A stretch of 64,000 nt of DNA from a virus: positions 57,873 through 121,872 of IMG/VR virus record IMGVR_UViG_3300046318_000188; one strand, written 5' to 3'. Positions 1 to 64,000 of this stretch are shown here, piece after piece (positions within the stretch are counted from its first letter, which is position 1; each line of letters begins with the position of its first letter). Both the position numbers and the translations under genes were made by a program. Under the pieces are notes generated by a model. That model saw nothing but the letters and a program-made list of their open reading frames with translations. It was not told the origin of the DNA and made no database searches.

Positions 1-248
1 CAGAAACCGAATTCGTTATTGTAAATCCTGTGGGTATTGCAGTAGTTCGTGGTAAAGATGGCACACCACAAGTTGGATTCTCACCATTCCCTATTCATGC
101 GGAACAAAAATCAGGTGCAACTATTGCCTTGGCCAAGAAGAATGTAGTATACTCTTATACACCAGCAGAAGATTTTATTACAAACTATAGTTCAATCTTT
201 GGTTCTGGTATTGTAGTTCCTCCACAAAAACAAATTATTACAGGTTAA
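1..248 (+). CDS. Partial conserved phage protein, C-terminal 81 residues
   Basis: The reading frame is open from the left edge of the window and stops with TAA two bases before the polymerase start, so only the C-terminal part is visible. The visible part is a compact, glycine- and valine-rich, probably beta-strand protein (VNPVGIAVVRGKDG near its start, SGIVVPPQKQ near its end). I do not recognise a family. Its tight linkage to gene 43 suggests it belongs to the replication transcription unit. Confidence 0.75.
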   Translation, partial: ETEFVIVNPVGIAVVRGKDGTPQVGFSPFPIHAEQKSGATIALAKKNVVYSYTPAEDFITNYSSIFGSGIVVPPQKQIITG

Positions 249-249
249 A

Positions 250-2793
250 TTGAGTAAATTCTATACTAATGTTCAATGTTTTGGTAACAACATTTTCTAC
301 CGTGGAGTTATAGACGGACAGAAAGTTAAACAAAAGATTGAATACTCACCATCTCTTTTTCTTCCATCACGGAAGAACCCACAAGGAATTTACAAATCTC
401 TGACTGGTCTTCCATTAGACCAGAAAATCTTTGGTACAATGCGTGAAGCAAGAGATTATGTAAAACAATTTGATGGTGTTCATGGTACTCCAATCATTTA
501 TGGTCAAACTCGTTTTGAATATGCCTTTATTGCAGAACAACACAAAGGTATGGTCGATTATGATTATGACCATGTTTCTGTTGCCGTAATCGATATTGAG
601 GTAGGTTCAGAGAATGGATTTCCTGACCCATATAAAGCAGAAGAACCCATTACAGCCATTTGTGTTAAGTTTCTAAATCAATCACCATTTGTATTTGCTT
701 GTGGTGAATATGAAACACAAGGTAATGAAGTGTATATTCGTTGTAAAGATGAATATTCACTCTGTAAACAATTCATGCATTTCTGGAAAGACAAATATCC
801 GGATGTCGTTACTGGTTGGAATACTAAGTTCTTTGATATACCATATCTTGTCAATCGTTTCAGAAAAATTCTTGGTGAAGATGAAGCTAAGAAATTATCT
901 CCTTGGAATTATATTACAGAACGCAAAGCAAGAGTAAATAACCGTGAACTAATTGAATACAGTTTAGTTGGTATCTCATCACTTGATTATATTGAACTTT
1001 ACAGATGGTATGCTCCTGGCGGTAAGTCACAAGAATCATATCGTTTAGATGCCATTGCTCAAGTTGAATTGGGTGAAGGTAAAATCTCCTATGATGAGTA
1101 TGATAATTTACATTCATTATATCGTTTGAACTTCCAAAAGTTTATTGAGTATAACATTAAAGACGTTGAGTTGATTGTTAAATTGGAAGATAAGTTGAAG
1201 TTGCTTGAATTGGCAGTAACTTTGGCATATGATACCAAATCAAACTTTGATGATGTATTTGCTCAAACCCGTATGTGGGATGCTCTGACTAATGCTTATT
1301 TGTTGGAGAAGAATATCATTGTACCACCTCGTATCGTTAAAGAAAAAGATGGTATGTTTGAAGGTGCATATGTTAAAGAAGTTCAGGTTGGTGCTCATGC
1401 TTGGGTTGCCTCATTTGACTTGAACTCTTTGTATCCACATTTGATGATGCAATATAATATCAGTCCAGAAACTCTCATTGAGCCGGCAGACTATACAGAT
1501 GAAATGCGTGAGGTGCTTTCACAGGGTGTTTCTGTTGAGAAGATGTTAAACAAACAAATTGATACTTCAAATCTCAAAGATGTAACTATCACTCCTAATG
1601 GCCAATTCTTCCGTACGGACATCCAAGGTTTCTTACCTGGAATGATGGAAGAAATGTATAATGATAGAAGTAAGTTTAAAAAATTAATGCTTAAAGCAAA
1701 ACAGGAATATGAAAATGAAAAAGACCCAAGTAAACTCTATGAAATCGAAAAACGAATTGCCAAATACAACAACATCCAGTTGGCGAAAAAAGTTTCTCTC
1801 AATTCTGCATACGGCGCTCTTGGTTCTCAGTATTTTCGTTTCTATGATTTGCGTATGGCTCTTGGCGTTACCACTGCGGGACAATTAAGCATTCGTTGGA
1901 TTGAAGCCAAGATTAATGCTTGGATGAATAAAATTTTGGAGACCAAAGATGTTGACTATGTTATTGCTTCTGATACTGATTCAATTTACCTACGAATGAG
2001 AGAATTGGTTGATAAATTTATTAAGGATAAGTCCGATAAACAAAAAGTAATCTCTCTCATGGATAAAGTTTGTGAAGATAAGATACAACCTTATATCGAT
2101 AAGTCTTATGATGAGTTGGCTGAATATGTTCACGCATATGGCCAGAAAATGCAGATGAAACGAGAAGGTCTATCTGATAAAGGTATTTGGACTGCCAAGA
2201 AGCGTTATATTCTGAATGTGTATAACAATGAAGGTGTTCAATATAATGAACCACAGATGAAGGTGATGGGTTTGGAGATGATTAAGTCATCAACACCTGC
2301 CGTTATCCGTGAGAAGATGAAACAAGCAATCACTATCATCATGAATGGTACTGAAGAAGATATTCATGAATTCATTAAAGAAGCCAAAAAAGATTTCATG
2401 GGATTACCACCGGAAGAAATCTCCTCACCCCGTGGTTGTAACGGCTTGTCTAAATATTCGGACGCTTTATCAATGTATAAGTCTGGTACACCAATGCATG
2501 TCAAAGGTGCCATCTTATATAATCACTATCTTAAAGAGAAAAAACTTACTAAAAAGTATCCACTCATACAAGAAGGCGAGAAACTAAAATATAGTTATCT
2601 CAAGATGCCTAATCCATTCAAAGATACCGTCATTTCATTCCCTGGTCGTTTACCTGTAGAATTTGGACTCAATGAATATATTGATTATGATGTTCAATTT
2701 GAAAAGGCCTTTGTTGAACCAATCAAAGTTATTCTAGATTGTATGAAGTGGTCAACTGAAAAAGTAAGTAGTTTGGAGGATTTCTTCTCATGA
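250..2793 (+). CDS. 43: Family B DNA polymerase (T4 gp43-like)
   Basis: This is the replicative DNA polymerase with 3'-5' proofreading. Exonuclease motifs appear in order: Exo I DIE (D115, E117), Exo II in GWNTKFFDIPYL, and Exo III YNIKD. Polymerase motif A is DLNSLYP (residues 390-396), motif B is KKVSLNSAYG, and motif C is DTDS (575-578). All catalytic acids are present. At 847 residues it is slightly shorter than T4 gp43. Translation probably starts at a TTG one base after the preceding stop; an N-terminus close to SKFYTN suits the family. The stop overlaps the next start (ATGA), so the replication genes that follow are probably co-translated with it. Confidence 0.97.
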   Translation: MSKFYTNVQCFGNNIFYRGVIDGQKVKQKIEYSPSLFLPSRKNPQGIYKSLTGLPLDQKIFGTMREARDYVKQFDGVHGTPIIYGQTRFEYAFIAEQHKGMVDYDYDHVSVAVIDIEVGSENGFPDPYKAEEPITAICVKFLNQSPFVFACGEYETQGNEVYIRCKDEYSLCKQFMHFWKDKYPDVVTGWNTKFFDIPYLVNRFRKILGEDEAKKLSPWNYITERKARVNNRELIEYSLVGISSLDYIELYRWYAPGGKSQESYRLDAIAQVELGEGKISYDEYDNLHSLYRLNFQKFIEYNIKDVELIVKLEDKLKLLELAVTLAYDTKSNFDDVFAQTRMWDALTNAYLLEKNIIVPPRIVKEKDGMFEGAYVKEVQVGAHAWVASFDLNSLYPHLMMQYNISPETLIEPADYTDEMREVLSQGVSVEKMLNKQIDTSNLKDVTITPNGQFFRTDIQGFLPGMMEEMYNDRSKFKKLMLKAKQEYENEKDPSKLYEIEKRIAKYNNIQLAKKVSLNSAYGALGSQYFRFYDLRMALGVTTAGQLSIRWIEAKINAWMNKILETKDVDYVIASDTDSIYLRMRELVDKFIKDKSDKQKVISLMDKVCEDKIQPYIDKSYDELAEYVHAYGQKMQMKREGLSDKGIWTAKKRYILNVYNNEGVQYNEPQMKVMGLEMIKSSTPAVIREKMKQAITIIMNGTEEDIHEFIKEAKKDFMGLPPEEISSPRGCNGLSKYSDALSMYKSGTPMHVKGAILYNHYLKEKKLTKKYPLIQEGEKLKYSYLKMPNPFKDTVISFPGRLPVEFGLNEYIDYDVQFEKAFVEPIKVILDCMKWSTEKVSSLEDFFS

Positions 2794-3653
2794 TTTACTT
2801 TACATTCGCAGCAGCATTTCTATTATCTGTTATTGCTGGTTATTATTCAGTAATAGGTCTTGCTGCTATTTTTATGGGTGCATTTTGGCCAGTTATTATT
2901 ATGGGTGGTTCCCTTGAATTTGCTAAGTTGGTTACCGCATCTTGGTTATATCGAAACTGGAAAAATGCACCTTTTTTATTACGGACATATTTGGTTATTG
3001 CCGTAATGTTGCTCATGCTCATTACTTCAATGGGTATTTTTGGTTTCTTGGCCAAAGCACATATAGATTCTACATTAGATGCTGGTGCAAATTCGGTAGA
3101 ACTTAAAACTTTGAATCAGCAACAAAAAATTGCTGATGAAAGATTGAACTACTTATTAGCAAGAGCCAAAGACCCATCAACGGCAAGTAATCAATTGGAT
3201 AGACAGATTCAGAATACTCAAAAAGAACTTACCGAAATTAATAAGAAACGATTGCCACTTCTCCGTGAAGAAAACAAACTTGTGGCAGATATTGGACCAA
3301 TCAAGTATGTGGCAGATATGTTCTTTAATGGTGATGGTGCCGTAGATAAGGCAGTCAGACTGGTAATCTTTATCATTATGCTTGTGTTTGACCCATTAGC
3401 TGTGTTATTATTAATAGCAGCGAATATCTCAATGAAGAAACCTGAAAGAGTGGAAAAGACTTGGGATGATTTCTTTAATAATGCACCAATACCAGAAGAT
3501 TCTATTGAGATTGAAAAAGAGAATATTGCTGAGATTGAACCTGTTGCAGAAGAACTAAAAAAGAAACGTGGATTTCCCAATCGGAAATCTAAGATAGATA
3601 GTATGTATGTAGATGATGCTGAGTTGGCATTTCGTAAAAAGGAAAATGAATGA
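2790..3653 (+). CDS. Membrane protein with central coiled coil
   Basis: The protein has 287 residues. The N-terminus has about three hydrophobic segments (residues 1-25, 30-50 and 68-90). A charged helical stretch (about 100-165, rich in Q, K, E and L) is predicted to be a coiled coil. Another hydrophobic hairpin follows at about 185-210, then an acidic tail. This arrangement suggests an inner-membrane protein with a coiled-coil loop. It lies between polymerase and recombinase with 4-bp overlaps on both sides, a position where T4-like phages often carry a membrane protein of unknown role. A role in anchoring the replisome to the membrane is only a guess. Confidence 0.8.
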   Translation: MIYFTFAAAFLLSVIAGYYSVIGLAAIFMGAFWPVIIMGGSLEFAKLVTASWLYRNWKNAPFLLRTYLVIAVMLLMLITSMGIFGFLAKAHIDSTLDAGANSVELKTLNQQQKIADERLNYLLARAKDPSTASNQLDRQIQNTQKELTEINKKRLPLLREENKLVADIGPIKYVADMFFNGDGAVDKAVRLVIFIIMLVFDPLAVLLLIAANISMKKPERVEKTWDDFFNNAPIPEDSIEIEKENIAEIEPVAEELKKKRGFPNRKSKIDSMYVDDAELAFRKKENE

Positions 3654-4729
3654 GTATACTTGACAAAATTAAAAAGAATAGTAGCATTAAAGAGTCTGCT
3701 ATTCTAGCAAAATCTAAATTCTTCACACAGAAGGATATGATTCCTACTTCCGTGCCTATTATTAATGTGGCATTATCAGGTCGCCTTGATGGTGGTTTAA
3801 CACCAGGTCTTACAATGTGGGCAGGTCCATCCAAACATTTTAAGACAGCATTTTCATTATTGATGGCCAAATCTTACTTGGACAAATATCCTGATGCTGC
3901 GCTTCTTTTTTATGATTCTGAATTCGGTACGCCACAATCTTATTTTGATTCTTTTGGTATTGATACTAATAGAGTATTACATACGCCACTCACCGACATA
4001 GAACAATTAAAAATTGACTTGATGCAACAGTTAAATCAAGTTGAACGAGGTGAACATTTGATTGTTGTTGTTGATTCAATTGGTAACTTGGCATCCATTA
4101 AAGAAGTTAATGATGCACTTGATGGTAAAACTGTCGGTGATATGTCAAGAGCAAAAGCCGTTAAGTCTTTGTTTAGAATGGTTACACCACACTTATCACT
4201 TAAAGATATTCCGATGGTTGTTGTTAATCATACTTACATGGAAATTGGAATGTTCCCTAAAGCAATTGTTGGTGGTGGTACAGGTTCTTACTATTCTGCT
4301 GATAACATTTTTGTGTTGGGTCGCCAACAAGAAAAAGAAGGTACTGAAGTTGTGGGTTATAATTTTATTATTAATGTGGAGAAATCACGATATGTTAAAG
4401 AAAAATCTAAGATTCCTGTTTCCGTTTCTTTTGATGGAGGCATTTCTCGTTGGTCTGGTTTACTTGACATTGCACTCGATTCAGGATTGGTTATTAAACC
4501 ATCTAACGGTTGGTATTCACGGGTTGATGTAACAACTGGTGAAGTAGAAGATAAGAAATACCGTTTGAAAGAAACCGACACAAAAGATTTTTGGATGCCA
4601 CTTATTACTAGTGAGAAGTTCCAAAGTTATGTTAAAGACAAATATCAAATTGCTTCGGGTGCCATCATGCAAGGTGGTGAAGAAGAATTGTTTGATGAAG
4701 TTATTACTATGAATGGAACAGAAGAATGA
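3650..4729 (+). CDS. uvsX: UvsX RecA-like recombinase
   Basis: This RecA-family strand-exchange ATPase drives recombination-dependent replication and repair in T4-like phages. Walker A is GPSKHFKT (residues 59-66), the form typical of UvsX, and Walker B is LIVVVDS with D142. The length of 359 residues is close to T4 UvsX (about 390). The C-terminus is acidic, as in T4, where it tunes DNA affinity. The gene overlaps its neighbours by 4 bp on both sides, between the polymerase and the helicase. Confidence 0.96.
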   Translation: MSILDKIKKNSSIKESAILAKSKFFTQKDMIPTSVPIINVALSGRLDGGLTPGLTMWAGPSKHFKTAFSLLMAKSYLDKYPDAALLFYDSEFGTPQSYFDSFGIDTNRVLHTPLTDIEQLKIDLMQQLNQVERGEHLIVVVDSIGNLASIKEVNDALDGKTVGDMSRAKAVKSLFRMVTPHLSLKDIPMVVVNHTYMEIGMFPKAIVGGGTGSYYSADNIFVLGRQQEKEGTEVVGYNFIINVEKSRYVKEKSKIPVSVSFDGGISRWSGLLDIALDSGLVIKPSNGWYSRVDVTTGEVEDKKYRLKETDTKDFWMPLITSEKFQSYVKDKYQIASGAIMQGGEEELFDEVITMNGTEE

Positions 4730-5043
4730 TAGAAGGTATTGACTATTGCTTCATCTATCCAAAAGAAGATGAAGCTGCGGTTCATATAAAATTACTTGAT
4801 GGTCCTTACAAAGATACCACATACAAATATGGTAGAGTTAGTTTTGAGGAAAAAGATGAGCAGGTCTATTTACAATTCAAGTTTGATGTGATAGAATCCA
4901 CCATCAAGACAAAAACATTGGAGAAAGACCTTGATTTTAAAAATTACATTGGTGACTTGCTTGTTGAAATCATGTCATCTAACATTGAGCAGGAAATAAT
5001 TGATGAAACTGGAACAATCGATTCTGAAGAATCTGGTCTATAA
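4726..5043 (+). CDS. Small protein between uvsX and helicase
   Basis: This 105-residue protein starts in an ATGA overlap with uvsX. It is predicted to be mostly beta strand up to about residue 60 and then helical with an acidic tail. It occupies the position of T4 gene 40 (between uvsX and 41), but I see no similarity that would justify that name. Its last 41 bases also encode the start of the helicase, so the two are probably translationally coupled. Confidence 0.8.
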   Translation: MIEGIDYCFIYPKEDEAAVHIKLLDGPYKDTTYKYGRVSFEEKDEQVYLQFKFDVIESTIKTKTLEKDLDFKNYIGDLLVEIMSSNIEQEIIDETGTIDSEESGL

Positions 5044-6385
5044 TGAGGACTACCTAAGAAAAGTTTTACCATTCTTAAAATCTGATTATTTCTCCGACAG
5101 AACGGAGAGAACACTCTACAATGAAATCACCTCGTTTACTGAAACTTACAATACTCCGCCTACGATTGAAGCACTCTCAATTGCCGTCAAAGAGAGGAAC
5201 AATCTTTCGGATGATGAAGTTAAGAACTGCGAAACTTATCTCGAAGAAATTGAGGCTCATAGCAAAGAGCAAACCGAGATACAATGGCTTGTTGACAAGA
5301 CAGAAAAGTTTTGCCAAGAGAAGGCGATATACAATGCCGTATTGGGGGCAATTTCAATTCTCGATGGTAAGGACAAAGATAAAGACAAAGGTGCAATTCC
5401 CTCTATATTATCGGACGCCTTGGCCGTTTCATTTGATACAACAGTAGGACACGATTACTTACAGGACTCTGATGCTCGATTTGATTTCTATCATAGAAAA
5501 GAGGAACGAATTCCTTTCGACTTGGAATTCTTCAACAAGATTACAAAGGGTGGTTTGCCAAGTAAAACTCTCAATATTGCTCTTGCGGGGACTGGTGTTG
5601 GTAAATCTCTTTTTATGTGTCATGTGGCAGCAGGCGCAATGGTCCAAGGCAAAAATGCTTTGTACATCACGATGGAAATGGCTGAAGAAAAGATTGCAGA
5701 ACGTATTGATGCGAATCTTTTGAATGTTACTTTAGATGACCTTATTGATTTACCAAAAGAAATGTATGACAAAAAGGTTGCTAGGGTTCGTGAGAAGTGT
5801 ACCGGTAAACTTATTATTAAAGAATACCCAACCGCTTCGGCATCCGCAACTCATTTTAGGACTCTATTAAATGAACTTAATCTCAAGAAGTCTTTTATAC
5901 CTGACATTATCTTTATTGATTACCTTAATATCTGTTGTTCTTCTCGTATCAAGGCTGGTGCGAATATCAACTCTTACACTTACGTTAAGTCAATCGCAGA
6001 AGAACTTAGGGGTCTTGCGGTTGAATATAATGTTCCTATTGTATCTGCTACTCAAACTACCAGAAGCGGATTCACATCGTCTGATCCAGGACTGGAGGAT
6101 ACGAGTGAGTCATTCGGGTTGCCTGCAACCGCCGATTTAATGTTTGCTTTGATTACTTCTGATGAATTAGAAGAACTTGGCCAGATTATGGTTAAACAAT
6201 TAAAGAATCGTTATAATGATCCCGGTTATTATAAACGATTTACTATTGGTGTTGACCGTGCAAAGATGAAATTATTTGATATCGAACAATCAGCACAACA
6301 AGGTATTGCTGATGCTGGTAATCAAGTTGGTGCTCATAACAAAATTAAACATGATAAGAAATCGTTCGAAGGTTTTAAGGTATAA
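5003..6385 (+). CDS. 41: Replicative DNA helicase (T4 gp41, DnaB-like)
   Basis: This is a hexameric 5'-3' helicase of the RecA-fold DnaB family, partner of the gp61-type primase found at 27 kb. Walker A is GTGVGKS (residues 196-202), and the Walker B region is IIFIDYLNI. The N-terminal helical domain is present. Two starts are possible: TTG at 5000 and ATG at 5003. I chose ATG because AGGAA at 4991-4995 sits seven bases upstream of it, giving 460 residues. The start lies inside the preceding gene. Confidence 0.96.
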   Translation: MKLEQSILKNLVYNEDYLRKVLPFLKSDYFSDRTERTLYNEITSFTETYNTPPTIEALSIAVKERNNLSDDEVKNCETYLEEIEAHSKEQTEIQWLVDKTEKFCQEKAIYNAVLGAISILDGKDKDKDKGAIPSILSDALAVSFDTTVGHDYLQDSDARFDFYHRKEERIPFDLEFFNKITKGGLPSKTLNIALAGTGVGKSLFMCHVAAGAMVQGKNALYITMEMAEEKIAERIDANLLNVTLDDLIDLPKEMYDKKVARVREKCTGKLIIKEYPTASASATHFRTLLNELNLKKSFIPDIIFIDYLNICCSSRIKAGANINSYTYVKSIAEELRGLAVEYNVPIVSATQTTRSGFTSSDPGLEDTSESFGLPATADLMFALITSDELEELGQIMVKQLKNRYNDPGYYKRFTIGVDRAKMKLFDIEQSAQQGIADAGNQVGAHNKIKHDKKSFEGFKV

Positions 6386-6585
6386 TGGAAACTCAAAGTA
6401 GAACTTTGGTTAAAACTATAATATTTCGATTGTGGGAATTAATATCAACTTATGTACTACTAAAATTTTTAGGTATAGAAACATCTGAAGCTATTAGTTC
6501 TGCTATTATTATGAATGTTGTGTGGACAGTAGGATATTATTTTTATGAAAGAATTTGGAACGTGATTAAATGGGGTAAAGTATGA
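6385..6585 (+). CDS. DUF2061-type small membrane protein
   Basis: This 66-residue protein starts in a TAATG overlap with the helicase stop. RTLVKTIIFRLWELISTY near the N-terminus, followed by a second hydrophobic segment and then YYFYERIW near the C-terminus, matches the DUF2061 pattern (an Arg-led first helix and a closing YxxHE/YERxW-like motif). It should be an inner-membrane protein with two helices. The function of the family is unknown. Confidence 0.75.
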   Translation: METQSRTLVKTIIFRLWELISTYVLLKFLGIETSEAISSAIIMNVVWTVGYYFYERIWNVIKWGKV

Positions 6586-7691
6586 TGTTGGCTAGGGACC
6601 AAGCACTACATTGTGCTAAAGTATTTAATGATTACTTCAGTAATATTGGAAGTACCGAAGAATACATGCGTGATGAGAAGTTAAAGAATCTCAGCAATAT
6701 GCCTTCTTCTTTATTTCCAATTGAAGATGATTTGTTTTCAGATTTCTCTATGCATCCCAATGATATGGATATTGAAGTCTGTGAAATTGATAGTACAACT
6801 TGGGAATCATTACTTTCGATTACCAGTTCACACATCAACAAAGCACCAGTTGGTAAGAATATACAATTGGCAGTTAAAGAGAGGAACTCAGGAAAGATTG
6901 TAGGATTCATTCGGTTGGGTTCACCAGTAATCTATATGAAACCTAGAAATGAACTCTTAGGACAGGTCTGGATCCAACAGGAAGATACTGCCAAACGATT
7001 CAATACAGCCTGTGTTATGGGGTTTGTAATTGTACCAGCACAACCTTTTGGATATAATTACTTGGGTGGCAAACTTCTATCTGCAATTTGTACCAGTCAT
7101 ACCGTTAGGGAAATTTGTAATAAAAAGTATGGTATGAATATATGTCTATTTGAAACTACCAGTTTATATGGTTCCACAAAATCAGTATCTCAATATGATG
7201 GCATGAAACCTTACATTCGATTTAGGGGTTTAACTGAATCCGACATTGTACCAATGATGCACGGAGATAGATATCATAACTTGAAAAACTATGTTGAGAA
7301 TATTACTGGAGATTTGTTGGCGGGTGATACATCAACCACCAGTAGAAAATTAAGAACCTTCACCAAGATTATTGCCTTGACTAAGGCAGCACTCAAAGGA
7401 ACACCAGAAGGTGATGCTTTCAATATAACGATTGAGAACGCCAAAAAGTTGACAGAAAAGAAAAGATATTATACATCCGATTTTGGGTATAATAACTCGG
7501 TTGATTATATGAACTGTAAAACCGATGTGTTGGTTCCTGGTGAGAATTATGAGAAACATGAATTGAAGAACATTATTTCTTGGTGGAAACAAAAAGCATC
7601 GAATCGTTATGATACATTAAAATCTGAAGGTCGATTGAGAACAGAACTCGAAATCTGGACTTCAGGTAAAGACATTCAAATCATTAGATAA
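6582..7691 (+). CDS. DUF4338/DruA-like protein
   Basis: The protein has 369 residues. The diagnostic stretch is about residues 145-200: FVIVPAQPFGYNYLGGKLL, then VREICNKKYG and ETTSLYGSTKSVSQYDGMK. This spacing of a gatekeeper PxxxxNYLGGKLL helix, a YG strand and TTSLYG resembles DUF4338 proteins, the family that includes DruA of the Druantia defence system and that I understand to be related to the Mom/GNAT acyltransferase fold. The remaining C-terminal third (about 230-369) is charged and unrecognised. The gene overlaps the small membrane gene by 4 bp and ends the replication block. A DNA modification or anti-restriction role is possible but not shown. Confidence 0.6.
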   Translation: MMLARDQALHCAKVFNDYFSNIGSTEEYMRDEKLKNLSNMPSSLFPIEDDLFSDFSMHPNDMDIEVCEIDSTTWESLLSITSSHINKAPVGKNIQLAVKERNSGKIVGFIRLGSPVIYMKPRNELLGQVWIQQEDTAKRFNTACVMGFVIVPAQPFGYNYLGGKLLSAICTSHTVREICNKKYGMNICLFETTSLYGSTKSVSQYDGMKPYIRFRGLTESDIVPMMHGDRYHNLKNYVENITGDLLAGDTSTTSRKLRTFTKIIALTKAALKGTPEGDAFNITIENAKKLTEKKRYYTSDFGYNNSVDYMNCKTDVLVPGENYEKHELKNIISWWKQKASNRYDTLKSEGRLRTELEIWTSGKDIQIIR

Positions 7692-7694
7692 ATA
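7687..7694 (+). promoter_or_regulatory. T4-type late promoter GATAAATA
   Basis: GATAAATA differs by one base from the T4 late consensus TATAAATA. It overlaps the stop of the DruA-like gene and lies 19 bp before the next start. It would separate the early replication block from the late 7.7-15.4 kb genes. Confidence 0.65.
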
Positions 7695-7712
7695 TTTTCT
7701 TTTTAGGTAAAA

Positions 7713-8945
7713 ATGGCAGACCAAACATCAAAACAAGAATCGGCTCAAGCATTATTTTGTGCTATGGCTGATTATCTTGGTGCCACTAAAGTATCTGAGA
7801 TATTTGATTTAAAGAAATATCCAGATTATAAATCTTTTAAAGATTATTGGAACAAAACTTATCCGACAACAAAAATAGAAACCTCCTTTAAATCTCATGT
7901 TAATGCTGATACAGACTTAAAAACTATTGAGGACTTTTTAATTAAAGATGTTTCGTGGTATCAATCTTCCTTATTAATTGCAAAGAAACTAATAATAGAC
8001 ATTGACGACATTTCTCAGAAATTCTCTTCCATCAAAAGACCTTCTTGGTCATCCATTTTTTATGTTCGTGGTGATAAAGAAATTATGAAAAATATAGAGA
8101 TACTATTTGATGAAGCTAATAATATACAAAAAAACATCCAAAGTAAAGGCGCCAAAACTAAAGTAAATTTTGGAGATATTAACAAATGGTCTCCGGCTGA
8201 TATATATTTGGCTTCACCCAAAGCAAAAAAACAGATTTCCGATATGGTAAAAAATAAAACAGGATTGACTTTCTCAAAATTAAATCTTTTTATTTTTGAA
8301 ATGATAAAATCAGGAGAATTACTTCCACTATCCCTAAAAAAACAAACAAAAGAAGTTAAAATACAAAAAGTAAATTTTAGTAGACCTGAAGAATTGAAAA
8401 AAATTAAAGCTTTAAAATTTTATGGATTGAGTGATTGGAAACCCAGGTCGAAACAATTAAATTCACCAAAACCTTCAGCTAGAGATTTAAAAGTTTATAT
8501 ATCACAAGATAAAAAAGATTATATTCAATTTGAACATGGAGCTACTGCTGGTGCATTTAAAATTATTTATTTTTCTGATGAGATGGATGCTCGAGGTGGA
8601 GCCCTTTCTTCTCCCAAAACTTTTATCGATTTAACTTTTTTGGTTGATAAAAGAAAAACTCTTAGTAGTTGGTTACAAAAATATAATACAGCAAATAAAA
8701 AATTTAAAGAAGAAGATAAAAAGTTACTTAATGGTAAACCAAAACCATCTAAAGATACTCCTGCAGGAAAAGAATATAGAAAAAAACGTGGAGACCTTAG
8801 TGGTACAGCGGTAACTGATGTCGTTATTCCCGATATCATGAAATATTTTAGTAATGAAGAATTGGCCACTAAAACTATACAATTATTGTATCAATATATA
8901 ACATCAAGACTTGACAATTCAGCTGCATTTGTTATAGCAAAATAA
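7713..8945 (+). CDS. Large protein of unknown function with KWSPADIY motif
   Basis: This 410-residue, lysine-rich, very AT-rich gene is first behind a late promoter. The centre contains NKWSPADIYLAS (about residues 166-177), a WxPADI motif I have seen in T4-like phage proteins of unknown function. The C-terminal half has a SPKPSARD...FEHGATAG region and ends with a helical segment. I assign no enzyme class; a nuclease-type fold is one possibility. Late expression suggests a virion or late-infection role. Confidence 0.75.
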   Translation: MADQTSKQESAQALFCAMADYLGATKVSEIFDLKKYPDYKSFKDYWNKTYPTTKIETSFKSHVNADTDLKTIEDFLIKDVSWYQSSLLIAKKLIIDIDDISQKFSSIKRPSWSSIFYVRGDKEIMKNIEILFDEANNIQKNIQSKGAKTKVNFGDINKWSPADIYLASPKAKKQISDMVKNKTGLTFSKLNLFIFEMIKSGELLPLSLKKQTKEVKIQKVNFSRPEELKKIKALKFYGLSDWKPRSKQLNSPKPSARDLKVYISQDKKDYIQFEHGATAGAFKIIYFSDEMDARGGALSSPKTFIDLTFLVDKRKTLSSWLQKYNTANKKFKEEDKKLLNGKPKPSKDTPAGKEYRKKRGDLSGTAVTDVVIPDIMKYFSNEELATKTIQLLYQYITSRLDNSAAFVIAK

Positions 8946-8954
8946 GGATATATT

Positions 8955-9236
8955 ATGTCACTAATAGACTTTGATAAACTATCACAAGAATTTAATATTG
9001 ATGATAATGACTTTGGGTTTTCTGCCGTTTCAGAAGAAGAATATAATTCAGTAATTAATAAAACAGCAGAAACGGCTGATGATTATAAAACTAGATTGAA
9101 TGAATTGGAGAAGATGATTATTCCTTTCCTCACCAAATTACATTCGACTGGAGATAAAGAATATATATATTGGCCAAATCGTAAACCATCAATCGAAAAG
9201 CAAATAGAGAAAATATTGAAACTAACAAGAGGTTAA
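8955..9236 (+). CDS. Small acidic conserved phage protein
   Basis: This 93-residue protein has an AAGGA site seven to eight bases before its ATG. The N-terminus is acidic (IDFDKLSQEFNIDDNDFGF), followed by a helical region ending TGDKEYIYWPNRKP. The TGDKEYIYWPNR string is typical of a small protein conserved in T4-like phages with no known function. It is probably co-transcribed from the late promoter at 7687. Confidence 0.75.
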   Translation: MSLIDFDKLSQEFNIDDNDFGFSAVSEEEYNSVINKTAETADDYKTRLNELEKMIIPFLTKLHSTGDKEYIYWPNRKPSIEKQIEKILKLTRG

Positions 9237-9238
9237 TT

Positions 9239-9841
9239 ATGGATTTTTATAATGATGTGAGAAGTAAACTTGGACATAGAATAAGTGGATTTGATTATAT
9301 CTTCCAGTATTTTGTTGATGTTGATAAACCCCTAATCGTAGAAACCGGTTGTGCCAGACAAATGGACAACTATGAAGGTGATGGTCAAAGTAGTTTACTC
9401 TTTGACAAGTTTATCAAACAATATGGTGGTGAATTCCATACAGTAGACATTTCGAAAGAAAGTACTGACTATTGTAAAAGTAGAATGACATCAAGCAATA
9501 GTGTTGTATATACAAACGACAGCATTACTCAATTAAAAACCCTCAATCATAGATTTCAACAAGAAGATAGAAAAATTGATTTTCTTTATTTGGATTCTTT
9601 TGATGCTCCCCGTGATAAACCAGATGTAGTTTATCAAAGTGCTTTACATCACCTCTACGAATTACTCACAATTGCCCCATCAATTAAAGAAGGTGCCTTA
9701 ATTGGCGTTGATGATAATTGGATTGAACAAAGAGATGGCCAGAATATTTTAGCAGGTAAAGGCCAATTCGTTTATGACTATATGCAGAAAAGTGGCCGAC
9801 CTCTTGTTCATGACGGCTATCAATTATTTTGGAAATGGTAA
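9239..9841 (+). CDS. Class I SAM-dependent methyltransferase-like protein
   Basis: This 200-residue protein is a Rossmann-fold methyltransferase of the Methyltransf_24/FkbM-like group. Motif I is LIVETGCARQ (about residues 34-43), the acidic end of strand 2 is in FHTVDIS, and strand 4 is IDFLYLDSFD. Such enzymes O-methylate sugars or small metabolites. It is the first of nine carbohydrate-modifying genes packed head to tail, so a sugar or glycan substrate is likely. Confidence 0.8.
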   Translation: MDFYNDVRSKLGHRISGFDYIFQYFVDVDKPLIVETGCARQMDNYEGDGQSSLLFDKFIKQYGGEFHTVDISKESTDYCKSRMTSSNSVVYTNDSITQLKTLNHRFQQEDRKIDFLYLDSFDAPRDKPDVVYQSALHHLYELLTIAPSIKEGALIGVDDNWIEQRDGQNILAGKGQFVYDYMQKSGRPLVHDGYQLFWKW

Positions 9842-10602
9842 TGAGTGCAACAGTAATTATTCCAACAACAGGTTCACCTGATTTGTTAACGGCAGTAAGA
9901 AGTGTATTGAATCAAACTTATCCAACAGATTGTTATATTGTTATTGACGGCAAAGATAATGTAGTCAAAACAATAGAACTTCTAGGAGATTTGGTAGAAA
10001 ATGATAAACTTCATACTGCAATTCTTCCTATCAATGTTGGTGCTAATGGTTTTTATGGGCATCGTGTCTATGCGGCATTCACTCATCTTGTTAATACTGA
10101 TTATGTTTTATATCTTGACCAAGATAATTGGTTAAAACCTAATCATGTGGAATCTTGTATTAAAACAATACAAGAAAATAATTTAAGTTGGTGTTATTCT
10201 CTCCGTGATATCTATGAAGATAATACCTTTATCTGTCATGACGATTGTGAATCGTTAGGTAAGTGGCAAACTTATCATGGTATTAATCATGTGGATACAA
10301 ATAGTTATTGCCTTAAAACAGAAATTGCGATAAAATTAGCATCAGCGTGGCATGGTGGATGGGGACAAGACAGAGTGTTTTTACAGACCGTATCACAATA
10401 CTTCCAAAAGTTCGATTGCACAAATGAATATACAGTAAACTATCGAGTTGCTGGTAATGCAGGTTCAGTTACTAAAGAATTCTTTCTTAATGGTAACAGT
10501 ATAATGAATAACAAATATAATGGAGATTTCCCATGGCGCAAAAAGACCTCATCATCGGTGCCTTCACCAACTATAACTATAACCAACTCAAACCTTGGGT
10601 AG
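9841..10602 (+). CDS. Family 2 glycosyltransferase
   Basis: This is a GT-A fold glycosyltransferase: MSATVIIPTTGSPDLLTAVR at the N-terminus, VLNQTYPT, and a YLDQDN acidic motif where GT2 enzymes carry DxD. I place the start at the ATG overlapping the preceding stop (TAATG), which puts the first beta strand at the N-terminus; an upstream in-frame ATG at 9829 would add four residues. The last 23 residues overlap the next gene by 70 bp and read as low-complexity Ser/Thr/Pro, so they may not be functional. Confidence 0.88.
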   Translation: MSATVIIPTTGSPDLLTAVRSVLNQTYPTDCYIVIDGKDNVVKTIELLGDLVENDKLHTAILPINVGANGFYGHRVYAAFTHLVNTDYVLYLDQDNWLKPNHVESCIKTIQENNLSWCYSLRDIYEDNTFICHDDCESLGKWQTYHGINHVDTNSYCLKTEIAIKLASAWHGGWGQDRVFLQTVSQYFQKFDCTNEYTVNYRVAGNAGSVTKEFFLNGNSIMNNKYNGDFPWRKKTSSSVPSPTITITNSNLG

Positions 10603-11390
10603 AATCAATTGATGAGTGTGGTTTTACTGGTGACAAAGTTATGGTCGTTGGTAATGCAGCACCAGAAACAATCGGTGAATTAATCAAACGTGATTTTATC
10701 ATCGTGCCTATGCCACAGGCAAACATTCCAGTTCATGTATTACGATTCTTAGCTATCTATGAGTTCCTTAGAACCAATTGGAAGAATTATCGATATGTAA
10801 TTACAACAGATGTTAAAGATGTTTACTTTCAAACTAATCCTTCAGAATGGCTGAAAGACCATATTGGATTACACTATAAGTTAGTTGCTGGTTCAGAAGG
10901 CATGAAATATAAAGATGAACCATGGGGTAATGAGAACCTGATGCAAACTTATGGACCATATGTTTATGACCATTTCAAAGATAACGAAATCTACAATGTA
11001 GGAACAATCGGTGGTGCATCAGAATATGTTAAAGATATGGTTTTCAACATCTTTACAAACGCAACCAACCGACCAATTCCTATTGTTGACCAAGCAGTAT
11101 ATAATGTATTGATTCAAACACAACCATTTAAAAATGTAATTAAATTTGCACAACAAAAAGATGGTTGGGCTTGTCAAGCAGGTACAACAGTAGACCCATC
11201 CAAGATTGAACGGTTTAGGCCATTCTTAACCGAAGCAGAACCTACATTCAAAGATGGTATTGTATATACCTCGTTAGGTGAACCTTTCTGTCTTGTTCAC
11301 CAATATGATAGAGTTCCTGAGTGGCGTAGTTATATCATGAATAAGTATAATCAGGAAGACCCAAATAATTATTTCGTTTATAGGACTTAA
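10533..11390 (+). CDS. Putative nucleotide-diphospho-sugar glycosyltransferase
   Basis: This 285-residue protein has a GT-A-like layout: the N-terminal strand LIIGAFTNYNYNQLKPW, then YVITTDVKDVYFQTNP, where the DxxD-type acidic cluster sits at the usual DxD position. A later segment, IPIVDQAVYNVLI, resembles acceptor-site helices of DUF616/GT77-like enzymes. The start lies inside the previous gene but has GGAG seven bases upstream. It is probably part of the same glycan operon; donor and acceptor are unknown. Confidence 0.75.
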   Translation: MAQKDLIIGAFTNYNYNQLKPWVESIDECGFTGDKVMVVGNAAPETIGELIKRDFIIVPMPQANIPVHVLRFLAIYEFLRTNWKNYRYVITTDVKDVYFQTNPSEWLKDHIGLHYKLVAGSEGMKYKDEPWGNENLMQTYGPYVYDHFKDNEIYNVGTIGGASEYVKDMVFNIFTNATNRPIPIVDQAVYNVLIQTQPFKNVIKFAQQKDGWACQAGTTVDPSKIERFRPFLTEAEPTFKDGIVYTSLGEPFCLVHQYDRVPEWRSYIMNKYNQEDPNNYFVYRT

Positions 11391-11391
11391 A

Positions 11392-11919
11392 ATGAATTTT
11401 GAACAAGAATATCAAGATGCTTGTAATCGTTCAACCGATATCAATGAACATCTCCCCACACTTTCAGATTTAACTTCTGAGTGTAAACATGTTACCGAAC
11501 TTGGAGTAGGTTGGGCTCAAAGTACTAGAGCTTTCCTCCGTCACGATATAGAAATGCATAGTTATGAATATATGCCTCAACCTGGAATTAAAGAGTTTTT
11601 TCAAGAAGCTAAAGATTCTGGTCGTAATGTAACTCTACATATTGCGGATACTCGTAAGGTAGAAATTGAACTCACAGATTTATTGTTTGTGGATAGTTTA
11701 CATATCTATGAACAAGTACAAAAGGAGTTGGAACTTCATGCAGATAAAGCTAAAAAATATATCGCATTTCACGATACCACATCATTTGAAAATAATGGCG
11801 AATTTGGCGGCCGTGGGATTTGGCCAGCAATTCAAGAATTTATGGATTCGCATCCGGAATGGCAGATGAAACATCGATATACCAACAACAATGGTCTAAC
11901 GGTGTTGCATCGTGTCTAA
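11392..11919 (+). CDS. Methyltransferase-fold protein (Methyltransf_24-like)
   Basis: This 175-residue Rossmann protein has motif I VTELGVGWAQST, the second strand MHSYEYMP, and the fourth strand TDLLFVDSLHIYEQV followed by YIAFHDTTSF. The LFVDSLH...FHDT pattern is typical of the cephalosporin-hydroxylase/TylF-like branch of class I methyltransferases. It overlaps the next gene by 8 bp and sits between two glycosyltransferases, which points to a sugar substrate. Confidence 0.75.
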   Translation: MNFEQEYQDACNRSTDINEHLPTLSDLTSECKHVTELGVGWAQSTRAFLRHDIEMHSYEYMPQPGIKEFFQEAKDSGRNVTLHIADTRKVEIELTDLLFVDSLHIYEQVQKELELHADKAKKYIAFHDTTSFENNGEFGGRGIWPAIQEFMDSHPEWQMKHRYTNNNGLTVLHRV

Positions 11920-12646
11920 TATATCTTTCTTCCATCTTGCTTCAGTTTACCCTAAAGCAACCATAGAAATAATTAAGAATGCAAGAATACATCATACTAA
12001 TGATTATTATTTTTTAGGTGTTGATAATACTATTAGTTATCAGGATATTGCTGATGAATATAAAACAGATTACAAATATTATCATACCAAAGTTGGTGGA
12101 CCAAAAGGTGATTATGGTTATCGTTTAGAAGGTACTTTGGAATTTCTTGCTAGGTTTAAAACGGCTTGCCTTTTGTCTAGGTCATCACATATAATTATGA
12201 TGGAAGATGACGTGTTGATTGTTAAACCTATCACAGTTGATCCGGATTGGGAACATGCGTGTGCTGATACTAAAGTTGGCAACATCATTCCCGAATCAGT
12301 AATTACAATGATTGAAGAACATTCAGGTAAACGACCTACACTCACACAGTATGGTGCAGGTGGAGGTTCAATATTTAAAGTATCAACATTCTTAGAACAT
12401 TATGATAGTAACATCGAATGGTTCAAGAAATACTTTGATATGATTCAAATGGTTTATCCAACAATCGGATATATTGATTGCTTTATGAATGTGTATTATT
12501 GGTTAGCAGGTAAAGATTATTCAGTTAATACACACCGTGCAGATACACATAATCACAAACCAGGATTTGATTATGAATCATTTATAAGTAATCAACCACC
12601 CGAAATTGAAATAATTAATAATTATAAAAAGTATTATTACGAATGA
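11912..12646 (+). CDS. Putative glycosyltransferase
   Basis: This 244-residue protein has the order of a GT-A enzyme: an N-terminal strand FFHLASVYPKA, then IIMMEDDVLIVKPI, where MEDDV is the metal-binding acidic motif of GT25- and GT32-like transferases, and GAGGGSIFKV as a later loop. There is no signal peptide or membrane segment, so it acts in the cytoplasm. It overlaps both neighbours by a few bases within the glycan operon. Confidence 0.7.
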   Translation: MSNISFFHLASVYPKATIEIIKNARIHHTNDYYFLGVDNTISYQDIADEYKTDYKYYHTKVGGPKGDYGYRLEGTLEFLARFKTACLLSRSSHIIMMEDDVLIVKPITVDPDWEHACADTKVGNIIPESVITMIEEHSGKRPTLTQYGAGGGSIFKVSTFLEHYDSNIEWFKKYFDMIQMVYPTIGYIDCFMNVYYWLAGKDYSVNTHRADTHNHKPGFDYESFISNQPPEIEIINNYKKYYYE

Positions 12647-13209
12647 CACTACTTGAACTTTATGAACAGAATCGTGCCAAATATTTGGACACCGATAAAG
12701 AATATCCAACACACCATTATATTAGTAAATTTTATAATGAAAAGTTTGATAAGTTTAAAGATAAAAATTTAAACATATTGGAAATTGGTGTTGGTTCTGG
12801 TGGAAGCTTGTTGCTGTGGAATGATTTCTTTTCGTATGCTTTAATCTATGCTTTAGATATTGGCTCAAGTTTTGACCGTAGATTTGAACAATGTAAAGAG
12901 AATGTTAAGGATATGAAAAAGATATTCTTAACTGAATCGGATGCTTACCAGCAAAAAGTTGCCGACAGTTTACCAAAATTTGATATTATCATTGATGATG
13001 GCCCACATACTTTTGATAGTCATATTAAATTCTTAGAATTGTATCTACCAAAATTGAATTCTGGTGGTATCTTAGTAATTGAAGATATTGATGACATCAA
13101 TTGGACCGAAGAATACAAAAAATATGCTGGCGATTATAAACATTATATTGTTGACACCGACCGCAATTTAGAGTATAATAACCTTTTATTTGTAATAGAA
13201 AAATTATGA
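12643..13209 (+). CDS. Class I SAM-dependent methyltransferase
   Basis: This 188-residue methyltransferase has motif I LNILEIGVGSGGSLLLW (glycine-rich SAM loop), post-motif I IYALDIG, and motif IV FDIIIDDGPHTFDSH followed by GGILVIEDIDD. The DDGPH element is common in macrolide and sugar O-methyltransferases and in phage-borne relatives. It starts in a 4-bp overlap with the preceding glycosyltransferase. Confidence 0.85.
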   Translation: MTLLELYEQNRAKYLDTDKEYPTHHYISKFYNEKFDKFKDKNLNILEIGVGSGGSLLLWNDFFSYALIYALDIGSSFDRRFEQCKENVKDMKKIFLTESDAYQQKVADSLPKFDIIIDDGPHTFDSHIKFLELYLPKLNSGGILVIEDIDDINWTEEYKKYAGDYKHYIVDTDRNLEYNNLLFVIEKL

Positions 13210-14009
13210 ACGATATTACTATTGTAACAGCCTTCTTTGACATTGGTCGTGGAGAATGGAGTCCAGACAAAGGATTGCCACATTACTTACAAAGAACAAA
13301 CGACACCTACTTAGAAAGATTTGGCCACATGGCTAAACTTGAAAATGATATGGTTGTCTACACATCTAAAGAATTTGTGGATGATATTAAGTCATTAAGA
13401 CAAAATAGACCAACACAAATTTTCACGCTTGATTTTCCAAATAGTTTTGAAAAGCTTAGGAAAGAAGTTCAAAAGGTCCAAAAGGATCCTCAGTATCAAG
13501 CCAAAATCAATCCCATGCAAGTAAAAAATCCAGAATACTGGAATGCTGACTATGTTGTTGTTAATGCTCTAAAATCTTCCTTTGTCAAAAAAGCAATTCA
13601 ATCCAATACAATCGATACAGATTTGGTTGCTTGGTTAGACTTTGGTTATTGTCGTGATGAATCCACACTCAATGGCGTAAATTTCTGGCAGTATCCTTTT
13701 AATAAAGAAAAGATTCATTTATTTAATATTAAAGATTGGGTTGAAGGTACATTCATTGAAGAAGTAATTGTAAACAATGATGTTCATATTACTGGTCCAT
13801 GTATTGTCGCAGACAAAAAGATGTGGCCTGTTCTAGAAGCCTTAGTTTATCATTCCATTGAAGAATTACTTAAAAGTAAATTAATTGATGATGACCAAAC
13901 ATTATTGCTGATGTCTTATCTACAAAAACCGGAGTTATTTGAATTACATCGAGTTAATGACCAAGATTGGTTTGTTGCATTTAGGAGTTTTAATGAAAAT
14001 CAAGATTGA
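13206..14009 (+). CDS. HtrL/YibB (WlaTC)-type glycosyltransferase
   Basis: This 267-residue protein matches the HtrL/YibB family linked to lipopolysaccharide core and surface glycan synthesis. The N-terminus is ITIVTAFFDIGRGEW, the TNDTYLERFGHMAKLEN region follows, and the core has LVAWLDFGYCRD, with the acidic LDxGYxR signature. This helps define the 9.2-15.4 kb cluster as a glycan-assembly operon. Its 3' end contains the start of the next gene. Confidence 0.8.
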   Translation: MNDITIVTAFFDIGRGEWSPDKGLPHYLQRTNDTYLERFGHMAKLENDMVVYTSKEFVDDIKSLRQNRPTQIFTLDFPNSFEKLRKEVQKVQKDPQYQAKINPMQVKNPEYWNADYVVVNALKSSFVKKAIQSNTIDTDLVAWLDFGYCRDESTLNGVNFWQYPFNKEKIHLFNIKDWVEGTFIEEVIVNNDVHITGPCIVADKKMWPVLEALVYHSIEELLKSKLIDDDQTLLLMSYLQKPELFELHRVNDQDWFVAFRSFNENQD

Positions 14010-14724
14010 TTGTACTGCAAACTTAGGTGACTTTTGTAATGCCTTACCAGTAATCTCAGGTATTTCAAAATCTGTTGGACATAAAATTCATCTAATCATT
14101 AGACCAGAAATGCGTAAATTTAATGGCATCAAAGAGTTTTTACAACATCAGAAGATGATTAAAGATGTGGACTTCTCAGATGACCTGCTTGTGTTTGGTG
14201 ATATAATGACTTTGAGTTCTTGGACTCGTATGCAACAAGAAGATGCGGATAGACCGGTTGAAACTTGTCGTTATGAAAATTGGGTTCGTGATAATTATCA
14301 ATTAGACTTTAGAGTTGATGATGACTTTGAAGTTCAAGTCGAACCGACACCCGTAGAAGATGTAACAGATAAAACAATTATTGGTGACAGATGGTCAGCT
14401 CAACAAGACCCAGCAGTTGATACAAGAAGAAATACTAATGTGGTTGAACATGGTGTAAATCCTGACCCAACAAAAGTATTCTATCTTGATTATACAAAAC
14501 CAATCATGTATAATCTTAATCTTATTAAAAACAATCCTAATCCTTTTGTTACTACATTCACAGGCATTGGTATCATTGCTGACTTAATGAACAAAGAAAC
14601 TATTGTTTGTTGGGATGAAGATATGAGAACATGGGATGGTCATCCAGTAGGATTTGATTTTAAAAGACATTATTATGCAGACAGATATTCTAAATTAGTT
14701 TATGTTAAAGATTTAGTTCTATGA
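13993..14724 (+). CDS. GT9-like (heptosyltransferase-type) glycosyltransferase
   Basis: With this start the N-terminus is MKIKIDCTANLGDFCNALPV, which fits a GT-B glycosyltransferase of the GT9 type (NLGD loop, then ALPVISGI). The start has AGGAG at 13983-13987, five bases upstream. A longer in-frame version from 13939 would begin inside the previous coding region without a better ribosome site. The C-terminal part (FTGIGIIADLMNKETIVCWDED) resembles the GT9 donor-side segment. It lies inside the 3' end of the HtrL-like gene. Confidence 0.7.
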   Translation: MKIKIDCTANLGDFCNALPVISGISKSVGHKIHLIIRPEMRKFNGIKEFLQHQKMIKDVDFSDDLLVFGDIMTLSSWTRMQQEDADRPVETCRYENWVRDNYQLDFRVDDDFEVQVEPTPVEDVTDKTIIGDRWSAQQDPAVDTRRNTNVVEHGVNPDPTKVFYLDYTKPIMYNLNLIKNNPNPFVTTFTGIGIIADLMNKETIVCWDEDMRTWDGHPVGFDFKRHYYADRYSKLVYVKDLVL

Positions 14725-15422
14725 TACTCAATGTCAAAAAAGGTGTCTTTGGTGATTGCATTCGTAATGGTGATTTGGTTGCTGTTGCGAATGTAGTTGA
14801 ATATCTCAGACAAGAAACTCCAGATTTAAAATTCTACATTTATCCTGATGCAATGGCTCAGGCAGAATATAATAGACAATTTTATTCTTGGATGTTACAA
14901 AATACTAATTACTTCTCCATTTCACCAGGTGAAATTGACTTAAATTGGTCAAGAATTAATCTTTGGGACTTTAGAGATATATCTGGAGATTTGGTTAAGA
15001 TTCATAACCCATTAATACAAGAAAAGAAGATTGTTATTTGTCCTCTTTTCGATGCACCATATAATACTTACCGAAACTGGCCAAGACCTATTTTTGAAGA
15101 TTTATTGGATTATTATGATAAGTCGTTATTTGATGGTTACCAAAAAGTGATTCTTTCACCTAAACCAGAATACTTTAGAGAAGGATGGACACAAAGTATT
15201 GATTTTCTAAACAATTTACACCACATTATGACTGCCGAAGTCTTTGTTGGTGGTGATACTGGAACCAGTCATTTCGCTTGGGCACTTGACAAATCACCTA
15301 AAACTATGATATACTTGAACTCCAGTAGAGGTTTGTTACATACTTTGCCGTTTTATTTATTGTACGGCAAAGGTACCACTAAAACCTATTGGTTGGATTT
15401 CGAAGGATCCAATTTTCAGTAG
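14721..15422 (+). CDS. GT9-like glycosyltransferase
   Basis: This 233-residue protein has the GT-B layout: an N-terminal GVFGDCIRNGDLVAVANV and a C-terminal VFVGGDTGTSHFAWAL, which matches the GT9 GxDTGxxHxA signature for nucleotide-sugar binding. It starts in a 4-bp overlap with the preceding GT9-like gene and ends the glycan operon. The two GT9-like genes could be separate enzymes or act together; both look shorter than typical heptosyltransferases. Confidence 0.75.
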   Translation: MILNVKKGVFGDCIRNGDLVAVANVVEYLRQETPDLKFYIYPDAMAQAEYNRQFYSWMLQNTNYFSISPGEIDLNWSRINLWDFRDISGDLVKIHNPLIQEKKIVICPLFDAPYNTYRNWPRPIFEDLLDYYDKSLFDGYQKVILSPKPEYFREGWTQSIDFLNNLHHIMTAEVFVGGDTGTSHFAWALDKSPKTMIYLNSSRGLLHTLPFYLLYGKGTTKTYWLDFEGSNFQ

Positions 15423-15476
15423 ACTATGTATCGAACCCAATCTTTCTAGGTAATGGACCAGAAAGAATGGATGTTG

Positions 15477-15484
15477 TATAAATA
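15477..15484 (+). promoter_or_regulatory. T4-type late promoter TATAAATA
   Basis: This is a perfect match to the T4 late -10 sequence, lying in the 108-bp gap after the glycan operon and 47 bp before the next start. It would drive the 15.5-22.2 kb block of probable head proteins. Confidence 0.85.
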
Positions 15485-15530
15485 ACCAAACCAAGGCAAC
15501 CATAGTGTGTTGCAAGTCAGAAGGAAAACA

Positions 15531-16721
15531 ATGAAATCGTTTATTAGCTTTTTAAAAGAAGAAACTGAGTCTAGCTCAGAACTTAAGCATATTCATCATG
15601 CTGAAGATAGACCATTAATGCATGGTCACTCAGGTTTTGAACACGCACATGCCGCATTGTTGAAAGCCCACGAACATATGGTTGGTGGTCATAAGAACAC
15701 CAATCTTACAATGAAATATGATGGTTCTCCATCAATCGTGTTTGGCCATCATCCTAAGAATGGTAAGTTCTTTGTAGCAACTAAATCTGCCTTCAATAAG
15801 AATCCAAAGATTAACCACACGGAAGCAGACATCGATAAAAATCATGGCCATGCTCCTGGTTTAGCACACACACTCAAACACGCTTTAAAACACCTTCCAA
15901 AAGTAACACCAAAACATGGTGTATTCCAAGGTGACCTGATGCACCATGCTGACACAAAGACTTTACATGAAAGTTACATTGTAGAAGCGAAGGGTGATGT
16001 TTCCTTTACTCCAAATACAATTACCTATACTGCAAAAGGTAAAGAAGCAGAAAAGATTAAGAAGTCTAAAGTTGGTGTTGTGGTTCATCACCAATATAGT
16101 GATGATATGAAACACGCTTCACCTCATGTAGATACAAGTAAGTTCAAAGAACATCCAGATGTCCATATTCATGGTGCAGAACACGACACCAGCAAAGTAA
16201 AACATTCTCCTGAGAATGAGAAGTCTTTCCAGAAACATATGTCAGCCGCTAAAGAAATACATGATACACATGGTCATAAAATGTATGATTCTGTTCATCC
16301 AAAACATAGTGGAGAAGCGGGCCACCTGTCAACATACATAAACAAAACAGTAAGACATGATGAAGTGCCAAGTGTTAAAGGTTTCAAAGAACACCTACAT
16401 GATGTACATGCCAAGTTAGCATCTAAAGTTTCAACTGAAAAATCCAAGTCTGAGAAAACTGGCGAAGGCAAGAAACAGATTGCTCATGTTGAAAAAAATA
16501 AAGAACATTATGGTAATTTATTCTCGATGCATCATCATTTACACCAAGCTAAAAATGCTTTGGTTAAATCATTAGAAACACATGAAGGTCACTACCAACA
16601 TCACATTGCTGGTAAGAAGTCTAAACCTGAGGGTTTTGTAGTCCATCATGATAATCAACCAACAAAATTGGTTAACCGTGCTGAATTTGCTAAACAAAAT
16701 TTATTAAAGGTTAGAAAATGA
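15531..16721 (+). CDS. Nucleotidyltransferase/ligase-like protein with capsid-targeting-like N-terminus
   Basis: From the ATG preceded by AGAAGGA, the protein has 396 residues and begins MKSFISFLKEE, resembling the T4 capsid-targeting peptide MKTYQEFIAE. The core has the order of the DNA/RNA ligase superfamily: motif I KYDGSP with candidate lysine K62, then GVFQGDLMHH (motif III-like), then KPEGFVVHH (motif IV-like) and TKLVNRAEF (possible motif V). It is unusually rich in His and Lys. If correct, it would adenylylate itself and join or modify nucleic acid ends. Packaging in the head is inferred from the N-terminus and the late promoter; an inactive structural relative is also possible. Confidence 0.65.
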   Translation: MKSFISFLKEETESSSELKHIHHAEDRPLMHGHSGFEHAHAALLKAHEHMVGGHKNTNLTMKYDGSPSIVFGHHPKNGKFFVATKSAFNKNPKINHTEADIDKNHGHAPGLAHTLKHALKHLPKVTPKHGVFQGDLMHHADTKTLHESYIVEAKGDVSFTPNTITYTAKGKEAEKIKKSKVGVVVHHQYSDDMKHASPHVDTSKFKEHPDVHIHGAEHDTSKVKHSPENEKSFQKHMSAAKEIHDTHGHKMYDSVHPKHSGEAGHLSTYINKTVRHDEVPSVKGFKEHLHDVHAKLASKVSTEKSKSEKTGEGKKQIAHVEKNKEHYGNLFSMHHHLHQAKNALVKSLETHEGHYQHHIAGKKSKPEGFVVHHDNQPTKLVNRAEFAKQNLLKVRK

Positions 16722-17683
16722 AATCGTTTCGTGCTTATATTGTTGAAGGTCGTGGTACATTAACTGCATCTGGTGAAACCGGTGAGGACCATAAAAAGCG
16801 ATATATTGATCCACATGTTGGATCAGATAAACCGACTCACGTTTTGGCCAAAGAACATGATGACCTTCCAAAAGGTTCTGCTATTAAGATTCATAAAACT
16901 GAACATATTAATGGTAAAATCCATGTTCATGCTGAAGATGAAACAGGTAATCATCATGTTATTCCTATTTCCAAATTACATAAACCCGGTGATGAACCTA
17001 AGAATAAAGGACATGAATATGAGTCCAAGTTCGTTGATAGGTTGAAGAAACATGGAATTATGCCTCACCACCTTTCTGGTGCCGGTTCAACAGGTGGTAC
17101 AGACTTTTCTGTTGAGAATAAGAAAAAAGGTAAGTTTCATGCTGGTACTGTTTCTGGCCATCTACTTAACGGTGAAACAAAGAATGGTACAACGGCTGCA
17201 ATGGGCCAGTTAACTATTCATCACAATAAAGAAAAAGGTTGGCACATCAAAGATTCACAAAGAGCGAAACGTCCAGAATATGCTAAACATATTGAGAAGT
17301 CTGGAATTCTTAAACATATGAATAAACATCATCCTGATCCAGAAAAAGAACCAGCTACAGAATCGGGTCGTGCTAAAACCATCGAAATTAAACATCCAAA
17401 TTTACATCCAGCTGAAGGTTATTTGAAAGACCATCATGTTCATGTTTTACAGGTTGGTGGCCATGGTACATACAAGGTTGGAGAAAAAGATGAAACTGGT
17501 CACGGATTGCCTTCAATTTCTGGCAAAGGAAAGTGGAGAATCCGTGAAAAACAAAAAGGTAATAAAAACGCAAGAACAGTAGCTTTTCATCCGGATGGTG
17601 TCAAAGGTTTAAATAAAAGTCACGTTGATTTGGATAAAGATGAACATTTAGATGCATTTAAGAAAACATTGGGCCACAAATAA
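16718..17683 (+). CDS. Candidate PD-(D/E)XK-like protein with capsid-targeting-like N-terminus
   Basis: This 321-residue, His/Lys-rich protein overlaps the ligase-like gene by 4 bp. It begins MKSFRAYIVEG, where IVE before G is a good match to the T4 gp21 prohead-protease rule (I/L-x-E before A/G). The central part has GHEYESKFVDRL, then STGGTDFSVENKKKGK and LNGETKNGTTAAMGQL. An acidic D followed by ExK (ETK) and a Gln is the layout of PD-(D/E)XK nucleases. The nuclease call is tentative. A second region rich in KxGE/KxDETG follows. A packaged nuclease beside a packaged ligase would be notable. Confidence 0.55.
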   Translation: MKSFRAYIVEGRGTLTASGETGEDHKKRYIDPHVGSDKPTHVLAKEHDDLPKGSAIKIHKTEHINGKIHVHAEDETGNHHVIPISKLHKPGDEPKNKGHEYESKFVDRLKKHGIMPHHLSGAGSTGGTDFSVENKKKGKFHAGTVSGHLLNGETKNGTTAAMGQLTIHHNKEKGWHIKDSQRAKRPEYAKHIEKSGILKHMNKHHPDPEKEPATESGRAKTIEIKHPNLHPAEGYLKDHHVHVLQVGGHGTYKVGEKDETGHGLPSISGKGKWRIREKQKGNKNARTVAFHPDGVKGLNKSHVDLDKDEHLDAFKKTLGHK

Positions 17684-17686
17684 AAT

Positions 17687-19579
17687 ATGAAAAGTTTTTT
17701 AGATATACTTGAAGAAGAAAAAAGTGGTGATAAACACCATGTGATGGCATTTGGCCGCATGAATCCTCCGACTACCGGTCACCTAAAGGTAATCGATAAG
17801 GTTAAAGAAGTTGCAAAAAAGAATAATGCGGAACATTCTGTTGTAACTTCTCATTCACAAGATTCAAAAAAGAATCCGTTAAGTGCCACACAGAAACTCA
17901 AACATCTACATCGTTATTCTCCAGACACACATTTTGTAGCATCTTCAAAAGAACATCCAACATTTTTACACCATGCAGCAGAATTACATAAAAAAGGTGT
18001 AACTCATCTTCACATGGTTGCTGGTTCTGACCGTGTCGCTGAATATAAAAAGAAATTGAATCAATATAACGGTACACATGAAGGTGCATTGTACAATTTC
18101 AAAAAGATTACTGTTCACTCCGCTGGTCATAGAGATCCTGATTCAGAGGGTTCTGAAGGTATGTCCGGTACCAAGATGAGGGAACACGCAAAGAATAAAG
18201 ATATTCATTCTTTCAAAAAAGGTGTTCCATCTCATGTTTCACACGAACATGTAAAAGAATTGATGCATGATACTCGCAAGGGTATGGGTTTACATGAAGA
18301 TACTAACCGTGGTATGTTCAAAGCAATCTTTGTAACGGGTGGTCCTGGTTCAGGTAAAGACATTATTATCCGTGAAGCTATTGCTGAAAGTCGTATTACA
18401 GAATTAAACTTCATTCAAGTGAGAGATTATTTGGGTGACAAACAGAAGTTGTCCGAACAATCCAAAGACTTCCGTAGAGAAGCCATTAGAACTCGTAATC
18501 CATTAATCATTAATGGTCCAGCCGATGATAATGAAAAGATTGCTCAGATTAAAGAAGAATTGGAAGAATTGGGTTATGAAACTCAAATGATTTTTGTTGA
18601 CACTTCTGATGAGGCTTCAAAAGAAAGAAATTCATTATTGTCGAGAATGATGATGGAATCAGTCAGGCAAGACAAATGGGCCAAATCTCAGAGAAATACT
18701 AAATATTTCACAGAAGCCTTCAATAACTTTGTTCCTTTTGATAATACCGGTGACATTGGTAATAAAGAACAAGATATCCATGAAGTATATGAATTGACTA
18801 GAGATTTCTTGGATTCAAGAGTGACAAATGAAACGGCTTTGGATTGGTTAGAAAGAAACCATAAGTCATATGTTAATTTTAAAATAGATACATTATTCAA
18901 GGAAAATAAAAATGTTCAAAGCACTAATCGATTTCTTAAAATCAAAATTCGAAGCGTCCCCACAAAAGGTCCAGCCGACATTAAACCAGACAACAGAACC
19001 GTCAACACAAGCCCAGCCGCTGACGACCTCCAAGGAAACACCTTCCCAAGAAAAAATCCCAACGGAACAACCTACATCGGTGGCCAAGCTGCCGGAGTTT
19101 ACGCCGAAAGTGAAACCAAGAACATCAAAGTCAAAGTCTACTCCGAGCCAAAAGAAACCAAGTTCAGTAAAGACAAAGACAAAGAAAAAAGGTTAAAATT
19201 TGGTGATAAGTCACTAAGTGCCAATCGTATTGGAACTCCTACGGGATTAGGATCCGAATTTAGTACAAGAACTAATGGTACAGGTTTAACTGGTGGTGCA
19301 GGTTTAGGTAATCAAACTTATAGTGAAAGCCAAGAATATAGTAATTCTAGTCCGGCTAGTACAGCAATGCCTAGAGTAGTTTCACCAAATCCATTGAATG
19401 AGAAAAAACCATTTAATGGATTTAGAAAAATAATTAGAAAAGAAGCAATAGATGATCCGGGAGCCAATGATATGGGTGTCGGTGGAACTCTAGGTGGTGC
19501 AACCAATAAGGAACCATTGGTTACTCCTGCTGATAATAAGGTTCGAGTAGATAATCTTTTAAAAAAGAAAAAGAAATAA
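17687..19579 (+). CDS. NadR-like adenylyltransferase-kinase fusion with capsid-targeting-like N-terminus
   Basis: This 630-residue protein begins MKSFLDILEEE. Residues about 18-170 are a nucleotidyltransferase domain: AFGRMNPPTTGHLKVID, where TTGH replaces the HxGH motif, and GMSGTKMREH, the ISSTxxR-like motif. Residues about 205-400 are a P-loop kinase domain with Walker A VTGGPGSGKD and an RNSLLSRMM-type helix. This order matches NadR (NMN adenylyltransferase plus nicotinamide riboside kinase), but substrate is not proven. From about residue 410 the chain is low-complexity, ending in a Gly/Thr-rich region and a KKKKK tail, as in structural phage proteins. Confidence 0.75.
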   Translation: MKSFLDILEEEKSGDKHHVMAFGRMNPPTTGHLKVIDKVKEVAKKNNAEHSVVTSHSQDSKKNPLSATQKLKHLHRYSPDTHFVASSKEHPTFLHHAAELHKKGVTHLHMVAGSDRVAEYKKKLNQYNGTHEGALYNFKKITVHSAGHRDPDSEGSEGMSGTKMREHAKNKDIHSFKKGVPSHVSHEHVKELMHDTRKGMGLHEDTNRGMFKAIFVTGGPGSGKDIIIREAIAESRITELNFIQVRDYLGDKQKLSEQSKDFRREAIRTRNPLIINGPADDNEKIAQIKEELEELGYETQMIFVDTSDEASKERNSLLSRMMMESVRQDKWAKSQRNTKYFTEAFNNFVPFDNTGDIGNKEQDIHEVYELTRDFLDSRVTNETALDWLERNHKSYVNFKIDTLFKENKNVQSTNRFLKIKIRSVPTKGPADIKPDNRTVNTSPAADDLQGNTFPRKNPNGTTYIGGQAAGVYAESETKNIKVKVYSEPKETKFSKDKDKEKRLKFGDKSLSANRIGTPTGLGSEFSTRTNGTGLTGGAGLGNQTYSESQEYSNSSPASTAMPRVVSPNPLNEKKPFNGFRKIIRKEAIDDPGANDMGVGGTLGGATNKEPLVTPADNKVRVDNLLKKKKK

Positions 19580-19591
19580 ACGGAGAAAAAA

Positions 19592-20722
19592 ATGTTTACA
19601 AAGAGCAAAATAAGCCAATCAATGATTGATGCTGTTAATAAAGTTTTAGAACACAACCAACCAGAACCTGAGCCGATTCCTAAGACTCCGGCAGAAGGTG
19701 GTAGAGTACCTTGGGTACCCAACACTACTACATTGACAGAATCTTCAGAGAAAGTAACCACACCTACAGGAATGAAAGTATATGGTTCTTCTTATGGTAA
19801 CTCCGCTAAAGCTCGTAAAGACCAAACTAAGTCTGCTGTTGATACACTCAAAGGTCCAAAAGACAAAGAGATGAAAGAAGAACTCAAAGGTGACCAAGAT
19901 AAGATTGATGCTAATCACAATGGTAAAATCGATGGCCAAGACTTTGATATTCTCCGTAAAAAGAAAAAAGTCAAAGAAGATATGCACTTTGCAAATAAAC
20001 TTTTAGAAACAGTCCGTAAGTCTGATGTTCCTGCTTATCTCCGTAAAGCAAAAGGCGACACACCATTGACTGTTGCTGATGTTAAAGGTCCTAAGAAAGA
20101 TTCAATCTCTGCTCCTGAGAACCTTGCAAAGAATCGCAATGAATGGAAAGAAGATACAGATTACAGCGAAGAACAACTTGACGAAATGTTAAATGAAGTT
20201 CTTGGTAAAGATGCTACTGCTGGTGATTGGATTCATGACTTTGTTCATTCAGACAATCCTAAGTTTGCTGGTAAATCTAAAGCAGAACGTAAGAAGATGG
20301 CTCTTGGTGCTTATTATGGTAAACAGAATGAAGCAACCAATTATGAGCCAAGCGATGCAGCAGTTACAACAGATACATTAGCTGGTCGTATGGCTGGTGG
20401 TAAAATGAATTCATTTAAGTCTTACAAATTAAGAGTTAAGCCTTTAGATAAAGAAGGTGAACCTAAACCAGGTGATGATACTCCTAAGACTATTCAACCA
20501 CAAGATACTCCTGCAAGACGTTCACATGAAGTTAAAGAAGCGACTATTGCTGGTACTCCAGGTTGGAAAAAAATACCAAAAGAGGTTAAAGACAAATCTG
20601 GTGCAGTTCACACTCCAATGTCCCGTGCAAGAGATTTGGCTCGCTCTGCTTTCAAAAAAATCAAGAATGAAACAATGATGGGTAAAGCAGGTACTACATC
20701 TGAGAGCAAAAAGAAATGTTAA
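19592..20722 (+). CDS. Probable virion or head-core protein with EF-hand-like loop
   Basis: This 376-residue, charged and Lys-rich protein has an AACGGAGAAAAAAATG start. Visible elements are ISQSMIDAVNKVLE at the N-terminus, a calcium-binding-like loop DKIDANHNGKIDGQDF, a DWIHDFVHSDNPKFAGKSK element followed by ERKKMALGAYYGKQ that recurs in phage internal proteins, and a second Lys/Pro-rich region. I read it as a late internal or scaffold protein that may be cut by the prohead protease. No enzymatic motif was seen. It overlaps the next gene by 7 bp. Confidence 0.7.
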   Translation: MFTKSKISQSMIDAVNKVLEHNQPEPEPIPKTPAEGGRVPWVPNTTTLTESSEKVTTPTGMKVYGSSYGNSAKARKDQTKSAVDTLKGPKDKEMKEELKGDQDKIDANHNGKIDGQDFDILRKKKKVKEDMHFANKLLETVRKSDVPAYLRKAKGDTPLTVADVKGPKKDSISAPENLAKNRNEWKEDTDYSEEQLDEMLNEVLGKDATAGDWIHDFVHSDNPKFAGKSKAERKKMALGAYYGKQNEATNYEPSDAAVTTDTLAGRMAGGKMNSFKSYKLRVKPLDKEGEPKPGDDTPKTIQPQDTPARRSHEVKEATIAGTPGWKKIPKEVKDKSGAVHTPMSRARDLARSAFKKIKNETMMGKAGTTSESKKKC

Positions 20723-22191
20723 AAAAATTAAAAGCCGTTGTTAAGCAAAATCCAGAACCTGCAAGAGGTAAAGTGGGTACAAGTCCTATGGATCCTTGGG
20801 AAGCCAAATCAGGTATTGCTGAAGCTTCCGAAGAACAATTGTTACGTCAATATTTAAAGTCCCGTGGTATTAATCCAGAATTTGTTCCGGTAGACACCAA
20901 AATTTCACATTCAAAATCTGGCGAATATCTAAAATGGCGTAGAGACCATCAATTCCGTGAATCATTAACTACTCAGCATACTCCATTTGAAAAAAGACAA
21001 CACCTTCTCAAAAAAGCAGTACATATGAATAAGGTTGCGAGCTCTGATGTTTCTTCTGGTGGTTTACATAAAGAAGAAATTGAAATCTTGGAAGCCGTTG
21101 ATAAAGAAGATACTTTAACATTTGATATTCCTTTAATGATCCGTATGCTAGAATTGGCAAGAGAAGATGTCAAAGATGATATGGAATTACACCGTATTAC
21201 TGAAAGATTAATTTCTATTCGTAATAAAGGTATTTTGACAATGGATGATTATGAGTTCATTGCTGGTATCAAAAAACTCAAAGAAGAAATTGAAGAACTC
21301 ACTGAGAAAAAAGACCCATGTTGGAAGGGTTATCAGATGGTTGGTATGAAAGACAAAGGCGGTAAGAAAGTTCCTAATTGTGTACCAGAAGAAAAAGAAT
21401 TGGAAGAAGGCCGCATGAAAGATATTGCGACTAATGCTGATGAAACTAAACGTCTTAACAAGATGACAACACTTCAGAAATTCCGTACTGATGCTGCTGC
21501 TCGTGAAAAGAAACACGCCGATATTGCTAAAAATTCTGATGGTATGACTTCTGCTATTGACCGCTTAGAGAAGCATATGAACAAAGAAGAAGTTGAACAG
21601 ATTGATGAAATCTCAAATACAACACTATCTTCTTACAAAGATAAAGCAAGAACAAGTCTTAAAACTGCACAAACAAATCGTGATGCCGCTGAATCAGGTA
21701 AAGATATGTCAAAAGGTTTTGCAGACCTACACACAAAATCGAATGCCATTGCAAAAAAACGTGTTAAGGGACTAATGGGTTATATGCAACGCAAACAAGG
21801 CATGAAACCTACCAGTGAAAACTCTTTGGATCCACAAGCATCAACACAAGCAGCTACAGGTCCAGGTGAATGTGATGATTCAACAGAAATGCAAAAACAA
21901 AGATCCAAGTCTGCTCGTATGATTAAGAGCCTCTACAAAAGTAAGAATATGAAAGAGGAAACTTACGATTGGGAAAAAGACGATAAAGCACAGTTGTATG
22001 GTAAGAAACCAAAGATTAAAGAACCAGGTGATGCGTCCAATATGGACCAACAGAAACCCGATGCCCGTATCGTGATGTCTGGCGGTACAACATTAACTGG
22101 TGAAAAAAGAGATGAAGTCATGGTTGATCCATTGATGAAGAATGCCAAACCCGGAAGTCAGACGGTATTCGATAAGCCAAGTAAAAAATAA
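20716..22191 (+). CDS. Probable virion or head-core polyprotein
   Basis: This 491-residue, highly charged protein overlaps the previous gene. It contains SGIAEASEEQLL, where IAE before A matches the gp21 protease rule, a KKDPCWKGYQMVGMKDKGGK Cys motif, and a coiled-coil-like region around EVEQIDEISNTTLSSYKDKA. These modules are frequent in head-associated proteins of T4-like phages. It lies just before the next late promoter. No catalytic motif is visible, so the role is inferred from composition and place. Confidence 0.7.
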   Translation: MLKKLKAVVKQNPEPARGKVGTSPMDPWEAKSGIAEASEEQLLRQYLKSRGINPEFVPVDTKISHSKSGEYLKWRRDHQFRESLTTQHTPFEKRQHLLKKAVHMNKVASSDVSSGGLHKEEIEILEAVDKEDTLTFDIPLMIRMLELAREDVKDDMELHRITERLISIRNKGILTMDDYEFIAGIKKLKEEIEELTEKKDPCWKGYQMVGMKDKGGKKVPNCVPEEKELEEGRMKDIATNADETKRLNKMTTLQKFRTDAAAREKKHADIAKNSDGMTSAIDRLEKHMNKEEVEQIDEISNTTLSSYKDKARTSLKTAQTNRDAAESGKDMSKGFADLHTKSNAIAKKRVKGLMGYMQRKQGMKPTSENSLDPQASTQAATGPGECDDSTEMQKQRSKSARMIKSLYKSKNMKEETYDWEKDDKAQLYGKKPKIKEPGDASNMDQQKPDARIVMSGGTTLTGEKRDEVMVDPLMKNAKPGSQTVFDKPSKK

Positions 22192-22199
22192 GATAAATA
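22192..22199 (+). promoter_or_regulatory. T4-type late promoter GATAAATA
   Basis: GATAAATA begins in the base after the preceding stop and lies 33 bp before the Ig-like virion gene. It is one mismatch from the late consensus, the same variant as at 7687 and 60658. Confidence 0.7.
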
Positions 22200-22232
22200 A
22201 GTAACATAACCCGAGGTTAAAAGGAGAAAAAG

Positions 22233-22904
22233 ATGCCATCATGGGGAAATAAAGACGCAGCCGCAAATGCACCATATTGGGCTGTTAATTCAACAATCGT
22301 TAATGCAACGAATGTAAAAGCTAACTATGCCGGACCAACTGCAGCTAACGTAGCACGTTTGTATGCAAATACTACTGCTGATGTTTATACTGTTGGTGAA
22401 ACAATCGGTTTGTTTGCCGTTGATACACAAGAAGCCTCAGTAAGAGGAACAACTGGTTCTGGTTGGGTTTTAAAGACTACTGGTTCGGGTGGTCGTGCTG
22501 GCCGTGTTCAAGAAGAACTATTAGTTGCAATTTCTTCTTTCGTTAACGGTGACGGTGATGCACAAACTTATGCTAACGTTGCTATCACATTGGATGCATT
22601 AGGTTCTAAGTCTGTTGTTGCTGGTGGTGGAAACACTGCAATCTTCACAGAAACAGTAACCTTAACTGGTAATACATCTGCTGCCTTGGCTTACCAATGG
22701 CAAGTTAATAACGCTGGTACATGGGGTAACGTTGCTAATGGCACACCTGCCAATACAACATATGCTGGTGCAACAACATCTGCATTGACAATTACACCAA
22801 CTTATACAGATGCTAATGGATACAAGTATCGTGTAATCGTAACTGCTGCTGACCAAGGCGTAACTGCAACATCAGCTAACGGTACATTGACTGTTACAAT
22901 TTAA
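22233..22904 (+). CDS. Virion protein with C-terminal Ig-like domain
   Basis: This 223-residue protein is rich in Ala, Thr, Val and Asn. The first half (MPSWGNKDAAANAPYWAVN, then VGETIGLFAVDTQEA and GSGWVLKTTGSGGRAGRVQ) matches a virion protein common in T4-like environmental phages. The second half, about residues 140-223, has alternating hydrophobic strands with a YQWQV core Trp and ANGYKYRVIV, typical of a bacterial/phage Ig-like fold. A decoration protein of the Hoc type is plausible. AAAGGAG precedes the ATG, with a late promoter just upstream. Confidence 0.8.
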   Translation: MPSWGNKDAAANAPYWAVNSTIVNATNVKANYAGPTAANVARLYANTTADVYTVGETIGLFAVDTQEASVRGTTGSGWVLKTTGSGGRAGRVQEELLVAISSFVNGDGDAQTYANVAITLDALGSKSVVAGGGNTAIFTETVTLTGNTSAALAYQWQVNNAGTWGNVANGTPANTTYAGATTSALTITPTYTDANGYKYRVIVTAADQGVTATSANGTLTVTI

Positions 22905-22907
22905 TAG

Positions 22908-23267
22908 ATGTTAAGTTTTAAGCAATTTTTCTCTGAGGAAAACGGGGGTTTAGATATCCCCGTTGTTTCTTTGGAAGAAAATGTCAAAGACAAAATTGAC
23001 CTAATTAATGACCAGTTAGACCAAAGATTGAATGAATGTGTAGTAAACCCATATATTGGATGGGTTAATGCTTCAAAGACACTATCAGAACATGGTATCA
23101 CTTTACCAAAAGTAATGATGAAAGATGTAATGGAAGGTGTTGAAGTTGTAGCTTTAAATGAAGATTATTATTTTTATTATGAATATGGTTTTGTAAATGA
23201 AGGTTATCAAACATTTGCATCGATTGTTAACGAAACTGATTTAGAGAAGCTACTAGAAGAAGAATAA
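22908..23267 (+). CDS. Small protein with capsid-targeting-like N-terminus
   Basis: This 119-residue acidic protein begins MLSFKQFFSEEN, very close to the T4 capsid-targeting pattern M-K-T-Y-Q-E-F-I-A-E. The rest has a helical region around LINDQLDQRLNECVVNP, an IGWVNASKTLSEHGITLP segment and a YYFYYEYGF strand. It sits three bases after the Ig-like gene and shares its late promoter. It is a candidate internal head protein of unknown function. Confidence 0.7.
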   Translation: MLSFKQFFSEENGGLDIPVVSLEENVKDKIDLINDQLDQRLNECVVNPYIGWVNASKTLSEHGITLPKVMMKDVMEGVEVVALNEDYYFYYEYGFVNEGYQTFASIVNETDLEKLLEEE

Positions 23268-23274
23268 TATTATA

Positions 23275-23661
23275 ATGTTTGATGATTTAAATGATGAAAA
23301 TTTTATGATGTATGCAATGAAGTGCTATAATTCACCAAATTGTATTATGTCTGAGTTTGAAGGAGATATTAAGAGAACCAAATACCTAAAACGATTATTT
23401 CGTAGATACAAGGTTTCCAAATCTCTTAAAGAAAGATTGATATTAAATCATATCATTCTATTGAATAATGTTTTTGGGCCAGAAGTAACATCAAGAATAT
23501 TATTTTATAGAATTGATGAACGAGATTATGATATATTAAAAACATTTTTATTATATTTAAATTTGATGCCAGATATGGTTTATGGTATCAACGGTAATAA
23601 TATAAGAACCTCGGAGATTCCGGTGGATATGAATATAGCAGAGATATTAAGGAAAATATAA
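23275..23661 (+). CDS. Conserved phage protein of unknown function
   Basis: This 128-residue, mostly helical and basic protein has the core EGDIKRTKYLKRLFRRY and LKERLILNHIILLNNVFG, then TFLLYLNLMPDMVYG. I recognise this as a widely conserved phage protein (including T4-like and other tailed phages), but no function is known. It lies in the late structural block and overlaps the next gene by one base (TAATG). Confidence 0.8.
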   Translation: MFDDLNDENFMMYAMKCYNSPNCIMSEFEGDIKRTKYLKRLFRRYKVSKSLKERLILNHIILLNNVFGPEVTSRILFYRIDERDYDILKTFLLYLNLMPDMVYGINGNNIRTSEIPVDMNIAEILRKI

Positions 23662-24206
23662 TGAGTTATTTAGATACAGCTGGTTGCCATAGAGCATTTG
23701 AACACGGTTTAGATAAGATTGCAGAAACCGCTCCAACAGAAGGTTGTTTTGTTGAAGTTGGAATTTATACAGGTGGCAGCGCATCACATTTAACAAAAAT
23801 AGCTGAGAGTAGAAACCAAAAGATTTTTTTATATGATACATTTAGTGGTTTGCCATACAAAGATGCATCTGATAGACATCACGTTGGCGAATTTAATTAT
23901 TCCGATTATGATTTTATAAAAAATGCTTTACCTTATGCTGAAGTTATTAAAGGAATATTTCCTGAGAGTGCTGTTGAAATGCCTTCAGTAGCATTTGCTC
24001 ACTTGGATGTGGATCAATACAAATCATATTATGATTGCATTACATATTTAAGACCAAAAATGGTACCTGGTGGAATTATGTTTTTTGATGATTATGAATT
24101 AGCTGGTGCCAAAAAGGCAATAGATGAATTAATCGGCGAAGAAAATTTAAAGTTTGTTACCTTTGATTGGGCACCAGACGTAAGAAAAGTTTACACGATA
24201 TTTTAA
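23661..24206 (+). CDS. TylF/MycF-like O-methyltransferase
   Basis: This 181-residue enzyme resembles the TylF family that O-methylates sugars of macrolides. It has motif I CFVEVGIYTGGSA, KIFLYDTFSGLPYKD (the TylF-like strand-2 DTFxGxP element), and FAHLDVDQYKSYYDC followed by GGIMFFDDYE, with the Asp pair that binds metal in this family. It is separate from the main glycan cluster and placed among head genes. The substrate may be a glycan on the virion or host. Confidence 0.85.
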   Translation: MSYLDTAGCHRAFEHGLDKIAETAPTEGCFVEVGIYTGGSASHLTKIAESRNQKIFLYDTFSGLPYKDASDRHHVGEFNYSDYDFIKNALPYAEVIKGIFPESAVEMPSVAFAHLDVDQYKSYYDCITYLRPKMVPGGIMFFDDYELAGAKKAIDELIGEENLKFVTFDWAPDVRKVYTIF

Positions 24207-24208
24207 AA

Positions 24209-24691
24209 ATGTTATCATTTAAACAATACCTAGAAGAAAATTGCTGTTGTGTTACGGCTCTAGAAAAGGGCTTAAAGCAATTGGATAATCACAATTACGA
24301 ATCAATTAATAAATTGATGATGAATATATCCAAAAAAGGTAATACTACTGGTAAAGATTTACATGATGATTTCGTATCTAAACACGGTAAAACTCCTGAT
24401 GAGTGGATTAAAGAACAGATAGAAGAATCAGCTGCTTGGCAAAGAAAAGCAGGTAAAGATCCTAAAGGTGGATTAAACCGTAAAGGTATTGCTTCATATC
24501 GCAGAGAAAATCCAGGTTCTAAATTATCAATGGCGGTCACAACACCACCATCTAAATTGGATCCAGACAGTAAAGCAGCAAAACGCAGAAAATCATTTTG
24601 TGCTCGCATGGGTGGTATGGAAGGCCCAATGAAGAAGCCAAATGGTGAACCAACTCGTAAAGCACTAGCACTAAGAAAGTGGAACTGTTAA
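24209..24691 (+). CDS. Basic protein with capsid-targeting-like N-terminus
   Basis: Starting at the ATG at 24209 (two bases after the preceding stop), this 160-residue protein begins MLSFKQYLEEN followed by CCC. An in-frame ATG at 24167 lies inside the methyltransferase gene and is less likely. The C-terminal half is basic: AAWQRKAGKDPKGGLNRKG, then KAAKRRKSFCARMGGMEGPM and TRKALALRKWNC. This second module is found in several phage proteins of unknown function and could bind nucleic acid. Confidence 0.75.
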   Translation: MLSFKQYLEENCCCVTALEKGLKQLDNHNYESINKLMMNISKKGNTTGKDLHDDFVSKHGKTPDEWIKEQIEESAAWQRKAGKDPKGGLNRKGIASYRRENPGSKLSMAVTTPPSKLDPDSKAAKRRKSFCARMGGMEGPMKKPNGEPTRKALALRKWNC

Positions 24692-24879
24692 TGAAAACCT
24701 TTAAAGAATACATCAATGAAGATGGTGAAGGTGGTGCTGTTGCTGCACCAACCAATGTTGTCGGTTCTGGAGCAATTGCTGGAACGGGTGGCAAAGGCGG
24801 CGAACCTGGTGTCAACTTGAAAAAGAAAAAGAATCCTGTTATTATTTCAATGACAAGAAGAAGTAGTCCTAAGTTTTAA
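24691..24879 (+). CDS. Small protein with capsid-targeting-like N-terminus
   Basis: This 62-residue protein starts in a TAATG overlap. It begins MKTFKEYINEDGEGG, the closest match here to T4 MKTYQEFIAE. A Gly/Ala-rich middle (VVGSGAIAGTGGKGGEPGV) and a basic tail with KKKKNP and MTRR follow. Short Gly-rich proteins of this layout are common in T4-like marine phages. The small size with a basic end fits a packaged internal protein. Confidence 0.72.
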   Translation: MKTFKEYINEDGEGGAVAAPTNVVGSGAIAGTGGKGGEPGVNLKKKKNPVIISMTRRSSPKF

Positions 24880-24891
24880 TAGGATAAAATT

Positions 24892-25332
24892 ATGTGGATG
24901 CTAAATTTTCTACCTGATGCGTTCTTTCATATACTTCTTGGTGTAAGTATAATAACATTTCTCGTCAGTACACTTTTTAGTAATATTCCTTTCCTTGGTG
25001 GTTATACAAAGTTAGTACAGATTATATCAATAGTTATTCTTGTATTCTCTGTGTGGATGGAAGGTGGCATTGCTAAAGATAATGAATACAAAGAAAAGAT
25101 TAAAGCATTACAACAACAGATTGATAAAGCTAAAGTTGAATCTGATTCCTTGAATAATAAACTTTTCGAAGAAATGTTAAAACATCAAGAAGAAATTAAA
25201 TCAATTAAAGATATCAATAAACTTAAATTAAAAGACCAAGCAAGTTTATTGGATTCACAATGTAAAGTGAATCAAGATGTTATTAATATTTTAAATGATT
25301 CAGCACGCAACCGTAACGGAAGCAAAAAATGA
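24892..25332 (+). CDS. Probable i-spanin (inner-membrane, coiled coil)
   Basis: This 146-residue protein has two N-terminal membrane helices (residues about 10-28 and 38-56) followed by a long charged coiled coil (KIKALQQQIDKAKVESDSLN and beyond). The next gene is a small lipoprotein and the one after is an endolysin, so this is most likely the inner-membrane half of a two-component spanin that fuses the membranes at lysis. A single N-terminal helix is more usual, so the second is slightly unusual. It overlaps the o-spanin gene by 4 bp. Confidence 0.75.
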   Translation: MWMLNFLPDAFFHILLGVSIITFLVSTLFSNIPFLGGYTKLVQIISIVILVFSVWMEGGIAKDNEYKEKIKALQQQIDKAKVESDSLNNKLFEEMLKHQEEIKSIKDINKLKLKDQASLLDSQCKVNQDVINILNDSARNRNGSKK

Positions 25333-25592
25333 AAAAAATATTAATCTTAATTTGTACAGTTGGTTTATTTGGATGTTCAGTTGTTCCTGTGGTACAAACT
25401 TTTCCTAAAGCAAATGATGCTTTAATGAAACCAGTACCAGAACTAAAAGAGATTCCTGATAATTCTTCAGCAAGCGAAGTGTTCGGCGTAGTAATTGAGA
25501 ACTATGCAACATACAATCAAATTGCTGACCAATTAAAGTCTTGGCAAAAGTGGTATACTGAACAAAAAAAGTTATTTGAGTCTGTAAAGTAA
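25329..25592 (+). CDS. Probable o-spanin lipoprotein
   Basis: This 87-residue protein has a clear lipoprotein signal: MKKILILICTVGLFGC, with LFGC as lipobox and C16 as the lipidated cysteine. A Pro-rich segment (ALMKPVPELKEIP) follows, as in Rz1-type o-spanins, then a helical C-terminus. The mature protein should sit on the inner face of the outer membrane. It points to a Gram-negative host. It starts inside the stop of the i-spanin gene. Confidence 0.8.
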   Translation: MKKILILICTVGLFGCSVVPVVQTFPKANDALMKPVPELKEIPDNSSASEVFGVVIENYATYNQIADQLKSWQKWYTEQKKLFESVK

Positions 25593-25593
25593 T

Positions 25594-26208
25594 ATGAGTT
25601 TTACTATTCAGCAATTCGTTAAGATGTTGCCGGGTAATACCAATGTAAAAAGTTGGTTTAACTCTTTTGCGCTATTTTTTCCCGATGCTGAATTAGATAC
25701 GATTGAACGAATTGCTGCTTTTATTGCTGAATGTTCAGTTGAATCAGCAAACTTTACAAGATTGAGGGAAAATTTAAATTATAGTGCTGAAGGATTAGTG
25801 AGAACTTGGCCAAAAAGATTTCCTAATATAGAGTTTGCTAATCTATATGCAAGGCAACCTGAAAAGATTGCTAATTATGTTTATGCCTATCGTATGGGCA
25901 ATGGTGATGAAGAAAGTGGTGACGGATGGAAGTACATCGGTAGAGGAATTATACAATTAACCGGTAAAAATAATTATCAGTTGTTTGCCGACTACATTAA
26001 TAAACCTATTGAAGAAGTTTGTGATTATTTGTTAACAACCGATGGAGCTACACAATCAGCTTGTTGGTTTTGGAAAACAAATAATTTAAATCATTACCTT
26101 GAAACGGAAGGTATTGATAAAGTTAGTAGAGTTATTAATGGTGGTGACCACGCTTTAATGGAAAGAAGAGCAGCTTATAATCAAGCACTTTACATTTTAC
26201 AAAATTAA
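25594..26208 (+). CDS. GH19 endolysin (chitinase-like lysozyme)
   Basis: This 204-residue glycoside hydrolase family 19 protein degrades peptidoglycan at lysis. The N-terminal catalytic part has FIAECSVESANF (candidate acid E50) and RLRENLNYSAEGL (candidate base E59). The substrate-cleft signature is GWKYIGRGIIQLTGKNNY. There is no signal peptide, so release needs a holin, which is the next gene. Length matches single-domain phage GH19 endolysins. Confidence 0.93.
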   Translation: MSFTIQQFVKMLPGNTNVKSWFNSFALFFPDAELDTIERIAAFIAECSVESANFTRLRENLNYSAEGLVRTWPKRFPNIEFANLYARQPEKIANYVYAYRMGNGDEESGDGWKYIGRGIIQLTGKNNYQLFADYINKPIEEVCDYLLTTDGATQSACWFWKTNNLNHYLETEGIDKVSRVINGGDHALMERRAAYNQALYILQN

Positions 26209-26577
26209 ATGACTAAACATAAAACTGAATCTTTATATTCAAATGATTGGGTTTCAAGAAATTGGCGTCCATATATGGCTTGGGCTTTCTTGGCCATATG
26301 TCTATTTGATTTTATAATTGCACCAGTTGGTTGGACAATATTACAAGGTGAATATTCTGGCCATGTGTATACACAATGGGAACCAATGACACTTAGGGGT
26401 GGTGGATTATTTTATTTGGCTATGGGTGCAATACTAGGAATCTCATCTTATGGTAGAACAAAAGAAAAGATTGCTACTTTGGGATTTGGTGTTGGGATGG
26501 AAGGTGGATTTTCAGGCGGTAGTAGATTAGAAGAAAATACTACTGAAATACAAACAATACCAACGAGAAATCGTTAA
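26209..26577 (+). CDS. Holin (three-TM GTA-type)
   Basis: This 122-residue protein starts directly after the endolysin stop. It has SRNWRPYMAWAFLAICLFDF followed by a second and a third hydrophobic segment (TLRGGGLFYLAMGAILGISS) and a polar tail. The WRPYMAW lead-in is characteristic of the 3TM holin family first noted in gene-transfer-agent release cassettes. It should form the inner-membrane hole that lets the endolysin out. Confidence 0.8.
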   Translation: MTKHKTESLYSNDWVSRNWRPYMAWAFLAICLFDFIIAPVGWTILQGEYSGHVYTQWEPMTLRGGGLFYLAMGAILGISSYGRTKEKIATLGFGVGMEGGFSGGSRLEENTTEIQTIPTRNR

Positions 26578-26583
26578 TAATTT

Positions 26584-26591
26584 CATAAATA
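26584..26591 (+). promoter_or_regulatory. T4-type late promoter CATAAATA
   Basis: CATAAATA, one mismatch from the late consensus, lies seven bases after the holin stop and 13 bases before the next ATG. The short leader makes the assignment less certain than at 15477. Confidence 0.55.
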
Positions 26592-26604
26592 AAAGAGAAT
26601 AGTA

Positions 26605-27027
26605 ATGACTGACGATGTTACAGAACTAAAAGTGGATGTTGGGGTTTTAAAGACACAAGTTGTTACTTTGACCTCTCTTTGCCAAAAAATGGATCAGGTG
26701 ATTGAAAAACTTGTTATGCAACAAGAACGATACGCCACACAAATCTACAAAGAGATAGAACAAAAAAGAATGGAAAAGAATGCCGAAATTAAAGACATTC
26801 ACGACCGCATCGATACTGTAATTGACAAAGTTCAAATTACCGAATTACGCATTATGGAAGAAATCAAAGAACTTAGAGCTGAGATTGCTGAAAATAACAA
26901 GTCTGAGAAGGATTCTCTAGATAAGATTAACCAATATAAGTGGATGCTTGCCGGTGGTATTATTGTACTTTCATGGTTGATTTCTCACGTCAATACTGAT
27001 ACAATAACCAAGTTACTGCATGGTTAA
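26605..27027 (+). CDS. Coiled-coil protein with C-terminal membrane anchor
   Basis: This 140-residue protein has a long heptad-rich helix (residues about 5-110) and a hydrophobic C-terminal segment (YKWMLAGGIIVLSWLIS). This resembles XhlA-like proteins that accompany holins in lysis cassettes. It could also be a tail or baseplate helper. Its place directly after holin and endolysin favours a lysis role. Confidence 0.65.
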   Translation: MTDDVTELKVDVGVLKTQVVTLTSLCQKMDQVIEKLVMQQERYATQIYKEIEQKRMEKNAEIKDIHDRIDTVIDKVQITELRIMEEIKELRAEIAENNKSEKDSLDKINQYKWMLAGGIIVLSWLISHVNTDTITKLLHG

Positions 27028-27062
27028 TTAGTTTTTTAATTTTTGATTGGTATTATAATATT

Positions 27063-28076
27063 ATGAGTGTTTTTATTGACAGGTCTTTCCTGTTACAAGT
27101 TTCGCCTAAATTACAAAGGTTTGCTCGAAAGAAAGATGACCTTTATAATTTTCGGTGTCCGCTCTGTGGCGACTCACAGAAAAATAAAACGAAGTCCCGT
27201 GGTTATATCTTTCGCAAGAAGAATGACTACTTTTATATGTGCCATAACTGTGGCATATCCACAACTTTCTATAATTTCTTAAAACAAGTGGATCCAAACT
27301 TGTTAAAAGAGTATCAACTTGAAAGATATAAAAATGGTGAAACGGGGAATAACAATTATCCGAAGCCCGATTTTGAGGAATTCAAAACGGAGAAACCAAT
27401 CTTCAAAAAGTCATTGGACCTTCCATCAATCGACTCGTTACCAGAGGGGCATTTCGCTAAGAGCTATGTCGAACAGAGGAAGATTCCGGAGAACCTTTAT
27501 ACAGAACTATACTATGCGGAAGATTTCGCAGCGTTCATACAGAGATTGGGTATTGAAAAAGAAGGACTCCATAAGGATGATAAGAGGTTGGTTATACCGT
27601 TCTATGATGCAGAAAAGAATCTCATGGCTGTGCAAGGGCGCTCTTTGGGTGAATCGAAACTACGATATATCACATTAAAGTTACATGACGATAATAAAAA
27701 AGTTTATGGTCTTGACAGGATAGATACGGATAAGTTAGTATATGTTGTAGAAGGTCCTATTGATTCAATGTTTATTGATAATTGTGTGGCGACAGCAGAC
27801 AGTAACCTAGAATCAATTACCAACGTATTGGACAAGTCCAAGGTGGTTTTAATCTTTGACAACGAGCCTCGTAACAAAGAGATTTGTAACAAGTTGGAAC
27901 ACGCAATAGATAATCATTTTAATGTGGTTATTTGGCCTGAAATGGTGGATTCAAAAGACGTTAATGATATGATTCTTGATGGTTTTTCACCAGATGAAAT
28001 CCAAGAATTTATAGATAAAAATACCTTCTTGAATTTGAGAGCTAAAATGGAATTTGTGAATTGGAAAAAAATATAA
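27063..28076 (+). CDS. 61: DNA primase (T4 gp61-like)
   Basis: This 337-residue primase makes RNA primers for lagging-strand synthesis with the gp41 helicase encoded at 5.0 kb. The N-terminal zinc ribbon uses C32, C35, C60 and C63 (RCPLCGDS and MCHNCG). The Toprim domain has VYVVEGPIDSMFIDN with the catalytic Glu, and later VVLIFDNEPRNKE with the Asp-rich metal site. It follows a 35-bp gap with an AT-rich TATAAT at 27054, but I saw no good -35 for it. Confidence 0.93.
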   Translation: MSVFIDRSFLLQVSPKLQRFARKKDDLYNFRCPLCGDSQKNKTKSRGYIFRKKNDYFYMCHNCGISTTFYNFLKQVDPNLLKEYQLERYKNGETGNNNYPKPDFEEFKTEKPIFKKSLDLPSIDSLPEGHFAKSYVEQRKIPENLYTELYYAEDFAAFIQRLGIEKEGLHKDDKRLVIPFYDAEKNLMAVQGRSLGESKLRYITLKLHDDNKKVYGLDRIDTDKLVYVVEGPIDSMFIDNCVATADSNLESITNVLDKSKVVLIFDNEPRNKEICNKLEHAIDNHFNVVIWPEMVDSKDVNDMILDGFSPDEIQEFIDKNTFLNLRAKMEFVNWKKI

Positions 28077-28077
28077 T

Positions 28078-28728
28078 ATGAAGGTAGAATTAGTATCATA
28101 CAGTCAGTCGGAATCTTATTTCGCTGAGAACATGACAGAATTGATTGCGTTCTGTGCAAGAGTATCAAATCCAGGCAATCAGACGAACCACGAAACGAGC
28201 GAGAAGTTAATTCGTTACCTCATTAAGAACCAACATTGGTCACCACTTGAAATGGTGAGCATTTGTTTAGAAATCGAAACTACTAGAGATATTGCACGAC
28301 AAATATTAAGACATCGTTCCTTTTCATTCCAAGAATTCTCACAAAGATATGCGGTAGCAGATTTGGGTATCGAATTCAAAGAAGCAAGGTTACAAGATAC
28401 CAAAAATCGTCAGAACAGTATTGAAGTTGATGATATCAAGTTACAAACGAATTGGGAAACACAACAAGATTATGTAGCACATGCAGCACAAAAAGCATAT
28501 CGTTGGGCTATTGAAAACGGTATTGCAAAAGAACAAGCTAGAGCAGTATTGCCTGAAGGTATGACAGTATCAAAGATGTATATGAATGGAACTCTGCGGT
28601 CTTGGGTTCACTATATACAGCTCCGTAGTGAGAAAGGAACTCAAAAAGAACATCGAGAAATTGCTCTTGCCTGCGCTAAAGCGATTGAACCAATCTTCCC
28701 GATGATTACAGAATTTGTATCAAAATAA
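28078..28728 (+). CDS. thyX: Flavin-dependent thymidylate synthase ThyX
   Basis: This 216-residue enzyme makes dTMP from dUMP using methylenetetrahydrofolate and FAD. The ThyX motif RHRxxSxxExSxRY is seen as RHRSFSFQEFSQRY, starting at R78. A second conserved block is ARAVLPEGMTVSKMYMNGTL, holding dUMP-binding residues. It lies two bases after the primase and upstream of ribonucleotide reductase, forming a nucleotide-supply group. Confidence 0.95.
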   Translation: MKVELVSYSQSESYFAENMTELIAFCARVSNPGNQTNHETSEKLIRYLIKNQHWSPLEMVSICLEIETTRDIARQILRHRSFSFQEFSQRYAVADLGIEFKEARLQDTKNRQNSIEVDDIKLQTNWETQQDYVAHAAQKAYRWAIENGIAKEQARAVLPEGMTVSKMYMNGTLRSWVHYIQLRSEKGTQKEHREIALACAKAIEPIFPMITEFVSK

Positions 28729-28756
28729 TAATAACTATAACAACAAGGCATAATAT

Positions 28757-30559
28757 ATGGAATACCTCGGCATCAATATTGATTTGGAAAGAGATAAACT
28801 TTTTGATGAACTCGGCATTAAGCGATTACAAGAATCGTATATGAAAGAAGATGAAACATCCCCACAACACAGATTTGCATTTGTATCAAAATCATTCGGA
28901 ACTAATCAAGAACATGCACAAAGATTATATGAATACAGCAGTAAGCATTGGCTCTCTTATTCTACTCCCATTCTTTCTTTTGGTCGCTCTAAGCGTGGTA
29001 TGCCTATATCATGCTTCCTTAATTATATTGAAGATACTGCGGAAGGATTAGTTGATAATCTCTCAGAAACTAATTGGCTTTCTATGCTTGGGGGTGGTGT
29101 TGGTATTGGTTTTGGTATTCGTTCAGCAGATGATAAATCTACTGGTGTTATGCCTCACCTCAAAATCTATGATGCAAGTTCTTTGGCATATCGCCAAGGT
29201 CGTACTCGCAGGGGTAGTTATGCTGCTTATCTCGATATTTCTCATCCAGATATTATTGGTTTCTTAGAAATGCGTAAACCAACTGGTGATCCAAACCAGC
29301 GGTGTTTAAATCTTCATCATGGTATTAATATCACAGATGACTTCATGCACATCATTGAACAGTCAATGTTGAATCCTGATTTTGATGATTCTTGGAATCT
29401 AGTTGACCCAGCATCCAAAGAAATTCGTGAAACCGTATCTGCCAAAATGTTATGGCAGATGATTTTAGAATTGCGTATGCATACTGGTGAACCCTACATC
29501 CATTACATTGATACAAGTAATCGTGAACTACCATCTTTCTTAAAAGAAAAGGGATTAAAGGTTCACCAATCGAATCTTTGTTCTGAAATTATTTTGCCTA
29601 CAAATGAACAAAGAACAGCAGTATGTTGTTTGTCCAGTTTAAATTTGGAGACTTATGATGAGTGGAAGAATGAGCCATTATTTCTTAAAGACGTTGCCGA
29701 AATGCTTGATAATGTCCTCAATTATTTCATTGCTAATGCTCCTGATGCTATTGCTCGTGCAAAGTATAGTGCCGAAAGAGAACGTTCTATTGGTATCGGT
29801 GCTCTTGGGTTCCATGCTTATTTGCAACGCAACGGTATTGCTTGGGAAGGTGTTATGGCCAAAGTTGCCAATAACAGAATCTTTAAATCAATCAGGGAGG
29901 GCCTAGATGTTGCAAATATTCAATTGGGTACCGAAAGGGGTGAAGCGCCTGATGCGGCCGGTACTGGTCGTAGGTTTAGTCATCTTATGGCTATCGCTCC
30001 CAATGCTTCTTCTTCCATTATCATGGGGAATACTTCTCCTTCTGTTGAACCTTATCGTGCCAATGCTTATCGCCAGGATACTTTATCAGGCTCTTTCTTA
30101 AATAAGAACCGTTGGTTGGATGCCGTTATTCAAAATCATTTAACCAATGAATTGAATGAAATCAATTCTGATGAGTATAATGATATCTGGTCTTCCATTA
30201 TTGCTAATGATGGTTCATGCCAACATTTGGATATTCTTACTCAAGCAGAAAAAGATGTATTCAAAACATCTATGGAGATTGACCAACGTTGGGTAATTGA
30301 ATTGGCTTCAGATAGACAAGCGTATATCGACCAAGCACAATCACTCAATCTATTCTTTAGACCAGATGCACACATTAAGTATATTCACGCCATTCATTTT
30401 ATGGCATGGAAAAAAGGACTGAAAACACTTTACTATTGCCGTTCTGAAAAGATTGGTAAGGCAGATAAAGTATCTAAGAAGATTGAAAGAAATGTTATCA
30501 AAGAACTGGACATGACACAGATTGCTCAAGGTAACGATTGTATTGCTTGTGAAGGTTAA
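28757..30559 (+). CDS. nrdA: Ribonucleotide reductase class I large subunit NrdA
   Basis: This 600-residue protein reduces ribonucleotides to deoxyribonucleotides for phage DNA synthesis. Key elements: SCFLNYIED holds the first active-site Cys, [18 protein letters not shown] holds the N-x-C-x-E radical-site triad and is followed by CLSSLN, and the C-terminus ends with CIACEG, the shuttle CxxC. No N-terminal ATP-cone is present, so allosteric activity control by ATP/dATP is probably absent. It is followed by an iron-sulfur carrier gene and then nrdB. Confidence 0.96.
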
Positions 30560-30560
30560 A

Positions 30561-30887
30561 ATGGTTAAAGTAACCGACAATGCCTTCAGTAAAATTAGAG
30601 ATTTAATTGTTGAAGAACCAAATAATCATAATTTAGCATTAAGAATGTCAGTAAAAGGTGGAGGGTGCTCAGGTTTTCAATATGAATTCACCTTTGATGA
30701 CAAACAAGAAGAAGATGATTTTGTGATTGAAAAGGATTCCATTAAAGTGTTTGTTGATTCAATGTCAGCTCAATATTTAATGGAGGCCACTTTGGACTAT
30801 AAAGAAGAAAAATTCAATTCACAATTCGTTATAACAAATCCAGAAGTTAAAGGTACCTGCGGATGCGGTTCCTCATTTAGTGTATAG
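30561..30887 (+). CDS. A-type iron-sulfur cluster carrier (HesB/IscA-like)
   Basis: This 108-residue protein has the three A-type cysteines: C36 in GGGCSGFQY and C100/C102 in GTCGCGSSF. Such proteins bind Fe-S clusters or iron and hand them to target enzymes. I start it at the ATG one base after the nrdA stop; an upstream in-frame start lies inside nrdA. Its position between nrdA and nrdB suggests supply of iron for the NrdB cofactor or an Fe-S enzyme. That link is inferred. Confidence 0.9.
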
Positions 30888-30895
30888 AGAGAAGA

Positions 30896-31882
30896 ATGAT
30901 TAAGAAAACAGAAACAAGGATGACCGATGAACGGACATATTTTAAACCTTTTAATTATCCTTGGGCTTATGATGCATGGCTTAAGCATGAGCAATCACAT
31001 TGGTTACATACTGAAGTGCCAATGCTCGAGGATGTTAAAGATTGGAAAAAGAAACTTAGTAAAGAAGAAAAACAATTTCTCACACACATTTTTAGATTCT
31101 TCACCCAAGGAGATATTGATGTTGCTGGTGGTTATGTTAACAATTATCTTCCTTATTTCCCTCAACCCGAAATACGCATGATGCTTCTTGGTTTCGCTGC
31201 CAGAGAAGCCTTACACGTTGCTGCTTACTCACACCTTATTGAAACACTTGGTCTACCTGAAACCATGTATAATGAGTTCATGCAGTATCAGGAGATGAAG
31301 GAGAAACACGATTACATTTTAAATATCTCTGGTCAAAATACTACCAAAGAAAATACAGCGACACATATTGCAGTATTCTCCGCATTTACTGAAGGTATGC
31401 AGTTGTTCTCATCATTTATCATGTTGTTGAACTTCCCAAGACACGGTAAGATGAAGGGTATGGGTCAGATTGTAACTTGGTCAATTGTTGATGAAACTCA
31501 ACATACCGAGAATATGATTAAATTATTCAGAACATACATAGAAGAAAATCGTGAGATTTGGAATGATGAACTCAAAGGTCGTTTATATACGATTGCTGAG
31601 AAGATGGTAGAATTGGAAGATAAGTTTATTGACCTGGCTTTCGCTATGGGCGCCATGGAAGATTTATCTGCTGAAGATGTTAAGAAGTATATTCGTTATA
31701 TTGCGGACCGTAGATTGATTTCTTTAGGACTCAAAGGTCAGTTTAAAGTGAAACGTAATCCTTTACCATGGGTAGAGGAAATGATTAACGCACCAACACA
31801 CACAAACTTCTTTGAGAATAGAGCAACCGATTATGCAAAAGGTGCCTTGTCTGGAGATTGGGGTGATGTATGGGCCAAATAA
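30896..31882 (+). CDS. nrdB: Ribonucleotide reductase class I small subunit NrdB
   Basis: This 328-residue ferritin-like protein carries the radical cofactor for NrdA. The first helix pair has FFTQGDIDVAGGYV; the metal-binding helix reads REALHVAAYSH, an ExxHxxxY arrangement in which Y is the expected radical tyrosine; the second metal site is FTEGMQLFSSF and VDETQHTEN (E, E, H). The C-terminus with the NrdA-docking tail is short. A second in-frame ATG lies at 30920 (MTDERTYFK), so the true start could be eight codons later. Confidence 0.95.
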   Translation: MIKKTETRMTDERTYFKPFNYPWAYDAWLKHEQSHWLHTEVPMLEDVKDWKKKLSKEEKQFLTHIFRFFTQGDIDVAGGYVNNYLPYFPQPEIRMMLLGFAAREALHVAAYSHLIETLGLPETMYNEFMQYQEMKEKHDYILNISGQNTTKENTATHIAVFSAFTEGMQLFSSFIMLLNFPRHGKMKGMGQIVTWSIVDETQHTENMIKLFRTYIEENREIWNDELKGRLYTIAEKMVELEDKFIDLAFAMGAMEDLSAEDVKKYIRYIADRRLISLGLKGQFKVKRNPLPWVEEMINAPTHTNFFENRATDYAKGALSGDWGDVWAK

Positions 31883-31891
31883 GGACTTACA

Positions 31892-32080
31892 ATGACACAA
31901 AAACAATTAACGGGAGAATGTTTAAGTTGTGAATCAACTTATTCAGTTGCATATATGGAAGAAATGGTTTCTCAAGACTTACCTGAACATTGCCCATTCT
32001 GTGGTGAACAAATCGAAGAATTATCCGAAGATTATGTGGAAGATGATGAAGATGATTTAGACACCGGAGAATGGGACTAA
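31892..32080 (+). CDS. Small zinc-ribbon protein
   Basis: This 62-residue acidic protein carries two CxxC pairs (CLSC in GECLSCES and CPFC in EHCPFCGEQ), a rubredoxin-like zinc ribbon, and ends in a run of Asp and Glu. It follows nrdB with a GGAC site. Small acidic zinc ribbons are common next to nucleotide metabolism genes in T4-like phages. Its stop overlaps the end of a minus-strand gene. Confidence 0.75.
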   Translation: MTQKQLTGECLSCESTYSVAYMEEMVSQDLPEHCPFCGEQIEELSEDYVEDDEDDLDTGEWD

Positions 32081-32442
32081 ACTTTAAGTTTACACTTATC
32101 TCCGTGCCACTTACCGTAATTTAGATAACCGATTGTTTTATCACAATGTGGACAAACCTTATCTAATTTACGGTTTTTATTCATTTTGGTAATCCAAGTT
32201 TGTTTCGTACCTCTATGTGAATCACCAATCTTTTTCCTAGTTTCTTCACTAGGATTATATTGTTTCATTCTGATAATGGTTTCTTCTGTATGTTTAAGTC
32301 CTAACCAAGTTCCTGGTATTTTTTCTTCAGCCAATTTAATTGGTTTATAACTTGTTGGTGTATATTTAATATCGAAGATTTTTGATATATTGGAATTGAA
32401 TCGTTCCCATTCTTCTTGGGATTCAAACAGATAAATACTCAT
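32077..32442 (-). CDS. Homing-endonuclease-like NUMOD3 and zinc-motif protein
   Basis: This is one of two credible minus-strand genes. From the ATG at 32442, preceded by AAGGA, it encodes 121 residues. The middle has GLKHTEETIIRMKQ followed by SEETRKKIGDSHRG, two NUMOD3-type DNA-binding repeats. The C-terminus is CPHCDKTIGYLNYGKWHGDK then C, a zinc motif like the one ending the GIY-YIG protein at 53.0 kb (NISRYHNDKC). No GIY-YIG or HNH core is visible in the first 55 residues, so it may be a truncated or divergent endonuclease. A longer frame upstream would start within the promoter. Confidence 0.7.
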   Translation of the reverse strand: MSIYLFESQEEWERFNSNISKIFDIKYTPTSYKPIKLAEEKIPGTWLGLKHTEETIIRMKQYNPSEETRKKIGDSHRGTKQTWITKMNKNRKLDKVCPHCDKTIGYLNYGKWHGDKCKLKV

Positions 32443-32500
32443 GCTGACACGGTCCTTTCGTATTAGAGTATGTGCGGATGCCAGTCCGGCGACATACAAC

Positions 32501-32508
32501 TATTTATA
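32501..32508 (-). promoter_or_regulatory. Minus-strand T4-type late promoter TATAAATA
   Basis: Read on the minus strand, these bases are a perfect TATAAATA, 58 bp before the ATG of the minus-strand endonuclease-like gene. They support independent late transcription of that gene against the direction of its neighbours. Confidence 0.75.
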
Positions 32509-32518
32509 AGAGAATAAT

Positions 32519-32755
32519 ATGCCGAAAACATTCAAACAATTTGTGGAAGCAATAAACAAAAACAACCTATTCCGTAAACTACAAAAAGATTTACCAAAAG
32601 TCAATGATCCTAAAAACAAAGACGCCAAACCAGTCAAATGGACTGGACCTGGCAAAGATGACTATGGTTACACGGGATATCAAGGTCATGGTATGCCGAC
32701 CGATAAGGCAGAACGAGCTCGTATCGCTGCTGATAAGAAGAAAAACAATAAGTAA
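32519..32755 (+). CDS. Small basic protein with capsid-targeting-like N-terminus
   Basis: This 78-residue protein begins MPKTFKQFVEA, again like the T4 capsid-targeting sequence with VE before A. The rest is very basic and Pro/Gly-rich (KPVKWTGPGKDDYGYTGYQG, then a Lys tail). It starts ten bases after the minus-strand late promoter. The stop overlaps the next ATG (TAATG). A packaged DNA-binding protein is possible. Confidence 0.65.
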   Translation: MPKTFKQFVEAINKNNLFRKLQKDLPKVNDPKNKDAKPVKWTGPGKDDYGYTGYQGHGMPTDKAERARIAADKKKNNK

Positions 32756-33195
32756 TGTATTGGCAACATGATGGTAAAGATTTTACTGAAGATTTGATTG
32801 GTAATAATTACGGGTTCGTGTATCAGATAACTAATCTGACGAATGGTAGAAAATACATAGGCAAGAAATTCTTTTATTCTGCCAAAACCAAACAAGTCAA
32901 AGGTAAGAAGAAGAAGATTAAGGTATTCAGCGATTGGCAAACTTACTATGGAAGTAGTGCCGAATTGGCTAAAGATGTGTTATCATTAGGGAATGAAAAC
33001 TTCACTAGAGAAATATTACATCTTTGCCAGTCAAAAGGTGAATGTGGTTATCTCGAAGCAAAAGAGCAATTTATTCGTGGTGTAATGGAATCGGAAGATT
33101 ACTATAACTCATGGATAATGGTAAGAGTAAGAAAATCACACATCAAGGACTATAATGCTAGACTACTTAAAGGTACTCCAGGACAAGGAGCATGA
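32755..33195 (+). CDS. GIY-YIG-like putative endonuclease
   Basis: This 146-residue protein has GFVYQITNLTNGRKYIGKKF near residue 20, the form of a GIY-YIG first motif (FVY...YIG). Then come WQTYYGSS, FTREILHLC and YLEAKEQF, with the Glu typical of the catalytic helix. The pattern is that of a short GIY-YIG protein found in many T4-like phages. It may be a Holliday-junction or repair nuclease rather than a mobile element, since it lacks a DNA-binding tail. Confidence 0.75.
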   Translation: MYWQHDGKDFTEDLIGNNYGFVYQITNLTNGRKYIGKKFFYSAKTKQVKGKKKKIKVFSDWQTYYGSSAELAKDVLSLGNENFTREILHLCQSKGECGYLEAKEQFIRGVMESEDYYNSWIMVRVRKSHIKDYNARLLKGTPGQGA

Positions 33196-33496
33196 CGCTT
33201 TCTTTTTCCTTCCGGGACCAAAAGAAGATACAATTCACCTAGAAGGTGCATCATATAAAGATGCGGGCGAAAACGTAGGACACTCAGCTATGGGTAACGC
33301 TTATCACGTTATTCTATTCAAAGAATCAGAAGATGGTGAGTTGGTAGATATTGATATGTTCGATGCCATTTTTATGGATCCATTGGAATATATGTCTGGT
33401 TTATTACCATTTGGTATTTTTGGTATCATGGCCCGTAAGACCACCACATCAAATAACTTCATCCAAAAAACATTTGACAAATTACAGAAAGCATGA
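33155..33496 (+). CDS. Conserved phage protein of unknown function
   Basis: This 113-residue acidic protein starts inside the previous gene (41-bp overlap) with AAGGA five bases before its ATG. It contains FFFLPGPKEDTIHLEG, an AYHVILFKESEDG strand pair and a hydrophobic YMSGLLPFGIFGIMARKT near the end. No family is recognised. Its last codons contain a perfect sigma70 promoter for the next gene. Confidence 0.7.
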   Translation: MLDYLKVLQDKEHDAFFFLPGPKEDTIHLEGASYKDAGENVGHSAMGNAYHVILFKESEDGELVDIDMFDAIFMDPLEYMSGLLPFGIFGIMARKTTTSNNFIQKTFDKLQKA

Positions 33497-33502
33497 TACA
33501 AT
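33474..33502 (+). promoter_or_regulatory. Sigma70 promoter TTGACA-17-TACAAT
   Basis: TTGACA at 33474-33479 and TACAAT at 33497-33502 with a 17-bp spacer form a near-consensus host promoter. It lies in the 3' end of the preceding gene and 34 bp before the RNase H start. It has no TGTTGT palindrome, unlike several promoters further on. Confidence 0.75.
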
Positions 33503-33535
33503 AGTATCTTAATTGGAAACTATTGAAAGTTTATT

Positions 33536-34378
33536 ATGGTATTAGTAGATTTAAATCAAGTATTACTCGCAGGTCTCATGGCGCAAATTGCCAATCAAAA
33601 AGGTAAATTAGATGAGGACCTAATTCGTCACATGATTCTCAATATTATACGAACCCATGCTCGAAATTTTAAAGAGTATGGTGAAATTGTATTGTGTTGT
33701 GATAATCGTAAATACTGGCGAAAAGATTATTTCCCATTCTATAAAGCTGGTCGTAAGAAAACCCGTGAAAAGTCCGATTTGGATTGGCATCTCATCTTTG
33801 ATATGTTGGCAAAGTTTAAAGTCGAACTCAAGGAAAACTTCCCTTACAAAGTGATTGATGTTGAGGGTGCCGAAGCTGACGATATTATTGGTACCTTGGT
33901 TCCACGATTTGCACCACATCAACCAATTTTGATTCTATCAAGTGATGGTGACTTCTTGCAATTGCAGAACTATGGTAAGAATGTAAAACAATATAATCCA
34001 TCACAGAAGAAATATATTGTATCTCCTAATCCAATTATGGATTTAAAAGAGAAGATTATTCGTGGTGATAAAGGTGATGGCATTCCAAACATCTTCTCAC
34101 CTGGTGATTGTTTTGTTCGTGACCTAAGGCAGAAACCAATCACCAAAGGTGTATTAGAGAAGTTGATGCGTGAGGCATATACTGACCAAGAAGAAACTAT
34201 CCAGGCCAATTGGATGCGTAATGCAACACTAATTGATTTGACTTTTATTCCGGTTGAGATTAAAGAGAAAATCATAAATACTTATGAAGAAACCGTTCCA
34301 GCAAAAAGGAACAAACTGCTGAATTATTTTATTGAGCATAAACTGAAGAACTTAATGGAAGTAATAGAGGATTTTTAA
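33536..34378 (+). CDS. rnh: RNase H / 5'-3' exonuclease (T4 Rnh-like)
   Basis: This 280-residue flap-nuclease-family protein removes RNA primers during lagging-strand synthesis. Metal-binding acids are seen in MVLVDLNQ, VLCCDNRKYWRKDYFPFYKA, DVEGAEADDIIGTL and LSSDGDFLQL, in the order of T4 RNase H. RGDKGDGIPN is the helix-hairpin-helix DNA-binding region. It complements the polymerase, primase and helicase found earlier in the window. Confidence 0.94.
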   Translation: MVLVDLNQVLLAGLMAQIANQKGKLDEDLIRHMILNIIRTHARNFKEYGEIVLCCDNRKYWRKDYFPFYKAGRKKTREKSDLDWHLIFDMLAKFKVELKENFPYKVIDVEGAEADDIIGTLVPRFAPHQPILILSSDGDFLQLQNYGKNVKQYNPSQKKYIVSPNPIMDLKEKIIRGDKGDGIPNIFSPGDCFVRDLRQKPITKGVLEKLMREAYTDQEETIQANWMRNATLIDLTFIPVEIKEKIINTYEETVPAKRNKLLNYFIEHKLKNLMEVIEDF

Positions 34379-34806
34379 TGAAAAACATTTATGAGATTTT
34401 TGATGAATTTGAAGAAGCTGGTAACAAAAAAGAAAGAATGTTAGTAATTGAAAAGAACTTATCAAAGGTTCTTGTTCAAGTATTAGAGTTGGCATTTCAT
34501 CCGAATCATCAATGGTTAATTAATGAAATGCCGGCCGATTATAGAATTGATGTTGGTAATAAAGTACCAGGTTTAGCTAACTGTAACTTAACAACAGAAA
34601 TTCGTAAGATGTACCTATTTCAAAAAGGTGACCAGTCGGCTGAAAAGTTATCTCAAGAAAAAAGACAACAATTATTATTGCAGTTATTGGAATCAATTGA
34701 ACCCCGTGAAGCAGAAGTAGTCATGGGAATTTTACAAAAAGACCTAGGCGTAAAAGGCTTAGATTATAAATTTGTTAAAGAGGCATTTCCAAACTTAATA
34801 CCATAA
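34378..34806 (+). CDS. Conserved T4-like phage protein of unknown function
   Basis: This 142-residue helical protein has MKNIYEIFDEFEEA at the N-terminus, then QVLELAFHPNHQWLINEMP and PREAEVVMGILQKD, ending in VKEAFPNLIP. I recognise this layout from proteins next to RNase H in cyanophage genomes, often labelled as a domain of unknown function. A role in DNA replication is suggested by position only. It starts at the last base of the RNase H stop. Confidence 0.8.
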   Translation: MKNIYEIFDEFEEAGNKKERMLVIEKNLSKVLVQVLELAFHPNHQWLINEMPADYRIDVGNKVPGLANCNLTTEIRKMYLFQKGDQSAEKLSQEKRQQLLLQLLESIEPREAEVVMGILQKDLGVKGLDYKFVKEAFPNLIP

Positions 34807-35177
34807 TGTTCGAAAAAGATAGAATAATAATAACTTGTGGCATATATGATCCACTATCTGTCGAGGAATTAAAGTTCCTTAAAAAATGTAAAGCTAAGGG
34901 TGATTGGTTAGTTGTCGGCGTCCATTCTGATTGGTGGATGCAATGGTCAGAAGGTGGTTATGTACAAGAATATGAAACTCGCCGAGAAATTATATCAAAT
35001 TTAAAGTGTGTCGATGAAATATTTTCATTCAATGATTCTGATGGTACAATCATTCAATTATTAAAACTTGTAAAAATTTGTTATCCTCATTCCGATATTA
35101 CCTATATTTCGGATGAAGATATGCATAATATGCCTGAATCTAAAATTAAAGGCATAACTTTTGAAACTATGAAATAG
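34806..35177 (+). CDS. Cytidylyltransferase-fold protein lacking HxGH
   Basis: This 123-residue protein follows the TagD/RfaE pattern: CGIYDPLSVEELKFLKKC (strand 1 and helix 1), WLVVGVHSDWW (strand 2), YETRREIISNLKCVDEIF (helix and strand with the conserved E-x-R). The usual HxGH at the end of strand 1 reads SVEE, so it lacks the residues that bind the triphosphate. It may be inactive, regulatory, or have a different chemistry. It overlaps the previous stop by one base. Confidence 0.7.
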   Translation: MFEKDRIIITCGIYDPLSVEELKFLKKCKAKGDWLVVGVHSDWWMQWSEGGYVQEYETRREIISNLKCVDEIFSFNDSDGTIIQLLKLVKICYPHSDITYISDEDMHNMPESKIKGITFETMK

Positions 35178-35186
35178 GAGAAGTAA

Positions 35187-35369
35187 GTGACAAAATTTGT
35201 AGGTAAGTTCCGTAAGAACCAAGACTATAATGACGATTACACATATGCAAAGAACTTTTTGCATAGTAAGAAAAGACAATCAGAACATCCAGAGGTCAAA
35301 AAGTATATCAAGAATACTGAAGATGTATTTGAAGAAGAACTTGAAATTTCACCTGATGATAAAAACTAA
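35187..35369 (+). CDS. Small charged protein
   Basis: This 60-residue protein starts at GTG with AGGAG a few bases before it. It is strongly charged (MTKFVGKFRKNQDYNDDYTY at the N-terminus, EDVFEEELEISPDDK at the end). No family was recognised. It is the last gene before the 150-bp promoter region at 35.4 kb. Confidence 0.6.
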   Translation: MTKFVGKFRKNQDYNDDYTYAKNFLHSKKRQSEHPEVKKYIKNTEDVFEEELEISPDDKN

Positions 35370-35441
35370 GTATACCACTTAATTCTTGAAATTTCATCAT
35401 AAGTAGGTATGTCCGCCTTTGAAATAAGGTATTGGTAATGT

Positions 35442-35459
35442 TGTTGTTTCCATACAACA
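35442..35459 (+). repeat. 18-bp palindrome TGTTGT-N6-ACAACA, copy 1
   Basis: TGTTGT TTCCAT ACAACA lies six bases before the -35 of the promoter at 35466. It is one of eight copies of the same 6-6-6 arrangement between 35.4 and 55.4 kb. Its centre is 38.5 bp from the first base of the -10. Confidence 0.75.
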
Positions 35460-35465
35460 CTTTGC

Positions 35466-35494
35466 TTGACACCACCATCAAACTGTAATACAAT
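35466..35494 (+). promoter_or_regulatory. Sigma70 promoter TTGACA-17-TACAAT
   Basis: Perfect TTGACA (35466-35471) and TACAAT (35489-35494) with a 17-bp spacer, followed by GG as in the other early promoters of this window. It drives the genes from 35519. Confidence 0.8.
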
Positions 35495-35518
35495 GGTTCT
35501 TCAGTCACGGAGAATTAT

Positions 35519-35863
35519 ATGTTAATTTACGGTTATATTCCAAAATCCAAGAAACGTAAAGTTTCTAAAGCCAAGAAATTACAGCACGAAGAATGGTTAC
35601 TATCCATTAATTCGATGTCTACCAATTTCAGTAAAAATAAATCCACGAAGTTTTCCAAAGTAACTCCAATGTTTACCGTTCCGGCCGGTCGAGAATCTCC
35701 TAACATTGCGTCCTTGGATACTGGATTTATTGCTTGTACAAAGAAATTCGGAAATTCATATACAGGTGACAAGATTAAAGGAATTGGTACGATGCATAAA
35801 AGTAATGCTGTGCCAGTATTTACCGACAATGAAGCAAAAGAGATAGCGAGCATGAGAAGATGA
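35519..35863 (+). CDS. Conserved phage protein of unknown function
   Basis: This 114-residue basic protein has a Lys-rich N-terminus (IPKSKKRKVSKAKK) and the C-terminal signature GIGTMHKSNAVPVFTDNEA, which I recognise from small proteins spread among myo- and podophages. Function is unknown. It is first behind a strong host-type promoter and has CGGAG ten bases before the ATG, so it is probably an early protein. Confidence 0.75.
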   Translation: MLIYGYIPKSKKRKVSKAKKLQHEEWLLSINSMSTNFSKNKSTKFSKVTPMFTVPAGRESPNIASLDTGFIACTKKFGNSYTGDKIKGIGTMHKSNAVPVFTDNEAKEIASMRR

Positions 35864-36018
35864 GTATTACACAAGATGAATGGGAAGAATATGAAGATTA
35901 TCTTTTCGAATTGACTGATGAAGAACTAAAAATTGAGTTACAATGGTTACAATCAGTAGGTAAAGCGAAGCAAAGAGGTAGTGTAGTGTCATCCGTTGAA
36001 AATTTTACTATACAATAA
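35860..36018 (+). CDS. Small acidic protein (52 aa)
   Basis: ATG overlaps the previous stop (ATGA) and the frame runs 52 codons to TAA: MSITQDEWEEYEDYLFELTD then ELKIELQWLQSV. It is an acidic amphipathic helix protein with no recognised family. It is in the operon that starts at 35.5 kb. Confidence 0.6.
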   Translation: MSITQDEWEEYEDYLFELTDEELKIELQWLQSVGKAKQRGSVVSSVENFTIQ

Positions 36019-36025
36019 GGTTATT

Positions 36026-36214
36026 ATGTTAAGCAAACATGAAGAAAAAGACATTTTGAGAGGCATTGATGATATTATGTTCAATATGCGGCACATTCCA
36101 GCGCAGGATGTTGCATATTTTCTTGTAAAATTCAATCCGAATCTTGCCGAAGAATTGGCCAGCGCAATTGAGCAACAAATTTTTGATAAAAATGAAGGAA
36201 AAAATCATGGATAG
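36026..36214 (+). CDS. Small helical protein (62 aa)
   Basis: I start at the ATG at 36026, preceded by AAGG; a longer frame upstream would overlap the preceding gene. The sequence (KHEEKDILRGIDDIMFNMRH, then FNPNLAEELASAIEQQIF) is predicted to be all helix. Function unknown. The stop overlaps the start of the next gene. Confidence 0.6.
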   Translation: MLSKHEEKDILRGIDDIMFNMRHIPAQDVAYFLVKFNPNLAEELASAIEQQIFDKNEGKNHG

Positions 36215-36398
36215 TAGTAAAATTGGTTTACAAGAGCAATTAGACAAGATTGATACGCAAATTTTTGCTTTGGCAGACAAATACGACTTCCAATCCTTGG
36301 ATAATGTTGTTCGAGGTTGGGTTGCCTTGTCTGGATTCGAAAAAGACCAACAAAATTATGCAAATTTAGCGGATTTATACAATTTTAAATCAGTTTAA
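36207..36398 (+). CDS. Small helical protein (63 aa)
   Basis: The ATG at 36207 has GAAGGA eight bases upstream and overlaps the end of the previous gene. The N-terminus MDSSKIGLQEQLDKIDTQIF looks like an amphipathic helix, followed by RGWVALSGFEKDQQNYANLA. Function unknown. It ends the operon; a palindrome and promoter follow. Confidence 0.6.
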   Translation: MDSSKIGLQEQLDKIDTQIFALADKYDFQSLDNVVRGWVALSGFEKDQQNYANLADLYNFKSV

Positions 36399-36405
36399 TG
36401 AAATG

Positions 36406-36423
36406 TGTTGCTAAAAAACAACA
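36406..36423 (+). repeat. 18-bp palindrome TGTTGC-N6-ACAACA, copy 2
   Basis: TGTTGC TAAAAA ACAACA has one imperfect pair compared with the family but extends by one G-C pair outside. It lies 16 bp before the -35 at 36440; its centre is 48.5 bp from the first base of the -10. Confidence 0.65.
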
Positions 36424-36439
36424 CCTTTACAAAAAGCAT

Positions 36440-36468
36440 TTGACGGTAAGCATTATTTGTAGTATAAT
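36440..36468 (+). promoter_or_regulatory. Sigma70 promoter TTGACG-17-TATAAT
   Basis: TTGACG (36440-36445) and a perfect TATAAT (36463-36468) with a 17-bp spacer lie 23 bp upstream of the CobT-like gene. GG follows the -10, as in the other promoters of this set. Confidence 0.85.
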
Positions 36469-36491
36469 GGTTTCATTAAATCGGAGAACTC

Positions 36492-38651
36492 ATGGAACTA
36501 ATTGAATCAAAATCACTACTTGCCAAATTAATGGCTACCGAAAACTTGACCATTGAACAGCGCAACGTACAAACTGCCGCTTTCGATGTAAAGAATCGTA
36601 TTCTTACGGTTCCTATTCTTGATAAGAATATTTCTGGTTACTTGTATGACCTTTTCATGGGTCATGAAGTTGGCCATGCTCTCTACACTCCGTTAGAAGG
36701 CATGACTAAGGCTTACGAAGAAAAGATTCCAATGGGCATTATGAATGTATTGGAAGATTCCCGTATTGAGCGTAAAGTCAAAAACAAATATCCTGGTATT
36801 CGTTCCTCTTTCATTCGTGCATACAAAGAATTAATCGATAAAGATTTCTTTGGTACTGCAGGTATTGATTTAAATGATTTAAACTTTATTGACCGTGTTA
36901 ACCTTTACACCAAGGGTGGTGCATCACAAGGTATCAAATTTACCGATTTTGAGAAAACTTTGGTTGATAAAATTGAAAATACTCAATCTTATGATGATGT
37001 GATGGAAGTGGCCAGATTGGTGCAAGCATATCTCAAAGAAGAAAACGAAAAACGCAAATCCGAAACACCAACATACGAAGAAACCAATGAAGAAGCGGAT
37101 GGAGAAATTGATCCGTTTGGTTATGGTGATATTGATGATGAGAATGATTGGGATGATGAAGAAACTCAATCCAAAAAATCTAATCAACCTTCTGATGAAG
37201 GCGAAAGTGAATCAGATAAAGAACCTACCGAAGGTGAAGAATATGGAATGAATCCTGAGAATCCACACAATTCTTCTGCCGAAGATGGAATCCGTTCACA
37301 CACCGATGATGCCTTCCGTAAAAATGAATCCAAGTTGTTTGCTAATGATAAGCGAGCATTTTATTATGGTAATATCCCCGATATTAATTTGAGTGAAGCA
37401 ATCTTCTCATACAAACAAACTTGGACCCGATATAAAGGTGATGTTCAGCGTATTAAAGATAGTTATAATTCTCCATACGAAAATACTTTCGGTGTTGATG
37501 TTGCTAAATTTACTAAGATGCGTAATGATGCCAAGAAAGTTGTTGGTTACTTGTCCAAAGAATTTGAACTCCGTAAAAATGCCGAGCAAATGAAACGTGC
37601 ATCAGTTGCTAAAACTGGTGAATTGAATATGTCCAAGATTTATGGTTATCAATTGATGGATGATATTTTCAAAAAGGTTACAGTTGTACCTAATGGTAAA
37701 TCACATGGTCTTGTAATGTTCTTAGATTGGTCAGGTTCTATGCACCATCACATTGAGAACACCATGAAACAATTGATTAACTTGGTGATGTTCTGTAAGA
37801 AGGTAAACATTCCTTATGAAGTATATGCCTTTAGTTCAGAATTTGATGAACCATACACACCTAAAGTTGTAGTTGGTGATATTGTTATGCATGGTTTTAA
37901 ATTGATTAATATCTTGTCCAGTAAAATGACTGCTTCTGAATTTACATATGCTGGTTCAGCATTGGTTAATATGGCACAACAACGTGGTTGGAAACCAGGT
38001 TGGTTTCAGATGGGTGGAACTCCACTAAATGAAACTGTTATTGCAGCAACTAAGATTATTCCAGAATTTCAGAAACAATATAAACTACAAGTGGTGAATA
38101 CAGTATTCTTAACCGATGGTGAAGGCCAAAGTTTAAGAAATGTATATACAAAATACCCAAATGGTTATATTAGTTCTGGTTATAATAATCCAGAACTCGA
38201 TGGTAACGGTGGTTATAATATTGAGAAAAGCTTTGTAATGCGTGACCCAATTACTAAACATGAGGTACGAGTTGATTATGCTCGTGGTCGTGAATTGACA
38301 GGACACTTTATTTCTATTCTAAAGAAAAGAACTGGTTGTAATATTGTTGGTTTCTTTGTATTATCCGGTCGTGAATTTGGTCGTGAAGTTTATAACTTCT
38401 TTCCAAGAGCCGCCAATATGGACAAATATAAATCTGAGTTCCGTAAGAACAAATGTTTAACTGTTACTAATGCTGGTTACGATGAATATTATTTACTCCG
38501 TTCAGAAGGCCTAGATACAGATGATGATGTTGAATTTGTTGTGAAAGAAAACGCAACGACCCGTGGCTTGGTTTCCGCATTTAGTAAATTTGCCGGTAAC
38601 CGTTTGTCTAACCGTGTTGTATTAAACCGATTTATTGGAATGATTGCATAA
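36492..38651 (+). CDS. CobT-like von Willebrand A domain protein
   Basis: This 719-residue protein has an N-terminal domain with GHEVGHALYTP (H58-E59-V-G-H62, an HExxH-type zinc site), a very acidic low-complexity linker (about residues 195-265), and a C-terminal vWA domain with FLDWSGSMHHH. There D412, S414 and S416 give the DxSxS metal-ion-dependent adhesion motif, and FLTDGEGQS is a later element. The layout matches CobT, the large partner of the AAA+ CobS ATPase in cobalt chelatase-like machines. A CobS/MoxR-like ATPase is encoded at 51.8 kb. A strong sigma70 promoter directly precedes it. Confidence 0.82.
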   Translation: MELIESKSLLAKLMATENLTIEQRNVQTAAFDVKNRILTVPILDKNISGYLYDLFMGHEVGHALYTPLEGMTKAYEEKIPMGIMNVLEDSRIERKVKNKYPGIRSSFIRAYKELIDKDFFGTAGIDLNDLNFIDRVNLYTKGGASQGIKFTDFEKTLVDKIENTQSYDDVMEVARLVQAYLKEENEKRKSETPTYEETNEEADGEIDPFGYGDIDDENDWDDEETQSKKSNQPSDEGESESDKEPTEGEEYGMNPENPHNSSAEDGIRSHTDDAFRKNESKLFANDKRAFYYGNIPDINLSEAIFSYKQTWTRYKGDVQRIKDSYNSPYENTFGVDVAKFTKMRNDAKKVVGYLSKEFELRKNAEQMKRASVAKTGELNMSKIYGYQLMDDIFKKVTVVPNGKSHGLVMFLDWSGSMHHHIENTMKQLINLVMFCKKVNIPYEVYAFSSEFDEPYTPKVVVGDIVMHGFKLINILSSKMTASEFTYAGSALVNMAQQRGWKPGWFQMGGTPLNETVIAATKIIPEFQKQYKLQVVNTVFLTDGEGQSLRNVYTKYPNGYISSGYNNPELDGNGGYNIEKSFVMRDPITKHEVRVDYARGRELTGHFISILKKRTGCNIVGFFVLSGREFGREVYNFFPRAANMDKYKSEFRKNKCLTVTNAGYDEYYLLRSEGLDTDDDVEFVVKENATTRGLVSAFSKFAGNRLSNRVVLNRFIGMIA

Positions 38652-38878
38652 TGAATAGAGAGAGATTGGCTACCTTCATAGGAAATTTTGCTCAAAAAAT
38701 GTCAGATATATATTATGACGGTGAGTTAAATGAATATTATGTCCATTACAGAGAAGTTCAAAAAGAACCTGGTGCGGGTGACTTGGGCATGATAGAATAT
38801 TTTAACTCTGAAGAACAAGCTGAACTGGCAGCTAGAAAATATGCTTTTGGAGAGAAATATGGAAATAGCAATGTCTAA
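38651..38878 (+). CDS. Small protein (75 aa) of unknown function
   Basis: Starts at the last base of the CobT-like stop (TAATG). The chain is polar with YYDGELNEYYVHYREVQ followed by EEQAELAARKYAF. No family is recognised. Coupling to the vWA gene is likely from the overlap. Confidence 0.65.
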   Translation: MNRERLATFIGNFAQKMSDIYYDGELNEYYVHYREVQKEPGAGDLGMIEYFNSEEQAELAARKYAFGEKYGNSNV

Positions 38879-39068
38879 ATTTATGAATGGCAACAAAAGA
38901 GCCGATGTATTAAAGACTGATGGTGGTTATACTATCAATATGTATTTGGATGACAAGTTCTACCAAAAACGAAATGTTTTTAATATTGATGATGCTGAGG
39001 CACTAGCGGAAGATTTTGTTTTAGAAGAAGGTGATTCTGGACCTAAATTTCTGAACGAAAATGCCTGA
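38859..39068 (+). CDS. Small protein (69 aa) of unknown function
   Basis: The ATG at 38859 has GGAGAG four bases upstream; a second in-frame ATG at 38871 lacks a site. It reads MEIAMSKFMNGNKRADVLKT then YTINMYLDDKFYQKRNVF. It overlaps both neighbours. Function unknown. Confidence 0.6.
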   Translation: MEIAMSKFMNGNKRADVLKTDGGYTINMYLDDKFYQKRNVFNIDDAEALAEDFVLEEGDSGPKFLNENA

Positions 39069-39315
39069 AATATCAGACGAACCATTTAATCCCAAAAAGA
39101 TATACGAAGATTTAATCAATAGGTGTAAAGAAGCCAAAGCTTGGTACATCAGATGTATTGTAGATGAATCTTTTGTTGGTTATGCACCCTTTGATATTAT
39201 CATTGAAAACGGCATATTCAATTGCCGTGTTGTTGCACCAACATTAAGAGATGCGTATATCGAAGTTGCGAACAAATTACCCGTAATTAAATTTTTAAAA
39301 TATGATGAAGAATAA
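39061..39315 (+). CDS. Small protein (84 aa) of unknown function
   Basis: This protein overlaps the previous gene by 8 bp. It has a helical N-terminus (KKIYEDLINRCKEAKAWY) and predicted strands (GYAPFDIIIENGIFNCRVV). No family is recognised. Confidence 0.62.
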   Translation: MPEISDEPFNPKKIYEDLINRCKEAKAWYIRCIVDESFVGYAPFDIIIENGIFNCRVVAPTLRDAYIEVANKLPVIKFLKYDEE

Positions 39316-39434
39316 TGGATCACAAGAACTTACTGAGATTGTTAACACACATTAAAGTTTGGATTCCCTATGGTAATCCCATTAGAATTGAAATCGAAGA
39401 TATTATTGCCCAACTAAAACAACAAATCCAATGA
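39315..39434 (+). CDS. Small protein (39 aa)
   Basis: ATG in a TAATG overlap; 39 codons: MDHKNLLRLLTHIKVWIPYG then IRIEIEDIIAQLKQQIQ. Amphipathic and helical. Its stop overlaps the next start, so it is embedded in a coupled string of genes. Confidence 0.5.
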   Translation: MDHKNLLRLLTHIKVWIPYGNPIRIEIEDIIAQLKQQIQ

Positions 39435-39661
39435 TACCAAAATATAAAATACCAGAATCTATTAAACTGATATTTTTTATATTGAGTTTTTCCACTATCT
39501 ATGGTTATATTTCTGATGATGATTACCATAAAGCATTTGACATTCCTGAATTAGTCCGTTATAATTGTGATATGTTAGTTGGTGGTTGGCATCCGGATGT
39601 TCCGGTAAAAGTAATTGAAGAATGTAGAAAAAAGAAAGCGAATGATGTTAAAACCTATTAA
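39431..39661 (+). CDS. Small protein with hydrophobic N-terminus
   Basis: This 76-residue protein has a hydrophobic segment at residues about 11-27 (IKLIFFILSFSTIYGYI), which could be a signal or anchor. A polar part with two Cys (YNCDMLVGGWHPDVPVKVIE then C) follows. Export to the periplasm is possible. It overlaps the co-chaperonin start. Confidence 0.6.
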   Translation: MIPKYKIPESIKLIFFILSFSTIYGYISDDDYHKAFDIPELVRYNCDMLVGGWHPDVPVKVIEECRKKKANDVKTY

Positions 39662-39905
39662 AAAGAATATTATTGTCCAAGTCATTGAGAAAGAGAAGGT
39701 CACTTCTTCTGGTATCATTCTCAAATCTGCGGATCCTGCCGAAGTTAATAAGGCTACTGTATTAAAAATTGGTAGTGAGGTTACTTTGATTGAAGAAGGC
39801 CAATTAATTCTTCCTAACTGGAACAAAGCAGTTCCAACCAAGTTTGATGGTGAAAGTTATTTCATTGTGAATGAAGATGATGTGGTGTTGATTTTCGAAG
39901 ATTAA
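39642..39905 (+). CDS. GroES/gp31-like co-chaperonin
   Basis: This 87-residue protein has the GroES layout: MLKPIKKNIIVQVIEKE (the first strand), SSGIILKSADPAEVNKATVL with the mobile-loop position, and YFIVNEDDVVLIFED as the closing strands. Phage co-chaperonins such as T4 gp31 replace GroES so that the host GroEL can fold the major capsid protein. Start may be 39642 or 39645 (ATGATG). Confidence 0.85.
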   Translation: MMLKPIKKNIIVQVIEKEKVTSSGIILKSADPAEVNKATVLKIGSEVTLIEEGQLILPNWNKAVPTKFDGESYFIVNEDDVVLIFED

Positions 39906-39924
39906 TTTGAATCGGAGGTATTAA

Positions 39925-40245
39925 ATGTACCAACAACAAATTGAGTTTTTCTGGCCTTTAACAGAACAGATTGATTTAGATTTAGATTTTTCACATTGCT
40001 CTGCACATGAGTATTATTTGAGAGTACAAGGTATCGGCCGAGAAGGACCTTATCCAACGGGTATGTTATATGTAAATGCCGAGGCAACATGGGCAACCAA
40101 CATTGCACCACAACTGACAGTATCTCCTATTAATTCTGTTGGAGAATTGTCAATCGGTGGTATTAGTGTAGGAATGGAATCTGAACCGAAATGGTATCAG
40201 AGAGTATTATATAAAGCTTTAGGATTTAATTGGAAGAATAAGTGA
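39925..40245 (+). CDS. Conserved phage protein (106 aa)
   Basis: This protein has CGGAG before its ATG. Sequence features: QIEFFWPLTEQIDLDLDFSH, YPTGMLYVNAEATWATNIAP and a basic aromatic tail YKALGFNWKNK. I have seen the EFFWPLTEQI and LDLDFS pattern in phage proteins of unknown function. Likely beta-rich and soluble. Confidence 0.68.
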   Translation: MYQQQIEFFWPLTEQIDLDLDFSHCSAHEYYLRVQGIGREGPYPTGMLYVNAEATWATNIAPQLTVSPINSVGELSIGGISVGMESEPKWYQRVLYKALGFNWKNK

Positions 40246-40361
40246 TGGCAACTAAACAGAAACAAACTCATAAATCTGGTGGATTTAAAACCACCAAGAA
40301 AACGGATACCAAAACTGGTAAATCTAAAGTGATTACTGAACGGGTTAAAAAGTCCAAGTAA
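40245..40361 (+). CDS. Small basic protein (38 aa)
   Basis: ATG overlaps the preceding TGA. The 38 residues are Lys/Thr-rich (MATKQKQTHKSGGFKTTKKT). It has no hydrophobic core and may bind nucleic acid. It is the last plus-strand gene before a reverse-oriented island. Confidence 0.5.
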   Translation: MATKQKQTHKSGGFKTTKKTDTKTGKSKVITERVKKSK

Positions 40362-40388
40362 GGAGATTAATAAGAATCTCCATATTCA

Positions 40389-40535
40389 CTATAGACCACG
40401 GATAGCGTAGTAGTCACGAACAACTCTTTCCAGTTCTTCATGAGTTTGTGGATTCTTAGACTTGATATACTGTTCCATTCTGGCATAGTAACCAAGGTCA
40501 AAGAAGAAGTTATAGATTTTTTTTAATAGTTTCAT
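40389..40535 (-). CDS. Minus-strand small protein (48 aa)
   Basis: On the minus strand, an ATG preceded by AAAAGG (seven bases before it) opens 48 codons: MKLLKKIYNFFFDLGYYARM, then QYIKSKNPQTHEELERVVRD and YYAIRGL. It has a basic amphipathic N-terminal helix and a charged second helix. It lies in a 257-bp gap with no plus-strand gene and has a perfect late promoter upstream, so I believe it is real. No family recognised. Confidence 0.7.
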   Translation of the reverse strand: MKLLKKIYNFFFDLGYYARMEQYIKSKNPQTHEELERVVRDYYAIRGL

Positions 40536-40594
40536 TGTATTACCTTTTGAGATTTTTTATTGAACACCATTTGTGATAGTGTTTACGATATTAG

Positions 40595-40602
40595 TATTTA
40601 TA
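40595..40602 (-). promoter_or_regulatory. Minus-strand T4-type late promoter TATAAATA
   Basis: On the minus strand this is a perfect TATAAATA, 59 bp before the ATG of the 48-residue minus-strand gene. It is the second reverse-oriented late promoter in the window. Confidence 0.75.
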
Positions 40603-40618
40603 CTTAGATAGATTTGAT

Positions 40619-40873
40619 ATGATAACAGATTATGCATGGGAAGATGGCCAGTTAGCTGGTAATCACCTATACTTTGAAGTACAGACCGGTAGAATCGTTG
40701 GTGAAGTATCTCGTATTGGAATGTCAGGTAATCGGTCTTCCGCAACTTCTTTTGTTATTATTGGTAAAGATGAATATCTCGGTAATTACATTAATCCTCG
40801 CCACGCTAAGAACGCAGTAGAACGATATACACTTAGACACAATATGATACTTGACGGGAATATATTAGAATGA
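40619..40873 (+). CDS. Small protein (84 aa) of unknown function
   Basis: This protein has no strong ribosome site (GATATG start). It begins MITDYAWEDGQLAGNHLYFE and contains GKDEYLGNYINPRHAKNAVE. It looks beta-rich, with a C-terminal helix. Family not recognised. Confidence 0.58.
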   Translation: MITDYAWEDGQLAGNHLYFEVQTGRIVGEVSRIGMSGNRSSATSFVIIGKDEYLGNYINPRHAKNAVERYTLRHNMILDGNILE

Positions 40874-41061
40874 GAAAATTGATTAAGACCGTATATTACT
40901 ATGATGACGGTACCTTTGAAGAATTCAACGCACTCTCCGGTGGACCTATCTCACCACAACAATATTCATTTCTAAACCAGAATATTTTCCCTATTCTCAA
41001 ACCGGCACCTAATACCGTTCAAACAGACAAGACGAGCGAAACATACGATGGCAACCTCTAG
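40870..41061 (+). CDS. Small protein (63 aa)
   Basis: ATGA overlap with the previous gene. It begins MRKLIKTVYYYDDGTFEEFN and continues Pro-rich (LSGGPISPQQYSFLNQ). Its 3' end overlaps the start of the Tat-signal gene by 14 bp. Function unknown. Confidence 0.58.
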   Translation: MRKLIKTVYYYDDGTFEEFNALSGGPISPQQYSFLNQNIFPILKPAPNTVQTDKTSETYDGNL

Positions 41062-41332
41062 AAGAACCTTTCTTAAATTCCTCTCAGTTTCACCGGCGAT
41101 TTTCCAGGCGCTTCCGGCATTCTCTCAGTCCAGATTCAAGAAGAAGATACCAAAAGATACCAAAGGTACTCAGAAGAATTCTAATGAGCCTCTCAGCAAT
41201 CCGAGAGGTACTGGATCCGTCATTATGACTTATCCAGGAAAACCCACAGGAACCGGTGGTACTATATCATACAACGCAGAGAAAAACATGACTACGCATA
41301 CCTTCACTCGAAGTGGTACATATCATGGTTAA
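41048..41332 (+). CDS. Small protein with Tat signal peptide
   Basis: This 94-residue protein begins MATSRRTFLKFLSVSPAIFQ. SRRTFLK is a full match to the twin-arginine consensus (S/T-R-R-x-F-L-K), followed by a modest hydrophobic stretch and a candidate cleavage region around ALPAFSQS. The mature part is basic, then Gly/Thr/Ser-rich (GTGSVIMTYPGKPTGTGGTI). Tat export would move it folded into the periplasm. No family is recognised; its place is between two small genes. Confidence 0.65.
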   Translation: MATSRRTFLKFLSVSPAIFQALPAFSQSRFKKKIPKDTKGTQKNSNEPLSNPRGTGSVIMTYPGKPTGTGGTISYNAEKNMTTHTFTRSGTYHG

Positions 41333-41468
41333 ACCTTGGTATATCACTTGCTTCTGGCTAGACCCTAAACTATGGGTACAGAAAAGGTTCTGGTATTCTC
41401 GATTCATTACAAAGAAACACATCCTCTTGACCATACTCAGAATCTCCATGATTTTTGACAAAACTTAA
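41325..41468 (+). CDS. Small aromatic-rich protein (47 aa)
   Basis: The ATG overlaps the end of the Tat-signal gene by 8 bp and opens 47 codons: MVKPWYITCFWLDPKLWVQK then RFWYSRFITKKHILL. It has many Trp and basic residues and a short hydrophobic C-terminal stretch, so it may be membrane-associated. Function unknown. Confidence 0.5.
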   Translation: MVKPWYITCFWLDPKLWVQKRFWYSRFITKKHILLTILRISMIFDKT

Positions 41469-41485
41469 CAAAATTTAATTATACT
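41455..41485 (+). promoter_or_regulatory. Possible sigma70 promoter TTGACA-19-TATACT
   Basis: A perfect TTGACA (41455-41460) with TATACT at 41480-41485. The 19-bp spacer is long and the start codon at 41491 is only five bases after the -10, which would leave almost no leader. It is therefore weak. Confidence 0.35.
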
Positions 41486-41490
41486 ATATT

Positions 41491-41736
41491 ATGACGAACA
41501 TAAACTTCTTTGATATCTCACTATTCTCCCTTAACCTATTCTCTTTTATGTTAGGTGTAACTTGGGCTTTCTTTAATCAAGGCCTCTTTGGTAAACGAAT
41601 AGGTTACTATATCTTTATGTACTTTGCTGGATTGGCAGCATGGTACGCAGCTCTCTATTACTTCTCAGCGAATCCAGATTGGTATTCTCAGTTCCAAGAA
41701 TTAATGAAAACTCCTATTAATCTGAATCCTCAATAA
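41491..41736 (+). CDS. Small membrane protein (81 aa)
   Basis: This protein has two hydrophobic segments: ISLFSLNLFSFMLGVTWAFF and, after a short basic loop (GKRI), YYIFMYFAGLAAWYAALYYF. A polar tail with Pro and Asn follows. It is probably a hairpin in the inner membrane. Family not recognised. Confidence 0.65.
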   Translation: MTNINFFDISLFSLNLFSFMLGVTWAFFNQGLFGKRIGYYIFMYFAGLAAWYAALYYFSANPDWYSQFQELMKTPINLNPQ

Positions 41737-41745
41737 GGTACTGTA

Positions 41746-41928
41746 ATGGATAACTCGAAGGTTACGAAGGTCCTTGTGGTCGATTCACATGGTAATTTGG
41801 TAGAAAAGAAAGAAACGACTAAGAAGGTTCCAGTGATTACGGGTACCAGGAAAAAAATTCTGGAGACACAGAGTCCTCCTTCAAAAATTTCCTCCAGGAA
41901 AAAGTCAGGAATTCGAAAAATCGGTTAG
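41746..41928 (+). CDS. Small basic protein (60 aa)
   Basis: This protein has AAGGTACTGTA before the ATG. The N-terminus is KVTKVLVVDSHGNLVEKKET, the rest is Lys/Arg/Ser-rich and ends in RKKSGIRKIG. It is probably unstructured and may bind nucleic acid. It is the last gene before a 345-bp non-coding stretch. Confidence 0.55.
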   Translation: MDNSKVTKVLVVDSHGNLVEKKETTKKVPVITGTRKKILETQSPPSKISSRKKSGIRKIG

Positions 41929-41990
41929 AAAAAAAGTTATCTAAACAACAGTCCGACCACCACCAGCTTTTTTTCTAATACTGTCTGTTT

Positions 41991-42008
41991 TGTTGTTTTT
42001 TTACAACA
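41991..42008 (+). repeat. 18-bp palindrome TGTTGT-N6-ACAACA, copy 3
   Basis: TGTTGT TTTTTT ACAACA. Unlike most copies it has no promoter close by; the next -35 is about 170 bp downstream. As RNA the hairpin would have a U-only loop. Confidence 0.65.
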
Positions 42009-42176
42009 CATCGTGGCACCGTAACAGAATATCCACCAAGCAACACGCCAATCCTATCACCATCCGTAGCACCACTCCTATACCACTCCAAGCGCCATTA
42101 TTACCACTAAAATAATACTCCAGTCTTCCGCTATACTACTCTCCGCGCCCAGCCCCAAACGGCTCAAATCTTTCGC

Positions 42177-42204
42177 TTGACACTCCGGCCAGTTCCTGTA
42201 TACT
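42177..42204 (+). promoter_or_regulatory. Sigma70 promoter TTGACA-16-TATACT
   Basis: TTGACA (42177-42182) and TATACT (42199-42204), followed by GG. It drives the gene at 42274 through a leader of about 60 bases that contains a palindrome copy. Confidence 0.75.
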
Positions 42205-42239
42205 GGTTTTATTGAATGAAAGCGGCACGAAAAGTCCGC

Positions 42240-42257
42240 TGTTGTTCCGATACAACA
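42240..42257 (+). repeat. 18-bp palindrome TGTTGT-N6-ACAACA, copy 4
   Basis: TGTTGT TCCGAT ACAACA, with the same six-base centre as the copy at 43882; 21 bases are identical between the two. This copy lies downstream of its promoter and ends eight bases before the AGGAG-type ribosome site of the next gene, so here it could also act in the RNA. Confidence 0.75.
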
Positions 42258-42273
42258 CTTTATAAGGAGTCCT

Positions 42274-42612
42274 ATGGAATTAGCTGGTTTATCTATCACG
42301 GAATTAAAGCGTATGCTGGCGCTTGTGAATCACGACCTCAAAATGAATAAGCCCACTATGAGCCGTGCTGCCAAGCGTGCCTCTAAGGCTGTCGCTCCGA
42401 TTATCTCGGAATATGCTGAATGTAATATTATTGCTCAGAAATTCACTGGTACCAAAGCATTATCTCCAGTACATAATGCTAAACTCAAAGCGGATATTCA
42501 GATCCAGCGTGATATTCTCGATTTTATCCATAATGGCGGCAATATTATCACAAGAAAATCCCGCAAGAATATCAAGCCATTAACCATTACCAATAGTATT
42601 ATATCATTATAA
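42274..42612 (+). CDS. Conserved-looking small basic protein (112 aa)
   Basis: This helical, basic protein (MELAGLSITELKRMLALVNH, SRAAKRASKAVAPIISEYAE, then QIQRDILDFIHNGG) has AAGGAGT before its ATG and is first behind a strong promoter. The N-terminal L-x-x-L-x-x-M pattern is helix-like. It may bind nucleic acid. Family not recognised. Confidence 0.7.
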   Translation: MELAGLSITELKRMLALVNHDLKMNKPTMSRAAKRASKAVAPIISEYAECNIIAQKFTGTKALSPVHNAKLKADIQIQRDILDFIHNGGNIITRKSRKNIKPLTITNSIISL

Positions 42613-42673
42613 AGCAGTATAAGCAACACCATTAACCATTATTACCATTACATTATAGAAAGCATTATACATT

Positions 42674-42898
42674 ATGACCACTACCAATACATTTGACATT
42701 AACCAATTATCATTATCCGCTAAGCGTGACCTAGTAAAAGCATTAAAAGAGTCCATTAAGCAGTCCGTTACCATTCAGAAGCATAATAGAGTATTAATTA
42801 AACAGAATAAAGAAGCAGAAAAGAAAGCGAAAGTATTAGCTCAGATTAAAGCTGCTGAAGATAAACTTGCCAGATTAACTGCTAAATTATCAGTATAA
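42674..42898 (+). CDS. Small coiled-coil protein (74 aa)
   Basis: The sequence (LSLSAKRDLVKALKESIKQS, then KQNKEAEKKAKVLAQIKAAE) has regular Leu/Ile/Ala heptads and should form a coiled coil. It is Lys-rich. The 60 bp before it are built from repeated CCATTA units and lack a clear ribosome site. Function unknown. Confidence 0.62.
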   Translation: MTTTNTFDINQLSLSAKRDLVKALKESIKQSVTIQKHNRVLIKQNKEAEKKAKVLAQIKAAEDKLARLTAKLSV

Positions 42899-43239
42899 CC
42901 ATATAGTAGTATTATAATGGGCTCTGAAATATACCGAGTCCATTAGTAATATTATTAAGCTATTGATATTATTAGAGTTTTTATTATTGAGATTATCTGA
43001 GGATGCTTAGGAATACCTTTTAGGATTAACTAGGAACCACGGAGAATCACAGGAAGAAACTAAGAGCCATTCATAGCACCATAGTCCCGACTGGTATCCC
43101 GACTATATTACGGAAAGTAATAAAGGTTATAACTGGTGGTTATTAACGGAGTGCTTAGTGTATATTATAATGATTAATATAGTGGATTTTCTATTATATT
43201 GCTTATTATAATGTATATTAAATTAAAAGGAGTATTATT
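42899..43239 (+). other. Non-coding region with short repeats
   Basis: No gene is seen in these 341 bp. Contents: a hairpin GGGCTC/GAGTCC around 42920-42945, a set of AGGA-containing elements at about 43000-43060, a direct repeat TCCCGACT at 43085 and 43097, and TATAAT boxes at 43166 (with TTAACG 17 bp upstream) and 43207. The last part is strongly AT-rich and ends in AAAGGAG for the next gene. A promoter cluster or origin-like element is possible; no function is proven. Confidence 0.55.
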
Positions 43240-43422
43240 ATGGGTTATTTTAAAGAAGTGATGATGGAGAATGAAGGTCGTTTTTATGATTATGTAGAAG
43301 AAAATGGTATTAAAATTGATGGTATTATCTTTAGTGATGCCGAAGCATTATTATCTGAGAAACCAGACCATTACTATTCAGCATTAGAAGCATTTGTATC
43401 TGAATTATATTGTGAGGAGTGA
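43240..43422 (+). CDS. Small acidic protein (60 aa), paralogue A
   Basis: AAAAGGAG precedes the ATG. It reads MGYFKEVMMENEGRFYDYVE then NGIKIDGIIFSDAEALLSEK. The next gene has the same order of elements (aromatic start, hydrophobic I-x-G-x-x-FS, acidic helix, aromatic end), so the two look like an old tandem duplication. Function unknown. Confidence 0.65.
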   Translation: MGYFKEVMMENEGRFYDYVEENGIKIDGIIFSDAEALLSEKPDHYYSALEAFVSELYCEE

Positions 43423-43426
43423 TTAT

Positions 43427-43618
43427 ATGAGTATTAAATCTGAATTAGAAAGAGATTTTCAGTATTATTTTGATGATTTACATGGTGATGTGATTATTGC
43501 TGGTATATCATTCTCTCCAAGTGATATATTGAAAGAATTAGATCCAATTGCTTATAATGAGGAGTTTAATCATTATCTGGATGATATTAATGTGGATATT
43601 TACTCGGAAGAAGTATAA
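43427..43618 (+). CDS. Small acidic protein (63 aa), paralogue B
   Basis: It starts at the ATG at 43427, which has GAGGAG upstream. It reads MSIKSELERDFQYYFDDLHG, then DVIIAGISFSPSDILKELDP and ends in YSEE, parallel to the previous protein (YCEE). The identity is low but the layout is the same. Its stop overlaps the first of three tiny membrane proteins. Confidence 0.65.
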   Translation: MSIKSELERDFQYYFDDLHGDVIIAGISFSPSDILKELDPIAYNEEFNHYLDDINVDIYSEEV

Positions 43619-43707
43619 TGGTTGATAAGGTGATTATCCCTATTATTGCTATTATTGATGTGGTATTTACTGTTATTATTATTAATTTACATTATAAGGT
43701 TATATGA
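43618..43707 (+). CDS. Membrane microprotein (29 aa)
   Basis: ATG in a TAATG overlap with the preceding stop. The 29 residues are almost all one hydrophobic helix (VIIPIIAIIDVVFTVIII) with a short basic tail. It would be a single-span inner-membrane microprotein. Reality is supported by the coupled start and two similar neighbours. Confidence 0.5.
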   Translation: MVDKVIIPIIAIIDVVFTVIIINLHYKVI

Positions 43708-43772
43708 TTATATTATCAGCGTTTGTATTATCTAATATTATGGTAGTTTATTTTATGAAAGGTTGTAAATGA
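43704..43772 (+). CDS. Membrane microprotein (22 aa)
   Basis: ATGA overlap on both sides. Sequence: MIILSAFVLSNIMVVYFMKG then CK, one hydrophobic helix with a positive end. It is very short and so uncertain, but lies in a continuous chain of overlapping starts and stops. Confidence 0.42.
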   Translation: MIILSAFVLSNIMVVYFMKGCK

Positions 43773-43873
43773 GATTATTCTATAATGTATTAGGATTAAT
43801 TGTTTGTGGTGTAGGTGTATTATTTGTTTTTAATATAGTAATGGTTAGTTTATATTACCATTTTTACTTATAA
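43769..43873 (+). CDS. Membrane microprotein (34 aa)
   Basis: ATGA overlap with the previous one. It has a basic start (MRLFYN) and one hydrophobic helix (VLGLIVCGVGVLFVFNIVMV). It is the third single-span microprotein in a row, just before a palindrome-plus-promoter module. Confidence 0.5.
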   Translation: MRLFYNVLGLIVCGVGVLFVFNIVMVSLYYHFYL

Positions 43874-43881
43874 TGGTGGTA

Positions 43882-43899
43882 TGTTGTTCCGATACAACA
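43882..43899 (+). repeat. 18-bp palindrome TGTTGT-N6-ACAACA, copy 5
   Basis: TGTTGT TCCGAT ACAACA, the same centre as copy 4. It ends 48 bp before the -35 at 43948; its centre is 79.5 bp from the first base of the -10. Confidence 0.75.
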
Positions 43900-43947
43900 C
43901 TTGTGGAAGTATCGGCCAATCATAGTTATTGGAATATGCCATATTGA

Positions 43948-43975
43948 TTGTGGTCTATTCCAATACCTGTATAAT
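43948..43975 (+). promoter_or_regulatory. Promoter TTGTGG-16-TATAAT
   Basis: The -10 is perfect and lies in ACCTGTATAATGGT; the -35 is weak (TTGTGG). The module TTGTGGT.TTCCA..ATACCTGTATAATGGT recurs at 51375, so both elements look conserved. It drives the GP88-like gene. Confidence 0.65.
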
Positions 43976-44026
43976 GGTATTTTTAGTGGTCATCTTGATT
44001 GTAATTTTTAAGAAAAGTGAGTTTAT

Positions 44027-44776
44027 ATGAATTTGTTATCAGTCGGTAATCCCAAGACTTTAAAGGGAATGAAGCAAGGGTATAATACCTACATCCTGCA
44101 CCTTGCACCTGCTTCATTATCTGGTCATAATACCTGTCCTAAAGCAACGGAAGGCTGTAAAACTGCCTGCTTGAATACGGCTGGTCGTGGCGGTATGTTT
44201 AAGCGTGGTGAGAATACCAATACTATCCAGAAAGCACGGATTCGTAAAACTCAGTTATTCTATAATGACCGTGACCAGTTTATGGCACTATTAGTAAAAG
44301 ATATTAACTTAGCGATTAAGCAGTCCGCTAAAGCAGGTCTTATCCCTGTTATCCGTTTAAATGGTACTTCCGATATTGCTTTCGAAAAGTATAATGTAAC
44401 GGTTGACGGTATTACCCACTTGAATATCTTCTTTGCTTTCCCTGATATTCAATTCTATGACTATACAAAGGTTCTAGGTCGTAAAGTAAATGGTATTGAT
44501 AACTATTCACTAACATTTAGTGCGGCTGATGGTAATGATGCTGATGTATATGCTGCCATTCAGCAAGGTTACAATATTGCTACTGTATTTGGTATCAAGA
44601 AAACCTTGCCAATGCCTGAGTTTTACAATGGATTACCAGTATTTAATGGTGATGAAAGTGACCTCCGCTTCTTGGATCCAAAAGGTGTGGTTGTCGGACT
44701 ATATGCCAAAGGTAAGGCTAAGAAGGATACAAGTGGTTTTGTTAAGTTTCCACAATTTATGATGAAGGCGGCATAA
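44027..44776 (+). CDS. Gene product 88-like phage protein
   Basis: This 249-residue protein resembles the mycobacteriophage gene product 88 family. It begins MNLLSVGNPKTLKGMKQGYN, followed by LHLAPASLSGHNTCPKATEG and CKTACLNTAGRGG, a region with conserved Cys residues. RLNGTSDIAFEKY and FYDYTKVLGR follow. The family is spread over many phages; function unknown. The Cys-rich start might bind metal. It is first behind promoter 43948. Confidence 0.82.
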   Translation: MNLLSVGNPKTLKGMKQGYNTYILHLAPASLSGHNTCPKATEGCKTACLNTAGRGGMFKRGENTNTIQKARIRKTQLFYNDRDQFMALLVKDINLAIKQSAKAGLIPVIRLNGTSDIAFEKYNVTVDGITHLNIFFAFPDIQFYDYTKVLGRKVNGIDNYSLTFSAADGNDADVYAAIQQGYNIATVFGIKKTLPMPEFYNGLPVFNGDESDLRFLDPKGVVVGLYAKGKAKKDTSGFVKFPQFMMKAA

Positions 44777-44937
44777 TGAAAGAATATATTGTTCGTAAAT
44801 GGTTTTATGTTGATTATTTTGTCAAGGCAGAAACTCCAGAAGATGCCAATCGTATTATAGAGGATAATGAGGTCGACCTCAAGAATCTGGAGTATTTTGG
44901 TGACCTTGACAAGTTACCGGATGTACAAGAAGCGTAG
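44776..44937 (+). CDS. Small acidic protein (53 aa)
   Basis: TAATG overlap with the preceding stop. MKEYIVRKWFYVDYFVKAET then DANRIIEDNEVDLKNLEYFG; a strand-helix layout resembling small proteins of phage accessory regions. Function unknown. A hairpin follows. Confidence 0.58.
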   Translation: MKEYIVRKWFYVDYFVKAETPEDANRIIEDNEVDLKNLEYFGDLDKLPDVQEA

Positions 44938-44945
44938 TTTTATAG

Positions 44946-44968
44946 TAACCACTAACAAATAGTGGTTA
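44946..44968 (+). terminator. Terminator-like hairpin without U tract
   Basis: A nine-bp perfect stem TAACCACTA / TAGTGGTTA with a five-base ACAAA loop lies eight bases after a stop codon. Only scattered T residues follow, so termination may be weak or the hairpin may protect RNA ends. Confidence 0.45.
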
Positions 44969-45008
44969 TTAGTAAGATTATGTAAGTAGTTATTAACTAG
45001 GAAAGTTT

Positions 45009-45176
45009 ATGAGATTAAAAGATAAGATTAAAGATTTGGTTGAGTATGATTTAGAAATGGTCTCGGCTGTTTCTGAAGCAGAAAAATTGGCATTTATTAA
45101 AGAATTGTTGGAGTTTAAGTATGAACGGACTCCAATTGTTGATATTGAAGCAAAACATGAGGAACTGGATCTATGA
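45009..45176 (+). CDS. Small charged protein (55 aa)
   Basis: ATG with AGGAAAG upstream. Sequence MRLKDKIKDLVEYDLEMVSA then LAFIKELLEFKYERTPIVDI; all helix, charged. Function unknown. Its stop overlaps the next start (ATGA). Confidence 0.55.
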   Translation: MRLKDKIKDLVEYDLEMVSAVSEAEKLAFIKELLEFKYERTPIVDIEAKHEELDL

Positions 45177-45286
45177 GTTATATTTGTGATGGTGATGTAT
45201 TTGAAACATTGGAAATGGCGATTGAATATGCCAACCATGTATATTGTAAAACTGGTATTATATTAGGTATTGAGGAGATGAAATAA
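45173..45286 (+). CDS. Small protein (37 aa)
   Basis: ATGA overlap on the left and TAATG on the right. It reads MSYICDGDVFETLEMAIEYA then NHVYCKTGIILGIEEMK. Short, with two Cys. Real because of the coupled frame; function unknown. Confidence 0.45.
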   Translation: MSYICDGDVFETLEMAIEYANHVYCKTGIILGIEEMK

Positions 45287-45477
45287 TGTGGGATAGAACC
45301 GAAGCGATTGATACCTTAATCAATGACGATATGAATACCGTTGAGAATGATGATGGTTGGTATTTGAGTAGTTTATTAATTAATGGTTTTAAAGGGTATG
45401 CCAATTATACCGATGAAGAATTAATGAATGAATTAATGGAAAGAGATATTTCCATCCTTTTTGGAGAAACTGAATAA
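45286..45477 (+). CDS. Small acidic protein (63 aa)
   Basis: Overlaps both neighbours by one base. MWDRTEAIDTLINDDMNTVE then WYLSSLLINGFKGYANYTDE, acidic. The LLINGFKGYxNYTDEEL pattern resembles small phage proteins, but I cannot name a family. Confidence 0.58.
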   Translation: MWDRTEAIDTLINDDMNTVENDDGWYLSSLLINGFKGYANYTDEELMNELMERDISILFGETE

Positions 45478-45650
45478 TGAATACATGGGAATTCGTGGTA
45501 CTTGAATTAAAATCACTCCAAAAAGGTTTTGAAGATTATCAACCAATTGTGGAATTGTTTGTTGAACAAAAATTGTTGTGTGGATACAACATTATTAAAA
45601 GTAAGGACCAAGTATATCGACTCCAAGATGCCAAAATGCTTGAGGTATAA
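45477..45650 (+). CDS. Small protein (57 aa)
   Basis: TAATG start. MNTWEFVVLELKSLQKGFED then QPIVELFVEQKLLCGYNIIK. The 3' part of its coding sequence contains a palindrome copy and its last codons contain the -35 of the next promoter, so coding and regulation overlap here. Confidence 0.55.
   Translation: MNTWEFVVLELKSLQKGFEDYQPIVELFVEQKLLCGYNIIKSKDQVYRLQDAKMLEV
45574..45591 (+). repeat. 18-bp palindrome TGTTGT-N6-ACAACA, copy 6
   Basis: TGTTGT GTGGAT ACAACA inside the 3' end of a small gene. It ends 48 bp before the -35 at 45640; its centre is 79.5 bp from the -10, exactly as for copy 5. Confidence 0.7.
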
Positions 45651-45667
45651 TGTGGTACCTGTATAAT
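45640..45667 (+). promoter_or_regulatory. Promoter TTGAGG-16-TATAAT
   Basis: TTGAGG (45640-45645) and TATAAT (45662-45667) in the shared context ACCTGTATAATGGT. It drives the gene at 45695. Confidence 0.68.
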
Positions 45668-45694
45668 GGTTGTATTAATTGATTAGGAGCTTAT

Positions 45695-45973
45695 ATGAAA
45701 TTTACAAATATTGCAAAAATTGGTGACATTATCCGTGCATATGATTTTAAACCATGTGCCGGTCGTGATGATGCCTTTATTGATGGTATTGTGGAAGATG
45801 CCAACAATACAGAAATGGGTTACACCGCTTATAAGATTACAGTAACCGCTGACAAGTTTACAAAGTATGAAACCAAAGCAAAAAAGGAAAATCGTGTAGG
45901 TCGTATCTTCTTTGTACCGCATCAAATTAGTTTTATGGAGTTTAATCACCGTATTGTGAATTTATCGGAATAA
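45695..45973 (+). CDS. Small protein (92 aa) of unknown function
   Basis: TAGGAG precedes the ATG. KFTNIAKIGDIIRAYDFKPC and CAGRDDAFIDGIVEDA open a beta-rich domain; ITVTADKFTKYETKAKKEN and RIFFVPHQISFMEF follow. The GDxIRAYDFxP start occurs in phage proteins of unknown function. It is alone in its unit and followed by a terminator. Confidence 0.68.
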   Translation: MKFTNIAKIGDIIRAYDFKPCAGRDDAFIDGIVEDANNTEMGYTAYKITVTADKFTKYETKAKKENRVGRIFFVPHQISFMEFNHRIVNLSE

Positions 45974-45980
45974 TGGTTGA

Positions 45981-46018
45981 ATGAGGCATTCTGTCGGATG
46001 TAAGACCTCATCTTTTTG
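45981..46018 (+). terminator. Rho-independent terminator-like hairpin
   Basis: ATGAGG (45981-45986) pairs with CCTCAT (46006-46011), followed by CTTTTT. The inner bases can also pair (CAT/ATG). The location, eight bases after a stop, fits a terminator, though the loop is long. Confidence 0.5.
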
Positions 46019-46026
46019 GAGTTTAT

Positions 46027-46212
46027 ATGAGTAGAAAAATTGACCACTTTATTAGTGAATTGATTGCCAATGATATGCTTGATATTAATAAGTTGAAAAA
46101 AGCAGATTTGAAAGTATTGGCAAAGCAGTTGTTAGAGAATAATTACCGTGAGTTGCATAATGATACTATTGTGGAGTTGTATGAGAATACATTCCATACT
46201 TTTGTGAGATAA
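46027..46212 (+). CDS. Small charged protein (61 aa)
   Basis: TTGGAG before ATG. MSRKIDHFISELIANDMLDI then LKKADLKVLAKQLLENNYRE; helical and charged. Function unknown. It begins a run of overlapping small genes extending to 49.9 kb. Confidence 0.6.
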   Translation: MSRKIDHFISELIANDMLDINKLKKADLKVLAKQLLENNYRELHNDTIVELYENTFHTFVR

Positions 46213-46213
46213 T

Positions 46214-46516
46214 ATGGATTATAGAGAAAAAGAAATGAAAATGTATATGTTTTTGGCAGATTACCAGGCACCAACAGGTTTCAGGTCATCATACAAAGGC
46301 GTACCATATTCAATGTATGGTTTATTGAAGCCTTATATTGATTATACCAAGTATTATGTAATGTTTAGAGGTCCTCGTCCTAATCGTTCTCAATCATCTA
46401 CCCGTAAGCGTGATGCTAAAGCATTTGATATTTACAAGTTTAGTGACCGTGATTGTAGAGAGAACCGCATAGAGCGTGAGGCATTTATTAGAGGAGTTGA
46501 ATATGGGCAAGTTTAA
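46214..46516 (+). CDS. Small basic aromatic protein (100 aa)
   Basis: Starts two bases after the previous stop. It is rich in Tyr and Arg: KMYMFLADYQAPTGFRSSYK, then YVMFRGPRPNRSQSSTRKRD and DCRENRIEREAFIRG. The Arg-rich region suggests nucleic-acid binding. Family not recognised. Confidence 0.62.
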   Translation: MDYREKEMKMYMFLADYQAPTGFRSSYKGVPYSMYGLLKPYIDYTKYYVMFRGPRPNRSQSSTRKRDAKAFDIYKFSDRDCRENRIEREAFIRGVEYGQV

Positions 46517-46826
46517 TGAATTAGATTTAAGTATTCAGGAGTATGTGCAGCATTTACAGAATGATTATAATAGTAAAGGCGGCAACCAATTCATAGAGTT
46601 TAGTTATGAATTAGGTCGTAAATATGTCCATGTGATTATGAACCATGTTGGCCAGTTTAGTGCCAATCAAAGGAGTTCTCATTCATGGATATTGATTAAC
46701 GATGACAAACAGTTTAAGCAAGGTGAGATTCTAAAGTCGGCATCATGGAAGGCACCGGCACGGAACTTTGGTCGTGGTAATGTATTAACAGGTGATTATA
46801 AACAAATTAGATGGTGTGGAGTATAA
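46503..46826 (+). CDS. Small protein (107 aa) of unknown function
   Basis: The ATG at 46503 has GAGGAG seven bases upstream and overlaps the previous gene. KFNELDLSIQEYVQHLQNDY is followed by FIEFSYELGRKYVHVIMNHV and a WKAPARNFGRGNVL region. It has a mix of helix and strands. I recall the RKYVHV and SxHxWI pattern from other phages, without known function. Confidence 0.65.
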   Translation: MGKFNELDLSIQEYVQHLQNDYNSKGGNQFIEFSYELGRKYVHVIMNHVGQFSANQRSSHSWILINDDKQFKQGEILKSASWKAPARNFGRGNVLTGDYKQIRWCGV

Positions 46827-46827
46827 T

Positions 46828-47268
46828 ATGGGCACTCGCTCACTCACATTCGTGTATGAGAAGTATGGACAAGTCCAGAAACCAATCGTTAATATGTACC
46901 GCCAGTTTGATGGTTATCCAACCGGTCATGGTGCAGAGTTGGCAGAGTTTTTAAATGGTGGCAGATTGGTGAATGGTCTTGATGGCATTGGCAAAGAATT
47001 ACAATTCAATGGCATGGCGTGTTTGGCTGCTCAGTTGGTTTCTCATTTCAAGAAAGAATCAGGTGGATTCTATTTGCATCCAACCGATGTAACCGATTGT
47101 GGCCAAGATTATGAGTATCATGTATTCCTTAAACAGGATGAATTGTATATTGAAGTATATAATTGTGGTTGCAATTTCTTTGGTGTGAGTGGTGATTCTC
47201 GTGATTTAGAATTTAAAGGCACATTGAAACAATTTACCAAGTTTTGTAAAGAAAAGGAAGTAGCATGA
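46828..47268 (+). CDS. Conserved phage protein (146 aa)
   Basis: It begins MGTRSLTFVYEKYGQVQKPI and contains MYRQFDGYPTGHGAELAEFL and GIGKELQFNGMACLAAQLV. This protein is widespread in tailed phages and always begins with MGTRSLT or close to it; function unknown. I start it one base after the preceding stop region, at the ATG that matches the family N-terminus. Confidence 0.8.
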   Translation: MGTRSLTFVYEKYGQVQKPIVNMYRQFDGYPTGHGAELAEFLNGGRLVNGLDGIGKELQFNGMACLAAQLVSHFKKESGGFYLHPTDVTDCGQDYEYHVFLKQDELYIEVYNCGCNFFGVSGDSRDLEFKGTLKQFTKFCKEKEVA

Positions 47269-47438
47269 GAAAACAAATGATTGATCCACCTAGTGGATGG
47301 TTATATGGATTTCCTAAAGAATTACCAGAAGGTGTTGAAGATACCTTGGCGTGGTTGGTAGAGAATGGTTATCCACAGAAAGAGATTGATAAACTAGGTG
47401 AGCATTTTTATTGTAGCCATTGGTATAGAGAAGAATAA
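47265..47438 (+). CDS. Small protein (57 aa)
   Basis: ATGA overlap with the preceding stop. MRKQMIDPPSGWLYGFPKEL then PEGVEDTLAWLVENGYPQKE. It contains a GWLYGFPKxLP segment I recognise from other phage accessory proteins. Function unknown. It overlaps the next start by one base. Confidence 0.58.
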   Translation: MRKQMIDPPSGWLYGFPKELPEGVEDTLAWLVENGYPQKEIDKLGEHFYCSHWYREE

Positions 47439-47524
47439 TGGAATATCTAACATATTACCTTGTGTATGCTGCTGGTTATATCATTGGTTCTATTATCACA
47501 TATTACATAATGAAACAGAAATAA
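47438..47524 (+). CDS. Membrane microprotein (28 aa)
   Basis: TAATG start; MEYLTYYLVYAAGYIIGSII then TYYIMKQK. One hydrophobic helix with basic C-terminus. Similar in build to the microproteins at 43.6-43.9 kb. Confidence 0.48.
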   Translation: MEYLTYYLVYAAGYIIGSIITYYIMKQK

Positions 47525-47525
47525 A

Positions 47526-47903
47526 ATGACAATTAGATATTCTACCAATTGGATGGGAGTGGTCAATAAGCAATGGTACATAGACCGTGGACTCACCAAA
47601 AGAGTAACTAAAACATTAACCGAAGATTCCAAATTAACTGGCAGAAAAGCTGGTGAATCGTTTGAGTATGATGAGATTACACAAGGTTATTCATGTGGTC
47701 GTATTGATTGCCGTGGTACAGGATTAGGACCATATGGTGCAGAGATTAGTATACCACCAATGACTGAGCAAGATTGGGGTAGATTTAGTAGATGGTTGAA
47801 TACATTTGAAACTGATGCAATGTGGAGTTTTAAAGATATTGTTGAATTGTATGAAATAACAAATCCCAAAATAAGTTGGGCGGAAGGATATGATGATTTT
47901 TAG
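47526..47903 (+). CDS. Conserved phage protein (125 aa)
   Basis: TIRYSTNWMGVVNKQWYIDR at the N-terminus, then QGYSCGRIDCRGTGLGPYGA and MTEQDWGRFSRWLNTFET. The YSxGRIDxRG and PPM.EDW.RFSxWLxxFxT pattern is shared by proteins of unknown function in several phage groups. It has two Cys near each other. It overlaps the next gene by 14 bp. Confidence 0.75.
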   Translation: MTIRYSTNWMGVVNKQWYIDRGLTKRVTKTLTEDSKLTGRKAGESFEYDEITQGYSCGRIDCRGTGLGPYGAEISIPPMTEQDWGRFSRWLNTFETDAMWSFKDIVELYEITNPKISWAEGYDDF

Positions 47904-48120
47904 ATTAACACAAATTGTTAAGGCTCGTGATGGCACATGGTATGATAAAAGTGTTAGAGTGAATAGTAGTCAGATTCAATATTATTATACAGATTTCATT
48001 TATAGAGATGGTAAAAGAGATTGGGAAATTACTAGAATTGTGTTTGGTGGTTCGCCTGATATTATAGTAACTCAAACAACAGAAGAAATTGATTTATTTT
48101 ATGCGAGTGCAAAGATATGA
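47890..48120 (+). CDS. Small beta-rich protein (76 aa)
   Basis: It starts inside the previous gene. MMIFRLTQIVKARDGTWYDK then SQIQYYYTDFIYRDGKRDWE; alternating strands. Function unknown. ATGA overlap with the next gene. Confidence 0.58.
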   Translation: MMIFRLTQIVKARDGTWYDKSVRVNSSQIQYYYTDFIYRDGKRDWEITRIVFGGSPDIIVTQTTEEIDLFYASAKI

Positions 48121-48296
48121 ACAACCTGTTCTTTAATTCTGGTGATACTATTATTGTAACCAAAACACCGAGTGTGGAGTTTAATGATTATGTACCACGA
48201 TGGTTTATTCAACAATTTATAAAGTATATGGGTAAAGGCCATATTAAAGTTAAAGATTATCAAGGTAATGAATTGAAATTATATTATGAAGAATAA
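48117..48296 (+). CDS. Small protein (59 aa)
   Basis: ATGA start. MNNLFFNSGDTIIVTKTPSV then YVPRWFIQQFIKYMGKGHIK. A beta-rich start and amphipathic helix. Function unknown. Its end overlaps the next gene by 11 bp. Confidence 0.55.
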   Translation: MNNLFFNSGDTIIVTKTPSVEFNDYVPRWFIQQFIKYMGKGHIKVKDYQGNELKLYYEE

Positions 48297-48582
48297 CCTT
48301 GTAGAATTTGCCGAGTGGTGGAAATCTGTTTATAAAGAGAAACTGGCCGCTGTGTATATTGATGAAAGATTTACAAACGATAAGAGATATGAAATGAACG
48401 AGAAGATTAAACAACTTGCCGAGCAGTCCGGGCTTGATTATATGCCAGACCACGATTTGGCCAAGTTCGCCGAGTTGATTGTTCGGGAATGTGCTGAAGT
48501 TGCTAATGAACATAATACGGAAGCTGAAGGCATTACTCTTGGTGTAGGCAGAGTAATTAAAGAACATTTTGGAGTTGAATAA
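48286..48582 (+). CDS. Conserved small phage protein (98 aa)
   Basis: NNLVEFAEWWKSVYKEKLAA opens the chain; then KIKQLAEQSGLDYMPDHDLA and ELIVRECAEVANEHNTEAEG. The second half (a FAELIVRECAxV helix ending in a KxHFGVE) is a very common phage C-terminal module of unknown function, usually with an I-x-x-HFG end as here. It overlaps both neighbours. Confidence 0.75.
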   Translation: MKNNLVEFAEWWKSVYKEKLAAVYIDERFTNDKRYEMNEKIKQLAEQSGLDYMPDHDLAKFAELIVRECAEVANEHNTEAEGITLGVGRVIKEHFGVE

Positions 48583-48980
48583 TGGGAATTAGTGCATATA
48601 AAGAAGTAACAGAGTGGGACAATAGTGAGTTCGTGGTGCCTAACCATACTTACTTGTTCGATGGTAAGTCCAATATATTGGCCTATGCCAAGGCAAGCAA
48701 TGATGAGTTGGTGATATTGCATAAGCCATTGCCGCTTGATGGTCGCCGCCGTAAGTTTATCAAAGTGAAACATGAGGCATTGGACGCCTATGGTGCTACC
48801 ATTGTGTTGGCACCACCGCCAGTTGCAAACAATATTAATATATTCATGGTCAAGTCGGATTCAGGCAAAGAATATACAGTAGAAAAGATTGATGGAAAGT
48901 ATAGTTGTAATTGTGTGGGTTTTGCCTATCGTGGTAAATGTAAACATAGTGATGAGATAAGGAATAGAAATGAACAATGA
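48582..48980 (+). CDS. SWIM-type zinc-finger protein
   Basis: This 132-residue protein ends with KYSCNCVGFAYRGKCKHSDE, a CxC...CxH arrangement typical of SWIM zinc fingers, which bind DNA or protein. The N-terminal 80 residues hold strands and a basic patch (GRRRKFIKVKHE). It overlaps the previous stop by one base. A role in DNA binding is inferred. Confidence 0.72.
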   Translation: MGISAYKEVTEWDNSEFVVPNHTYLFDGKSNILAYAKASNDELVILHKPLPLDGRRRKFIKVKHEALDAYGATIVLAPPPVANNINIFMVKSDSGKEYTVEKIDGKYSCNCVGFAYRGKCKHSDEIRNRNEQ

Positions 48981-49290
48981 TCCGGTATTAAATACGGATA
49001 AAGAATTATGGCGTGAAATTCCAAACGACTACTATTCACCTTCTATTTTTGTAACAGAACAAAACAGCATTGGTATAAATGTTGGTGGCTGGGTTTATGT
49101 AAAGCCTGTTGAAGATTGGCATAAGTTAGCAGAACCAGCAAAGACACCAACGGATGAGGAAATAGACTACATTACAAAAAAGTATTTTAACATTCATCCT
49201 GAAGCAAAACTATCAGAACAATTCAAAATTAAATTGTATGAGTTAGAAGATTTTGCTAGAGCAATACTAAAGAAAGCGAGTGAGAAATGA
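48970..49290 (+). CDS. Small acidic protein (106 aa)
   Basis: Overlaps the SWIM gene by 11 bp. It contains NSIGINVGGWVYVKPVEDWH and a helical half PTDEEIDYITKKYFNIHPEA. The C-terminus is helical with LYELEDFARAILKKA. Such a layout occurs in phage accessory proteins of unknown role. Confidence 0.6.
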   Translation: MNNDPVLNTDKELWREIPNDYYSPSIFVTEQNSIGINVGGWVYVKPVEDWHKLAEPAKTPTDEEIDYITKKYFNIHPEAKLSEQFKIKLYELEDFARAILKKASEK

Positions 49291-49508
49291 AATGGAAAAC
49301 TACTCGGTATAAACCAGAAGAAGGCCATAAAAGAAGGGTTAATAAGTTTGCTTTCTTTCCTAAAGTATGTGGAACATATACGGTTTGGATGGAATGGTAT
49401 GAATCACACCAAGAATATAAAAAGATGGTTGTGTTTGATACATCTGGACCACAACCACAAATGGAATGGGTAGAGTTTGAACGAAATCTTTTGGAGTTAT
49501 ATCCGTGA
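49287..49508 (+). CDS. Small basic protein (73 aa)
   Basis: ATGA overlap. MKWKTTRYKPEEGHKRRVNK then FAFFPKVCGTYTVWMEWYES; a WxxxRYxPxxG opening followed by strands. The KTxRxKPxEGxxRxVxxFAxFP pattern is common to small phage proteins. Function unknown. Confidence 0.63.
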   Translation: MKWKTTRYKPEEGHKRRVNKFAFFPKVCGTYTVWMEWYESHQEYKKMVVFDTSGPQPQMEWVEFERNLLELYP

Positions 49509-49687
49509 GTGAGTATAGATACTTTGCCAGAGTGAATGGTAAGATGGTAGAAGAAATGTATATGGCAGAACCTGATGATCCAGTATGTGATAGGTTCTTG
49601 GCAGAAGGATTGATTGAAGCAGGACCTACTGTTGGTTGTCCTGGTGATGAGTGGTACAAACAAAAAGGAGAAGCAAATGAGCTTTGA
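49505..49687 (+). CDS. Small acidic protein (60 aa)
   Basis: GTG start in an overlap with the preceding stop. MSEYRYFARVNGKMVEEMYM then PVCDRFLAEGLIEAGPTVGC. Contains two Cys. Function unknown. Its end contains the ribosome site and start of the next gene. Confidence 0.55.
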   Translation: MSEYRYFARVNGKMVEEMYMAEPDDPVCDRFLAEGLIEAGPTVGCPGDEWYKQKGEANEL

Positions 49688-49880
49688 TAGAATCATATTG
49701 GTTATTGTTGCAGTATTGGTGATTGCTGGTGCATGGGCCAATTGGCCAAAAGATAAACCAAGTGTAGAAGTTATGCCTGCACCTAAGGCAGAAGGATATG
49801 TGCGACCAGTTAAAGAGGGTAATTGCTGGCGTCAGTTTATTGGTACTGGTACCAAGGATAGTATTTTAGTTTGTGGATAA
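49677..49880 (+). CDS. Small exported or anchored protein (67 aa)
   Basis: ATG at 49677 follows AAAGGAG. MSFDRIILVIVAVLVIAGAW is a single N-terminal hydrophobic helix, followed by a Pro-rich part and an end with two Cys (EGNCWRQFIGTGTKDSILVC). It may be an anchored periplasmic protein with one disulfide. Family not recognised. Confidence 0.6.
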   Translation: MSFDRIILVIVAVLVIAGAWANWPKDKPSVEVMPAPKAEGYVRPVKEGNCWRQFIGTGTKDSILVCG

Positions 49881-49884
49881 GAAA

Positions 49885-50781
49885 ATGAAAATTGCTTTAG
49901 CGTCAGATGTTCACCTTGAATTTGGTGACCTCGTTATAAAGAATGAAGAAAATGCCGAAGTTTTAATACTGAGCGGCGATATTTGCACAGCTAAAGTTTT
50001 CAAACACAAACCCAAAGAACGAGCAATGGTTCGTGATTTCTTTAAACGGTGTTCATTCGAATTTCCTCATGTGGTATATGTGATGGGTAACCACGAGCAT
50101 TATGATTTTGATATGCGTGATACTTACGAACGATTGAAGTTTGAATTGGCACCATTTGAGAATATCCATTTATTGGAAAAAGAAACATGGGAACATAACG
50201 GCATCACCTTTGTTGGTGGTACATTATGGACTGATATGAATAAAGGTGATTCGTTGACTTTGTGGCATTCTGGTCAGCGTATGAATGACTTTAGATTAAT
50301 CAAGAATAGTAATCGTACCACACACCATAAGAATGTAATCTATGCCAAGAATCCTGATGGTTCTGGTATGCACTTGAAAGATTCTGATGGTAATTTGGTT
50401 GTTGAGAGAATTGACCATTATGAGAAGCCATCAAGATGGTCAGCAGAAGATTCCGTGGAAGACCACAAGAAAATGGTTGACTATATCAATATCGTTACTC
50501 AGGATAAAACCAAGAGTTATGTTGTGGTGACACACCATGCACCAAGTGGTGAGAGTGTTGCTGAGGCATACAAAGGCGATACATTAATGAATGGTGCGTT
50601 TCGTTCTGATTTAAGTGAATTCATTTTAGATAGACCACAGATTAAAATGTGGACTCATGGACATATGCACAATATGAGTAATTATTGGATTGGTGAGACC
50701 AGAGTGGTTTGTAATCCTCGTGGTTATATCAAATATGAAAGTTGTGCAAATTTCTTTCAATTGAAATATATGGAGGTTTGA
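49885..50781 (+). CDS. Calcineurin-like metallophosphoesterase
   Basis: This 298-residue enzyme has the full metallophosphoesterase motif set: ALASDVHLEFGD (D-x-H), ILSGDIC (G-D), YVMGNHEHYDFD (GNHE), VVTHHAPSG (H) and THGHMHNMS (GHxH). It has a typical single-domain length. Substrate could be nucleotides, RNA 2',3'-cyclic ends or protein; I cannot tell. I prefer the ATG at 49885 because it puts the first strand at the N-terminus; a GTG four codons earlier is also in frame. Confidence 0.92.
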   Translation: MKIALASDVHLEFGDLVIKNEENAEVLILSGDICTAKVFKHKPKERAMVRDFFKRCSFEFPHVVYVMGNHEHYDFDMRDTYERLKFELAPFENIHLLEKETWEHNGITFVGGTLWTDMNKGDSLTLWHSGQRMNDFRLIKNSNRTTHHKNVIYAKNPDGSGMHLKDSDGNLVVERIDHYEKPSRWSAEDSVEDHKKMVDYINIVTQDKTKSYVVVTHHAPSGESVAEAYKGDTLMNGAFRSDLSEFILDRPQIKMWTHGHMHNMSNYWIGETRVVCNPRGYIKYESCANFFQLKYMEV

Positions 50782-50782
50782 T

Positions 50783-50932
50783 ATGATGTATAAGTTTTTA
50801 TGGAATGTTAAATTGTGGTGTAAAGGCCTTATAATCATTATTATGGCACCATTTGTATTTTTGTGGAAATTGTTGATTGATTTTCCAATTGAAGTTGCTA
50901 AACGATTTTTGAGTGAGAGTGATGAAAAATAG
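50783..50932 (+). CDS. Small membrane protein (49 aa)
   Basis: GGAGG lies a few bases before the tandem ATGATG start. MMYKFLWNVKLWCKGLIIII then MAPFVFLWKLLIDFPIEVAK: one membrane helix with basic residues on both sides. Its end overlaps the next start. Function unknown. Confidence 0.52.
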   Translation: MMYKFLWNVKLWCKGLIIIIMAPFVFLWKLLIDFPIEVAKRFLSESDEK

Positions 50933-51119
50933 AGAATCAATCATCCATAATATGTGTATGACCTTTCGCCATGATTATGGTTTACCAAAAACTACCGGCG
51001 AATTTGGTCCTTACCCGTTTGCATCCGGATTGACCGATGATGAACGCAAAGCCTTACATAAACAGATGGCACAGATTTTTGATAATGACATTGCACCATA
51101 TATGGAGTTTAAGAAATGA
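50922..51119 (+). CDS. Small phage protein (65 aa)
   Basis: Starts inside the previous gene at 50922. MKNRESIIHNMCMTFRHDYG then LTDDERKALHKQMAQIFDND. The RHDYGL...GLTxxERxxLxxxMxQxFxxxI pattern is a recurrent phage module of unknown function. Overlaps next gene by 4 bp. Confidence 0.65.
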   Translation: MKNRESIIHNMCMTFRHDYGLPKTTGEFGPYPFASGLTDDERKALHKQMAQIFDNDIAPYMEFKK

Positions 51120-51340
51120 ACATTTACATTGGTAATTATTGGGTGCCATTCCCTAGGTCGGAATATGGCGGTACATGGACAGTCATTGCTGAGAATGAGG
51201 CACAATGTGTGGAACTACTCAAGGAGGGTTCATACGAGGATGAGTATGAACATCTCATTGCTGGTGCAGTAGAGGCCTCCAAGCGTTTTGGACTGACTGG
51301 TGACCCAGCACCAATGGTCTTGGACACCTTCTACACCTAG
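51116..51340 (+). CDS. Small protein (74 aa)
   Basis: ATGA overlap. MNIYIGNYWVPFPRSEYGGT then VIAENEAQCVELLKEGSYED. The SEYGG and VIAxNExxCxxLL pattern suggests a beta-alpha-beta fold. Function unknown. Its stop is immediately followed by a palindrome. Confidence 0.62.
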   Translation: MNIYIGNYWVPFPRSEYGGTWTVIAENEAQCVELLKEGSYEDEYEHLIAGAVEASKRFGLTGDPAPMVLDTFYT

Positions 51341-51358
51341 TGTTGTACCAAAACAACA
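51341..51358 (+). repeat. 18-bp palindrome TGTTGT-N6-ACAACA, copy 7
   Basis: TGTTGT ACCAAA ACAACA directly after the preceding stop. It lies 16 bp before the -35 at 51375; its centre is 47.5 bp from the first base of the -10, like copy 2. Confidence 0.75.
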
Positions 51359-51374
51359 GCATGGCAGATAGTGC

Positions 51375-51402
51375 TTGTGGTATTCCAGGATACCTGTATA
51401 AT
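51375..51402 (+). promoter_or_regulatory. Promoter TTGTGG-16-TATAAT
   Basis: Same module as at 43948: weak TTGTGG, TATTCCA inside the spacer, perfect -10 in ACCTGTATAATGGT. It drives the genes from 51435 through the CobS-like ATPase. Confidence 0.68.
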
Positions 51403-51434
51403 GGTTTGTATTGAGTGAGAGAGAGAGGAACTAT

Positions 51435-51650
51435 ATGAAACTGCCTTATAAAGATATATTTGTAGCAGAAGTACCTGAGTTTATTACCAACCCATTTAGT
51501 GGTGAAGGCGTAATGCTTACACCTGAAGCAGTTGCTGTATATGATACAATTAAAGGTTGTGAGTTGTTCGGTGATTATGCCGGTGTTCGTAAAGGTTTGG
51601 ATTGGTTTGCACAAAACTTTCCAAAAGAGTATATGATTTTATTGGATTGA
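51435..51650 (+). CDS. Small protein (71 aa)
   Basis: I start at 51435, where GAGAGAGGAA lies just upstream. MKLPYKDIFVAEVPEFITNP then GVMLTPEAVAVYDTIKGCEL. PFSGEGVxLTPEAVAVYDxIxGxE is a conserved string in phage proteins of unknown function. First gene of the CobS-like operon. Confidence 0.68.
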   Translation: MKLPYKDIFVAEVPEFITNPFSGEGVMLTPEAVAVYDTIKGCELFGDYAGVRKGLDWFAQNFPKEYMILLD

Positions 51651-51652
51651 TT

Positions 51653-51820
51653 ATGGAAAAATATTTTGAAGAATTTGAGTATTTAAATACTCTGCGTGAA
51701 TCTGGTGTTACTAATATGTTTGGTGCTTCACCGTATTTACAAGAAGCATTTGATATTAGTAAGAACGAAGCAAGAACAATTTTAGGACTATGGATGAATT
51801 CATTTAAGGAAACAGTATGA
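51653..51820 (+). CDS. Small protein (55 aa)
   Basis: It starts at 51653, two bases after the preceding stop. MEKYFEEFEYLNTLRESGVT then NMFGASPYLQEAFDISKNEA. The FLxxLRxSGxxNMFGAxPyLqxxFxxxxxEA pattern is very common in phage accessory regions. A 16-bp perfect palindrome (51677-51692) lies inside. It overlaps the ATPase by 4 bp. Confidence 0.72.
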   Translation: MEKYFEEFEYLNTLRESGVTNMFGASPYLQEAFDISKNEARTILGLWMNSFKETV

Positions 51821-52992
51821 ACAAGAACGCTACCGCATTTATCGTTGCCGCAGAAGAAATCTTTGGTTCAGAACCAATTTTAACCCGTGATGATATTACC
51901 AGAGTTGTGAATGAATCTGGTGCCCCGTATCCATATTGGCTGGTTACTAAATCAGAGTTCCGTTATGACCGTGGACAATACAAAGTTCCACCTTCAGGTA
52001 TTGTAAAGAAATCCAAAACTATTGTAAAGAATATGACTGAAGATTGTAAAGAACCTGAAACAGAAATGGCATATGCTCAACCTGCTCAAGTGTTAGAGTT
52101 CCGTCAACCAAAATTGATTGATGAGTCCGATAATGCCGTACCTGAAAAGTATGAGAATTATGTACCATTTGGTTTCTTTAAAGATATGCGTAATATTGTA
52201 TCGTCTAAGATGTTCTATCCTGTATTCGTTACCGGTTTATCAGGCAACGGCAAGACCTTGATGGTCGAACAGGTATGTGCGGAGTTGAATCGTGAATGTA
52301 TCCGTGTGAATATCTCAGTTGAGACCGATGAAACTGACCTACTAGGCGGTCCTACATTGGTGAATGGTAACGTGGTCAATCGTGATGGTCCTGTATTACA
52401 GGCTATGAAGAAAGGTGCCGTGCTGTTAATCGATGAGGTCGACCGTGGTTCTAATAAGTTGATGTGTTTGCAAGGCATCATGGAAGGTAAACCACATTAC
52501 AATAAGAAATCGGGTGAGATGGTTTATCCGAAGGCAGGATTTAATATCATTGCAACGGCAAATACTAAAGGCCAAGGCAGTGATGAAGGCAAATATCTTG
52601 CTCAAATCTTAGATTCGGCTTTTCTTGAACGCTTTCCTATCACCGTAGAGCAAGAATTTCCCGATATGAAAACTGAGAAAAAAATCTTGGCACCACTCAT
52701 TGAAGATAAAGCTTTTCTTGAAAATTTATGCCAATGGGCAGATGTAATTCGCAAGAGTTATATGGAAGGTGCTGTTGATGAAGTAATTTCAACACGAAGA
52801 TTGGTGCATATTGCAAAAGCATTCAACATTTTTAATGATAAAATGAAAGCTATTACATTGTGCGTTTCAAGATTCGATGAAGAAACCAAATTAGGTTTTC
52901 TTGACCTTTACAGTAAAGTTGATGCTACGGTTGAAAGTCCAGCCAACACAGCATCGGTTGTAACTAATACTGAAATGCCAGAATATAAGTAA
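51817..52992 (+). CDS. CobS/MoxR-like AAA+ ATPase
   Basis: This 391-residue AAA+ ATPase has Walker A GLSGNGKT (residues 140-147), Walker B VLLIDEVDRG (D206, E207), a sensor-type IIATANTKGQGS and arginine-containing SAFLERFP. The first 100 residues form an extra domain. In cyanophages related genes are labelled cobS; such ATPases work with a vWA protein, here probably the CobT-like gene at 36.5 kb. Cobalt insertion is not implied; remodelling of another target is equally possible. A homing endonuclease gene follows. Confidence 0.9.
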   Translation: MNKNATAFIVAAEEIFGSEPILTRDDITRVVNESGAPYPYWLVTKSEFRYDRGQYKVPPSGIVKKSKTIVKNMTEDCKEPETEMAYAQPAQVLEFRQPKLIDESDNAVPEKYENYVPFGFFKDMRNIVSSKMFYPVFVTGLSGNGKTLMVEQVCAELNRECIRVNISVETDETDLLGGPTLVNGNVVNRDGPVLQAMKKGAVLLIDEVDRGSNKLMCLQGIMEGKPHYNKKSGEMVYPKAGFNIIATANTKGQGSDEGKYLAQILDSAFLERFPITVEQEFPDMKTEKKILAPLIEDKAFLENLCQWADVIRKSYMEGAVDEVISTRRLVHIAKAFNIFNDKMKAITLCVSRFDEETKLGFLDLYSKVDATVESPANTASVVTNTEMPEYK

Positions 52993-53005
52993 AACTCTAA
53001 GAACG

Positions 53006-53013
53006 CATAAATA
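53006..53013 (+). promoter_or_regulatory. T4-type late promoter CATAAATA
   Basis: CATAAATA lies 24 bp before the GIY-YIG gene, in a region otherwise served by early promoters. Late promoters directly in front of homing endonuclease genes are known in T4. Confidence 0.6.
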
Positions 53014-53037
53014 TATCATGTGTTCTTGGAGAAAAAA

Positions 53038-53574
53038 ATGAAAATTTATAAACTGGTCAATAATGTAAATGGTGATTTCTATGTGGGTAAGACAACCCAA
53101 TCGTTAAACAAAAGGTTGTCTAACCACAGAAACACCGCCAACCATGGTTCAACCTATTATTTGCATAATGCAATGAGGTACTATGGTTACAATAATTTTA
53201 CTATTGAATTGCTTGAAGAAGCAACAAATGAACAAGAATTAAATGAAAAAGAAATTCATTGGATATCTGAATTAAAACCAACATACAATATGCATGAAGG
53301 TGGCCAAGGAGGTAGTTTACCTGGTCGTCCAGATATTGTTGGTGAAGCAAGAGAAAACTGGTTGAGTGGTTTTAATAGAAAAGGCAAAACACCTTGGAAC
53401 AAAGGTAAAACCGGACTAGGTGGTTATAAATGGTCTCAACCTATGTCGGATGAGAAACGAAAACAAATTTCTGAATTTCAGAAACAAAATCGTGCTCAAT
53501 GTATTCATTGTGGTATTGTTACCAATCCAGGAAATATTAGTAGATATCATAATGATAAGTGTGGTAAGAAATAA
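53038..53574 (+). CDS. GIY-YIG homing endonuclease
   Basis: This 178-residue protein starts at the ATG after TTGGAGAAAAAA. The catalytic domain has KIYKLVNNVNGDFYVGKT (GIY-YIG), a conserved Arg in LNKRLSNHR and Glu in LNEKEIHWISELKPTYN. The tail holds RKGKTPWNKGKTG with SDEKRKQISEFQ, a NUMOD-type DNA-binding region, and ends in a CIHC...RYHNDKC zinc motif. It matches stand-alone homing endonucleases of T4-like phages. It sits behind the AAA+ gene, with its own late promoter. Confidence 0.88.
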   Translation: MKIYKLVNNVNGDFYVGKTTQSLNKRLSNHRNTANHGSTYYLHNAMRYYGYNNFTIELLEEATNEQELNEKEIHWISELKPTYNMHEGGQGGSLPGRPDIVGEARENWLSGFNRKGKTPWNKGKTGLGGYKWSQPMSDEKRKQISEFQKQNRAQCIHCGIVTNPGNISRYHNDKCGKK

Positions 53575-53598
53575 AGTGGCAAACTTGAAGTATACTGG

Positions 53599-53626
53599 TT
53601 GCCATTTAAGTGGTAACCTGTATAAT
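53599..53626 (+). promoter_or_regulatory. Promoter TTGCCA-16-TATAAT
   Basis: TTGCCA (53599-53604) and TATAAT (53621-53626) in AACCTGTATAATCAGG. The -35 is one arm of an inverted repeat TGGCAA (53578-53583) / TTGCCA, so a protein or a hairpin could cover it. It drives the gene at 53686. Confidence 0.62.
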
Positions 53627-53685
53627 CAGGTATGTAGTTCCTTTAAGTAGTTTTATATTATGTTTAATTTGATTAGGAGTTTTAA

Positions 53686-54006
53686 ATGGCTTTAACAGTT
53701 CGCAAAGGTAAGGTAAACCGTCATGAGAAAATTACCCAAGTATTATTGAGTGGCAAACCTGTATCACCACAGGAGATTGCTGATGTATTTAAAGGCACAA
53801 ACCAAGAGGCAGTTCTATATCGTTTGTCTACCAACATCTATAACATTCGTAAAGATGGTGGTATCGTCAAAGTGATTAAGAGTGGTCGTAAGGTAACAGG
53901 TTATCAATTGGTTAACTATTCAGAGTTCGATGCTAATGGTCGTTATCAAGGTCCAGTTAAGACTGCTCCATTAGTTAAGTCAACCCCTGAAGTTGTAACT
54001 GCTTAA
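53686..54006 (+). CDS. Putative winged-helix DNA-binding protein
   Basis: This 106-residue basic protein has the pattern of a helix-turn-helix: RHEKITQVLLSGKPVSPQEI, ADVFKGTNQEAVLYRLSTNI and YNIRKDGGIVKVIKSGRKVT, reading as helix-turn-helix followed by a beta wing. It has a promoter of its own. It is a candidate regulator of the early genes, including the palindrome family, but no target is shown. Confidence 0.7.
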   Translation: MALTVRKGKVNRHEKITQVLLSGKPVSPQEIADVFKGTNQEAVLYRLSTNIYNIRKDGGIVKVIKSGRKVTGYQLVNYSEFDANGRYQGPVKTAPLVKSTPEVVTA

Positions 54007-54018
54007 TAAGGAGATATC

Positions 54019-54318
54019 ATGGAAATTCAAACTAGAGTTCGTCACGCTGAAGTTAGTAACATTGTAAAGATTTCTAAAGGCAAACGCCAAGAGATTTTGA
54101 GAAACAGCAAAAAGAATAAAGGTGGTTATGGTGTTTCTCAAATGGTTCGTGAGTTACAAGTAGATGATGGATTTTTCGTGATGTGTGAAAACCAAGACCG
54201 AAAATTCTCTCATGTGTATACTGTAGCGAAAGAAGCTGGAATTCCTGTAACCGTTGTAGCAGGACAAGATGAAAATGGCAAAAAAGGTTTTTGGATTCTC
54301 GAAGCAACAAACATTTAA
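54019..54318 (+). CDS. Small basic protein (99 aa)
   Basis: AAGGAGATATC precedes the ATG. It is basic at first (KISKGKRQEILRNSKKNKGG) and then beta/alpha (FSHVYTVAKEAGIPVTVVAG). The second part resembles a small RNA- or DNA-binding fold. It is likely co-transcribed with the winged-helix gene. Family not recognised. Confidence 0.65.
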   Translation: MEIQTRVRHAEVSNIVKISKGKRQEILRNSKKNKGGYGVSQMVRELQVDDGFFVMCENQDRKFSHVYTVAKEAGIPVTVVAGQDENGKKGFWILEATNI

Positions 54319-54325
54319 GTTTTAT

Positions 54326-54363
54326 GTCGCCGCAGCCGTTGGGAAACGCCGTAAGTCGGTGAC
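54326..54363 (+). other. GC-rich structured element
   Basis: In the 63-bp gap, a GC-rich segment stands out. GTCGCCG (54326-54332) pairs with CGGTGAC (54357-54363), one G-T wobble, enclosing CGTT GGGA AACG, a small stem-loop. An alternative hairpin CCG TAAGT CGG excludes the outer stem. This fits an RNA switch, attenuator or processing site. It matches no riboswitch consensus I know. Confidence 0.4.
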
Positions 54364-54381
54364 ACCACTATAAAGTAAATT

Positions 54382-54561
54382 ATGATTACATATACTATTT
54401 TTGGTATTATTTTGATTGCTCTTATTGCTTTGATTGCAGATAAAGTAATGAAGATTAAAATGCTTGAAGAAGAATGTGCAGCAATGCGTGAACAGATGTA
54501 CCAATCCGATCCCGATACTGCTGGTTATGGTATCAATGCTATTAAAGGTAAAAAGAAATGA
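54382..54561 (+). CDS. Small membrane protein (59 aa)
   Basis: MITYTIFGIILIALIALIAD is a membrane helix followed by a charged coiled-coil-like stretch (KVMKIKMLEEECAAMREQMY) and a basic end. Single-span protein with cytoplasmic tail. ATGA overlap with the next gene. Confidence 0.58.
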   Translation: MITYTIFGIILIALIALIADKVMKIKMLEEECAAMREQMYQSDPDTAGYGINAIKGKKK

Positions 54562-54773
54562 AATATATTGCAAAACCAAGATTGTTTAATTACACTCACT
54601 CAAAAGAATTTGATGATGTAGTTGATGCTATTAAGTATTTGAATGAGTACATGAGTGCTAAAGAAGGTGACCATTCAGATTATGTGTTTATTGCACCATC
54701 ATTATCAAAGAAACAATTAAAGAAATCGATTGAAGAATATGTTGGTATTGGTAAATTGGAAATCATGGCATGA
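54558..54773 (+). CDS. Small protein (71 aa)
   Basis: ATGA overlap. MKYIAKPRLFNYTHSKEFDD then YVFIAPSLSKKQLKKSIEEY; mixed strand and helix. Function unknown. Its stop overlaps the oxygenase start. Confidence 0.58.
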   Translation: MKYIAKPRLFNYTHSKEFDDVVDAIKYLNEYMSAKEGDHSDYVFIAPSLSKKQLKKSIEEYVGIGKLEIMA

Positions 54774-55312
54774 GTTTGAAGTTACTTTGGCCTACTCCCG
54801 TATGGGAGATTGAAACGCCTGAGTTGGCAGATATCGTTGCGCCTTTGTTACATGAGATTAAAACTACACCACCTGATCCAGAAAGTTTGTTCAAGATAGA
54901 TTTGCCTGAAGCGAGTAAATTTGTTAAGATGTTAAAACCTATTGTGAATGATGCCATGAAAGAAGGTGGATATCCGTGGGAATACAATAAATTATTATGG
55001 GGTCGTGCAGTTCGTATGACACAAGGTAATTGGGATTCACCACACATACACCTTGCACCAATGTTAGTTGGAGTATTTTACTTGCAAGTACAAAGAGGTC
55101 ATGGTGATTTGTTTTTGGTACCTAGTTCAGGTAATTCTGGATTTACTACACATCATGATGGTATGAAAGGTACAAGATTGTATCACCAAATTGAAGCTAA
55201 AGAAGGTAAATTGGTTCTAATGCCAGCAGACTTGGCACATTTTGTATTGCCCAATACACTACCATTACCACGATATTCAATAGCACTAAATTTTGAAATG
55301 AATGCACTATAA
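54770..55312 (+). CDS. 2-oxoglutarate/Fe(II) oxygenase-like protein
   Basis: This 180-residue protein has the layout of the double-stranded beta-helix 2OG oxygenases found in T4-like phages: MSLKLLWPTPVWEIETPELA at the N-terminus, DSPHIHLAPMLVGVFYLQVQ (first metal His), GDLFLVPSS, and a C-terminal LPADLAH-like stretch (VLMPADLAHFVLPN) with YSIALNFEM, where the Arg in LPLPRYSIAL can bind 2OG. An HxD/E...H triad cannot be fixed by eye. The substrate is unknown. Confidence 0.75.
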   Translation: MSLKLLWPTPVWEIETPELADIVAPLLHEIKTTPPDPESLFKIDLPEASKFVKMLKPIVNDAMKEGGYPWEYNKLLWGRAVRMTQGNWDSPHIHLAPMLVGVFYLQVQRGHGDLFLVPSSGNSGFTTHHDGMKGTRLYHQIEAKEGKLVLMPADLAHFVLPNTLPLPRYSIALNFEMNAL

Positions 55313-55313
55313 G

Positions 55314-55331
55314 TGTTGTAATTTGGCAACA
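55314..55331 (+). repeat. 18-bp palindrome TGTTGT-N6-GCAACA, copy 8
   Basis: TGTTGT AATTTG GCAACA, imperfect at one position (T-G). It begins just after the stop of the preceding gene and ends five bases before the -35; its centre is 36.5 bp from the first base of the -10. Confidence 0.65.
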
Positions 55332-55336
55332 AACGG

Positions 55337-55364
55337 TTGACCTATTCTGTGGTTGTGTTATAAT
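55337..55364 (+). promoter_or_regulatory. Sigma70 promoter TTGACC-16-TATAAT
   Basis: TTGACC (55337-55342), TATAAT (55359-55364) and GGT after it. It drives the small-gene string from 55389. Confidence 0.78.
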
Positions 55365-55388
55365 GGTATTTTAAATGTGGAGAAATAC

Positions 55389-55529
55389 ATGGATCATATA
55401 AGTCGCAGTGATATAATTTTGATGTTATCATTTAAGGGATTTACTACTGAATACCTAATGTCCAAAGATGATGAAACATTGGACAATTTGTATATTGAAT
55501 ATATTGTATTAGCAGAGGATTATGTATGA
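55389..55529 (+). CDS. Small acidic protein (46 aa)
   Basis: GGAG lies before the ATG. MDHISRSDIILMLSFKGFTT then EYLMSKDDETLDNLYIEYIV. It overlaps the next gene (ATGA). Function unknown. Confidence 0.52.
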   Translation: MDHISRSDIILMLSFKGFTTEYLMSKDDETLDNLYIEYIVLAEDYV

Positions 55530-55702
55530 ACTATAAACCAAAATCGTATACACTTGGACCAAGAAGTTTGAAAGAAATCATGGTCGAGTTACATTTGAAT
55601 TACCTACATAAAACTCAGCTTGATATGATTGATGAAGCAGTATTGAAATCCGATTGGAAAGAATCGAAAGAGGTTCTTAAACATATTATGGAGAAGAAAT
55701 AA
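55526..55702 (+). CDS. Small basic protein (58 aa)
   Basis: ATGA start. MNYKPKSYTLGPRSLKEIMV then ELHLNYLHKTQLDMIDEAVL; helical and charged. Function unknown. The stop overlaps the next ATG. Confidence 0.54.
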   Translation: MNYKPKSYTLGPRSLKEIMVELHLNYLHKTQLDMIDEAVLKSDWKESKEVLKHIMEKK

Positions 55703-56079
55703 TGGCCACTTGGCAAATTGAACCAACATGGAAAAAATCTTTAATTGAAAGAACTTACTACACCAAAGACAGTAAAACTATTGTTGTTGAAACTGGTTGG
55801 CGCTGGGGTAGTTTTACAATTGAAACTGATGATGATACACCTCCAGTTTTACAAGCTGGTGTAGACCTGCTTAATTGTGATTATGAAGTTGAAATGCAGG
55901 AAACTTTTGATGGATGTTGGGAGGACCATGAGTTTCATGGTTTTACCGAAGAAGAACAAAAGGCCATGGAAGAATGGTTGGATGAAAATTCTGCATGGGA
56001 TTTGGAGTCTGAAGGTTGGTCTCAGAATGATAATGAAATGATTTTGGATTGTGAACCGTCAATTGAGAAAGTTGAGTAA
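55702..56079 (+). CDS. Conserved acidic phage protein (125 aa)
   Basis: TAATG start. The protein is very acidic and Trp-rich: WQIEPTWKKSLIERTYYTKD, GWRWGSFTIE, then NSAWDLESEGWSQNDNEM. The W..EPT.KKS..E...W.K...... layout with a terminal GWxxxDxEMxL recurs in environmental phages. An acidic protein of this kind may mimic DNA, but that is speculation. Confidence 0.7.
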   Translation: MATWQIEPTWKKSLIERTYYTKDSKTIVVETGWRWGSFTIETDDDTPPVLQAGVDLLNCDYEVEMQETFDGCWEDHEFHGFTEEEQKAMEEWLDENSAWDLESEGWSQNDNEMILDCEPSIEKVE

Positions 56080-56177
56080 TGACTGAGTTTGATTTTCTTG
56101 GTGCCCTTGGTATAATTGCCTTATTTTGGATATTTGTGGTGATATTGATTTCATACTTTATGAATGGTACAAAATGA
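56079..56177 (+). CDS. Membrane microprotein (32 aa)
   Basis: TAATG start; MTEFDFLGALGIIALFWIFV then VILISYFMNGTK. One hydrophobic helix with acidic N-terminus. ATGA overlap with the next gene supports it. Confidence 0.48.
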   Translation: MTEFDFLGALGIIALFWIFVVILISYFMNGTK

Positions 56178-56407
56178 ATATCGATGATTTAGATTTACAA
56201 CCATCGGTGGATGCGGTAGATGAATTTCTACTCAAGTTTTGTATTCAGCATAAGTATCCTTCCTTGATGGCATCTTCTATCATTCTTGCTCGATTGTTAC
56301 ACTTAAACAAACAGGCAGGTAATGTGAATGATTTTGGCAAATTGTTGCGTACTGTATCTGATGGTATACTGAATAATGAATATGAAAAACCGGAGAATTT
56401 ACATTGA
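56174..56407 (+). CDS. Conserved small phage protein (77 aa)
   Basis: ATGA start at 56174. MNIDDLDLQPSVDAVDEFLL then PSLMASSIILARLLHLNKQA; helical. The YPSLMASSIILARLLxLN segment looks like one found in phage proteins of unknown function. It overlaps the next gene by 4 bp. Confidence 0.65.
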   Translation: MNIDDLDLQPSVDAVDEFLLKFCIQHKYPSLMASSIILARLLHLNKQAGNVNDFGKLLRTVSDGILNNEYEKPENLH

Positions 56408-56589
56408 TTGAAATTGTTATCGCTCTCGTTGTTGGTACAATTTTAGGTTATGTTATTCGTGGTGAACAAAAGGCCACGAATGATTCAGCTCAATCTAAAA
56501 TTGACAAACTGAATGAAGATGTGATATACTACAAGAAACTAACCAAACAATTGGCTGAAGAAAATATGGAATTTCGGAGAAAACAATGA
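56404..56589 (+). CDS. Small membrane coiled-coil protein (61 aa)
   Basis: TTG start in an overlap with the previous stop. IEIVIALVVGTILGYVI is a membrane helix; the rest (SKIDKLNEDVIYYKKLTKQL) is a coiled coil. A single-span protein. Function unknown. Confidence 0.58.
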   Translation: MIEIVIALVVGTILGYVIRGEQKATNDSAQSKIDKLNEDVIYYKKLTKQLAEENMEFRRKQ

Positions 56590-56759
56590 GCACTGGTGAT
56601 ATAATTGTTTTAATAATTCTTGTTGCGTTGTTCCCAATATGGGCAACCGTAGCAGGTGTATTGTTGGTAGCACCGTTTGTGGTTATATACCATGTATGGG
56701 GTTCTTGGTTTGATTTGTTACGAGGACTTTGGCGAGATATTAAAGGATACAATAAATGA
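56586..56759 (+). CDS. Small membrane protein (57 aa)
   Basis: ATGA start. STGDIIVLIILVALFPIWAT and VAGVLLVAPFVVIYHVW form two hydrophobic segments; the tail is basic (LLRGLWRDIKGYNK). ATGA overlap with the next gene. Confidence 0.55.
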   Translation: MSTGDIIVLIILVALFPIWATVAGVLLVAPFVVIYHVWGSWFDLLRGLWRDIKGYNK

Positions 56760-56968
56760 GTGATGGCGGTAAAGGTAGTAATCCAAGACCAATTCTAATC
56801 GATAAAGAAGAATACAAACAAAGATGGAACAATATCTTTGGTGAGAAACCTATCCTTGTAGGTTACTGTGATGTGTGTAATAGAAAGTATAGTTGGTGTT
56901 CTTGTGGTCCTGCACCCAAAGAATTAGAAGAAGCAATTGATAAGGCCTTAGGCATAGAAAGAAAATAA
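56756..56968 (+). CDS. Conserved small Cys protein (70 aa)
   Basis: MSDGGKGSNPRPILIDKEEY then KQRWNNIFGEK and YCDVCNRKYSWCSCG. The GGKGSxxRP opening with a WdxIFG centre is widespread in phages. Four Cys near the end could bind zinc. Function unknown. Confidence 0.72.
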   Translation: MSDGGKGSNPRPILIDKEEYKQRWNNIFGEKPILVGYCDVCNRKYSWCSCGPAPKELEEAIDKALGIERK

Positions 56969-57594
56969 TGAAAGTCTATACTTCAAAATATCGTAACCAT
57001 TGGTTATCACCTTATGTTATTCTGAAACGAGTTTTGTTTTGGGTTGATGAAGACAAGATTTACAATACCAAAGATGAACCCAATAATCCATATGAGATTT
57101 TGGTTAATATATTAAATCCAGTTTGTGTTGGTCTTGCGAAGGTGTTGGATTTCATTCATCCACGCATTACCTATGTTAAAATTGACCGATGGGATACATG
57201 GTCAATGGACCACACCTTGGCTGAGATTGTTTTGCCGATGTTAAAACAATTACGAGCATCAAAGCAAGGCGCCCCACATACTGATGATGAAGATGTGCCT
57301 GAGTATTTGCGTAGTCATATGGCACAACCAAAAGAGAATGAATGGGACACCGATAGTTTACATTTTATGCGATGGGATTGGATTCTTGATGAAATGATTT
57401 GGGCATTCGAACAAAAGGTTGCTGACGATGCAGAAGGACAATTCTTTGACCATTCTGTGTGTAATGGTCTGAGTCCTTGGGATAAAGATTATATCGGACC
57501 AAAATACGATAAAGAAAACTACATGAAGTGGCATGACCGTAAGTCTAATGGTTTTAGATTGTTTGGTAAATACTATGAGAACTTGTGGGATTGA
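56968..57594 (+). CDS. Conserved phage protein (208 aa)
   Basis: It begins MKVYTSKYRNHWLSPYVILK and has LDFIHPRITYVKIDRWDTWS, DHTLAEIVLPMLKQL, then PHTDDEDVP and WDWILDEMIWAFEQ. I recognise this protein from many marine and freshwater phages; function unknown. Its regular presence with the small genes around it suggests a role in takeover. It is coupled to the previous gene by a one-base overlap. Confidence 0.82.
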   Translation: MKVYTSKYRNHWLSPYVILKRVLFWVDEDKIYNTKDEPNNPYEILVNILNPVCVGLAKVLDFIHPRITYVKIDRWDTWSMDHTLAEIVLPMLKQLRASKQGAPHTDDEDVPEYLRSHMAQPKENEWDTDSLHFMRWDWILDEMIWAFEQKVADDAEGQFFDHSVCNGLSPWDKDYIGPKYDKENYMKWHDRKSNGFRLFGKYYENLWD

Positions 57595-57595
57595 T

Positions 57596-57838
57596 ATGAT
57601 ACCTTATTATTATTTGTATGAAGCAAAACGAAGATTGGTTAGTATCAAACAAACTATTGCTATGTTGGGTGGTGAAGATGATTGCCAACCTATGTTACTT
57701 GGCCAAAGAGATATGTTGAAATTGGAAGTGGAATATTACCGCCAACAATCAGCAAAGTTTACCATATTTTTGTTGACTTTGATTGTGTTTTGTGTTAGCC
57801 TATATTATCTGTTTATAACTGGAGTGTTTAATGTTTAG
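57596..57838 (+). CDS. Small membrane protein (80 aa)
   Basis: Start at 57596, shortly after the previous stop. The N-terminal half is a charged helix (YYYLYEAKRRLVSIKQTIAM, then GQRDMLKLEVEYYRQQ) and the C-terminal part a membrane helix (TIFLLTLIVFCVSLYYLFI). A tail-anchored protein. Overlaps the next gene by 8 bp. Confidence 0.6.
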   Translation: MIPYYYLYEAKRRLVSIKQTIAMLGGEDDCQPMLLGQRDMLKLEVEYYRQQSAKFTIFLLTLIVFCVSLYYLFITGVFNV

Positions 57839-58079
57839 TCCGTTGATTAATTGGTTTAGTAATAAAAAATCTTTATTGGTATTTGGTACCTTTATATTTT
57901 TGTTAACAGTTATTCTAATGCCTTATGTACAGAATAGACTTATGATGCAAACATCCGAAACTGATATTAAAAACCGATTGGTTTGGTCAGTTAAGGGTGA
58001 TTGTTATTTTGTTAAACCCACCAATACAACCGACAATATGTTGGTTCGTGTAACCGATTGTGATAAGGTAAATAAATGA
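57831..58079 (+). CDS. Small membrane or exported protein (82 aa)
   Basis: LLVFGTFIFLLTVILMPYV is an N-terminal hydrophobic helix, followed by a polar domain with two Cys (VKGDCYFVKPTN and RVTDCDKVN). It probably faces the periplasm. ATGA overlap with the next gene. Confidence 0.58.
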   Translation: MFSPLINWFSNKKSLLVFGTFIFLLTVILMPYVQNRLMMQTSETDIKNRLVWSVKGDCYFVKPTNTTDNMLVRVTDCDKVNK

Positions 58080-58246
58080 AAACCAATAAAGATTTTAATC
58101 TAAGTAAATCCGCCAAGCGTTCCCTTGCTACACTACCTACTAGTATGCGAGGTCATTGGAAAAAGATGATGATTGAAGCTGAAGTATTAGAAAAACGGGC
58201 CAAGTTGGCTAAGATTAGTAGTAAAACTGAAAAGGGAGAAGTATAA
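58076..58246 (+). CDS. Small basic protein (56 aa)
   Basis: ATGA start. MKTNKDFNLSKSAKRSLATL then RGHWKKMMIEAEVLEKRAKL; Lys-rich helices. Such a SKSAKRxLA pattern is found in small phage proteins. Possibly nucleic-acid binding. One-base overlap with the next gene. Confidence 0.55.
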   Translation: MKTNKDFNLSKSAKRSLATLPTSMRGHWKKMMIEAEVLEKRAKLAKISSKTEKGEV

Positions 58247-58500
58247 TGGCATTATTTGTTGAAGTGAATTCGGTAGAAAAAAATTGTAAAGTTGTTTTGA
58301 ATATGGATGAGGTGATGGAAGTTGCACCAATGTCTACTGGTGGATGCCATCTGTTCTTGTCTGATGGTCGTATCTACAAAGTAAAAGATTCTTATCCATT
58401 GTTCCAACAATTTGCTATGCAAACTGTATCATCTGATGATGTGGCTGCTAAAGTTAAATCATTGAAGAAACAAATTGGTGTGGATATTCCAACATTATAA
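58246..58500 (+). CDS. Small beta-rich protein (84 aa)
   Basis: TAATG start. VEVNSVEKNCKVVLNMDEVM then FLSDGRIYKVKDSYPLFQQF; looks like a small beta sheet with C-terminal helix. Function unknown. Confidence 0.62.
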   Translation: MALFVEVNSVEKNCKVVLNMDEVMEVAPMSTGGCHLFLSDGRIYKVKDSYPLFQQFAMQTVSSDDVAAKVKSLKKQIGVDIPTL

Positions 58501-58785
58501 ATGAACGATTTGTTCTATAATGTGTTTGATTGGATTCGTGAAGATTGGAAGTCAGGTAAGGTTAGGTTTGTTATTGAATTGTTGGCATGGGCAATCTCGA
58601 TTGGTTGTTCCATTACAATGGCTCTCACCGTTCCTAATCCACCACTTTTAATCTTATATCCAATTTGGATTGCTGGCTGTGCTATGTATTTGTGGTGTGC
58701 TTTCACCCGCAAATCTTTTGGCATGGTTGCAAACTACTTATTACTTACTAGCATTGATACAATTGGTTTAATTAGAATGTTATGA
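58501..58785 (+). CDS. Membrane protein (94 aa)
   Basis: Three hydrophobic segments: FVIELLAWAISIGCSITMAL, LLILYPIWIAGCAMYLWCAF and a weaker one near the end (MVANYLLLTSIDTIGLI). The pattern resembles small PnuC-like or unknown phage inner-membrane proteins. Starts directly after the previous stop. Confidence 0.65.
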   Translation: MNDLFYNVFDWIREDWKSGKVRFVIELLAWAISIGCSITMALTVPNPPLLILYPIWIAGCAMYLWCAFTRKSFGMVANYLLLTSIDTIGLIRML

Positions 58786-58788
58786 TTT

Positions 58789-58834
58789 TGTCAGAATTCT
58801 ATTTTATATATATATTAATATAAGAATACTGACA
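58789..58834 (+). promoter_or_regulatory. Long inverted repeat before the HNH gene
   Basis: Arms 58789-58800 (TGTCAGAATTCT) and 58823-58834 (AGAATACTGACA) pair over 11 of 12 bases with one A-A mismatch. The 22-base AT loop is itself partly self-complementary. The 3' arm ends on the first base of AGGAG, the ribosome site of the HNH gene. In RNA the hairpin would abut or hide that site, like the translational control known for I-TevI in T4. Confidence 0.62.
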
Positions 58835-58843
58835 GGAGTTGTG

Positions 58844-59377
58844 ATGAAAAAAATAATGCCACAAATGGCCAGACCAGGTAAAAATGGTCACGGAGAACCA
58901 AGACCAAAAGTTGTATGTGTTGAGTGTAAAGAATTATTATCACAAAAGTTTTTTTCGTATAAAGTCAAAAAAAATCCATCACAAGGCATTAGAGATAGAT
59001 GTAAATCTTGTTCGGCTAACAAAGCAAAAAAAGAAACTGAAAGAAGAAATAATAATTGGAAATATCATCCAACACGACACATGTTGAATAATTCAAAACA
59101 AAGAGCAAAAGTGGCTGGACTAGAACATACATTAAAAATAGATGATATTATCATACCTGATTTTTGTCCTGTATTAGGAATAAAGTTAGAAACTGGTAAT
59201 AGAAAGAATCATTTTAATGCACCCAGTATTGATAGAATTAATAATACTAAAGGTTACATTAAAGAAAATATTGTAGTTGTTTCAACTCGAGCCAATCTTT
59301 TAAAAAAAGATGCTACCATAGATGAGCTTATTATGATTGCTAAATTTTATAGTGAATTGAAAGAAAAAACAAATTGA
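58844..59377 (+). CDS. HNH-family homing endonuclease-like protein
   Basis: This 177-residue basic protein has a zinc-ribbon start (VCVECKELL, then RCKSCSANKAKKE) and the C-terminal part CPVLGIKLETG, SIDRINNTKGYIKENIVVVS and RANLLKKDATIDEL. The CPxLG ... SxDRIxxxxGYxxxN pattern is that of HNH-type phage endonucleases. I start at ATG 58844, five bases after AGGAG, rather than GTG 58841. It overlaps the next gene by 4 bp. A hairpin precedes it. Confidence 0.8.
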   Translation: MKKIMPQMARPGKNGHGEPRPKVVCVECKELLSQKFFSYKVKKNPSQGIRDRCKSCSANKAKKETERRNNNWKYHPTRHMLNNSKQRAKVAGLEHTLKIDDIIIPDFCPVLGIKLETGNRKNHFNAPSIDRINNTKGYIKENIVVVSTRANLLKKDATIDELIMIAKFYSELKEKTN

Positions 59378-59952
59378 ACATTTTTTATTTGCATCCCGAC
59401 CCCAAAATTTGCGCTGAGTATCATAATTCAAAACATGTCGTGAAAATGATATTGGAGCTAGCTCAATTACTTTCTACTGCTCACCGTATTCTTGACGGCA
59501 ACCAATCTGTTGGCCTCAGTAAAACTGGTCGAAAACAAACGAGATATGTTCTTCCTGATGAGCGTGAATCTATTCTTTATTCTGCTACTCATATCAATCA
59601 TCCTTCCGCTGTCTGGTGCCGCCTAGGTGACTCGAACTACATTTGGTTGAGTAAGTTGTTGATGGCATTATGTAAAGAGTACACCTATCGTTATGGTAAG
59701 GTACATAAATGTGAACAAACTGGATTAGTCTGGCAATTATTCTCAAAGTTACCAAAAAATCTACCAAAACAAGTAAATTTTACAGGCCCAACACCTGCCA
59801 TGCCGGACGCTTGTAAAGTAGAGAATGATGTGTTATCATCCTATCGTAATTACTACAATTTGAATAAAACTCATCTAGCCAGCTGGAAAGGTAAGATTAA
59901 TTCAAGGTCAACACCACCATGGTTCACACCTGATGTGGCATATAAATATTAA
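59374..59952 (+). CDS. Conserved T4-like phage protein (192 aa)
   Basis: TTG start in an overlap with the preceding stop. It begins with NIFYLHPDPKICAEYHNSKH then VVKMILELAQLLSTAHRI; further on come HINHPSAVWCR and PPWFTPD. The HDPxxCAxxHxxKHVxKMxLExAQxLxTAH pattern is common in T4-like phages. A nuclease or glycosylase role has been suggested for similar proteins, but I cannot confirm it. Its last codons contain a late promoter. Confidence 0.8.
   Translation: MNIFYLHPDPKICAEYHNSKHVVKMILELAQLLSTAHRILDGNQSVGLSKTGRKQTRYVLPDERESILYSATHINHPSAVWCRLGDSNYIWLSKLLMALCKEYTYRYGKVHKCEQTGLVWQLFSKLPKNLPKQVNFTGPTPAMPDACKVENDVLSSYRNYYNLNKTHLASWKGKINSRSTPPWFTPDVAYKY
59941..59948 (+). promoter_or_regulatory. 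T4-type late promoter TATAAATA
   Basis: A perfect late -10, inside the last codons of the preceding gene and 33 bp before the next ATG. It opens the late block at the right end. Confidence 0.78.
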
Positions 59953-59981
59953 TATTAACTGTATTATTTAAGGAGCATGAA

Positions 59982-60092
59982 ATGAGTTTAATCATTGGTC
60001 TAGTTGTTGGTGCTTTAATTGGTTGGTCTTTACCTAAACCAGATTTTGTACAATCTTTACAAGATAAGATTAAAGGCCTTCTCGGTAAATAA
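59982..60092 (+). CDS. Membrane microprotein (36 aa)
   Basis: AAGGAG lies eight bases before the ATG. MSLIIGLVVGALIGWSLPKP then DFVQSLQDKIKGLLGK: one glycine-rich hydrophobic helix and a short amphipathic tail. The strong ribosome site and late promoter make it one of the more credible microproteins. Confidence 0.65.
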   Translation: MSLIIGLVVGALIGWSLPKPDFVQSLQDKIKGLLGK

Positions 60093-60093
60093 T

Positions 60094-60375
60094 ATGCCAT
60101 CATACGATTTTCTAAACAAAAACACCAATGAAGTTGAGGAACATCGTATGTCTTATACGGTGTTGGAACAATTCAAACTTGACAACCCACACCTAGAACT
60201 ACATATCTTTTCAGAGAACCTCCCCATCATGTCAGATGGCGTTAGATTGTCTGTTCCAGGTATGGGTAGAGCAGACTCAACCTTTGAGAAGTATGTCATT
60301 GGTCGTATGAAGGAACAAGTTGGACAGAATACCATTAAAGATGGTCACAAAACCAAGGCACCGAGAGAATGGTAA
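60094..60375 (+). CDS. Conserved small phage protein (93 aa)
   Basis: It begins MPSYDFLNKNTNEVEEHRMS, then VLEQFKLDNPHLELHIF and a terminal FEKYVIGRMKEQVGQNTI. A start of the form MPxYDFxNxxTxExxExxM is typical of FmdB-like small proteins seen in many phages; here the zinc Cys residues are missing. Late expression. Function unknown. Confidence 0.72.
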   Translation: MPSYDFLNKNTNEVEEHRMSYTVLEQFKLDNPHLELHIFSENLPIMSDGVRLSVPGMGRADSTFEKYVIGRMKEQVGQNTIKDGHKTKAPREW

Positions 60376-60557
60376 CATTCAGTCGTGTACCTGTACTGTT
60401 GATAAACCGAGGAGATGTTAATGCCAAAGTTGCCCCCGTAGTGAAAACTCAGAAGCTATCCAAAGACAATAATAACAGGAGAACTTATGAGCAAAAAAAG
60501 AGGAATGTCCAAACAACAGCGGCTGTATTACGAATATCAAAACAAGGAAAAAGTTAG
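60369..60557 (+). CDS. Possible small basic protein (62 aa)
   Basis: An open frame that overlaps the previous gene by 7 bp and the next by 71 bp. VTFSRVPVLLINRGDVNAKV then APVVKTQKLSKDNNNRRTYE and a basic end. No ribosome site is clear. The long overlap with a gene that has a good start lowers confidence, but without it 110 bp would be empty. Confidence 0.4.
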   Translation: MVTFSRVPVLLINRGDVNAKVAPVVKTQKLSKDNNNRRTYEQKKRNVQTTAAVLRISKQGKS

Positions 60558-60657
60558 ACAAGAACTCATAGAGTTGACCAAACAAACCAAGGCTATGGAA
60601 GACAAAAGAATAACAATATCTTCATTTAATCCACATGAAAATTCATATTTTAACTAG
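60487..60657 (+). CDS. Small charged protein (56 aa)
   Basis: AGGAG lies five bases before the ATG. MSKKRGMSKQQRLYYEYQNK then EKVRQELIELTKQTKAMEDK; a highly charged helix. It ends immediately before the second late promoter of this block. Function unknown. Confidence 0.6.
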   Translation: MSKKRGMSKQQRLYYEYQNKEKVRQELIELTKQTKAMEDKRITISSFNPHENSYFN

Positions 60658-60665
60658 GATAAATA
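60658..60665 (+). promoter_or_regulatory. T4-type late promoter GATAAATA
   Basis: GATAAATA, starting in the base after a stop codon and 31 bp before the Cys-repeat gene. It should drive the Cys-repeat protein, the radical SAM gene and those behind it. Confidence 0.7.
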
Positions 60666-60696
60666 TGCCATTATTAACATTAGATACTAGAAAATC

Positions 60697-61179
60697 ATGA
60701 CTTTACCATCAACTGGCGCCATAGCGACATCCGACATCAATATTGAAGTTGGTAATGCCTCAAATTATTCTTTAGCTCTATCTTGGATTAGAGATAATAC
60801 CAAACCTTCAGTAACCGATTTCAATAGTTTGCGTAGCAAAGCGTATTATCAAAAGAATAATGATGGTAACTGTGCCAATGGGAATTGTACATCCAATTGT
60901 AATTGTGGTAATATTCAATGTAATAATTGTGTTATTTCTGGTACTGTAAACTGCCTGAATTGTGATGCTCAAAAATGGTTACAAACCGACTGTAATTGTG
61001 GAACTCCATATAACTGTACTACAGGTGCAACATCTTATAACTGTAATTGTGACTGTCCTGTGGATTGTGCTTGTGCTTGTAACTGTCCAGTTGACTGCGC
61101 ATGTAATTGTCCTGTAGATTGTGCTTGTGACTGTCCTGTGGATTGTGCTTGTGATTGTAACTGTGATTGCGGTGGTTAA
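60697..61179 (+). CDS. Cys-rich repeat protein, candidate radical SAM substrate
   Basis: This 160-residue protein has two parts. Residues 1-55 have no Cys and read MTLPSTGAIATSDINIEVGN..., an LPSTGAI...DINIE start like phage tail-fibre or structural proteins. Residues about 58-160 contain all 29 Cys, mostly as alternating NC/DC/AC units, with four copies of CPVDCAC separated by NC or DC and a final CGG. The nucleotide repeats vary, so the protein repeat is kept by selection. No metal-binding family fits. The radical SAM gene starts 28 bp after it, which suggests it is modified; metal binding or a disulfide-rich adhesin are alternatives. Confidence 0.78.
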   Translation: MTLPSTGAIATSDINIEVGNASNYSLALSWIRDNTKPSVTDFNSLRSKAYYQKNNDGNCANGNCTSNCNCGNIQCNNCVISGTVNCLNCDAQKWLQTDCNCGTPYNCTTGATSYNCNCDCPVDCACACNCPVDCACNCPVDCACDCPVDCACDCNCDCGG

Positions 61180-61207
61180 TAATTTAAACTAATGGAAATA
61201 TAATAAT

Positions 61208-62674
61208 ATGATTTTTGAAATTCATGCAGAACGAAGTGCAACCGATAAAAAGATTTTCTTTTATGATAATGAAAAGAATGTATTAAAAGATTCTGACGGC
61301 AATACTTATCAATCAACAAACTCAAAAAAGTTTTCAAATAAGTTACCTGTAATTCCTTTCGATAAAGAAAATCCAATAAAGAAATCCAATAAAATCAAAC
61401 TGTTGAAGATTCAGATGGGATTGTCTTGTAATTATTCTTGTGACTACTGTTCACAAAAGTTTGTTGAACGAGCAGCCGAAACCAATCCAAAAGATGTACC
61501 CAACTTTATGGCCATGATGGAGAATTTAGACCTCTCTGAAGAAATGGGTTTGAAGATTGAATTTTGGGGTGGCGAACCATTTGTATATTGGAAAACCATG
61601 AAACCTCTGGCAGAAGCATTGCGTGCTAAGTTTGCTCATTGGAAAACACCACCAAAATTCTCTGTCATTACCAATGGATCGTTATTGACAGAGGACATCT
61701 GTGCATGGTTGTACGCCATGGGGTTTTCTGTTGCTATCTCACATGATGGACCTGGTCAATCGGTTCGTGGTCCTGATCCATTTGAAGATCCAAAGAAGAA
61801 AGAGGTTGCATTAGATTTATATAATGTATTGAAGCCGTTAAACCGTATGAGTTTTAATTCTATGCTGAATGCTAAAAACATTAGTAGAAAAGAAATCTAT
61901 GATTGGTTTGTTGACTTTACTGGTGATAACCGTGTAATTGTCGGTGAAGGTGGATTCGTTGATGCATATGATGAAGATGGTTTAGACAATTCATTAAGTA
62001 CCAAGAAATCTCATTTTAATTTCAGGCAGTTGGCTTTTAATGATATGAATGATATGATTAAAGAAGGCAACGGTTTCTTTGGTTTCGGTTCAATCAAACA
62101 GAAGAAAGATTCTTTTGTTCGTAATGTGTTGAATCACAACGAATCAAAGTTCTTGGGTCAAAAATGTGGCATGGATGACGAACACACATTGGCAGTTGAT
62201 TTGCGTGGTAATGTTACCACTTGTCAAAATGTCAGTTCATTAGAATTATCCAAGAATGGTGAAAGCCATTTGGGTGGTACAATGGACAAATTAGAAGAAG
62301 TACAATTAACATCTTCTACTCATTGGATGAATAGACCAGATTGTGCTGGATGTCCTGTATTACATATTTGCCAAGGCGCTTGTATGTTCCTCGATGGTAA
62401 ATATTGGGATGCATCTTGCAAAAATGCTTATTCGGACGCAATTGCTATATTTGCTATAGCATTTAAAGAGATAACCGATGGATATGTACCGTTTCTAATT
62501 AACAATGAAACTTTACCATTGGATAGACAAGACATTTGGGGTGTTCTATATGAGCATAAAGAAGAACCAAAAAGAAAAATTATACCAATCAAAGTTGTTA
62601 GTGATAAAATGACAATTGTTAATGATATTGAGGTATACGAACAAAGTAAAGTAATTGAAGGAGAAACTCAATGA
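61208..62674 (+). CDS. Radical SAM/SPASM peptide-maturase-like protein
   Basis: This 488-residue protein has an N-terminal 65-residue extension, then the radical SAM cluster motif MGLSCNYSCDYC (C74, C78, C81, CX3CX2C), EFWGGEPFVYW (the GGE motif for SAM), SVITNGSLL, and a C-terminal Cys-rich domain: QKCGMDDEHTLAVDLRGNVT followed by CQN, then CAGCPVLHICQGACMF and a last Cys. This matches the SPASM auxiliary-cluster domain of enzymes that modify peptides or proteins (sulfatase maturases, RiPP maturases). The extension may be a divergent leader-recognition domain. It lies directly after the Cys-repeat gene in the same late unit. Confidence 0.9.
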   Translation: MIFEIHAERSATDKKIFFYDNEKNVLKDSDGNTYQSTNSKKFSNKLPVIPFDKENPIKKSNKIKLLKIQMGLSCNYSCDYCSQKFVERAAETNPKDVPNFMAMMENLDLSEEMGLKIEFWGGEPFVYWKTMKPLAEALRAKFAHWKTPPKFSVITNGSLLTEDICAWLYAMGFSVAISHDGPGQSVRGPDPFEDPKKKEVALDLYNVLKPLNRMSFNSMLNAKNISRKEIYDWFVDFTGDNRVIVGEGGFVDAYDEDGLDNSLSTKKSHFNFRQLAFNDMNDMIKEGNGFFGFGSIKQKKDSFVRNVLNHNESKFLGQKCGMDDEHTLAVDLRGNVTTCQNVSSLELSKNGESHLGGTMDKLEEVQLTSSTHWMNRPDCAGCPVLHICQGACMFLDGKYWDASCKNAYSDAIAIFAIAFKEITDGYVPFLINNETLPLDRQDIWGVLYEHKEEPKRKIIPIKVVSDKMTIVNDIEVYEQSKVIEGETQ

Positions 62675-63060
62675 TAGACCATCCAGACTTTTTTAACGAA
62701 AACCTACACCTATTGGCTAAAAAACTAAAAGCACTCGATAGTGTTGTTCTTGTTAAATTTCATGCGGTAGTAACACAAAAAGCAATTGAAATGTATGGAG
62801 CAGACACATTTAAGTTTTCTGTCGTTGTTGAAAAGCATGCACTTGATGACCGTTATGATTCACACAGGGAATTTTTTCAATTTGTACCAAAAGATTTGTG
62901 GAATAATCCAGATGTTGAAGTTCGTGAAAAAAATACTGAGTTACCATCTACGGGCCATACAACCGTTGTTAATAGATTTACAAATACAATAAAACTTTAT
63001 CTTGAAAATCCAACAACAGATTTAGATAGTTTGACAAATTGGTCATACCAACAACAATAA
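62671..63060 (+). CDS. Unknown protein after the maturase (129 aa)
   Basis: ATGA overlap with the radical SAM gene, so probably co-translated. It has KKLKALDSVVLVKFHAVVTQ then MYGADTFKFSVVVEKHAL and FFQFVPKDLWNNPDVEV; a mixed alpha-beta fold. No Cys. A partner or chaperone for the maturase is possible from position only. Confidence 0.7.
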   Translation: MIDHPDFFNENLHLLAKKLKALDSVVLVKFHAVVTQKAIEMYGADTFKFSVVVEKHALDDRYDSHREFFQFVPKDLWNNPDVEVREKNTELPSTGHTTVVNRFTNTIKLYLENPTTDLDSLTNWSYQQQ

Positions 63061-63087
63061 TAAAATTTAATACAACGAGAATATATC

Positions 63088-63819
63088 ATGCTGACAAAAT
63101 TTGAAATAGATGCACAATATTATAAATTATCAAAACATCTAATCAATAAAAATGAAAGTCCAGTAAATACTGGAAATCAATCATTAAGTTATTTAATGGA
63201 TTCAAATGGCCGTTTAATTGCCATTGGAACACATAGAATGAGTTGTCAATCAATGGCAATCTTTAATAAGACTTACATTCCAACACTATTTAATTCAATC
63301 AATAATTCCAACCTTAATATTAATATACAGCGTGACGCTTGCTGGAAATTAAAGAAGTTTGGAAACCCACAACAATCAATATGGCAAGAAGATTTAAATA
63401 TAGAATCAATTGAAGATTTATATGAAATTGTGTTGGTAAATCAAAAGGTCGCTCTTCTGGATAAAATTTACGATAATATTAATGCTACAAGAAATAAGAC
63501 TTATGGTGGATTGGTGGGTCAAAATTTCATATATTTCTCTAAGTATCTAGAAGCAAAAGAAATTATGGAAAAGAATATTGAATCTGATCCTGATTTTAAA
63601 TATCCTTATACCACAGGTTATGCTACTCTGATGAATCTGTCTTTACAAGAATCAGCAAAAGCTATAATTTTACAATTTGATTCCGTATCGGGTGCTATGT
63701 CTGAGAGTGAAAATATTCGTTTGAAATATAAAAATTTAGTTATCAATGAAAAAGATATCGCCAATTTAAAACACATTTATAAAGATTTTTTAGATTTACA
63801 AAATTACGGATGTTTGTGA
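63088..63819 (+). CDS. Unknown protein in the maturase unit (243 aa)
   Basis: AACGAGA precedes the ATG. It has MLTKFEIDAQYYKLSKHLIN, LIAIGTHRMSCQSMAIFNK, then IQRDACWKLKKFGNP and YDNINATRNKTYGGLVGQ. It is polar and mixed alpha-beta; three Cys are not clustered. No family is recognised. It seems to belong to the same late unit as the maturase. Confidence 0.7.
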   Translation: MLTKFEIDAQYYKLSKHLINKNESPVNTGNQSLSYLMDSNGRLIAIGTHRMSCQSMAIFNKTYIPTLFNSINNSNLNINIQRDACWKLKKFGNPQQSIWQEDLNIESIEDLYEIVLVNQKVALLDKIYDNINATRNKTYGGLVGQNFIYFSKYLEAKEIMEKNIESDPDFKYPYTTGYATLMNLSLQESAKAIILQFDSVSGAMSESENIRLKYKNLVINEKDIANLKHIYKDFLDLQNYGCL

Positions 63820-63820
63820 C

Positions 63821-64000
63821 ATGAGTTTATTATTTTATAATAGTTATGATATTTTTCTCAATTCAAAGAATAAAGATAAAGTTAATCTAATACCAGGAGG
63901 AAAAGCATTTTCTTCCTATTTTGAAATATTTCATCTAAATTCAACTGTTGTAGACCGAACAAACACAATCACATTTCCTTTAAACACTAAGGTATTGGAC
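63821..64000 (+). CDS. Partial protein cut by the window end
   Basis: An ATG one base after the preceding stop opens 60 codons that run to the end of the window without a stop: MSLLFYNSYDIFLNSKNKDK, then LIPGGKAFSSYFEIFHLNST. It is probably the next gene of the late unit. Function unknown. Confidence 0.55.
   Translation, partial: MSLLFYNSYDIFLNSKNKDKVNLIPGGKAFSSYFEIFHLNSTVVDRTNTITFPLNTKVLD

What the first reader, a model, noticed from the sequence alone, without database searches (positions are those of the whole stretch)
60658..62674. Phage-encoded Cys-repeat protein paired with a radical SAM/SPASM maturase
Seen: behind a late promoter, a 160-residue protein with 29 Cys and four CPVDCAC repeats ending in CGG is followed after 28 bp by a 488-residue protein with C74/C78/C81, GGEP and a SPASM-type Cys region. 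Known: SPASM radical SAM enzymes modify ribosomal peptides or proteins (sulfatase maturases, RiPP maturases, thioether and epimerisation enzymes), usually with substrate and enzyme side by side. Inference: the Cys-repeat tail is modified late in infection, perhaps to build a cross-linked or thioether-rigid virion part. The N-terminus LPSTGAI...DINIE is like tail-fibre or structural proteins, so the product may be an adhesin or capsid-exposed spike. I know of no described phage RiPP-like virion modification of this kind.
Basis: partly seen in the sequence, partly recalled or inferred. Interest (0 to 1): 0.88.

Follow-up and report, generated by a model that had tools for sequence, protein, structure and literature searches.

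The report
Phage tail-fibre Cys-tail with dedicated maturase
Many tailed phages, this T4-like one among them, encode a protein with a dense run of Asn/Ala/Asp-Cys units, usually the very end of a tail fibre, right beside a radical enzyme of the kind that chemically remodels peptides, which suggests that phages chemically modify their host-recognition fibres in a way I could not find described.

Summary
A 160-aa protein with 29 Cys is followed after 28 bp by a 488-aa radical SAM/SPASM enzyme (phrog_1802) with all core and SPASM cysteines intact.

The pairing is real and widespread, by three searches. Enzyme first: 66 of 74 non-redundant loci with full flanks (45 of 45 in the close family) have a same-strand NC-rich ORF, against 1 of 74 antisense. 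Tract first (DNA pattern for NCNCNCNC): 46 of 47 loci with enough 3' DNA carry the enzyme. Cys-protein first: 78 of 80; the two exceptions end at the contig edge.

Elsewhere the tract is the extreme C-terminus of unrelated, mostly tail-fibre, proteins, or sits before a Hint domain (Achromobacter phage JWF). In 9 of 15 window-type loci the Cys gene directly follows a Peptidase_S74-type fibre gene. Residues between cysteines are 96% Asn, Ala or Asp. The modelled enzyme resembles CteB, anSME, TigE and SuiB.

Best reading: a fibre-tip Cys-tail matured by its own SPASM enzyme, probably by Cys thioether cross-links. Shown: architecture and linkage. Strongly inferred: enzyme-substrate relation, virion location. 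Open: chemistry, benefit. Ten literature searches found no description.

The parts
60660..60665 (+). TAAATA, partial T4-type late-promoter motif
   Evidence: Present within 90 nt upstream in 10 of 18 relatives, background 3.4%
60697..61179 (+). Cys-rich protein, 160 aa, 29 Cys: proposed substrate
   Evidence: 19-member alignment with invariant Cys and NC pairs; dN/dS 0.15 or less
60697..60864 (+). N-terminal module (residues 1-56), weakly folded in the model, no family match
   Evidence: pLDDT 64-72 over residues 1-50; no PHROG match
60871..61176 (+). Cys tract (residues 59-160): [N/D/A]-Cys units, four CPVDCAC copies, end CGG; predicted disordered
61208..62674 (+). Radical SAM/SPASM enzyme, 488 aa, phrog_1802: proposed maturase
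   Evidence: PHROG 2.5e-63; SPASM TIGR04085 32.2 bits over cut-off 27; AF2 pLDDT 93, pTM 0.91; nearest folds CteB, anSMEcpe, TigE, SuiB
61427..61450 (+). CNYSCDYC, radical SAM [4Fe-4S] motif (residues 74-81)
   Evidence: all three Cys invariant in 70 relatives
62165..62419 (+). SPASM region with 7 Cys (residues 320-404)
   Evidence: all seven Cys invariant in 70 relatives
62671..63060 (+). 129-aa protein of unknown function, overlaps the enzyme's end by 4 bp
   Evidence: weak relative in L023
63088..63819 (+). 243-aa protein, conserved in the nearest relatives, unknown function
   Evidence: 42% to L002 homologue
63821..64000 (+). Start of a PP-loop ATPase-like protein, cut by the end of the record
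   Evidence: 45-50% to the 372-376-aa PP-loop-like proteins at the same place in L002 and L023

Best explanation
The two genes are substrate and maturase of a tail-fibre modification system of tailed phages. The substrate carries a tract of [Asn/Ala/Asp]-Cys units. In other phages this tract is the last 8-20 residues of a tail fibre or sits just before a C-terminal Hint domain; in this phage and its nearest relatives it is a separate small protein, which in 9 of 15 examined relatives is encoded right behind a tail-fibre gene. The adjacent SPASM radical SAM enzyme modifies the tract late in infection. The most likely reaction is oxidative formation of Cys thioether bonds to the small neighbouring residues, as in CteB- or PapB-type enzymes, which would turn a floppy Cys tail into a rigid, redox- and protease-stable fibre tip for host binding or for holding the fibre complex together. 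Shown: both genes, intact motifs, purifying selection, near-obligate linkage, tract position on unrelated fibre proteins, biased residues beside Cys. Strongly inferred: the tract is the enzyme's substrate and a virion part. Inferred only: thioether chemistry (about 0.5) and the benefit.
For: Enzyme-first 66/74 (45/45 in the close family; controls 1/74 antisense, 0/55 windows elsewhere in this genome). Tract-first 46/47 with at least 4.5 kb of 3' DNA, the 47th (L315) showing the enzyme. Cys-protein-first 78/80, exceptions cut by the contig end. Tract within 7-19 residues of the C-terminus in most, on 11 BLAST-unrelated bodies; 7 of 9 tract proteins scanned match tail-fibre PHROGs, two of them weakly; JWF and 2-1 fibre-Hint proteins; Peptidase_S74 fibre gene ending within 4 bp of the Cys gene in 9 of 15 loci, 7 checked by Pfam. 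CXC residues 96% N/A/D. Enzyme class. Selection.
Against: No biochemical or virion data. In this record no Peptidase_S74 fibre was found and recognised fibre genes lie at the far end of the linear record. The Cys protein's N-terminus has no family match. Some distant enzyme relatives (L168, L193) have no NC-rich ORF nearby, and Thermus phage relatives sit beside His-Xaa-Asp repeats instead, so family members may use other substrates or chemistry.
Confidence: 0.7

Rival explanations
1. Same pair, other chemistry: the enzyme epimerises or otherwise alters the residue before each Cys (giving an alternating D/L chain) or oxidises the chain, and 2OG-Fe(II) or Asp/Asn-hydroxylase-like neighbours hydroxylate the Asn/Asp.
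For: The residue beside Cys is almost always Asn, Ala or Asp; Asp/Asn hydroxylase-like (29 loci) and 2OG oxygenase-like (62 loci) genes recur nearby.
Against: The nearest structures and profiles include several thioether formers (CteB, PapB, SuiB relatives); a substrate with this many Cys is not needed for epimerisation; the window cluster itself lacks an adjacent hydroxylase.
Confidence: 0.17
2. The Cys tract is a metal-binding or disulfide-linked fibre tip (compare the His-rich metal sites of the T4 gp37 tip, from memory), and the enzyme modifies another protein encoded nearby, such as the Ig-like protein.
For: CXCXC spacing would suit metal binding; an Ig-like gene sits between fibre and enzyme in 56 loci.
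Against: The Ig-like gene is absent beside the enzyme in the window and many T4-like relatives, where the Cys protein is the only constant partner.
Confidence: 0.09
3. The Cys protein is the precursor of a secreted or intracellular peptide (a classical RiPP such as an antibacterial or host-takeover peptide), not a virion part.
For: In this phage it is a small free-standing protein beside a maturase, as in RiPP clusters.
Against: No transporter or peptidase was recognised beside the pair; in relatives the tract is the end of full-length tail fibres or the gene follows a fibre gene.
Confidence: 0.05

Closest known systems
CteB (SCIFF maturase) and PapB-type ranthipeptide maturases with Cys-rich precursors
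   Same: SPASM radical SAM fold, Cys-rich ribosomal substrate encoded directly beside the enzyme
   Different: Scores far below the curated cut-offs (PapB 66 vs 340, SCIFF 44 vs 425 bits); substrate is a fibre tail, not a 45-60-aa peptide; no classical leader seen
Anaerobic sulfatase maturase (anSME)
   Same: Same SPASM architecture, among nearest structures; JWF homologue is annotated so
   Different: 39.9 vs cut-off 349 bits; no sulfatase in the record
QhpD, maturase of the quinohemoprotein amine dehydrogenase gamma subunit
   Same: Modifies a Cys-containing protein rather than a peptide; profile match 63 bits (function from memory)
   Different: Cut-off 453 bits not met; different substrate and context
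Rv: Thermus phage Cumys/phiMa rSAM module
   Same: Distant rSAM enzyme directly behind a repetitive protein in the baseplate/fibre region
   Different: His-Xaa-Asp repeats instead of Cys, a DUF483 partner, about 26% identity; the published guess is DNA modification (PMC11437467)
Hint-domain tail fibres (Achromobacter phages JWF, 2-1)
   Same: Fibre with NCNCDCNCNC-type tract plus a family enzyme two genes on
   Different: Tract followed by a Hint domain, which may cleave it free; the window protein has no Hint domain

Membership tests
Radical SAM/SPASM peptide-modifying enzymes | CxxxCxxC plus 7-Cys SPASM motif and matching fold | tested here: met
   SPASM TIGR04085 32.2 over cut-off 27 bits; all Cys invariant in 70 relatives; fold search; PF04055 over cut-off, just below
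phrog_1802 radical SAM family | Full-length profile match | tested here: met
   2.5e-63 over residues 23-423
Ranthipeptide/SCIFF maturases (PapB, CteB) | Score above the curated cut-off of the equivalog model | tested here: not met
   66.4 vs 340 and 44.2 vs 425 bits
Ranthipeptide/sactipeptide systems (mode of action) | Cys thioether cross-links formed in the precursor | not testable with these tools
   needs mass spectrometry
RiPP systems in general | Ribosomal substrate encoded beside a modifying enzyme, conserved as a pair | tested here: met
RiPP systems in general | Leader peptide removed, or a recognition (RRE) domain | tested here: inconclusive
   No recognisable RRE reported by Pfam/NCBIfam; N-terminal part of the model is a small beta region; leader cleavage not testable
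Anaerobic sulfatase maturase | Model cut-off and a sulfatase partner | tested here: not met
   39.9 vs 349 bits; no PF00884 in the record
Phage tail-fibre component | Tract on known fibre proteins in relatives | tested here: met
Phage tail-fibre component | Position next to a fibre gene | tested here: inconclusive
   Yes in 9 of 15 relatives; in this record recognised fibre genes are at the other end of the linear map
Phage tail-fibre component | Present in purified virions | not testable with these tools
   needs virion proteomics

The most novel reading that the evidence does not exclude
A widespread, unrecognised class of RiPP-like protein maturation in tailed phages: diverse phages and prophages end their receptor-binding fibres in an [Asn/Ala/Asp]-Cys tail that a dedicated SPASM enzyme, in some lineages helped by halogenase, 2OG-oxygenase or second radical SAM neighbours, converts into a chemically novel cross-linked tip.
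Probability: 0.55. Interest if true: 0.93.

Novelty: new variant of a known kind. Interest (0 to 1): 0.86.

Why it matters
Radical post-translational chemistry on virion fibres is, as far as I could find, undescribed. If true it adds a new layer to phage host recognition, gives a function to the large unnamed family phrog_1802 (568 viral relatives in one scan), supplies a natural set of modified protein tips, and explains radical SAM genes in phage tail regions now annotated as sulfatase maturases or guessed to be DNA modifiers. Cultured phages (JWF) make it testable now.

Tried and rejected
tblastn of the Cys protein in isolated phages: no hit. PHROG, Pfam and phage searches with its N-terminus: nothing significant, so the 'tail-fibre-like N-terminus' stays unproven. 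AlphaFold2 of the Cys protein: pLDDT 44, not used for a fold search. Sulfatase maturation: rejected, no sulfatase in the record and score far below cut-off. Idea that cyanophage flavin halogenases (VirX1-like) act on such tails: halogenase relatives occur beside the pair in 13 loci and in cyanophages, but no cyanophage with the Cys tract was found, so only a lead. Campylobacter phage radical SAM genes: only a partial core match and no Cys tract in the three upstream genes read. A first co-occurrence count with a greedy ORF filter missed known tracts and was replaced.

Full report
What is in the sequence. The window is the right-hand 64 kb of a 121,872-base virus record. The record encodes a tail sheath, portal, major head protein, terminase and T4-type DNA polymerase, so it is a contractile-tailed, T4-like phage; the record may be incomplete. 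At 60697-61179 lies a 160-aa protein with 29 Cys and four CPVDCAC units; 28 bp later, at 61208-62674, a 488-aa protein with C74/C78/C81, GGEP and seven further Cys in SPASM spacing. Both are real genes: P for that many Cys is about 6e-24, the four repeat copies differ only synonymously, and dN is about a tenth to a seventh of dS.

The enzyme. It belongs to phrog_1802 (2.5e-63), passes the SPASM domain cut-off, and matches many RiPP maturase models (geopeptide-type, PapB, QhpD, nif11, SCIFF), all far below their own cut-offs. Over 70 diverse relatives the three core Cys and all seven SPASM Cys are invariant. The AlphaFold2 model is confident (pLDDT 93, pTM 0.91) and the nearest solved folds are CteB, anSMEcpe, TigE, SuiB, ChlB and SkfB, all peptide- or protein-modifying radical SAM enzymes (the profile search agrees). 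The enzyme class is settled; the exact reaction is not.

Is the pair real? Three independent approaches. (a) Starting from the enzyme, among 74 clusters (90% identity) with at least 4.5 kb upstream and 1.5 kb downstream, 66 have a same-strand ORF with at least 5 Cys and 3 NC dipeptides in 25 residues; 45 of 45 in the close family; against 1 of 74 on the opposite strand and 0 of 55 windows elsewhere in this genome. Of the eight misses, L137, L159, L165 and L182 do end in shorter NC tails and L160 has tracts too. (b) Starting from a bare DNA pattern for NCNCNCNC in viral contigs, 105 of 120 stretches code it in frame; of the C-terminal ones with at least 4.5 kb of 3' DNA, 46 of 47 carry the enzyme, and the remaining one (L315) shows it. 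(c) Starting from the window's Cys protein, 78 of 80 loci carry the enzyme and the two exceptions end 107 and 156 bp after the Cys gene.

What is the substrate? In most relatives the tract lies within the last 7-19 residues of a larger protein. Those proteins fall into 11 BLAST-unrelated body families (seven are singletons), and 7 of 9 scanned match tail-fibre PHROGs, two of them weakly. In Achromobacter phages JWF and 2-1 a tail-fibre-like protein carries the tract right before a Hint domain, followed by one gene and the enzyme. A window-type protein in L376 also runs into a Hint domain. In other T4-like relatives the Cys domain is the N-terminal part of a ~300-aa protein downstream of the enzyme whose C-terminal domain recurs in SynMITS9220M01_028, next to a fibre gene; there poly-Pro/poly-Arg stands in place of the Cys tract, and that record was not hit by the enzyme searches. 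For the stand-alone form, 9 of 15 relatives have a Peptidase_S74-type tail-fibre gene ending within 4 bp of the Cys gene's start, 7 of them checked by Pfam. Between Cys residues stand Asn 59%, Ala 27%, Asp 10%; in the window 28 of 29 Cys follow N, D or A. This strict bias is what one expects of an enzyme's substrate rule or a cross-linking geometry. The tail itself is predicted disordered.

Neighbours. Recurrent nearby families are an Ig-like protein between fibre and enzyme (56 loci), a 2OG-Fe(II) oxygenase family (62), Asp/Asn hydroxylase-like (29), PP-loop/Asn-synthase-like (14), tryptophan-halogenase-like (13) and a second radical SAM enzyme (9). The window cluster ends in a cut PP-loop-type gene. 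Whether these act on the same tail is open.

How it most likely works. Late transcription (TAAATA upstream, inferred), synthesis of the fibre or fibre-linked protein, radical modification of the Cys tract by the adjacent enzyme, assembly into the virion tip. Thioether bonding of Cys to Asn/Ala/Asp is the favoured chemistry (about 0.5), because the nearest characterised enzymes include thioether formers and every unit contains Cys; epimerisation or hydroxylation and plain metal binding are the main rivals. Distribution: 568 viral relatives in one scan and 73 loci in genomes, mostly Alpha- and Betaproteobacteria.

Known or new? Ten full-text searches found no account of radical SAM modification of phage fibres. 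The closest statement is for Thermus phage Cumys, whose radical SAM module was noticed and DNA modification suggested (PMC11437467); at that locus I find a His-Xaa-Asp repeat protein directly before the enzyme in the baseplate/fibre region. The library holds only open-licence papers, so absence is not proof. I file it as a new variant of a known kind: known enzyme class, apparently new substrate, place and purpose.

Limits. No wet-lab data. Virion location in this very phage is by analogy; its own recognised fibre genes lie at the other end of the linear record and no Peptidase_S74 was found in it. Loci come from overlapping scans of one viral collection, reduced by 90% clustering but not fully independent by descent.

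Noticed in passing
L326:6000-7031 and L323:6003-7031 (Thermus phages Cumys, phiMa): A protein of His-Xaa-Asp repeats (HSDTHSDTHADTAHGD...) stands directly before a distant radical SAM/SPASM relative in the baseplate/fibre region: a possible His-based analogue, so far guessed to be a DNA-modification module.
   Followed up: partly
L005:8409-9620, L007:8468-9634 and 11 further loci: Tryptophan-halogenase-like gene near the Cys protein and enzyme; possible extra tailoring step, and a lead to the unknown natural substrates of phage halogenases.
   Followed up: partly
L124:12320-13102 and about 28 further loci: Aspartyl/asparaginyl beta-hydroxylase-like gene beside an Asn/Asp-Cys-rich protein.
   Followed up: no
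L152:4830-5720 and 55 further loci: Conserved 250-340-aa protein with a C-terminal Ig/invasin-like domain between the NC-tailed fibre gene and the enzyme, without Pfam family.
   Followed up: partly
L230:5437-6459, L322:4695-5711, L186:6998-7978 and others: A second, shorter radical SAM gene directly before the family enzyme in about nine loci.
   Followed up: no
L049:4669-6519 (Synechococcus phage SynMITS9220M01): Gly-rich protein beside a fibre gene whose C-terminal domain matches that of L009-type Cys proteins but with a poly-Pro/poly-Arg run in place of the Cys tract; record not hit by the enzyme searches: a natural control.
   Followed up: partly
window 55007-55291 (ORF 54770-55312): 2OG-Fe(II) oxygenase (PF13759) about 5 kb before the Cys gene; two more matches in the record at 14170-14451 and 16951-17058.
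   Followed up: no
window 58841-59377: HNH/endonuclease VII-like gene close to the pair, possibly a homing endonuclease.
   Followed up: no
L200:3232-6504 and L200:6545-11809: 1090-aa collagen-like tail fibre and 1754-aa tail-spike-like protein of this phage, without a Cys tract, at the other end of the linear record.
   Followed up: partly
L186:4681-6077 (Parasutterella genome): Three tandem Cys-rich proteins with HCSYCSYCTYC / NCTTVNCTTVNC repeats before an Ig-like gene and two radical SAM genes: a divergent form of the tract in a gut bacterium's prophage-like locus.
   Followed up: no
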